Positions 1 through 24,675 of a DNA stretch of 24,675 bases are shown here, piece after piece. Made by a program: the position numbers and the translations under genes. Origin of the DNA: a virus; the IMG/VR virus record IMGVR_UViG_3300042691_019820, positions 1 to 24,675 of that record. One strand, written 5' to 3'. Below the pieces are notes generated by a model, which worked only from the letters and a program-made list of their open reading frames with translations, ran no database searches and was not told the origin of the DNA. The stretch's first letter is position 1. Each line of letters begins with the position of its first letter.

Positions 1-346
1 CACCGCAGCAGTTGGCCGCACCGGCACTGGATCAACTATTGGTTTTTATGACTTAACTACTTCTACTCCAGGACAACAAATTTTTATTGCAACTTCTAAT
101 CCTGTAACTGGATATGGTGTTAATGATTACAACATTGCAGCTAGGATCGATGCCACACCTGCAAGTACAGGAAGAATCCTTACATTTGTTGTTCAATTTA
201 GAGATGATGTTGGAGGAATAGTCGATGAATCAGTAACAGGAAGTTTAACAAGTACTGTTCAGATTTTTAGACCATCAGGAAGTAACGTTTCAGTAGCAGG
301 ACCAACCGGTGTTTCACAAGGTCCAGGATTAGCAGTTCTTACTTAA
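1..346 (+). CDS. C-terminal part of a beta-rich, probable virion protein
   Basis: The frame is open from base 2 to the TAA at 344-346 and the 5' end lies outside the window, so only the last 114 residues are seen. The sequence is rich in Thr, Ser, Gly and Val and poor in charged residues, with alternating hydrophobic and polar runs such as ILTFVVQFRDDVGG and a Pro/Gly-rich tail ending GPGLAVLT. Such composition is typical of phage tail, fibre or other virion proteins made of beta strands. No named family is recognised. A strong terminator follows 25 bases after the stop, so this is the last gene of its rightward transcription unit. The structural role is inferred from composition only. Confidence 0.6.
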   Translation, partial: TAAVGRTGTGSTIGFYDLTTSTPGQQIFIATSNPVTGYGVNDYNIAARIDATPASTGRILTFVVQFRDDVGGIVDESVTGSLTSTVQIFRPSGSNVSVAGPTGVSQGPGLAVLT

Positions 347-370
347 TCAAGATATAAGCAAAATTTTTTA

Positions 371-409
371 ACTCCGCATAATTATAGTATAAGTTATGCG
401 GAGTTTTTT
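371..409 (+). terminator. Rho-independent terminator
   Basis: An 11-bp perfect inverted repeat (ACTCCGCATAA at 371-381, TTATGCGGAGT at 394-404) encloses a 12-base AT-rich loop and runs into six T (404-409). It closes the virion-protein unit. The reverse direction lacks a T run directly after the stem, so it should act only on the + strand. The GGAG of the right arm also sits at Shine-Dalgarno distance from the GTG at 410. Confidence 0.9.
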
Positions 410-760
410 GTGACTATTGAAATTGAAAAACTAATGGATTTAGCTAAAACTATGTCAGTTTTGGCTAATCAAAAACGTGCTTTAAAAGAAGAATACAATC
501 AATCTCTTGTATTTTTCTATTCCGGAAGCTCTTTTAAAATAACCAAAGAATTAATATCTTTTATTCATACTATTAGAACAGTGTCTAATTATAATGAATT
601 TGTGTTAATAGATGATGCCGGAATACCAGTTCGAATTGAAAATTTGGAAAAGTTCTTACAAGATATTATAGATGTTTACATGAAAACTACTTACTCTTTT
701 TTGGTTAATTATCAAAAATTAAAAAATAGTAAAAATGTTGAAAGTATCTTAGATCTATGA
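410..760 (+). CDS. Small unknown protein opening the rightward cassette
   Basis: A 116-residue protein with no family that I recognise. It is mostly helical by appearance, with Lys/Glu/Leu-rich N- and C-terminal stretches, no signal peptide and no membrane segment. The GTG at 410 directly follows the terminator T run, and the only good Shine-Dalgarno (GGAG at 400-403, six bases before the GTG) is part of the terminator stem. An ATG at 434 in the same frame is the alternative start but has only a weak A/G-rich leader. Its stop overlaps the next start as ATGA (757-760), which ties it to the glycosyltransferase-like genes downstream by translational coupling. Base composition is very AT-rich, like the rest of the cassette. 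Confidence 0.65.
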   Translation: MTIEIEKLMDLAKTMSVLANQKRALKEEYNQSLVFFYSGSSFKITKELISFIHTIRTVSNYNEFVLIDDAGIPVRIENLEKFLQDIIDVYMKTTYSFLVNYQKLKNSKNVESILDL

Positions 761-1575
761 GTAGAGGAATCTTACTATTTGCATTCTCGGGAGGATTCGA
801 CTATTACACTTTAACGATCAAGTCGGCCAAGCGTATGATCAAACATTTAAACTTGCCAATAACTGTAGTTACAGATAATAGTGCTAAGTTTAAAGATTGT
901 GATTTATTTGATAAGATTATCGAAATTTCTGATAATGAAACTCAGTTAAAAACATTTAGTGATGGAATTAATTTAGATAGTAAATTTCCTTGGAAAAATT
1001 CTAATAGATTTAAATGTTATGATTTAAGTCCATACGATGAGACATTAGTATTAGATGTAGATTATATAGTTAATAGTTCTTTTCTTCTAAATTGGTTCAA
1101 TTCAGATAAAGATTTTTTAATTTTTAAAGATTCTATAGACATAGTAGGATTTAAAAGAACAGACGAATTCGAATTTATTAATCAATTTTCTATTCCTTTT
1201 TATTGGGCTACTGTTTTCTATTTTAAAAAAACTAATTTTACTAAAACATTTTTTAATTTAGTAGAATTTATTAAAGAAAATTGGGATTTTTATCGGTTAC
1301 TTTATCAAATAAAATATCCGTTATTTCGAAATGATTTTGCGTTCAGTATTGCTATTCATATTTTAAGTGGATTTATTCCTGATAATTTTGAAAATGTAAT
1401 ACCATATCCTATGTATTTTTCATTAGATAAAGACACTTTAGTTAAAGACAAAGATAATTCTTTAACTTTTCTTATTCAATCTGATAGCAACCAGAATGAT
1501 TTATCTCTGATCAAATACAACAATATAGATATTCATGTAATGAATAAACACAGTCTTTTGAGAGAATTACTATGA
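757..1575 (+). CDS. Glycosyltransferase-like protein (DxD, paralogue 1)
   Basis: A 272-residue protein that looks like a GT-A fold nucleotide-sugar transferase. It has an N-terminal beta-alpha unit (residues 4-40), then SPYDETLVLDVDYIV, where D100-V-D102 is a candidate DxD metal/nucleotide-sugar motif. It is clearly paralogous to the next gene: both share the order xGxLIFA, NRxK, SPxDETLVxDxD and a later FxKK motif. No membrane segment or signal peptide is evident, so it should act in the cytoplasm of the infected cell. The start ATG overlaps the upstream stop by ATGA, and its own stop overlaps the next start the same way. The sugar donor and acceptor cannot be deduced. The paralogy and DxD are seen in the sequence; the activity is inferred. 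Confidence 0.72.
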   Translation: MSRGILLFAFSGGFDYYTLTIKSAKRMIKHLNLPITVVTDNSAKFKDCDLFDKIIEISDNETQLKTFSDGINLDSKFPWKNSNRFKCYDLSPYDETLVLDVDYIVNSSFLLNWFNSDKDFLIFKDSIDIVGFKRTDEFEFINQFSIPFYWATVFYFKKTNFTKTFFNLVEFIKENWDFYRLLYQIKYPLFRNDFAFSIAIHILSGFIPDNFENVIPYPMYFSLDKDTLVKDKDNSLTFLIQSDSNQNDLSLIKYNNIDIHVMNKHSLLRELL

Positions 1576-2420
1576 ATAAGGGTCATTTAATTTTTGCTCA
1601 AAACAGCGATGTGGATTATGTTAGACAAGCTTATGCTTTGGCTCTTACTATAAAAAGACATAATAAAATTAATCAAACATGTTTAGTTACTAATGACACA
1701 GTTCCTGAGCATTATAAAAAAGTTTTTGACTACATTATTGAGATCCCATGGGGAGATGAAGCTAAAGATTCTATTTGGAAAGTTCAAAACAGATGGAAGA
1801 TAATCTACTCTAGTCCTTTTGATGAAACTTTAGTTTATGACAGTGATATGCTATTGTTTTCATCTAATGATTATTGGTGGGATTTGATGCAAGGCAAGGA
1901 TCTAGTTTTAACCAAAACTGTTTATAATTACAGAGGTTCAGTAGTAAAGAATTCAAAACTTAGAAAGTGTTTTACTGAAAATGATCTGCCTGATTTGTAT
2001 TTTGGCATTCATTATTTTAAGAAAACTAAAAGAGCTTATGAATTTTATGCTTGGTTAGATGCTATGTCAAAGCATTATGATGAAATTTATGCAGAATTTG
2101 CTCCAAAAGCAACACAATCATTTTATAGTCTCGATGTAAGCTCGGCAATAATAACTAAATTAATGGATGCAGAAACGGAATTTACTTTAGATGTGCCCGT
2201 ACCAACTTTTGTACATATGAAAAAAGAAGTACAAGGATGGAAAGATTATACACTTTCTTGGCAAAATTCTGTAATTGAAAATTTTAATTCTAAAGGAGAA
2301 TTAAAAATTTCTAATTTTTTACAAACAGGTGTTTTTCATTATACAGAAAGTAAATTTTTAACAGATAAAATTATTGAAATTCTAGAGGATAATTATGCAG
2401 ACGTGGTACGTCTATTATGA
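1572..2420 (+). CDS. Glycosyltransferase-like protein (DxD, paralogue 2)
   Basis: A 282-residue protein of the same family as the preceding one. SPFDETLVYDSDMLLF carries D90-S-D92, the candidate DxD motif, preceded by VQNRWK. A later YFGIHYFKKTKRAYEF region matches the FYFKK region of its paralogue. The N-terminus (HLIFAQNSDVDYVRQA) fits a sugar-nucleotide binding beta-alpha-beta start as in GT8-like enzymes. It is translationally coupled to the gene before it (ATGA), and the following gene starts inside its 3' end. Having two diverged paralogues side by side suggests two related linkages or a heteromeric enzyme; this is inference. Catalysis has not been proved for this phage family as far as I know. 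Confidence 0.72.
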   Translation: MNKGHLIFAQNSDVDYVRQAYALALTIKRHNKINQTCLVTNDTVPEHYKKVFDYIIEIPWGDEAKDSIWKVQNRWKIIYSSPFDETLVYDSDMLLFSSNDYWWDLMQGKDLVLTKTVYNYRGSVVKNSKLRKCFTENDLPDLYFGIHYFKKTKRAYEFYAWLDAMSKHYDEIYAEFAPKATQSFYSLDVSSAIITKLMDAETEFTLDVPVPTFVHMKKEVQGWKDYTLSWQNSVIENFNSKGELKISNFLQTGVFHYTESKFLTDKIIEILEDNYADVVRLL

Positions 2421-2940
2421 CGATGACGAATATATAACTTGTGTTACTAACGAAATTAAAGAGTTTGGTAATTTTTACGAATGTCCAGAAGAAATAATTA
2501 TTGATTTTCTTAAAGGAACTAAACGTTTTGCAGCACATAAGATTAGAGTAAAAAATTGCAAAGATTTAGTTATTGAAGAAGTTAAACATGAATCATATAT
2601 ACCTATATACAAAGATATCTTTGTTCTTCAAAATAAAAATCTAAATGATTCATTGATGTTAAAAGTTATTCATGATTTGCAAAACAAATGTTGGAAGTTT
2701 GAGTTAGGAGAAGATTTTAAAAAAACTTTTCAAGATAATCAATATTATAAAGTACTAAGTTTTTTTATTTGTAACTCCGAAGACTACAATTTATTATATA
2801 GAAAAATTGAGATAGAAACTAAGTCATTATTAAACAACAATATAGTTTCTCCTTTCGTTAATAAAATTGAAGAAACTCCTGAATTACTTGCTGTAATAAC
2901 AAGAAAATATATTGATCAAATTGGAGTAATACATGTCTAA
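2395..2940 (+). CDS. Unknown protein within the glycosyltransferase-like cassette
   Basis: A 181-residue protein of unknown function. The N-terminus is acidic and aromatic (WYVYYDDDEYITC), followed by mixed alpha/beta sequence with no recognised catalytic motif. The start at 2395 lies 26 bases inside the preceding gene but has a good Shine-Dalgarno (AGAGGA, about 6 bases upstream), which favours this start over later Met codons. Its stop overlaps the next gene by 8 bases. Its tight embedding between DxD proteins suggests a partner or acceptor-side role in the same pathway, but nothing in the sequence shows this directly. Confidence 0.65.
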   Translation: MQTWYVYYDDDEYITCVTNEIKEFGNFYECPEEIIIDFLKGTKRFAAHKIRVKNCKDLVIEEVKHESYIPIYKDIFVLQNKNLNDSLMLKVIHDLQNKCWKFELGEDFKKTFQDNQYYKVLSFFICNSEDYNLLYRKIEIETKSLLNNNIVSPFVNKIEETPELLAVITRKYIDQIGVIHV

Positions 2941-3829
2941 AATCAATGTAATAGATCAAGATATAATTTTTTTAAGTTATGATGAACCCAATGCTGAAAA
3001 AAATTATGCAGATTTGTTAACAAAAATACCTTGGGCAAAGAGAGTTCACGGTGTTAAAGGATCAGATAATGCACATAAAGCTTGTGCAGCAGCAAGCGAA
3101 ACAGAATATTTTGTAACAGTAGATGCTGATAATATTGTAAATAAAGATTTTTTTTCAGTATCAATTGATTTAACAGAATTGAATCTTACTTCTGATCATG
3201 TTTTCAGTTGGTGTGGACATGTACATGTTAATGGGTTGATGTATGGTAACGGCGGACTAAAGATGTGGACCCGCAAATTTGTAAATGAAATGCGTACACA
3301 CGAAAATTCTGATCCAGACGATGTTAAAGGAAAAGTTGAATTTTGTTTCGACAAGAGGTATTATCAGTTCGATGAATGTTACAGTGAAAGCTTTACAAAT
3401 TCTACACCTTTTCAGGCATGGAGAGCGGGATTTCGTGAAGGTGTAAAGATGAGTTTAGATCAAGGAGCAAAGGTAAATAGAATTCAAGGCGTTTGGTGGC
3501 AAAACTATCAACGATTGTTAATTTGGTCTAACGTAGGAGCCGACGTTAAAAATGGTCTTTGGTCAATGTTAGGAGCTCGAGAAGGGTGCTTTTTAACTAA
3601 TTGTACAGATTGGGATTATGCCAATGTTCGTGATTTTGAATATCTTACAGAATATTTTAACGAACATTATAAAGACAAAGATATAGATTTAGAGAAATTA
3701 AATTGGTACGGTAATTCTTTACAAAAAAAATTAGATATGCCAATAGCAACATTAGACGAAGATGGATCCAAATTTTTTAAAACTGTTTATAGAAATATAC
3801 CTAGAACGATAAGAAGGAATTTATTTTAA
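2933..3829 (+). CDS. DxD glycosyltransferase-like protein related to the repeat protein at 6304
   Basis: A 298-residue protein. Its N-terminal segment is a short beta-alpha-beta unit, then GSDNAHKACAAASETEYF and VDADN, where D64-A-D66 is a DxD-type motif. The C-terminal half contains PFQAWRAGFREGVK, RLLIWSNVGAD and a GAREG element. The same order of elements occurs in the last repeat of the protein at 6304-8037 (FNAHKKAAELSTTPMFW, DSD, PFNSWKSAFRECVK, RLEVWCTVGKD), so the two share a family. A GGAG six bases before the ATG supports the start. It probably acts on nucleotide sugars, but the donor is unknown. The radical SAM gene follows with a one-base TAATG overlap, which implies co-expression. 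Confidence 0.7.
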   Translation: MSKINVIDQDIIFLSYDEPNAEKNYADLLTKIPWAKRVHGVKGSDNAHKACAAASETEYFVTVDADNIVNKDFFSVSIDLTELNLTSDHVFSWCGHVHVNGLMYGNGGLKMWTRKFVNEMRTHENSDPDDVKGKVEFCFDKRYYQFDECYSESFTNSTPFQAWRAGFREGVKMSLDQGAKVNRIQGVWWQNYQRLLIWSNVGADVKNGLWSMLGAREGCFLTNCTDWDYANVRDFEYLTEYFNEHYKDKDIDLEKLNWYGNSLQKKLDMPIATLDEDGSKFFKTVYRNIPRTIRRNLF

Positions 3830-5229
3830 TGGATAAAGAAAAGATAATAGAAATTAAAAGGAAATTAGATAATGTTGGTCCAGGTTTTTGTTTAGCTAAA
3901 TGGACACAGGTTACGGTGCATTTAGGAATCGGACATACACACAGTTGCCATCATCCTGCTAGTCATAAAATTCCTTTAGAAGAAATCAAAATAAATTCGT
4001 CTGCATTACATAATACACAATACAAAAAAGAAAGACGAAATGAAATGCTAAATGGAATAAGACCGCAAGAGTGTCAGTATTGTTGGTCAGTCGAGGATCT
4101 TAAAAATAGCGATGATTTTAGTGACAGAGTACTTAAAAGTTCTGATGATTGGTCTTATCCTTATTTTGATGAAGTTTTAAAAGCCGGCGCAGAAGGAAAC
4201 ATTACTCCAAAATATTTAGAGATAAGTTTTTCTAATGTATGTAATTTTAAATGTAGTTACTGTAATCCCGCTATTAGTAGTAAATGGATGGAAGAAATTG
4301 AAAGATATGGTCCATATAAAACACATGGCAATTATAATAATTTAGAACATCTTGTTTCTGTAGGAAAAATTCCATTAAAAGCCAGCGAAAATAATCCTTA
4401 TGTTGATGCGTTTTGGGAATGGTTTCCTAAAATCTATAAAGATCTAAATACTTTTAGAATTACAGGAGGCGAACCTTTACTAGACAAGAATCTATTTAAG
4501 GTTTTAAATTATATAATTGATAATCCAAATCCTAAATTAGATTTATCAATTAACACGAATCTCTGTGTGCCAGATAATTTATTTGATTCTTTTCTAGAAA
4601 AAATTAAAATTATCACAGAAAATAATTTAGTAAAAAAAATCTGGTTGTTTACAAGTTGTGAGGCTTATGGAAAACAAGCAGAATATATTCGTTATGGATT
4701 AGATTATAATTTTTGGCTTAAAAATTGTGAAAAATATATTCAACAGGTTCCAGGCGGCGATATACTTGTAATGGCAACATATAATAATTTAAGTTTAGGT
4801 TCTTTTAAATTATTTTTAGGAGATGTTTTTAATTTGACTAAACAATCTTTTATTAGTTCCATAGAGAATAAAACACAATCTGCCTTTAGAATTGATATTC
4901 CTCGTTTAGTATATCCACAGCATCAATCTATAAATATCTTAACCGAAGATTTCGAAAAATATTTCGATGATCAGATTAATTTTATGAAGTCGAATTTCAC
5001 ACATGCTAAATTTTCAGGAGCCGGATTTAGCGAATATGAAATACATAAATTAGAACGAGTAAAACACACTTTTAAAGAATCTTTAGGAAATAATGAACCG
5101 TTTAAAAACATTTTAAGAAAGGATTTCGCTATTTTTGTGGATGAGCATGATAGACGAAGAGGAACTAATTTTTTAGAAACTTTTCCAGAAATGGAAAAGT
5201 TCTATTATATGTGTAAAGAATTAATTTAA
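3829..5229 (+). CDS. Radical SAM enzyme with Cys-rich N-terminal (twitch-like) region
   Basis: A 466-residue protein. The radical SAM motif CxxxCxxC is C138-NFK-C142-SY-C145 and would hold the 4Fe-4S cluster that cleaves S-adenosylmethionine. A GGEP motif (FRITGGEPLL, near residue 225) follows at the usual distance and contacts SAM. Before the core lies a Cys/His-rich part (C40-HH, then ECQYCW with C82 and C85), consistent with an N-terminal twitch-type auxiliary Fe-S site as in the twitch-domain radical SAM proteins common in marine phages. Enzymes with auxiliary clusters often modify peptides or small molecules. The substrate here is unknown. It starts at the TAATG overlap with the DxD gene before it. 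It is the last rightward gene before a convergent amidinotransferase gene, with only 24 bases between them. Confidence 0.85.
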   Translation: MDKEKIIEIKRKLDNVGPGFCLAKWTQVTVHLGIGHTHSCHHPASHKIPLEEIKINSSALHNTQYKKERRNEMLNGIRPQECQYCWSVEDLKNSDDFSDRVLKSSDDWSYPYFDEVLKAGAEGNITPKYLEISFSNVCNFKCSYCNPAISSKWMEEIERYGPYKTHGNYNNLEHLVSVGKIPLKASENNPYVDAFWEWFPKIYKDLNTFRITGGEPLLDKNLFKVLNYIIDNPNPKLDLSINTNLCVPDNLFDSFLEKIKIITENNLVKKIWLFTSCEAYGKQAEYIRYGLDYNFWLKNCEKYIQQVPGGDILVMATYNNLSLGSFKLFLGDVFNLTKQSFISSIENKTQSAFRIDIPRLVYPQHQSINILTEDFEKYFDDQINFMKSNFTHAKFSGAGFSEYEIHKLERVKHTFKESLGNNEPFKNILRKDFAIFVDEHDRRRGTNFLETFPEMEKFYYMCKELI

Positions 5230-5253
5230 GAATAAGTTTATTTTATGTATTTT

Positions 5254-6225
5254 CTAAACTATATCTCTGTCAATATCTAGTGTTACACAATGAAATCCTC
5301 CTCCCAATGTTCTTTGATGACGCATAGGAAGCATTTCGCAATCGATGTTGTATTTTTTTAATTCTGATCTCAAGTCATGTTGATTTTCTTCTAAAACTAC
5401 TAAATCAGAATTTATACTAAACAAGTTCATTGAGATCCACTTTGAAGCATTACAGTATCCTGGAAAATGACCTTTATCTACAGGCTCGGGACAGTATATT
5501 GCATCCCAAGTATTAAATGGAGCAGGTAAAATGCTTTTGTCTTTAATTCTTTCAGGATTTAACAGCATTAATCCTTCTTTTAGAAATGCTATTGTACTAT
5601 CAATGTGAGTGTAATTATAAACATTTTCCAATAAATGAACTTTAGCTTTATGACCTAATAGTCGCTGTAAAGATTCCGCTCCTGTTTTATTTCCGCTATT
5701 TGAAACTAGATATAATAAATCTTCATTAGCTCTGATAACATTGGCAGCATCAAATTTTGGATGACTTTCTTTTAAAGCTAAAACATCAGGATTTCCTATA
5801 CATTCTGCATTGTATACATCGTTTCCGACATAATTTGGAATAACATTCAAATAAGGAAAATAAAACAACATTGACATGTATTCTTTTCTTCGTTTCTGTA
5901 ACGCCATCGGTGCAGCGATTTGAATTTGATCATAAATGACTACAGAATCCCTTGGACAATAAAAATGGTATTCAGGAGTCATTTCTGGATTTGGTCTTAC
6001 AACGGTAACATTACAACTTTTTAAAAAATCGCAAAATTTTTCTAAGTCTTCATTGGCTTCGTCGATAACTTGTTGTGGATAATGCCCTTGCAGTATTTCA
6101 GATTCGTCAGTTATGTGAGAATAATTTACAGTTCTTAGACTAATATCTATTTCTGGAATTTTAGCATTATTTGCAATACCAACTATAACTTTGTTTAGTT
6201 TTCCCCATTCGTTACAATTTTTCAT
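5254..6225 (-). CDS. Glycine amidinotransferase-like enzyme
   Basis: This matches the glycine amidinotransferase branch of the arginine deiminase fold, which transfers the amidino group of arginine to an amine (glycine in the classic enzyme, giving guanidinoacetate). Numbered from the start chosen here (323 residues), the family landmarks are FDAANVIR (D159), THIDST (H207) and LGGGFHC (C313, the nucleophile). They occur in the expected order with SKWISMN between the last two. The ATG at 6225 is preferred over the one at 6252 because TAGGAAG lies six bases upstream, while the upstream ATG touches a late promoter box and has no Shine-Dalgarno. It is a single leftward gene between rightward ones and divergent from the repeat protein. 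The acceptor amine is unknown; an amino sugar, amino acid or peptide are all possible. Confidence 0.85.
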   Translation of the reverse strand: MKNCNEWGKLNKVIVGIANNAKIPEIDISLRTVNYSHITDESEILQGHYPQQVIDEANEDLEKFCDFLKSCNVTVVRPNPEMTPEYHFYCPRDSVVIYDQIQIAAPMALQKRRKEYMSMLFYFPYLNVIPNYVGNDVYNAECIGNPDVLALKESHPKFDAANVIRANEDLLYLVSNSGNKTGAESLQRLLGHKAKVHLLENVYNYTHIDSTIAFLKEGLMLLNPERIKDKSILPAPFNTWDAIYCPEPVDKGHFPGYCNASKWISMNLFSINSDLVVLEENQHDLRSELKKYNIDCEMLPMRHQRTLGGGFHCVTLDIDRDIV

Positions 6226-6253
6226 TTGTCTTCCTAAGATTTTTAACACCATT

Positions 6254-6261
6254 TATTTATA
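6254..6261 (-). promoter_or_regulatory. T4-type late promoter box for the amidinotransferase gene
   Basis: The minus strand reads TATAAATA, the T4 late promoter consensus recognised by the phage-coded sigma (gp55 type). The first base of the ATG at 6225 lies 28 bases past the box, which leaves a short leader carrying the AGGA Shine-Dalgarno. It is the left half of a palindrome shared with the rightward box at 6263-6270. Confidence 0.65.
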
Positions 6262-6262
6262 T

Positions 6263-6270
6263 TATAAATA
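6263..6270 (+). promoter_or_regulatory. T4-type late promoter box for the repeat protein gene
   Basis: The plus strand reads TATAAATA, a perfect T4 late consensus, ending 33 bases before the ATG at 6304. Together with the minus-strand box it forms TATTTATA-T-TATAAATA, two back-to-back promoters separated by one base in the only divergent intergenic region of the window. No strong Shine-Dalgarno is visible before 6304; the leader is A-rich. Confidence 0.7.
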
Positions 6271-6303
6271 TACTACGTTAATAAAAAAGTGATAGTGTAA
6301 AAA

Positions 6304-8037
6304 ATGTATGATATAGTAGTGATAACGGATTCACTTCATCCGTCTTACGAACTTTTAGTAAAAAAATATCCTTTCATTAAAAAAGCAAAAAATTTTAATG
6401 AAGCGCGATCTATTGCGATGACCAAAATGTTTTGGGTCGTTTGGGATTATATTTTCTTAGACGAAAATTTTAATTTCGATTTTGAGCCACCTGATTATGA
6501 TAAAAAATATGTCCATATATTTTCTGTAGAAAATTCTGATTTACCAGGTGTTTGCTTATTTCCTAAAGATCTACATGTTTCTACAAAAGAATTAGAATAT
6601 AAATTTTTTGCAAATAGTAAAAAAATAGATATTATTTCTGCTATCATGAAACCTAGTTCAGATATCATAGTTATAACAGGTGCATGTCATCCGTCTTACG
6701 AACTTTTAGTAAAAAAATATCCTTTCATTAAAAAAGCAAAAAATTTTAATGAAGCGCAATCTATAGCAACAACCGACATGTTTTGGGTCATTTGGGATTA
6801 TATTTTAGTAAATGGCAACTTTGATTTTCTGTTTGAGCCACTTGATTATGATAAAAAATATGTTCATATATTTTCTGTAGAAAATTCTGATTTACCAGGT
6901 GTTTGTTTAGTTCCTAAAGATCTGCATGTTTCTACAAAAGAATTAGAATATAAATTTTTTGCAAATAGTAAAAAAATAGATATTATTTCTTCTGTAAAAA
7001 GATTATATGATGTTTTTTATCCTAAATCTTACGAGGATTATTTAAAAATATTTGATACAGCATCTACAGAAATGTACTGGGTAGTTCATCCTTCTTTAGA
7101 AGTAATGACAGATTTTAAATTTGATTTTGTAATAGATCAAAATAACGAATATGAAAAAAACATAACCCATGTATTTTTAAATAAAGATATTGATGTAGAT
7201 ACATTTAATGGTATTTTACTATGTTCGAAAAATATTAGATTACATCAAGACGAGTTCGAGTTAAGAATTTTAGATCATAAAAAAGAACATCCTGTACTTG
7301 CTAGTTTCAATAAGCCTTATGATATATTTTTTATAAGTTATAACGATGTGTTAGCAGATAGCAAGTTTGAAACACTTCAAAAAAAATTTCCTAGAGTAAA
7401 ACACATTAAAGATATTAATGGAATTTTTAACGCACACAAAAAAGCAGCTGAACTATCTACCACTCCAATGTTTTGGGTTATTGATTCTGATGCAAGATTA
7501 GTAGAAGATTTTAAATTTGATTTATTAGTTCCAAAATATAATCATAGTTCTGTGTTTGTATGGCACAGTAAAAATCCAGTGAACGATTTAGAATATGGTT
7601 ATGGAGCAGTAAAATTGTTACCAAAAATTTCAACTATGAAAGTAGAAAATAATTTAGACATGACAATGTCTATTAGCAAAAACTTTTATGTAATAGAAGA
7701 AGTTAGTAATTATACAGATTTTAATACAGATCCTTTTAATAGCTGGAAAAGTGCTTTTAGAGAATGTGTTAAGTTAACATTAAAGTCTGATAATGATCCT
7801 GAAGCAGCACAAAGGCTCGAAGTATGGTGTACTGTCGGAAAAGATAAACGATATGGAAATTATGTTATTGACGGAGCCAATCAAGGAAAACTATATGCAA
7901 AAAACAATGCCGACAATCAGTCGGCATTATTAAAAATTAATGATTTTAATTGGCTCGAAGATCAGTTTGAAATAAGATCTGAAATTAACGGAAACACTTT
8001 TGAAATTACTTCAGCACAGGCTTTAGCAACTTCTTGA
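6304..8037 (+). CDS. Four-repeat DxD glycosyltransferase-like protein with three degenerate repeats
   Basis: A 577-residue protein made of four copies of one domain, starting near residues 3, 120, 236 and 340. Each copy has a DI/DV beta strand, a helix with KKFP/KKYPF, an M(F/Y)W(V)(V/I) strand and an FxFDF element. Repeats 1 and 2 are near identical. Only repeat 4 has a DxD (D394-S-D396); repeats 1 and 2 have WDY and repeat 3 has HPS at that place. After repeat 4 comes a unique C-terminal part (PFNSWKSAFRECVK, RLEVWCTVGKD, GANQGKLYA) that matches the protein at 2933-3829. The last domain is therefore the likely catalytic unit, with the others as binding or scaffolding copies (inference). It is driven by its own late promoter, so a role in virion assembly or late surface modification is plausible. 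Its 3' end overlaps thyX on the opposite strand by 76 bases. Confidence 0.75.
   Translation: MYDIVVITDSLHPSYELLVKKYPFIKKAKNFNEARSIAMTKMFWVVWDYIFLDENFNFDFEPPDYDKKYVHIFSVENSDLPGVCLFPKDLHVSTKELEYKFFANSKKIDIISAIMKPSSDIIVITGACHPSYELLVKKYPFIKKAKNFNEAQSIATTDMFWVIWDYILVNGNFDFLFEPLDYDKKYVHIFSVENSDLPGVCLVPKDLHVSTKELEYKFFANSKKIDIISSVKRLYDVFYPKSYEDYLKIFDTASTEMYWVVHPSLEVMTDFKFDFVIDQNNEYEKNITHVFLNKDIDVDTFNGILLCSKNIRLHQDEFELRILDHKKEHPVLASFNKPYDIFFISYNDVLADSKFETLQKKFPRVKHIKDINGIFNAHKKAAELSTTPMFWVIDSDARLVEDFKFDLLVPKYNHSSVFVWHSKNPVNDLEYGYGAVKLLPKISTMKVENNLDMTMSISKNFYVIEEVSNYTDFNTDPFNSWKSAFRECVKLTLKSDNDPEAAQRLEVWCTVGKDKRYGNYVIDGANQGKLYAKNNADNQSALLKINDFNWLEDQFEIRSEINGNTFEITSAQALATS
6310..7011 (+). repeat. Tandem duplication, two 351-base units inside the repeat protein gene
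   Basis: Unit 1 (6310-6660) and unit 2 (6661-7011) repeat at exactly 351 bases (117 codons). Stretches 6337-6406 and 6688-6757 are identical over 70 bases, and 6574-6639 and 6925-6990 over 66 bases. The remaining differences cluster at the unit start and in a middle block. The high DNA identity, including silent sites, marks a recent duplication or ongoing gene conversion. Older copies (repeats 3 and 4) are recognisable only at protein level. Confidence 0.95.
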
Positions 8038-8630
8038 TGTTCTTTTTGTGTACCATTCGCACTGCGTAGTTCAATGAAATGTACCCAACTACGTAATGTA
8101 CCATTCATGTAAAGTCTGCTTTCGATTAATCCTTCTGGTAAAACAGCACGAGCTTGTTCTTTAGCAATACCGTTTTCAATAGCCCAGTTGTAAGCCATAC
8201 GTGCTTCGGCAATTACATTGTTCTGCCATTTTTCCCAACGTTTTTGTAAATCTTCATCGTCGATTTCTATACTGTTTTGTCTGTTATTGGTGTCTTGAAG
8301 TCTTGCTTCTCGTCTAACGAAGTTAAGATCTTTTGTAGGGTCAGCATATCTCTGACTGAACTCTTGGAAACTGAAACTTCTGTGACGTAAGATTTGCCTT
8401 GCAATATCTCGTGTTGTCGTAATTTCCATGCAAGCTGATACCATCTCGAGAGGACTCCAGTGTTGGTGTTTAATGAGGTACCTGATGAGCTTGCTACTGG
8501 TGTCGTGATTGAACTGATTACTCGGGTTCGAGACTCGGGCGCAGAATGCGATGAGTTCTTGAGCATCGGTGATTCCAAGGGAGGCAAAGTCGCTAGTTGG
8601 TTGACTGTAGGATAAAAGTTTAACATGCAT
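7962..8630 (-). CDS. thyX: FAD-dependent thymidylate synthase ThyX
   Basis: ThyX converts dUMP to dTMP with methylene-tetrahydrofolate, NADPH and FAD, supplying thymidine for phage DNA. The signature RHRxxSxxxxSxR is present as RHRSFSFQEFSQR at residues 82-94, and the downstream substrate-binding segment ESRLYMNGTLRSW and HFIELR are intact. At 222 residues it has normal family length. The ATG at 8630 gives the usual MxVKLLSY start, and the gene follows the stop of the gene before it (8635) after four bases. Its last 25 codons lie antisense to the 3' end of the repeat protein gene. It sits at the downstream end of the long leftward block. Confidence 0.96.
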   Translation of the reverse strand: MHVKLLSYSQPTSDFASLGITDAQELIAFCARVSNPSNQFNHDTSSKLIRYLIKHQHWSPLEMVSACMEITTTRDIARQILRHRSFSFQEFSQRYADPTKDLNFVRREARLQDTNNRQNSIEIDDEDLQKRWEKWQNNVIAEARMAYNWAIENGIAKEQARAVLPEGLIESRLYMNGTLRSWVHFIELRSANGTQKEHQEVAKACAEVISKVFPLISDLISN

Positions 8631-8634
8631 TTAT

Positions 8635-8952
8635 TTATAACTTTCTTTTCTTAAGGAAATTGTTAGTATGTTTAATAACATCTTTTTTAATTCTTTCTGT
8701 ATCTAATTTAAAATCTACATTGTCTATAGAATCTTCATATGATGACAGAACATCTTTCAGACTGCTTTCGAATTCAGTCCAGTTTTCTTTTTTATGATAA
8801 TCAGTTAAATTTATTTCCCAAACTTTTTTGTTTTTAAATTTTATAACAACGGTATCTAAATACCCAAGAGGTAAGACATTTAGAGATATTTCTCCGAAAA
8901 CTTCTGGCCAAACATCAATAACATCTTTGGGAAAATTCTTCCCTTTAGACAC
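8635..8952 (-). CDS. Small conserved phage protein, unknown function
   Basis: A 105-residue charged protein with no catalytic motif that I recognise. It opens with an FPKDVIDVWPEVFGE stretch, has a central beta-like part (VVIKFKNKKVWEIN) and ends in a Lys-rich helix (KKDVIKHTNNFLKKRK). The general form resembles small proteins found beside thyX-type genes in T4-like cyanophages. The start is GTG at 8952, formed as TAGTG over the stop of the preceding gene, so it is probably translated by coupling. It is likely cytoplasmic, and the basic tail could bind nucleic acid (inference). Confidence 0.75.
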   Translation of the reverse strand: MSKGKNFPKDVIDVWPEVFGEISLNVLPLGYLDTVVIKFKNKKVWEINLTDYHKKENWTEFESSLKDVLSSYEDSIDNVDFKLDTERIKKDVIKHTNNFLKKRKL

Positions 8953-9575
8953 TATGCTTTAACAACCTTTTTCTTAGTAGGAACTAAATCTTCTGCCATT
9001 CGTCTAAGTTGAGCAGCCTCTTTGCTCAATCTGTCCGCATCACTTCGATATTTTTTAGCCAACTGATCGTCAGTTAATGGTTCAGAAGTTTCGTTAACAG
9101 AAGAACTTGTTGTCCTACCTAAGTCGTCATTCTGATTTTTTGATTCTTCGATAGCTAAATCTTTTACAGTTGCTACATCTTGTATTTCAGTACCAGGCAT
9201 TAAATCTTGTACAGAAACACCTTTTTGTTCTGCAATAATTTGATTTAGTTCGGACAAAGTAATAGATATTGAAGTATTAGGGATCATCTCTACTTGATCA
9301 GTAGGAACTTTGACTAATAATCCTTGTTTGTGCAACGAAGGAAGCATTGTAGTACCATCCGAAAAAACAGATCTAGCTAGGACTTCACTTAGTTCTGAAT
9401 TAGTTTGTGCCGCATTGCCTTCTACTAAATTGATTAATGCATCGTGATAACTAGGTGATAGTGATTCAGTTAGAATTACCAAGCAGTTAAATGCATCACC
9501 GGGCAAGGTTCTAAACACTACTATACATTTCTTGCCATTTCTTTTAATTCTTCCTACGTGTTTGATATCTGCCAT
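8952..9575 (-). CDS. Conserved T4-like marine phage protein, unknown function
   Basis: A 207-residue protein. The first ~110 residues form an alpha/beta domain (GRIKRNGKKCIVVFRTLPGD near the N-terminus). A predicted helical segment LSELNQIIAEQKGVSVQDL follows, then an acidic low-complexity linker, then a heptad-like Arg/Ala/Leu-rich C-terminal helix (ADRLSKEAAQLRRMAEDL) with a Lys-rich end. Proteins of this plan are conserved in T4-like cyanophages, always without known role as far as I recall. A coiled-coil tail suggests oligomerisation. The start ATG at 9575 is preceded by AGGAG lying in the end of the upstream gene, with one base between that stop and this start. Confidence 0.8.
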   Translation of the reverse strand: MADIKHVGRIKRNGKKCIVVFRTLPGDAFNCLVILTESLSPSYHDALINLVEGNAAQTNSELSEVLARSVFSDGTTMLPSLHKQGLLVKVPTDQVEMIPNTSISITLSELNQIIAEQKGVSVQDLMPGTEIQDVATVKDLAIEESKNQNDDLGRTTSSSVNETSEPLTDDQLAKKYRSDADRLSKEAAQLRRMAEDLVPTKKKVVKA

Positions 9576-9576
9576 A

Positions 9577-9804
9577 TTAGGCTCCTGTTTGTGGTTGTTT
9601 ACTTATAGATGATAAAAACGTAGAAAGTTTATTGTAAATTGTACCTACAGCGAGCATTTCGTTCGCTTTAAATGCACCTCTTGAACTAGCTAAGTCAATT
9701 ATTGTTTTCATAGCATTTAAATCAGAAACAGTTAAATCGGTAGATTCACCTTCTTGCTGTTGAGCTGGTTGTTGTGCTGGTTGTTGCATTGTTTCGTCTG
9801 ACAT
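9577..9804 (-). CDS. Small conserved phage protein with Gln/Pro-rich head
   Basis: A 75-residue protein. Residues 5-20 are Gln/Pro/Ala repeats (MQQPAQQPAQQ) and the rest is a compact helical domain (LTVSDLNAMKTIIDLASSRGAFKANEML and on). This helical domain is of a type widely found in T4-like cyanophages, where it has no assigned function. A strong AAGGAG lies before the ATG. It forms a pair with the next gene downstream, whose Shine-Dalgarno is inside its 3' end, so the two are probably made in fixed ratio. The low-complexity head may be a flexible linker. Confidence 0.78.
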   Translation of the reverse strand: MSDETMQQPAQQPAQQQEGESTDLTVSDLNAMKTIIDLASSRGAFKANEMLAVGTIYNKLSTFLSSISKQPQTGA

Positions 9805-9832
9805 AAGAACTCCTTTTAAATAAAAGTAATTA

Positions 9833-10114
9833 TCATCGATTTATTAAAGGACAAGCAATTTTGAAAAAGCTAATTTCCTTTTCAATTTCAAAACCAATTT
9901 TAGTAATATAGGTTATATTATTGTCAATCAATGATAATGAGCAATCGATATAATATCTTCCATTAAGATTGTTATAAATCCATTCTTCTAAATTTCTTAG
10001 AAATCCAGGGTGAAATTTCTCCAATTTGATATAATGAAAATGATGTGCAGGAAAATACACTCTTCTAATATCTAATGCATTTAAAGGATTTATTTTTCCG
10101 TTACGGATGTTCAT
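9833..10114 (-). CDS. Small unknown protein
   Basis: A 93-residue protein with no family that I recognise. It has an aromatic, His-containing middle (VYFPAHHFHYIKLEKFHP), a helix, and beta-like segments toward the C-terminus (YYIDCSLSLIDNNITYITKIGFEIE). The start ATG overlaps the stop of the preceding methyltransferase-like gene as ATGA, with GGA as Shine-Dalgarno, so it is translationally coupled to it. Between its stop and the next gene are 28 bases that hold only an AAGGAG ribosome binding site. Confidence 0.7.
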   Translation of the reverse strand: MNIRNGKINPLNALDIRRVYFPAHHFHYIKLEKFHPGFLRNLEEWIYNNLNGRYYIDCSLSLIDNNITYITKIGFEIEKEISFFKIACPLINR

Positions 10115-10671
10115 TTTATTCCAATTTTCATATATCGTTTAAAATTCCAATTAGGATACATAAAATCTTTTTGTCCTAAAAAAAACGTATCCGAAAAGTT
10201 ATACGAGTTATCAAAATCTTTCAAACTTTTATGATTATGAATATGATCTTCGTGCTTCATATTATTTGATTGAAGTACAACTAGAGAACCTTTAGGAATT
10301 TTTTCAAACCATAAATTTGAATCAATATGTTCGACTACTGTGTTAATCACACAATCGTAATTATCATAATCGAATGCATTTGCATCTGAAACTATCGATT
10401 TAAATTGCCAGTTGCGAGACACCCAATACTCGTTTATTACATCTGCTATTTGACAAGCCGTGTTGTCTACATCAACAGACCTTACATGTAAAATTTTAAT
10501 ACCATTTCTTGTTTGTAAGATAAAATTTAAAAGACCGTACCAGCCTCCTATCATACAAATTCTTAAAGGATTTTTTAACTGATAATGAGAAACAGCAGAT
10601 TCGATATGCTCAGCAAGCCAGATTTTACTACCAATCTGACCGCTGCTAAATGCATCTTTATCGACGTCCAT
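10111..10671 (-). CDS. SAM-dependent methyltransferase-like protein
   Basis: A 186-residue protein with the plan of a class I methyltransferase. A glycine-rich first strand and loop (RICMIGGWYGLLNF, residues 37-50) is followed by an acidic end of strand 2 (VRSVDVDNTAC), a strand-3 aspartate (IVSDANAFDY) and a strand-4 motif (YDCVINTVVEHI). The canonical GxGxG is changed to GGWYG, so SAM binding is probable but not certain. T4-like cyanophages carry similar genes. Target unknown. The start overlaps the stop of the VWA gene by one base (TAATG), placing it in the same unit as the MoxR-VWA pair. Confidence 0.7.
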   Translation of the reverse strand: MDVDKDAFSSGQIGSKIWLAEHIESAVSHYQLKNPLRICMIGGWYGLLNFILQTRNGIKILHVRSVDVDNTACQIADVINEYWVSRNWQFKSIVSDANAFDYDNYDCVINTVVEHIDSNLWFEKIPKGSLVVLQSNNMKHEDHIHNHKSLKDFDNSYNFSDTFFLGQKDFMYPNWNFKRYMKIGIK

Positions 10672-11840
10672 TAATTTTTAAATTCGTAATAGGCGTGAGT
10701 ACCAAAAGGAGGAACAATGTTATCATTACCGTGTATAATGAATACTGTATCACAATAGTCCGGATCGCCCCACGAGTCCCAAGGATATCCATCAGTAAAC
10801 ATGATAAATTTCTTAGGATTAATGTCATGTTCTTTCATGTAAGTCCAGTTGCACATAAAATCAGTGCCACCGCCACCCATAAGTTCGTAACCCATGATAT
10901 CATCATTATACCCATCGAAATCTGCTTCGTTGTATACACGAGTGTCAAAGCACCACAATTTAATTTTGTAGTCTTTGTATTCTTCCATAATACCTTTAAT
11001 CTCACTGATAAAGTCTTTACCCATGTCATCAGTAATCGAGCCACTCATATCAATTGAACAGCAGATATCAATAGTTTCGTCGTATTGAGTTCCAGGCAAA
11101 ATAGCACTCATGTGCCAAGCTTTGCGACTAGGACGCATAAAAGTATAATCGTTTTTAATTACACTTTGGATCTGTTGACGCAGAATTTCACGCCAATTCA
11201 TCTTAGGCTCAGTCAGATCTTTAATCATTCTTTGAATACTTGCCGGAGTATTACCTGCACCAGCGGCTTGTGCTGCCTGAATAGTAGCTTCTCGAATCTC
11301 ATCGCGAATCTGTTTCAGTTCTTCTTTAGTATAAGAAGGACGATTACCGTCTCCTTCCTTTTCCCAATCGATGTGTTCGTCAAGCAATTGTCCAAGAGCA
11401 GCCAATTGTTCAGAATCCATCTTTTCAAAAATTTCGTCGTAAATTTGTTCAGTGCTCTTACCATAATGATTGGTATCATGAAAGATTTTAATCTCCGGAG
11501 GCACTTCACCAATACGGTCGCGAATCAACTGACCGTTAACTGAATAGTCAGCAGCCGCATTCCAAATAAAACGATCACGCCCTTCGTGTCTGGACATATG
11601 ATCAAATACATTATGAAGGATTTCGTGTGCAACAACAAATTCAACTTGTTTGTTAGTCAATTTGTCAAAAAACTCACGGTTATAATACAAATGGCGTCCA
11701 TCAGTAGCCGCAGTAGGGCACCAATCACTACCGTCCATAATTTTAAGACGAGTAGCCATATTGCCAAAAAATGGATGACGTAGCAACAAACCAACTCGTG
11801 CTACTACAATTTTGTCAACAACTGGATCTAAATAACTCAT
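10671..11840 (-). CDS. VWA domain protein with N-terminal HExxH metallopeptidase-like domain
   Basis: A 389-residue protein of the DUF2201-type architecture. The N-terminal part carries AHEILHNVFDH (H72-E-x-x-H76), a zinc-protease-like motif. The C-terminal part is a von Willebrand factor A domain with the metal-ion adhesion site D264-M-S266-G-S268. A Gly-rich, charged linker lies between them. Such proteins are partners of MoxR-type AAA ATPases and are thought to act together on protein complexes; here the ATPase gene is directly upstream. The start ATG at 11840 has GGAG six bases before it. Expression probably comes from the sigma70 promoter at 11870-11898 as well as from read-through of the ATPase gene. 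In phages the target is unknown. Confidence 0.88.
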   Translation of the reverse strand: MSYLDPVVDKIVVARVGLLLRHPFFGNMATRLKIMDGSDWCPTAATDGRHLYYNREFFDKLTNKQVEFVVAHEILHNVFDHMSRHEGRDRFIWNAAADYSVNGQLIRDRIGEVPPEIKIFHDTNHYGKSTEQIYDEIFEKMDSEQLAALGQLLDEHIDWEKEGDGNRPSYTKEELKQIRDEIREATIQAAQAAGAGNTPASIQRMIKDLTEPKMNWREILRQQIQSVIKNDYTFMRPSRKAWHMSAILPGTQYDETIDICCSIDMSGSITDDMGKDFISEIKGIMEEYKDYKIKLWCFDTRVYNEADFDGYNDDIMGYELMGGGGTDFMCNWTYMKEHDINPKKFIMFTDGYPWDSWGDPDYCDTVFIIHGNDNIVPPFGTHAYYEFKN

Positions 11841-11869
11841 TTTTGCTCCTAAATATTTACTGTACTTAT

Positions 11870-11898
11870 ATTATAACAGGGCCCGCAGGCCCTGTCAA
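11870..11898 (-). promoter_or_regulatory. Perfect sigma70-type promoter with hairpin spacer
   Basis: On the minus strand TTGACA (11898-11893) and TATAAT (11875-11870) are separated by exactly 17 bases, both boxes matching the consensus fully. The spacer is filled by an inverted repeat (11876-11895) that also takes in three bases of the -35 box. It would drive the VWA gene as an early promoter read by host RNA polymerase. Confidence 0.85.
11876..11895 (-). other. GC-rich hairpin with UNCG-type tetraloop between the ATPase and VWA genes
   Basis: An 8-bp perfect stem (ACAGGGCC pairing with GGCCCTGT) closes a four-base loop. In leftward RNA the loop is C(UGCG)G, a member of the very stable cUNCGg class that T4 uses in intercistronic hairpins. 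It lies 14 bases after the ATPase stop. An A/U-rich stretch without a real U run follows, so it is more likely an mRNA 3'-end stabiliser or weak terminator than a classic terminator. The DNA palindrome could also be an operator. Confidence 0.75.
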
Positions 11899-11909
11899 TT
11901 AGTTTTGAA

Positions 11910-13001
11910 TTAGTTTCGATCCGTTGCTGCCGCAATATATTTGCCATATTTTGCATGGAACTGGTCGAAACATTCAATTTCGTCCGGATCCAACGGAAGT
12001 TGATACTGGGTAAGTGCCAACTTAGTACCCATAACAACCAATTCAGTTTCAAAGTTGTTCATGATAAAATTGAAGAAGTTGTTAACTTTCTTATTCCAAT
12101 CTTTTTCATTCTTGTCGCAAGAATCTTTAAGTTCGTAGCAAAGACTAACAGTCAATGAATACATAGCCGAAATTTCTTTAGATTCCATCTTAGTAATTTT
12201 ACCTGACAGAATGTCTTCTGGCTTAGGCATTTTGCTGGCGATTTTACGATGCGCCATAAACTTAACTGCAAGTCCTTCACCAACAGCACCTGAGACAAGG
12301 TCTGTTAGTGTGTTCTCGTCCTCGTCGTCATCAAACAACAATTCGCTAACGAATGCCCAACTACGAGGAGTAGCAAAAGCACGACTACCACTCTTTGGAT
12401 CAAAGTCGTACAAATCTTTCTTAGAGAAAGAAAGGAAACCTAGAACGTCTTTGTGAATACGATTGTCAGTGGCCCAAGTAAAATAGTCATCCCAGTCAAC
12501 ACGCATCTCTAAGTGTACAAAACGATTTGCCAACGGAGCAGGCATACGATATGTAACACCCTTGTCGCTTTCACGATTGCCCGCAGCAACAATATGAACA
12601 TTGTCTGGAAGTCGGTAAGTGCCTACACGACGATTCAAAACCAACTGATAAGCAGCAGCCTGAACAGCAGGTGCCGCACTGTTCATTTCATCCATAAACA
12701 AGATAATTTGTTTATGATTTTTAGCCATCTCAGCGTCAGGCAACTCGATTGGAGGAGCCCACGCCATCTTACCATTGTCGCTGTCAAAGTAAGGAATACC
12801 TTTAATGTCAGTAGGCTCCCACAAGCTCAAACGGATATCGATCACGTGAGCATCAAGTTCTTCGCCTAGCTGTTTAACAATATCGGATTTACCGATACCC
12901 GGAGGACCCCAAATAAACAAAGGACGATTCGCTTTGAAAGCACGGCGCAGAGATTTCTTAGCAGCCTTAGGACCTACTTGACGCGAGATGATTTCGCTCA
13001 T
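11910..13001 (-). CDS. MoxR-type AAA+ ATPase
   Basis: A 363-residue ATPase. Walker A is GPPGIGKS (32-39), Walker B is IILFMDEMN (99-107), sensor 1 is AAGNRES (139-145), and the arginine finger is probably R160 in PLANRF. This order and the pairing with a VWA/metallopeptidase partner are typical of MoxR proteins, which remodel or mature protein complexes. The ATG at 13001 has AAAGG seven bases upstream, and a perfect sigma70-type promoter stands 59 bases before it. Codon use looks richer in G and C than in the cassette at 410-8037. The specific phage target is unknown; a role in host takeover or virion maturation are both inference. Confidence 0.92.
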   Translation of the reverse strand: MSEIISRQVGPKAAKKSLRRAFKANRPLFIWGPPGIGKSDIVKQLGEELDAHVIDIRLSLWEPTDIKGIPYFDSDNGKMAWAPPIELPDAEMAKNHKQIILFMDEMNSAAPAVQAAAYQLVLNRRVGTYRLPDNVHIVAAGNRESDKGVTYRMPAPLANRFVHLEMRVDWDDYFTWATDNRIHKDVLGFLSFSKKDLYDFDPKSGSRAFATPRSWAFVSELLFDDDEDENTLTDLVSGAVGEGLAVKFMAHRKIASKMPKPEDILSGKITKMESKEISAMYSLTVSLCYELKDSCDKNEKDWNKKVNNFFNFIMNNFETELVVMGTKLALTQYQLPLDPDEIECFDQFHAKYGKYIAAATDRN

Positions 13002-13059
13002 TTATTAACCTTTCGTTAAGTTGAAAAAAATTTGTTCTGGTACTTGTTTAAGTGTTCTA

Positions 13060-13088
13060 ATTATACGATAAAACTTTTACACTGTCAA
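13060..13088 (-). promoter_or_regulatory. Perfect sigma70-type promoter for the MoxR ATPase gene
   Basis: On the minus strand TTGACA (13088-13083), a 17-base spacer and TATAAT (13065-13060) give a full consensus promoter in the 95-base gap before the ATPase gene. A leader of about 50 bases follows. This is one of the longest non-coding stretches in the window. Confidence 0.9.
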
Positions 13089-13096
13089 ATACTTTA

Positions 13097-13504
13097 TTAG
13101 TTGTCGTCATCATTTTGGTTAGATTGATTTTGGCGATTCATAGCTTTTATCAATCCATATTTACGTATGTCGTCCGAAAACATATAAAGTTCAAAACTTT
13201 TCTTTTCGGAGAAAACAGTTATTGCTGAATTAGTAAGAAAATATGGACAGTCCATATTTCTATCAAAGAATATTATTACTTGCGGACTTAAATCGATTGG
13301 TTCAGTAAATGGAACTTCGTAACATTTTAATTCTAACTCTGTTGTTAAAAAGTTAAATCCTTCTTCAGTTAAACGTAATCCACCGGCATCTTTATTTCTA
13401 TGGCTTTGCCACCATTTATGTAAATGTAACTTTACATTAGCAGCATCTATACTTTTTTCTTTCTGTTGTAAAAAAATTTTAGTATAGACTTCTTTACTAA
13501 TCAT
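13097..13504 (-). CDS. Conserved phage protein, unknown function
   Basis: A 135-residue protein. An N-terminal helical part (residues 1-35) leads to a GGLRLTEEGFNFL segment reminiscent of a winged-helix-like element. A beta strand follows (PQVIIFFDRNMDCPYFLT), then ITVFSEKKSFELYMFSDDIRKYG and an Asn/Asp-rich C-terminal tail. This combination is conserved among T4-like cyanophages but I know no function. The start is coupled to the stop of the gene before it by ATGA (13501-13504). Its stop is followed by the intergenic region with the sigma70 promoter, so it closes the folE-queE unit. Confidence 0.77.
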   Translation of the reverse strand: MISKEVYTKIFLQQKEKSIDAANVKLHLHKWWQSHRNKDAGGLRLTEEGFNFLTTELELKCYEVPFTEPIDLSPQVIIFFDRNMDCPYFLTNSAITVFSEKKSFELYMFSDDIRKYGLIKAMNRQNQSNQNDDDN

Positions 13505-13785
13505 TTAATAATTTCGCCGGATGTTAATTTAACGACTTCAAAATCTTCTGTATTAAACATTTGATTTAATTTTTTAGCAAGATTATGTGCGTGGCCAGGA
13601 TTACTGAAACTAACTTTTTTATATTTTGGTCCAGGATAACTGGTAAGGCTATTTGAACTTTTTAAGTTAAATGGCTCACCTTTGTAAAAAACAGCCCAAA
13701 TGGCATCCGCTTCTAAAACTTGTTCGCTTTTGTAATTTTTTTTATTAATGTATTCTAATAATACTTTCGGCTTCGGACGGCTCAT
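13501..13785 (-). CDS. Small conserved phage protein, unknown function
   Basis: A 94-residue basic protein. The middle (SYPGPKYKKVSFSNPGHAHN) followed by a helix LAKKLNQMFN and a short beta hairpin is a recognisable feature of T4-like cyanophage proteins without known role. No catalytic motif is seen. The ATG at 13785 has GGAG eight bases upstream. A late-promoter-like GATAAATA on the minus strand ends 25 bases before the ATG, so the gene may be expressed late on its own as well as by read-through from the folE unit. Confidence 0.75.
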   Translation of the reverse strand: MSRPKPKVLLEYINKKNYKSEQVLEADAIWAVFYKGEPFNLKSSNSLTSYPGPKYKKVSFSNPGHAHNLAKKLNQMFNTEDFEVVKLTSGEIIK

Positions 13786-13824
13786 ATATACGTCTCCAAA
13801 TATACGTATATATTTATCAAGATT
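13786..13824 (-). promoter_or_regulatory. AT-rich gap with a late-promoter-like box
   Basis: The minus strand carries GATAAATA (13818-13811), one mismatch from the T4 late consensus, at a distance from the ATG at 13785 similar to that seen for the amidinotransferase gene. A perfect palindrome TATACGTATA (13801-13810) and a second ATATACG copy (13786-13792) lie between the box and the gene. Whether they are operators or chance in AT-rich sequence cannot be told. Confidence 0.35.
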
Positions 13825-14061
13825 TTATTTAAATCCGCCCCCATCCATGCTAATTGTTACCGAATCTCCTGTATTTTGTAACAATTTAGCCAACATACTG
13901 TCATAATCTTCTAAAAGTCTAGAATTTATTTCTCCTATACAAAATGCCAAAGCTTTTGCGTTTTTTATATCTAACTTTATTTCTTTTTGTTGACTTAAAT
14001 CGGCAGCTTTGACTTGTTGTATAAATTGTTGTATTGGAAATGTATTAATCGGATTTCGCAT
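13825..14061 (-). CDS. Small helical protein, unknown function
   Basis: A 78-residue protein that appears largely helical: PIQQFIQQVKAADLSQQK, then IKLDIKNAKALAFCIGEINSRLLEDYDSMLAKLL, ending in a short Gly-rich tail (SMDGGGFK). Conserved look-alikes occur in T4-like cyanophages with no function. It starts inside the end of the preceding gene (17-base overlap), with AGG as a modest Shine-Dalgarno nine bases before the ATG. Its size and helix content would fit a small structural or adaptor protein (inference). Confidence 0.72.
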   Translation of the reverse strand: MRNPINTFPIQQFIQQVKAADLSQQKEIKLDIKNAKALAFCIGEINSRLLEDYDSMLAKLLQNTGDSVTISMDGGGFK

Positions 14062-14521
14062 TATTAAGTACCTGTTTCATTTCTATTTCAGTTTTGAAAG
14101 GTCCTTTATACTCATATCTTTCTACTGTTATCAGTTTAGGACAAAAACTTTTTACCCAGCCCTTTTCAAATTTAATTGTGTAATATCCTGCACAATACAA
14201 ACTTTTACTAGCTTGACTTTTAGTGAAAAGAGGCAATTTTTTTTGTACATTAAACATAGGATTATAAGGATAGTAACTTGTAGGATATCCATGTACTTCC
14301 CTAATCTCTTGATGACTTACTGTAGTTTTTACTTTTGTTTCAAAGAAATCTTTTCCGAAAAGTTTTGTTAATTCTGTTTTTTTAGAAAAGAACTTTTCTT
14401 GCCCTTGAGCACTTAGCATAAATTTGTTATTTTCTTTTTTATGCAAGATGCCGATCTTTTCTCCGTCTTCTTCTATGATCCAAAATTTTCCATCTACGAT
14501 TGGTTTTGCTTTAATGTTCAT
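14045..14521 (-). CDS. Unknown protein, 158 residues
   Basis: The start chosen is the ATG at 14521 (MNIKAKPIVDG), which has GAGG seven bases upstream. The frame stays open to a further ATG at 14551, but that one has no ribosome site and lies deeper in the exonuclease gene. The protein has a beta-rich N-terminal part (FWIIEEDGEKIGILHKKENN), a basic helix, a Tyr/Pro-rich middle (HGYPTSYYPYNP) and a further alpha/beta part. No family is recognised. It overlaps the exonuclease gene before it by 11 bases and the small helical gene after it by 17, so it belongs to the folE-queE-exonuclease unit. Confidence 0.72.
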   Translation of the reverse strand: MNIKAKPIVDGKFWIIEEDGEKIGILHKKENNKFMLSAQGQEKFFSKKTELTKLFGKDFFETKVKTTVSHQEIREVHGYPTSYYPYNPMFNVQKKLPLFTKSQASKSLYCAGYYTIKFEKGWVKSFCPKLITVERYEYKGPFKTEIEMKQVLNNAKSD

Positions 14522-15503
14522 GTGTGTACCTCGCTTGAAATGGATCTGCATAACTCTGTATACTATCTATAATTTTTTTCATATCATACAACTGACAAAA
14601 TTTTAAAAGTCTAATACCTACTTGACTAATATTTTTAGGATTTTCTATTTGTGTACGAATTGTTTCATTAATAATTTTTTTAATATTATCCGGTTGATAA
14701 GCTAAATCAATTAGTCTTCGATTTCGTTCGTAATCATCTAAAACTCTATGTTCCTTGCCTTCATGATCTGTCCAACGCTGTAGCATGAGATTGTTCCACG
14801 CAAATCCTTTTTTATCTTTGTCAGAGAATGCTTCTTGAAGCCCTACTTTATTTTTTGTTCCTTTTGTTCTGACTCCGGGATATGCTGAGAATACGTTATC
14901 AGACGAATCACCACGCATACATTTTTCGAATAAAATCCAAGAAGGATTTGGTGCTAATGCTTCTTGCTTAGTTTTTTTATCGATAATTCGTTTTCCTTTT
15001 TTATCAAAAATTCCTTCGCACGTAGTTAATGTATCGGCGACACCGTTATATTGACTAACATTAGTAGAAATTAATTGATGAAAATCGCTGTCTGTACTGA
15101 TTATAACATGTTCATCGTTAGGATGATTTTGAATAAATCCAGCAATTAAATCGTCTGCTTCTAAAGAAGGATGATGCAATACAGTACAGTTTGTTTTTTC
15201 AATAATAAATTCTTTAAATTTATCAAATGTCTCCCAAAATAATGCATCCTCTTCTTGCTCTTTTTGAGTCATAGCAGCACGAGTTTCTGCACGATTGGCT
15301 TTGTAAGGAGCATAGTAGTCCTTACGCCAACTGCGACCTTCGAGGCAGAATACAACATGTTTGCCCTCAAAGTCTTGCCAAGCTTTTTTGATGCTATTTA
15401 AAGTAATATGGAGAGCCATACCAAGTTTGATATCAGCATCTCCACGAACTACATGTCTAGCACGAAAAAAAGTGTTAGCAGTGTCAACAAGAATATATTT
15501 CAT
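14511..15503 (-). CDS. 5'-3' exonuclease / RNase H of the FEN (T4 Rnh-like) family
   Basis: A 330-residue nuclease that would remove RNA primers and 5' flaps on the lagging strand. The acidic two-metal site is visible: D7 in the first strand (ILVDTANTFFRA), E115, D117 and D118 in SLEADDLIAGF, and D138 and D140 in ISTDSDFHQL. D199 and D202 lie in CMRGDSSDNV, followed by a helix-hairpin-helix-like YPGVRTKG loop that binds duplex DNA. The length fits T4 RNase H (about 305 residues) better than the shorter polymerase-I-type exonucleases. The start overlaps the preceding gene by ATGA. It lies in one unit with folE and queE, consistent with DNA replication and precursor supply being made together early. 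Confidence 0.9.
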   Translation of the reverse strand: MKYILVDTANTFFRARHVVRGDADIKLGMALHITLNSIKKAWQDFEGKHVVFCLEGRSWRKDYYAPYKANRAETRAAMTQKEQEEDALFWETFDKFKEFIIEKTNCTVLHHPSLEADDLIAGFIQNHPNDEHVIISTDSDFHQLISTNVSQYNGVADTLTTCEGIFDKKGKRIIDKKTKQEALAPNPSWILFEKCMRGDSSDNVFSAYPGVRTKGTKNKVGLQEAFSDKDKKGFAWNNLMLQRWTDHEGKEHRVLDDYERNRRLIDLAYQPDNIKKIINETIRTQIENPKNISQVGIRLLKFCQLYDMKKIIDSIQSYADPFQARYTHEH

Positions 15504-15949
15504 GAAACTTCTGACTTTCCTTGACTAATTGGAATTACATTAATATAACCAGAACCTCGAGTTATGTCTAGTCCTTCTTCGGCTAACATATTTCTGACAA
15601 TATCTCGAAACCAACGATCTACAATTTCTTCTTCTGGATCACCATCCAATCCGTATCCAGCTTGCCTTAATTGTACAATAAAGTACTCGTTCCAGTCAAG
15701 TTCAAAAAATCCATTTCTTGGATTTTCTGGATTTACTTTAGTATCTAAAACAGCAATATACGGCTCTTTTAATTCAGTAGCACGTTCTTTTGGAGACATC
15801 TTAGCCAATTCTTCTTGACGTTTGGCTTCTTCTTCTTGAGCTTTAGCTTCGGCTGCACGAGCAAGCGATTCTGCTCGTTCTTGTTCGAACCGTTCTCTTT
15901 CTTCTTGTAATTTTTTGATACCTGTTATTTTTTTAATAAATTCTTTCAT
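15500..15949 (-). CDS. Conserved phage protein with charged coiled coil
   Basis: A 149-residue protein. Residues 12-55 form a strongly charged helix rich in Glu, Arg, Ala and Gln, a probable coiled coil. It is followed by a globular alpha/beta part (ELKEPYIAVLDTKVNPENP, GFFELDWNEYFIVQLRQAGY, EEEIVDRWFRDIV). The globular domain is a familiar conserved unknown of T4-like cyanophages. The start is the ATG at 15949, which overlaps the stop of queE (TAATG) and has GGGGA just before it. An ATG four codons upstream lies inside queE and is less likely. The coiled coil suggests it forms oligomers or docks on another phage protein. Confidence 0.78.
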   Translation of the reverse strand: MKEFIKKITGIKKLQEERERFEQERAESLARAAEAKAQEEEAKRQEELAKMSPKERATELKEPYIAVLDTKVNPENPRNGFFELDWNEYFIVQLRQAGYGLDGDPEEEIVDRWFRDIVRNMLAEEGLDITRGSGYINVIPISQGKSEVS

Positions 15950-16797
15950 TAGGTTCCCCAAGCATTTTTAAATAGAGGAACCTGCAATCTGTCACTGTAT
16001 CGTAATCCATGTTTCATCGCAAGCTCTGCAACGGTTCTGTTATTTAGAGTATAAACAGATTCGACACCGCCCACAGGCATCAAATATACATGCCCAGAAA
16101 ACCCTTCTTTTTTATACAAGTCTATAACCTCTAATGCTTCATCGACATCGTCTTTAGTTGCTACTACAAATTTAAGATAGGTGTGACCTAAGTCTTCGTA
16201 GTCTCGGACTATGTCTGGACGAATAGCATCCTCACGTTTTTCTCCGCTAACACTTAGTTTAGGGCTAACACTAAATGTTAAGTTATGATATCCATGTTTA
16301 TGAGCCCATTTATAAAGATAAAGACGAAATTCTTTACTTATTTCTTGAGTGCCGTTAGTTTCAAATGTGATATCTTTTAATTTTTTAAGTTTATCATGAC
16401 TAAGTAAGTCTGGATAACTACGCTGCCAACCTAATAACGGTTCACCACCAGTTATAACTAGATGTACATCTCTCCATTTATTGTCTGGAAGAATTTCTAC
16501 CATTCTATCTGCAATGGCATCAACAGTAAGAACAGGACTAAGATCTTTAAATCTAGGATCCCAACTGGCATAACTATCGCAGCCTGTTTCGACTATAGGC
16601 AAGTCTTCATATTTGGTAAACATGTGAACTACTTCTGCAATGTCATCATTAGCAGTACTACGTTCCCCACGTGGCATTCCAAATCCAGCGCAAGTAAAAT
16701 TGCAACCAAATGTACGTAAGAAAATAGAAGGAACGCCCATGAAGCGTCCTTCTCCTTGTATACTATAAAATAGTTCAGCTATTTTTATTTTACTCAT
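15949..16797 (-). CDS. queE: 7-carboxy-7-deazaguanine synthase QueE
   Basis: QueE is the radical SAM enzyme that turns carboxy-tetrahydropterin (CPH4) into 7-carboxy-7-deazaguanine, a precursor of preQ0, queuosine and phage 7-deazaguanine DNA bases. The family start FYSIQGEGRFMGVPSIFLR is plain, followed by GCNFTC, the ITGGEPLLGWQ SAM-binding motif and FETNGTQEI. The third cluster cysteine is not at the usual +3 position after C2. It appears to be in TGCDSYASWD, 36 residues further on, and that sequence still resembles the usual CDxxYxxW context. At 282 residues the protein is longer than the common ~220-residue form because of this insertion. Gene overlaps: ATGA with the gene before, TAATG with the gene after. 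Confidence 0.92.
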   Translation of the reverse strand: MSKIKIAELFYSIQGEGRFMGVPSIFLRTFGCNFTCAGFGMPRGERSTANDDIAEVVHMFTKYEDLPIVETGCDSYASWDPRFKDLSPVLTVDAIADRMVEILPDNKWRDVHLVITGGEPLLGWQRSYPDLLSHDKLKKLKDITFETNGTQEISKEFRLYLYKWAHKHGYHNLTFSVSPKLSVSGEKREDAIRPDIVRDYEDLGHTYLKFVVATKDDVDEALEVIDLYKKEGFSGHVYLMPVGGVESVYTLNNRTVAELAMKHGLRYSDRLQVPLFKNAWGT

Positions 16798-17099
16798 TGT
16801 TTAATAACCTCTAATGTAGCAATTTTTGCTATTCTTTCTCCAAAGTCGTCGTCCTTGCCAATAATATACATCTGAGTATGACTTCGGTCAGATTTTCTAT
16901 CGTGATATCTAAACTCTACAATTTTACCGCCAATAGCATTATAAATTGTAAAATTTAAAACAGGATCGCTATGTATTGAACGTGCTTCTATAGTTTGACC
17001 CATTCCTACAAGAACATGTTTTTCTTTTTCTTGTTCGGAATACCAAGCTTCTTTACACCACTCTGTGAATTTTTTCTTAAACCATTTTTTAATCATCAT
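16794..17099 (-). CDS. Small conserved phage protein, unknown function
   Basis: A 101-residue protein. A basic, aromatic amphipathic N-terminal helix (IKKWFKKKFTEWCKEAW) is followed by a beta-rich domain (FTIYNAIGGKIVEFRYHD) and a short C-terminal helix. The helix could lie on a membrane or nucleic acid, but this is only suggested by composition. Similar small genes are found in T4-like cyanophages without known role. Two start codons are adjacent (17099 and 17096). The second has better spacing to the AGGA in the end of the preceding gene. The stop overlaps the queE start by ATGA. Confidence 0.75.
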   Translation of the reverse strand: MMIKKWFKKKFTEWCKEAWYSEQEKEKHVLVGMGQTIEARSIHSDPVLNFTIYNAIGGKIVEFRYHDRKSDRSHTQMYIIGKDDDFGERIAKIATLEVIKQ

Positions 17100-17307
17100 T
17101 CATTCCTGCGATAAATTCGCTGACGCGACGTTCTGCTTCCTCTCTATCTACAGCCATTAATGTTACAGTTAACACATTATTCTTGTCAAGCTTTACATCA
17201 TAAGGCATCTTGCCGTTTAGAATAAAGTTTTCATTAACATCTCTTACAACTTTAAATTTTTTAAGATTCTTCATTCTAAAAATTACGTCGTCTATGTCTT
17301 TACTCAT
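17089..17307 (-). CDS. Small unknown protein
   Basis: A 72-residue protein. The ATG at 17307 is preferred because it has GGGGAA at good spacing and overlaps the preceding stop by 8 bases; the frame is open up to 17358 but that part repeats coding sequence of the gene before. The protein has a short helix, a basic strand (KKFKVVRDVNENFI), a beta hairpin (YDVKLDKNNVLTVTLMAV) and a C-terminal helix (REEAERRVSEFIAGM). No family recognised. It lies in the middle of the folE-queE unit. Confidence 0.7.
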   Translation of the reverse strand: MSKDIDDVIFRMKNLKKFKVVRDVNENFILNGKMPYDVKLDKNNVLTVTLMAVDREEAERRVSEFIAGMNDD

Positions 17308-17620
17308 CAGTTTCCCCGAACTCGTTCTCAAATTCTTCTTCGCCGTAATAAACAGCAAATTGTTCTTTGAAGTCTTCGTCGTTTTGTAGCCAATACTCGA
17401 CTACACTACGTTCCTCATTATCTAAATCGTCATAAGATTCTCGAAAATAACTAGCTTGTTCTAAGCTAGCTTCTTCACGCATTTCCTCAGCAGTTTCCCA
17501 ATCGTCTTCGTCTTCTGACTCCGATAATTCATCTGCCGCTGCCCAAGTATCATAGGCTCGATCGTGAGCATCACCATTAAGTTCTTCGATAATGTTCCAA
17601 GCTTCTTGTAAAGTTTTCAT
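17300..17620 (-). CDS. Very acidic small protein
   Basis: A 106-residue, highly acidic protein, with Glu and Asp making up well over a third of the sequence (for example ELSESEDEDDWETAEEM and GEEEFENEFGETDE). It is probably mostly helical. Acidic small phage proteins often act as DNA mimics or bind basic host proteins, but here that is only a suggestion from composition. It follows the stop of the gene before it directly (TAA then ATG). Similar acidic proteins sit at this kind of place in T4-like cyanophages, without assigned function. Confidence 0.75.
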   Translation of the reverse strand: MKTLQEAWNIIEELNGDAHDRAYDTWAAADELSESEDEDDWETAEEMREEASLEQASYFRESYDDLDNEERSVVEYWLQNDEDFKEQFAVYYGEEEFENEFGETDE

Positions 17621-17809
17621 TTATTCTCTTTCCATATCAGACACTTCTGTAACAATTGCTATGACTTGTTCTAAATTTTGACACAATACTTTCGCAGTCT
17701 TCCATTCTCCGTCACTATCTCGACCAGAAACTTCTACCATAAATCCGTTGTCATACATATTGATAGTAAAACTATCAGAAACTTTAGTTAATTTATCGCT
17801 TACATTCAT
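17621..17809 (-). CDS. Small unknown protein after folE
   Basis: A 62-residue protein that appears to be a small beta-sheet domain (SFTINMYDNGFMVEVSGRD, then WKTAKVLCQN) with a C-terminal helix (LEQVIAIVTEVSDME). No family recognised. A strong AAGGAG stands before the ATG at 17809, in the 15-base gap after folE, so it is well translated in the same unit. The next gene starts immediately after its stop. Confidence 0.7.
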   Translation of the reverse strand: MNVSDKLTKVSDSFTINMYDNGFMVEVSGRDSDGEWKTAKVLCQNLEQVIAIVTEVSDMERE

Positions 17810-17824
17810 TTTATTTCTCCTTAA

Positions 17825-18592
17825 TTATCTTGGGGCAAAATCTTGTTGTAATTTAATGTTATCAAAGAATTCTTTCTTTGTACCTATGTCGTTTTTAAAT
17901 GCACCTTTTAATACAGTTGTTTGTGTTAAACTAGAGTGTGCCATAATTCCTCTATTTTCGCAGCAACCGTGTGTAGCTTGTACGTAAACACCTACATCCT
18001 TGGCTCCTGTAGCAAGTTCGATTTCCCTAGCAATGTCATTAGCAAGTTCCTCTTGGAGAGTACCACGCCTTGCACACCACTGTGCGATGCGGGTGTACTT
18101 ACTGAGCCCAATGAGCTTGGAAGCCGCAATAATGCCAATATAGGCAACACCATTAACGGGCTGATGATGATGACTACACATACTACGAAGCTCACTGCGA
18201 ACAACCAGCATACCTTCGTAACGGTCCTCCGAGTCATTTGGAAATGCTGTTGCATCGGGTCTTGGATCATATCTGCCTGCCATTATTTCGTTAAAATACA
18301 TTTTAGCCAGTCTACGTGCTGTACCTTTGCTATTCGGATCGGACTCTCTATCAATTAATAAACGATCGAGAACTAGCTCAAATGCTTCTGTTGCTTCGTT
18401 AATCAAATGTTCTTTATCGCTGTCGTGTAGATAATCACTGATATTATCACCTGCCCAGAATCTTTTACCATCGCGTTTCATTCTAGCACGAATTGCAGCT
18501 GATAGTGTCGATTCTTGATAACCACCGTTGCCTGCCATTGCATCCAGACCTGTTTCGTCATCGTTGCTTTCATAAACTTTGTTGTATACCAT
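17825..18592 (-). CDS. folE: GTP cyclohydrolase I (FolE)
   Basis: FolE opens GTP to 7,8-dihydroneopterin triphosphate, the first step of both folate and 7-deazaguanine synthesis. The T-fold signatures are clear: RSMCSHHHQPV (zinc ligands C139 and H142), GLSKYTRI, LQEELANDIA and THGCCENRG (third zinc ligand C210). At 255 residues it is longer than the ~220-residue bacterial enzyme because of an N-terminal extension of about 50 residues with a Gly-rich stretch and a basic helix. The ATG at 18592 has AAGGA eight bases upstream. It is the first gene after a sigma70-type promoter and heads the unit that contains queE and the exonuclease. Confidence 0.95.
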   Translation of the reverse strand: MVYNKVYESNDDETGLDAMAGNGGYQESTLSAAIRARMKRDGKRFWAGDNISDYLHDSDKEHLINEATEAFELVLDRLLIDRESDPNSKGTARRLAKMYFNEIMAGRYDPRPDATAFPNDSEDRYEGMLVVRSELRSMCSHHHQPVNGVAYIGIIAASKLIGLSKYTRIAQWCARRGTLQEELANDIAREIELATGAKDVGVYVQATHGCCENRGIMAHSSLTQTTVLKGAFKNDIGTKKEFFDNIKLQQDFAPR

Positions 18593-18611
18593 AATATTAT
18601 CCTTTGTTACT

Positions 18612-18640
18612 ATTTTAATATGTTATTTAGGTTGTGTCAA
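18612..18640 (-). promoter_or_regulatory. Sigma70-type promoter for the folE unit
   Basis: On the minus strand TTGACA (18640-18635), a 17-base spacer and TAAAAT (18617-18612, one mismatch to TATAAT) stand just before folE. The -35 box and part of the spacer lie in the last codons of the UDP-glucose dehydrogenase gene. It resembles the two promoters of the MoxR and VWA genes and should be read early by host polymerase. Confidence 0.78.
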
Positions 18641-19420
18641 CCTTAGCAAAGTATTTTTCTTTACTGCGGAATCCAATGTATTTAGGTTTATGCCTAAACT
18701 TTCGGCATATTTTAATAGTGCATTTGTATCTTTCGGAAAGCAACCACCACCGAAACCGTAGTGTCCATCTAGGCCAGGGACTTGTGTATGACTATGACCT
18801 ATTCTTTCATCCATTTTTATTAAATAGGCAAGATGTTTCCAATCATAATTATGAGTAACTGCTAGTTGATTTAGTTCGTTCATAAAAACAACTTTAAGAG
18901 CTAAGAACGAGTTTATAGAATATTTGACGAATGCTGCTTCTCCAATACCGCATAGTTCTATATGTGTAAGATTCACTTGTAGCATCTTACATATTCTAAT
19001 AGCTTCTCTTTGATGAGCACTGACAGTTCCGCCGACAATAAGCCATTTAGCATTTGCAAAATCAGTAAAATGATTATCTGCTCTTAAAAATTCTGGAACA
19101 TATACTAAATTAGGAAATTTTTTCGACTGTTCTTCATAAAATTTAGGAGGAGCAGTAACTTTACTAATAATAGTACCATTATAATCTTGTAAGTTGACTA
19201 ATACATCTCCTAATATACTAGTATCGCACTCGCCGTTTTCACCTTGAGGACTAGGTACGCAGACAAAAATAGAACTACACTCTTTTTTTATTTTATCATA
19301 TGTAGCAGTGAACCCTTTTGCTGGATCTAAAATTATTGATTCAAGAGGAGGCATAGTTGCTTGAGCAATAGCTTCTCCTACATAGCCGTGTCCAATAATG
19401 CCAATTTTTTCGTAGTTCAT
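18623..19420 (-). CDS. Short UDP-glucose/GDP-mannose dehydrogenase family protein
   Basis: This resembles UDP-glucose 6-dehydrogenase, which oxidises a nucleotide sugar to its uronic acid with NAD. The Rossmann motif GIIGHGYVGEA (residues 7-17), VCVPSP, PEFLR (109-113), K166 and N170 in VKYSIN, and the catalytic cysteine C227 in GFGGGCFPKD are all present. With 265 residues the protein ends soon after the cysteine and lacks the C-terminal UDP-binding domain of the usual ~390-residue enzyme. It is not a frameshift remnant, since the reading frame is intact and the following folE promoter uses its end. Short forms occur in cyanophages. It may need a partner or use another donor. The start is coupled to the gene before by ATGA. 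Confidence 0.82.
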   Translation of the reverse strand: MNYEKIGIIGHGYVGEAIAQATMPPLESIILDPAKGFTATYDKIKKECSSIFVCVPSPQGENGECDTSILGDVLVNLQDYNGTIISKVTAPPKFYEEQSKKFPNLVYVPEFLRADNHFTDFANAKWLIVGGTVSAHQREAIRICKMLQVNLTHIELCGIGEAAFVKYSINSFLALKVVFMNELNQLAVTHNYDWKHLAYLIKMDERIGHSHTQVPGLDGHYGFGGGCFPKDTNALLKYAESLGINLNTLDSAVKKNTLLRLTQPK

Positions 19421-19656
19421 TTCGTTAAGTATTCGCTGAGTAGTATTTCAGCTAACATAAAGTCTTTTTCAGATTTAAATCTAAAGACCATAAAATGTGT
19501 TGATGGAGATGAAACATATCGATCCCCAGGTAGTCCAAAAATTTCAATAACTTTGGCACATATTTCATTCCACGGCATTTTTTCATGCTGCCATTCGATG
19601 TATATATTATACCCGTTTGTAGTTTCCTTTTTCAGGTATGACGTGTCGTACTCCAC
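19417..19656 (-). CDS. Small conserved phage protein with uncertain start
   Basis: A small protein of about 79 residues with YIEWQHEKMPWNEICAKV, GLPGDRY and an FRFKSEKDFMLAEILLSE helix, a plan I associate with a conserved cyanophage unknown. The conserved part begins before the first in-frame ATG (19578), so that ATG is too late. The GTG at 19656 has GGAGG nine bases upstream and is chosen here, although it lies 50 bases inside the HIT gene. A TTG at 19680 is a further option. The stop overlaps the dehydrogenase start by ATGA. Function unknown. Confidence 0.6.
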   Translation of the reverse strand: MEYDTSYLKKETTNGYNIYIEWQHEKMPWNEICAKVIEIFGLPGDRYVSSPSTHFMVFRFKSEKDFMLAEILLSEYLTK

Positions 19657-19996
19657 CCCTCGGATCCTCCATATCTCCAATTCTTCGTGGTATCATATGC
19701 ACATGAGGATACATTACAGTTTGACCAGCAGCTTGGCCTACATTCTGGCCTACATTGAACGCATCCCAACGTTCTGTTCTTATGCCTTCGTAGCCGAAAT
19801 CGTATGCTGCTTTGTAACAGGCAGCGAGTGAGTCCCAGGTTTCTTGGGTCGGCACAAATAACAAATGTCCTTCTGTGACTGGGAATCCATCTTTAAATAC
19901 CCAGAAGTCTTTGGTTCTATATTCGATTTCTTTCCAAGGAGCAATCCCATCGTTTAAGGCCCTTTCAATAGCAGTTAACATAATATTTTCATCCAC
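19607..19996 (-). CDS. HIT family nucleotide hydrolase-like protein
   Basis: The histidine triad motif appears as PHVHMIPR, with GQTVMYP just before it, and an FWVFKDGFPVTEGHLLFVP core that is the usual HIT beta strand pair. HIT proteins split nucleotide phosphoramidates or dinucleotides. The substrate in phages is unknown. Start: the GTG at 19996 has GGAAG nine bases upstream and overlaps the phosphoribosyltransferase stop by 8 bases. The ATG at 19981 lacks a good ribosome site. With the phosphoribosyltransferase before it, this looks like a nucleotide-handling pair. Confidence 0.85.
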   Translation of the reverse strand: MDENIMLTAIERALNDGIAPWKEIEYRTKDFWVFKDGFPVTEGHLLFVPTQETWDSLAACYKAAYDFGYEGIRTERWDAFNVGQNVGQAAGQTVMYPHVHMIPRRIGDMEDPRGGVRHVIPEKGNYKRV

Positions 19997-20564
19997 GCCA
20001 AAATTCTTCCCAAGGGAAAACAATCCAACAATCTTGTTCTGCTTTGTTTATTTCGAATGACGAATAGTCTACTGTTTCTTTACTACTCATATTATTAACA
20101 ATAGTAGCAAAGCGTACATTGTTGTGCCAAATATTTCCCCAAACATAGCTATTAGGTAAACATCCTGATTGCCAATCTTTCTTAATCCAAGCAAGAGTAG
20201 CACCAGTATCATTAATATCGTCTACAATTAAAATATTCTTTTTACGTTCTGGATGACTACTATCTTCTCTTACAGGCAATCCAGTAACTTCGAAGTGTAC
20301 AGTTCCTCGTTCATTCATAGGAACATAACCGAATGCGTCCTCTGCCATCCAAAGATTACTTTCGCATTGACTGCCGTCACGCAAGCTTACCTTAAGTGTT
20401 TCGCAAGGTACTTCTAAATATTGACTTAGTAACGTAGCAGGAATTAATCCTCCGCGAGTAATGCCTACAACATAATCAGGACGCCAATCATCTTTGTATA
20501 TTTGGCGTGCTATGTCATAAGTAGCGCCTTGAATATCGCTCCAGCTGTAGTAAATTTTTTTCAT
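19989..20564 (-). CDS. Phosphoribosyltransferase family protein
   Basis: A 191-residue type I phosphoribosyltransferase. The PRPP-binding signature is ILIVDDINDTGAT (111-123), and GITRGGLIPA (34-43) forms the pyrophosphate loop as in hypoxanthine/xanthine phosphoribosyltransferases. Between them lies a longer hood-like insertion rich in Asp and Glu. The enzyme would join a base and PRPP to give a nucleotide; which base is not determined by the visible motifs. It could salvage purines or a modified base related to the deazaguanine genes (inference). The start is coupled to the gene before it by ATGA. Confidence 0.88.
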   Translation of the reverse strand: MKKIYYSWSDIQGATYDIARQIYKDDWRPDYVVGITRGGLIPATLLSQYLEVPCETLKVSLRDGSQCESNLWMAEDAFGYVPMNERGTVHFEVTGLPVREDSSHPERKKNILIVDDINDTGATLAWIKKDWQSGCLPNSYVWGNIWHNNVRFATIVNNMSSKETVDYSSFEINKAEQDCWIVFPWEEFWRG

Positions 20565-20773
20565 TTTACACCATTAGCTAAGGCCATCCAAAGTTTAGCG
20601 ATTTCTTCTTTATCGAGGAAGAAGTCATATGTACTAGTATCAGTTAGTTCGCCCTCATTGTTATACTGTTCACCAGTCAATGTGAGATGTTTCAAACCAA
20701 TAGGACGACCGCAGTCGTTGACCTTTAGTCTTAGTTTCCAGCCAGGATTATCTGTAATAAGTTGTTCAATCAT
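20561..20773 (-). CDS. Small unknown protein
   Basis: A 70-residue protein that looks like a small beta-sheet fold (WKLRLKVNDCGRPIGLKHLTL, then STYDFFLDKEEI) with a C-terminal helix (AKLWMALANG). No family recognised. Both ends are coupled by ATGA: with the coiled-coil protein before it (20770-20773) and the phosphoribosyltransferase after it (20561-20564). Confidence 0.7.
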   Translation of the reverse strand: MIEQLITDNPGWKLRLKVNDCGRPIGLKHLTLTGEQYNNEGELTDTSTYDFFLDKEEIAKLWMALANGVK

Positions 20774-21177
20774 TTTGAGTCTTTAAGCCTTTCCCAAGTT
20801 TTGTATTCTTCAAGAGCAATGTAATAGTCATTCCAAAGTTTTTTAAGCTTTGCATATTTCTCCTCCATTATAACATCGCGTGAAGGAATATGCAAGAGAC
20901 TTTCTATTCGTTCTATTCTTTTTTCTAAGTCTTCACCATTCCATTTAATTTTACCAGTAATCTGTATTGTTCCTTCATCACCTGCCGGAATCTTCATAAC
21001 TTCTTTTCCAGATGAATTGGTAAAAATAGTGTTATTTTGAATATTACTAGAATACGCATAGCCTGTGCCACCGCCTGATCCGTTACTAATATAAATTTGA
21101 TTAGTAGTAGTATTGTTAGTAGGAATAGTTAAGGTTGCACCATTACCTATTATTCCGGCGTTCACGCTGTTTGCCAT
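20770..21177 (-). CDS. Short beta-rich protein with conserved coiled-coil tail, possible virion fibre or decoration
   Basis: A 135-residue protein starting at the second of two adjacent ATG codons (21177), six bases after AAGGAGG; the open frame upstream to 21339 is only the shadow of the gene before. Residues 1-65 are rich in Asn, Thr, Gly and Ser (NGATLTIPTNNTTT) as in phage fibres. A motif IQITGKIKWNGEDLEKRIERIE and a basic/aromatic helix ending YKTWERLK form a module seen at the end of many short phage proteins in marine T4-like genomes. These often vary in the N-terminal half while the tail is kept. Role not established. It overlaps the gene before by 35 bases. Confidence 0.75.
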   Translation of the reverse strand: MANSVNAGIIGNGATLTIPTNNTTTNQIYISNGSGGGTGYAYSSNIQNNTIFTNSSGKEVMKIPAGDEGTIQITGKIKWNGEDLEKRIERIESLLHIPSRDVIMEEKYAKLKKLWNDYYIALEEYKTWERLKDSK

Positions 21178-21556
21178 CATAATCCTCCTTAACCATACTG
21201 TAAACTTCTTTAAATTTACGATAAGCAATTTCCAAACCTGGATATTCTTTACACATTTCCATAACTCTGTCATAATCTGGAAAACGTCCTTCAAATTCGT
21301 CTTTAAACCAATTTGTAAAGGTATTAAAACTTTCCACACCGCTTAAATCTATAGTTTCAATTTGACTAACAGTAATAGGCGATGTATAGTTATAAGTGCC
21401 ACCTGTACTTCCAGTAAAACTTATGATGTCCGAAGTAGTTAAAGAAGGAATACTAGAACTATCCCAGCCGGAAAGTGTTATTGTATTACTTGTTTGATCT
21501 TCAAATGTATCATTTAAGGTTATTGTAAATGTTTGTTCCTGTGAAGAATTGTTCAC
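21143..21556 (-). CDS. Short beta-rich protein with conserved helical tail
   Basis: A 137-residue protein. Start GTG at 21556, with GGAGG six bases upstream, lies 47 bases inside the glycosyltransferase gene. The N-terminal 75 residues are Thr/Ser-rich beta-type sequence (FTITLNDTFEDQTSN, SNTITLSGWDSSSIPSL). The C-terminal ~50 residues form a helical module (FPDYDRVMEMCKEYPGLEI, then FKEVYSMVKEDYDGKQ) that I recognise as recurrent at the ends of proteins in T4-like marine phages. It pairs with the next gene, which has another recurrent tail. Both may be virion decoration proteins (inference). Confidence 0.75.
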   Translation of the reverse strand: MNNSSQEQTFTITLNDTFEDQTSNTITLSGWDSSSIPSLTTSDIISFTGSTGGTYNYTSPITVSQIETIDLSGVESFNTFTNWFKDEFEGRFPDYDRVMEMCKEYPGLEIAYRKFKEVYSMVKEDYDGKQRERRNNR

Positions 21557-22607
21557 GTAATGCCTCCGTTTGTTTGTGCAAAATTGGCAGACGTGTTTCG
21601 TAAAAATTCATATGATCTATTATTGTTTTTACTAACTGCTGCCTATGATTCATATAATTGTCCCAAGTATCTGTCCAGATACTAGGATACTTAAATGTGT
21701 CGAAATACATTTCTGTGTATGAGAGTCTGTCTGGAACCATAGGAATAGCATTTAGTACACAACCTTCATAACAACTAATTCCTAAAGTTTCTTGTAGATT
21801 AGCACTGAATACAATCTTTGCTTCTCCTAATAGATTGTGATATTCATTTTTTGTTAATTCTTGTTCTTGACAAACAACGAATTCGTACTGTGGTAATAAT
21901 TCTTTTAAGTCTCTAAAAATGTTTACCTGTTTTTCCGGAGCCAATCTGTGAGGGAATAAAATTAAATCTCGTTTAGGCATGCCCTGATATTGTGCAAAAA
22001 TATCAGAGAAATATTCCATAGGCCAACCTGTGCGTATAATATTAGGCCATTGACCACTTAATGCTTCGTTAAGATCATCTTGTAACCAAGGATTCTCAGA
22101 AGGATAATCATTTAGTAAATTACGTACAAACATTTCTATATGAAAGTTTGTAGCAAAGTAATTATAATCAATAGCATTGAAAAAAGCCTTTTCGGCATTA
22201 CGCACCCAAGGCTTATTTCCAATTAAACGTCCTAAGAAATCCTGAGGATCATAACTACCAGCATGCCACAATGCGTGAATTTTAATAGGTATACTTAGTA
22301 ATTCACTCATATACTTTAAGTTTATGATGCCTGGATGCCAAGCATCAGTAAACAAAAAGTGGTCATAAGGTTTTACTTTGCCGGTAGTAAATAATCTACT
22401 AATCTCTTCAGTTTGTCTAGACTTGTAGATATTAGTGCCACCAAAATTAAGAAAGGCACCAGGAGTAGTGGCACTAGGAATATCCTCAGGGCCAGATATA
22501 ACTTCAACATTTGCATTACCCTTTTTTAATATTTTAGGTAAGTGGTTTTTCCATTGTGCAGTATATCTTGTTTCTACTGCTTCGAGATCTACAATATATA
22601 TTGTCAT
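21510..22607 (-). CDS. GT-B fold glycosyltransferase (GT4-like)
   Basis: A 365-residue glycosyltransferase. The second Rossmann half has LILFPHRLAPEKQ (the xRxxxEK donor phosphate site, near residues 216-227), then FSANLQETLGISCYEG, where E273 and E281 form the EX7E motif of retaining GT4 enzymes. The first half carries the acceptor side, with HALWHAGSYD near residues 111-120. The donor is unknown. It could act on phage DNA, the virion or a host glycan; the neighbouring beta-rich small proteins make virion glycosylation possible. The stop is overlapped by the next GTG gene, and the start is coupled to the gene before by ATGA. Confidence 0.85.
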   Translation of the reverse strand: MTIYIVDLEAVETRYTAQWKNHLPKILKKGNANVEVISGPEDIPSATTPGAFLNFGGTNIYKSRQTEEISRLFTTGKVKPYDHFLFTDAWHPGIINLKYMSELLSIPIKIHALWHAGSYDPQDFLGRLIGNKPWVRNAEKAFFNAIDYNYFATNFHIEMFVRNLLNDYPSENPWLQDDLNEALSGQWPNIIRTGWPMEYFSDIFAQYQGMPKRDLILFPHRLAPEKQVNIFRDLKELLPQYEFVVCQEQELTKNEYHNLLGEAKIVFSANLQETLGISCYEGCVLNAIPMVPDRLSYTEMYFDTFKYPSIWTDTWDNYMNHRQQLVKTIIDHMNFYETRLPILHKQTEALREQFFTGTNIYNNLK

Positions 22608-22828
22608 TGACGTTCTTTATGTTTACGATAGCCGTTACGACCTTTGTATTGTTTATTAGCGTAGGTAAATTTATTCCATACCTCACTATTTTTGTTATAA
22701 AGATCTGCCTCGTTGAAAGGCAGTAGTTCAAAACGACAAAAGTCAAGCAATGCTTCTAAGTCGTCGAAGATCTTTACGATCTGCGGATTATTGTCGAAGT
22801 ATGCATAGCCTTTATAGTTACGAGCCAT
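22604..22828 (-). CDS. Small basic unknown protein
   Basis: A 74-residue protein with an aromatic N-terminal strand (YKGYAYFDNN), a helix (IVKIFDDLEALLDFCRFE) and a very basic C-terminus (KQYKGRNGYRKHKERQ). No family recognised; the basic tail could bind nucleic acid. The ATG at 22828 has AAGGA before it, in the 27-base gap after the QueD-like gene. The stop overlaps the start of the glycosyltransferase by ATGA. Confidence 0.7.
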   Translation of the reverse strand: MARNYKGYAYFDNNPQIVKIFDDLEALLDFCRFELLPFNEADLYNKNSEVWNKFTYANKQYKGRNGYRKHKERQ

Positions 22829-22855
22829 TTGTTTTTCCTTGTAAATTGATTAAAA

Positions 22856-23254
22856 TTAATATTTGATAAAACTACCATTTTCTCCATCTTCGGAGACTTC
22901 AATCCAAACTTCTCTATTTGGATACTTTTTTGAAATCATGTCGTATAAATCATCTGACATCATTTCGCAACTTTTATAATCTAATTGCAGTACAGCTTGG
23001 TCGCCATTGTACAGTTCTTCAAGCCATCTTTTAAACTGGATGAACTCAATGTCTCTGTCGTTGTGATGAACGCCAATCCACACACGGAAATGAAAAATGT
23101 GGCGATGAGGATGGCCGAGGAACGAAACATCATATTTGTCTCCTGTTGCTAGGTTAGGATCGGTTAGTGCTGCTGGATATTTGTGAATACCTTCCTTGCG
23201 AAAAGTAACCCAGATCATTTTATTTGGTCTTATATCTTGTTTAATAATCATCAT
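22856..23254 (-). CDS. Possible T-fold/QueD-like protein
   Basis: A 132-residue protein with features that recall 6-carboxytetrahydropterin synthase (QueD), which makes CPH4 from dihydroneopterin triphosphate. There is a His cluster at a strand start (GHPHRHIFHFRVWI, similar to the HGHxY zinc-site strand), then DIEFIQFKRWLEEL (like the DFxxLK helix). The C-terminal strand EVWIEVSEDGENGSF is like the EVxExxxxGA end of QueD. The N-terminal zinc His and the catalytic Cys are not clear, so this is a divergent member or a related T-fold protein. The presence of folE and queE in the same leftward block supports the idea. The start is either 23254 or the ATG at 23218; both have weak ribosome sites. 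Confidence 0.55.
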   Translation of the reverse strand: MMIIKQDIRPNKMIWVTFRKEGIHKYPAALTDPNLATGDKYDVSFLGHPHRHIFHFRVWIGVHHNDRDIEFIQFKRWLEELYNGDQAVLQLDYKSCEMMSDDLYDMISKKYPNREVWIEVSEDGENGSFIKY

Positions 23255-23753
23255 TTATTTCTTCAAAAAGTTCTTCGAATTTTTGTTTTGCTGTAAATTT
23301 TTTTTTTGGAGTAGTCTTTGGTTTATGCTCTTTAAGTATCTTTTTTAAATGATAGTAAGAATCTTTTTCTGATGGAATTTTAAAAGGGCACTCACTACTT
23401 TTAGAAGCAGAATAAGGTTTATCTAAATCTTGTTTCCAAACGCTGAGTCCGTAATCTTCGATTATCTGATTTATTTGTTTAACTAGTTCTCTCTCTTTTA
23501 TTTTGAACACTTCGGTAGCACTTATGCCGTTAAGATATTTGGCAGAAAGTGTATATAGATTATTTTTAATACTTTCTTCGACAAAGCTTATATCTGTAGG
23601 ATCTCCGAACCAAACGTGATTAAGATGGAAAACTTTAGAGCAGTATTTTTGTCTTGCTCTAACAGCTGAGTACGGAGTCATAGATTTTCCAATTTTTTTC
23701 CAATCAGGGTCACCACTTAGATCGTCATGAACGTAAAGGAAGAAACTACTCAT
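23241..23753 (-). CDS. GIY-YIG nuclease-like protein (T5orf172 type)
   Basis: A 170-residue protein. The N-terminal ~90 residues look like the T5orf172 branch of the GIY-YIG superfamily: FFLYVHDD (first strand), KKIGKSMTPYSAVRARQ (the KIG-S motif and the conserved Arg in the following helix), then VEESIKNNL with the catalytic-type Glu, and a final ATEVFKI motif. The C-terminal part is Lys-rich (PKTTPKKKFTAKQK) and probably binds DNA. Proteins of this kind are common in T4-like phages. It may cut or nick host or rival phage DNA; the sequence shows only the fold. It overlaps the next gene by 14 bases. Confidence 0.7.
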   Translation of the reverse strand: MSSFFLYVHDDLSGDPDWKKIGKSMTPYSAVRARQKYCSKVFHLNHVWFGDPTDISFVEESIKNNLYTLSAKYLNGISATEVFKIKERELVKQINQIIEDYGLSVWKQDLDKPYSASKSSECPFKIPSEKDSYYHLKKILKEHKPKTTPKKKFTAKQKFEELFEEINDDY

Positions 23754-23755
23754 TG

Positions 23756-24289
23756 TTAGATTCCTTTATCTTGTGTGTATTGATCCCAATGAGTATATTT
23801 GTGTATACTCATTAATCTATGAAGTTGATGTGTCCAAACACCAGAATTAGTTGCACCCCAAGTTCGATCATCAATTTTAAGAGTTGTATTATAATTGTAA
23901 AGTTTAATGTAAGGTAATTTTACACTAATCATTGGAATAAATCTATTTTCCTCGCACCAGCCTTCTTCGTGGATCTCTTCAGCATATTTTACATCGAAGT
24001 CTAAACATACCCAATAATTAGATTTTAGACATCCTTGAATAAGTTTGTCCCAAGTTTTCCAGTCGTCATATGTTTCTGGATTAAAACTTTGACTAGTACC
24101 AAAATAGATTTGTTTAATACGTTTGTTTTCGTCAATATTGGATTGACTTTCGTTAGCAATGTCTAAAATTTTCTCCAGTGACGGAGTACCAACGACAAAC
24201 AATGTATACATACCATGTGCTACAGTATGTTCGACTTCATATCCTGTAAAGAAAGTTATTTCTTTTCTTTCTTCTGTGTTTAGTCCCAT
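23756..24289 (-). CDS. Conserved T4-like cyanophage protein, unknown function
   Basis: A 177-residue alpha/beta protein of unknown function, of a type I recall from T4-like cyanophages. Landmarks are RKEITFFTGYEVEHTVAHGM, IYFGTSQSF, WVCLDFDV, FIPMISVKLPYI and DDRTWGATNSGVW. The alternating strands and acidic residues after them (LDFDV) suggest a barrel or Rossmann-like core, but no cofactor motif is definite. The start lies 10 bases inside the gene before and has AGAGG about nine bases upstream. It sits just ahead of the GIY-YIG and QueD-like genes. Confidence 0.75.
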   Translation of the reverse strand: MGLNTEERKEITFFTGYEVEHTVAHGMYTLFVVGTPSLEKILDIANESQSNIDENKRIKQIYFGTSQSFNPETYDDWKTWDKLIQGCLKSNYWVCLDFDVKYAEEIHEEGWCEENRFIPMISVKLPYIKLYNYNTTLKIDDRTWGATNSGVWTHQLHRLMSIHKYTHWDQYTQDKGI

Positions 24290-24675
24290 TTAATGTAACC
24301 TCTACTATAATCGGTTGGTCTTTTTAATCCATCTTCGAATGCTTGTTGCCATTCAGTGTCGCGATTGTAGCACCTAGTCCAAAAGTTGTCAACATTTAAA
24401 TTATTTGTTTTAATCCAAAGAGCTGCGTCATACATCGAATCATAAAATCTTGAATGTCTTGGACTAGGGAATACGATAGTATTGGCATTCCAAAGTAATT
24501 CACTAAATTTAGTAACGATTGGTTCTTTTTCCGCAGCAATGACCCAAATACCTCCAGGCTCTAATAATTGTTGTTTAAGAACTAAATCGTGTTCTCTTAT
24601 ATCAATAATTACATCGTATTTTTTATATGTAGGTTCGGAAACTAACACCCCTGTAGATTCCCATAACTTTTTATT
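24280..24675 (-). CDS. C-terminal part of a Rossmann-like unknown protein
   Basis: The frame stays open to the right edge, so the 5' end is missing. A GTG at 24648 is in frame but has no ribosome site, so the gene most likely continues beyond the window. The visible part has YDVIIDIREHDLV, then LLEPGGIWVIAAEKEP, a pattern found in strand 4-5 of methyltransferases and in NAD-dependent dehydrogenases (xPGGxxV), followed by WNANTIVFPSP and a Trp/Arg-rich end (DFW-type: NFWTRCYNRDTEWQQAFEDG). It resembles a conserved cyanophage unknown. Its stop is overlapped by the next gene. Confidence 0.68.
   Translation of the reverse strand, partial: NKKLWESTGVLVSEPTYKKYDVIIDIREHDLVLKQQLLEPGGIWVIAAEKEPIVTKFSELLWNANTIVFPSPRHSRFYDSMYDAALWIKTNNLNVDNFWTRCYNRDTEWQQAFEDGLKRPTDYSRGYIKWD

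Follow-up and report, generated by a model that had tools for sequence, protein, structure and literature searches.

Why would a phage keep several copies of a glycosyltransferase-like domain that have lost the DxD motif in front of a single copy that has retained it? This question is raised by a gene at positions 6304–8037 (+ strand) of a viral record (IMG/VR IMGVR_UViG_3300042691_019820), of which a stretch of 24,675 nucleotides (hereafter the window) was analysed. A first-pass annotation, made from the letters alone, had described the 577-amino-acid product, here named R, as one catalytic-type unit fused to non-catalytic copies, and this description is backed by the sequence, by the secondary structure predicted for each of the four units and by the family of R as a whole.

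Translation of the open reading frame, together with motif and unit comparison, divides R into four units in the order dead-dead-dead-live, where live refers to a unit with DxD at the aligned site and dead to a unit without it. Unit 1 (aa 1–117, 6304–6654) and unit 2 (aa 118–232, 6655–6999) carry WDY at this site (aa 47–49, 6442–6450, and aa 164–166, 6793–6801, respectively), and unit 3 (aa 233–336, 7000–7311) carries HPS (aa 262–264, 7087–7095). Unit 4 (aa 337–577, 7312–8034) is composed of a GT-A-like domain and a helical C-terminus, and its DSD (aa 394–396, 7483–7491) is the sole DxD at the aligned site within R; all four motifs, on the + strand like the units, lie at the residues previously reported for them. 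Two types of dead unit can be distinguished: type a (units 1 and 2), starting with a complete first beta-alpha element and containing TKMFWVVWD or a close variant, and the short type b (unit 3), in which the first beta-alpha element is missing. The helical C-terminal extension (aa 477–562, 7732–7989, +) is present in live units and in the family of a single-domain paralogue, here named S (298 aa, with DAD; 2933–3829, +), and is absent from dead units. The earlier suggestion that this extension resembles S was correct but too narrow, as the match spans the whole live unit, including the GT-A core.

Compared with shuffled sequences, the similarity between units reached Z-scores of 95 (units 1 and 2), 12 (units 1 and 3), 12 (units 1 and 4) and 8 (units 3 and 4), and that between unit 4 and S reached 39. 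Profiles of the dead units also align with that of the live unit, both for type a (98.3%, E 1e-14) and for type b (97.2%, E 4e-11), which confirms that the three kinds of unit are homologous. The live unit and the S family aligned over 226 columns (100%, E 6e-45).

Both R and S are predicted to adopt the GT-A (nucleotide-diphospho-sugar transferase) fold. In the AlphaFold2 model of R, obtained with eight relatives (pLDDT 77.5, pTM 0.53), one order of strands and helices is common to all units, with unit 3 lacking the first two elements and the helical extension following unit 4 only; the dead units have the same predicted topology as the live one, which speaks against the possibility, raised at the outset, that units 1–3 represent another fold. 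S was modelled with a pLDDT of 85.8 and a pTM of 0.83. The best Foldseek matches were almost all GT-A transferases, and E-values reached 4e-5 (R) and 2e-5 (S). In a VIA comparison, unit 4 alone aligned with glycosyltransferases at a Z of about 10 (rmsd 3–4 Å, about 130 residues). Because nucleotidyltransferases of the same superfold (IspD, MobA) were found at similar Z, glycosyl transfer cannot be concluded from the fold alone. The GT-A fold and DxD are also present in relatives other than transferases.

A scan of viral contigs with R returned 58 loci, and at least 595 stretches matched the profile of the live unit, 80 of which were fetched. Unit calls were made on distinct proteins, amounting to about 100 distinct viral relatives. 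Repeat number varies: the relatives contain from zero to nine dead units, followed, rare exceptions aside, by one C-terminal DxD unit. No dead unit is present in L051, seven are found in L169 and L176, and nine in L171, which is open at its 5′ end. D[GAS]D was observed in 102/102 readable C-terminal viral live units and in 60/61 bacterial relatives. The live triad is DGD or DAD, with DSD occurring in the genome of R and in its near-identical relative L003, and the live unit also contains the invariant motifs NP.N.L.YG.G.VK and W[KR]S.FREC. Homologues with DxD in all repeats, which would have spoken against a non-catalytic array, were not encountered: only one of the 161 readable dead units shows the DxD pattern (DDD, in L137). 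Sequencing error can be excluded as the cause of the missing motifs, since the pattern recurs in independent contigs and L003 repeats units 3–4 almost exactly. In L050 a second live-like unit, first in order, carries the triad DGS. This protein (L050:938–1993) and the one with the DDD-bearing dead-type unit (L137:4923–6044) may represent intermediates or independent duplicates.

The dead units have a signature of their own, consisting of TKMFWVVWD (near-invariant in type a), triads starting with W, and a K-K-E stretch towards the end of the unit. Tryptophan is the first triad residue in 56/60 readable type-a units and in 53/101 readable type-b units; a single conserved sugar-binding tryptophan does not fit all dead units, as the residue is found in only about half of type b. 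The K-K-E stretch is kept, and in the predicted structure it sits in the long strand that links successive units. The strong conservation of the former active site in type a argues for a pocket that was remodelled rather than abandoned.

A tree built from 155 units (46 live, 109 dead) separates the two kinds without error (support 0.978). Given this clean separation, the dead domain probably has a single origin followed by multiplication, as opposed to repeated loss. In close gene pairs dN/dS ranged from 0.02 to 0.08 for dead units and from 0.03 to 0.13 for live units; the dead units are maintained by strong purifying selection, as indicated by these low values, comparable with those of the live units. 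Complete neutrality of the array, i.e. dead units as functionless by-products of tandem duplication, is extremely unlikely: unit number does vary between close relatives, and L051 has no dead units at all, but the low dN/dS, the near-invariance of TKMFWVVWD and the single ancient dead lineage on the tree are all at odds with it.

Within R, units 1 and 2 share 89% DNA identity over 300 nt and are a relatively recent duplicate (dN 0.085, dS 0.22). Their differences cluster around residues 35–65, and the longest run free of differences exceeds chance expectation (p 0.006), which suggests that the duplication was followed by partial conversion or local recombination. Similar turnover is visible between relatives. 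L124 and L128 are 96% identical in their live units and 98% in S, but L124 has three dead units instead of four, being shorter by one 100-residue unit's worth, and its first unit is a mosaic. At one syntenic position, with ThyX downstream, from zero to three dead units are found. In L131 and L142 (about 60–66% identical) the first four dead units are encoded by a gene of their own (L131:3362–4720; L142:3419–4717), which lies upstream of, and overlaps, the gene for a protein with one dead unit (L131:4689–5669; L142:4695–5672), indicating that the array need not be covalently linked as a whole. Whole units are gained, lost and recombined in the array. The pair L028 and L029 was considered as another case of unit loss and set aside, the L028 contig being short and the 61 residues that it lacks lying inside one unit of L029 and not being unit-sized.

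The genes surrounding R have a recurrent order. Viral loci typically consist of a tail-fibre gene (PHROG tail fiber, E 1e-9), one or two virion-like genes (so called from reading the sequences adjoining the tail-fibre gene), a 116-aa ORF, two glycosyltransferase-like ORFs, an ORF of about 190 aa, S and R, often followed by one to three radical SAM genes. The window contains, on the + strand, the conserved 116-aa ORF (410–760) between the virion and glycosyltransferase-like genes, the conserved pair of glycosyltransferase-like ORFs (757–1575, with LDVDY recognised by eye, and 1572–2420, with DxD recognised by eye and matching phrog_1903, of unknown function), and the conserved ORF of about 190 aa (2395–2940), for which no family was found. 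S (2933–3829) lies directly upstream of R in most viral relatives; in the window it is separated from R by a twitch-type radical SAM gene (3829–5229, +; NF033640, 311 bits against a cut-off of 170) and an amidinotransferase gene (5254–6252, −), the latter opposite in strand to the otherwise conserved operon around it. The closest solved relative of the amidinotransferase is the Streptomyces inosamine-phosphate amidinotransferase (1bwd, E 1e-58), and transfer of a guanidino group to an amino-sugar-like substrate is conceivable; its matches to TAL effectors were regarded as local chance resemblance. A strong terminator-like hairpin (370–405, +; 14 pairs followed by a T run) is located after the virion ORF and just before the operon. 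At the other end, R and the convergent thyX (7962–8630) share 76 nt at their 3′ ends (7962–8037). Promoter-like sites in the window occur at chance level. One copy of the T4 late-promoter word TATAAATA is found 34 nt upstream of R, but it is not claimed as a promoter of R because the four copies in the window compare with 4.8 expected by chance.

Relatives with a single live domain are also present in bacteria: in Bdellovibrionia they lie beside twitch radical SAM genes, in Streptomyces and Dyadobacter beside glycosyltransferases, and one is fused to a radical SAM/SPASM protein. Neither a type-a nor a type-b array was detected in these single-domain relatives. In three loci of Bdellovibrionia and Oligoflexia (L063, L073, L068) at least three radical SAM genes are clustered with members of the transferase family, and the fusion protein is encoded within one of these clusters (L068:6747–8708).

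Existing resources offered little annotation for this family. No significant Pfam, PHROG, NCBIfam or PADLOC family was found for R, and GT2 models (Pfam Glycos_transf_2 and related) did not match R or S at E ≤ 1; the best GT2-type match among the relatives was that of the L061 live unit to PF13641 (E 1.3e-3, 19.2 bits), below the cut-off of 27. PADLOC models gave no match for R, S or the glycosyltransferase-like ORFs at E ≤ 0.01, and the radical SAM neighbour matched the PADLOC viperin models weakly. When R, S and a relative with one dead unit served as tblastn queries against cultured phages, nothing was returned at E ≤ 1e-3. The live-unit profile had no match in a PDB sequence search; the weak matches of the S profile to an ammonium transporter and a DARPin were taken as chance. 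By contrast, nearly the whole R model is matched by two BFVD entries from uncultured Caudovirales, A0A6J5LK21 (804 aa, E 8e-35) and A0A6J5L5L5 (1076 aa, E 1e-32), which are most likely members of the R family with more units.

Among characterised proteins, several resemble R in part. Chondroitin polymerase K4CP (2z86), the top Foldseek match of R (4e-5), and CHSY3-CHPF (9q8z) also have tandem GT-A domains per chain. In K4CP the donor is bound in both domains, whereas R combines one DxD domain with short dead units. S resembles ThuS/SunS (7msk, 7msp) and the PBCV-1 capsid glycosyltransferase (2p6w) in fold and DxD (E 2e-5 to 1e-4), at 10–17% identity; these enzymes have no pseudo-glycosyltransferase array and no curated family in common with S. 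The single-domain proteins of Bdellovibrionia, Streptomyces and Dyadobacter have a live domain homologous to that of R, with D[GA]D. Membrane-bound serotype-converting phage glycosyltransferases contain transmembrane segments, unlike R, whose hydropathy over 19 residues peaks at 1.41. The closest parallel in architecture is human LH3 (PLOD3, 6fxm; Foldseek E 7e-5 to 1e-4 against the whole R model), in which a catalytic glycosyltransferase domain is fused to a GT-A-fold accessory domain whose activity has apparently been lost (PMC6082870), indicating that such a domain can persist in a non-catalytic role. R likewise carries, in the chain of its live unit, non-catalytic copies that have lost DxD and whose profiles align with that of the live unit. 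The two proteins differ in that LH3 has a hydroxylase domain and a single accessory domain that follows the live one, whereas in the R family zero to nine dead units precede the live one and R ends in a helical extension without a Pfam family; they share no sequence family. A live glycosyltransferase with a pseudo-glycosyltransferase partner is thus already known, and R-related proteins are publicly available as uncharacterised entries. A variable, recombining and selectively kept array of up to nine such units in front of one catalytic domain was found in none of the libraries or papers searched, including the literature on inactive glycosyltransferase arrays, where nothing on the family of R was found.

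The reading that we prefer, to which we give about an even chance, is that R belongs to an undescribed GT-A-fold family and acts as a soluble phage glycosyltransferase, with an array of pseudo-glycosyltransferase units that binds or docks an acceptor on the virion or the cell surface. The C-terminal unit, with its GT-A core, DxD and helical extension, would be the only catalytic site and would use a nucleotide-sugar as the donor for sugar transfer. The N-terminal units would descend from one pseudo-glycosyltransferase domain after loss of DxD, often with a conserved tryptophan in its place, and type b would have lost the first beta-alpha element as well. As non-catalytic modules these units may hold the acceptor, likely the tail-fibre or another virion protein whose gene lies immediately upstream, or alternatively a glycan of the host surface; the virion protein is favoured, only mildly, because R adjoins the tail-fibre genes. 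Recombination within the array, by adding, dropping and exchanging units, could then change acceptor binding quickly. As many operon neighbours are radical SAM enzymes, what is finally made may be something other than a simple glycan. An array serving as a ruler had also been suggested, but proteins with more units do not tend to have a longer virion protein encoded next to them (Spearman 0.06, p 0.81, n=19), and unit number shows no clear correlation with the number of radical SAM genes either (Spearman 0.33, p 0.07, n=30, without correction for kinship).

The dead units may instead be spacers or oligomerisation elements that bind no sugar and serve to space or assemble the live unit of R, S and the radical SAM enzymes. 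This is a genuine possibility, albeit on the less likely side, and it would agree with the position of S directly upstream of R in most relatives, with the array being a gene of its own in L131 and L142, and with the conservation of K-K-E in the inter-unit strand. In a pure spacer, however, the former active site would not need to keep a conserved residue such as the tryptophan of type-a units, and L051, which has no dead units, keeps the remaining operon, so that not every phage needs the array for assembly. For these units a docking or binding device remains the most likely role.

It is somewhat doubtful that the same enzyme acts on the host surface, R and its neighbours building or altering, in the course of infection, an O-chain or other surface glycan (superinfection exclusion) to which the dead units bind. 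Pelagimyophage host-recognition clusters combine tail fibres with glycosyltransferases, some of them also with radical-SAM cassettes, and a change of the host O-chain was proposed as their role (PMC7029224), and the bacterial relatives adjoin glycosyltransferase genes; against this, R has no membrane segment, its gene comes after virion genes, and S ranks high against the protein-glycosylating ThuS, SunS and PBCV-1 capsid enzyme, even if a shared fold does not show function. Twelve radical SAM genes have been reported in some T4-like ocean viruses (PMC5332604), and the family of R is not named in the passages of these two papers that were consulted. Glycosylation of modified phage DNA bases by R is very unlikely: genes for a QueE-like protein (15949–16797), GTP cyclohydrolase I (17825–18592) and ThyX (7962–8630) are present in the window, but they lie on the opposite strand and are not part of the conserved operon, which accompanies tail genes, and in bacterial chromosomes the same family is found beside radical SAM or glycosyltransferase genes.

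A more specific form of the docking model, which we consider unlikely but worth stating, is a modular reading head in which every dead unit would use its remodelled former active site to recognise a single sugar or peptide element of the acceptor. Recombination, by altering how many units there are and in which order, would then rewrite the acceptor specificity of the one catalytic domain in step with changing virion or receptor structures. R and its relatives would then represent an enzyme class in which up to nine pseudo-enzyme copies program one live copy. The family also provides a natural series, from zero to nine units and with near-identical pairs one unit apart, for asking what pseudo-enzyme domains do, and it points to a widespread, undescribed glycosylation-type operon linked to the tail fibres of large aquatic phages.

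Some further genes of the window are reported here for completeness. The QueE-like radical SAM protein and GTP cyclohydrolase I, both encoded on the − strand, correspond to two steps of 7-deazaguanine synthesis. A UDP-glucose dehydrogenase-like ORF (18623–19420, −; 265 aa, phrog_9148) matches its profile from position 65 onwards, and is shorter than the UDP-glucose dehydrogenase of 406 aa found next to the operon in L036. Finally, an ATPase (11913–13001, −) is 51% identical to that of PA5oct-like Pseudomonas jumbo phages, a hint that the window may derive from a large myovirus.
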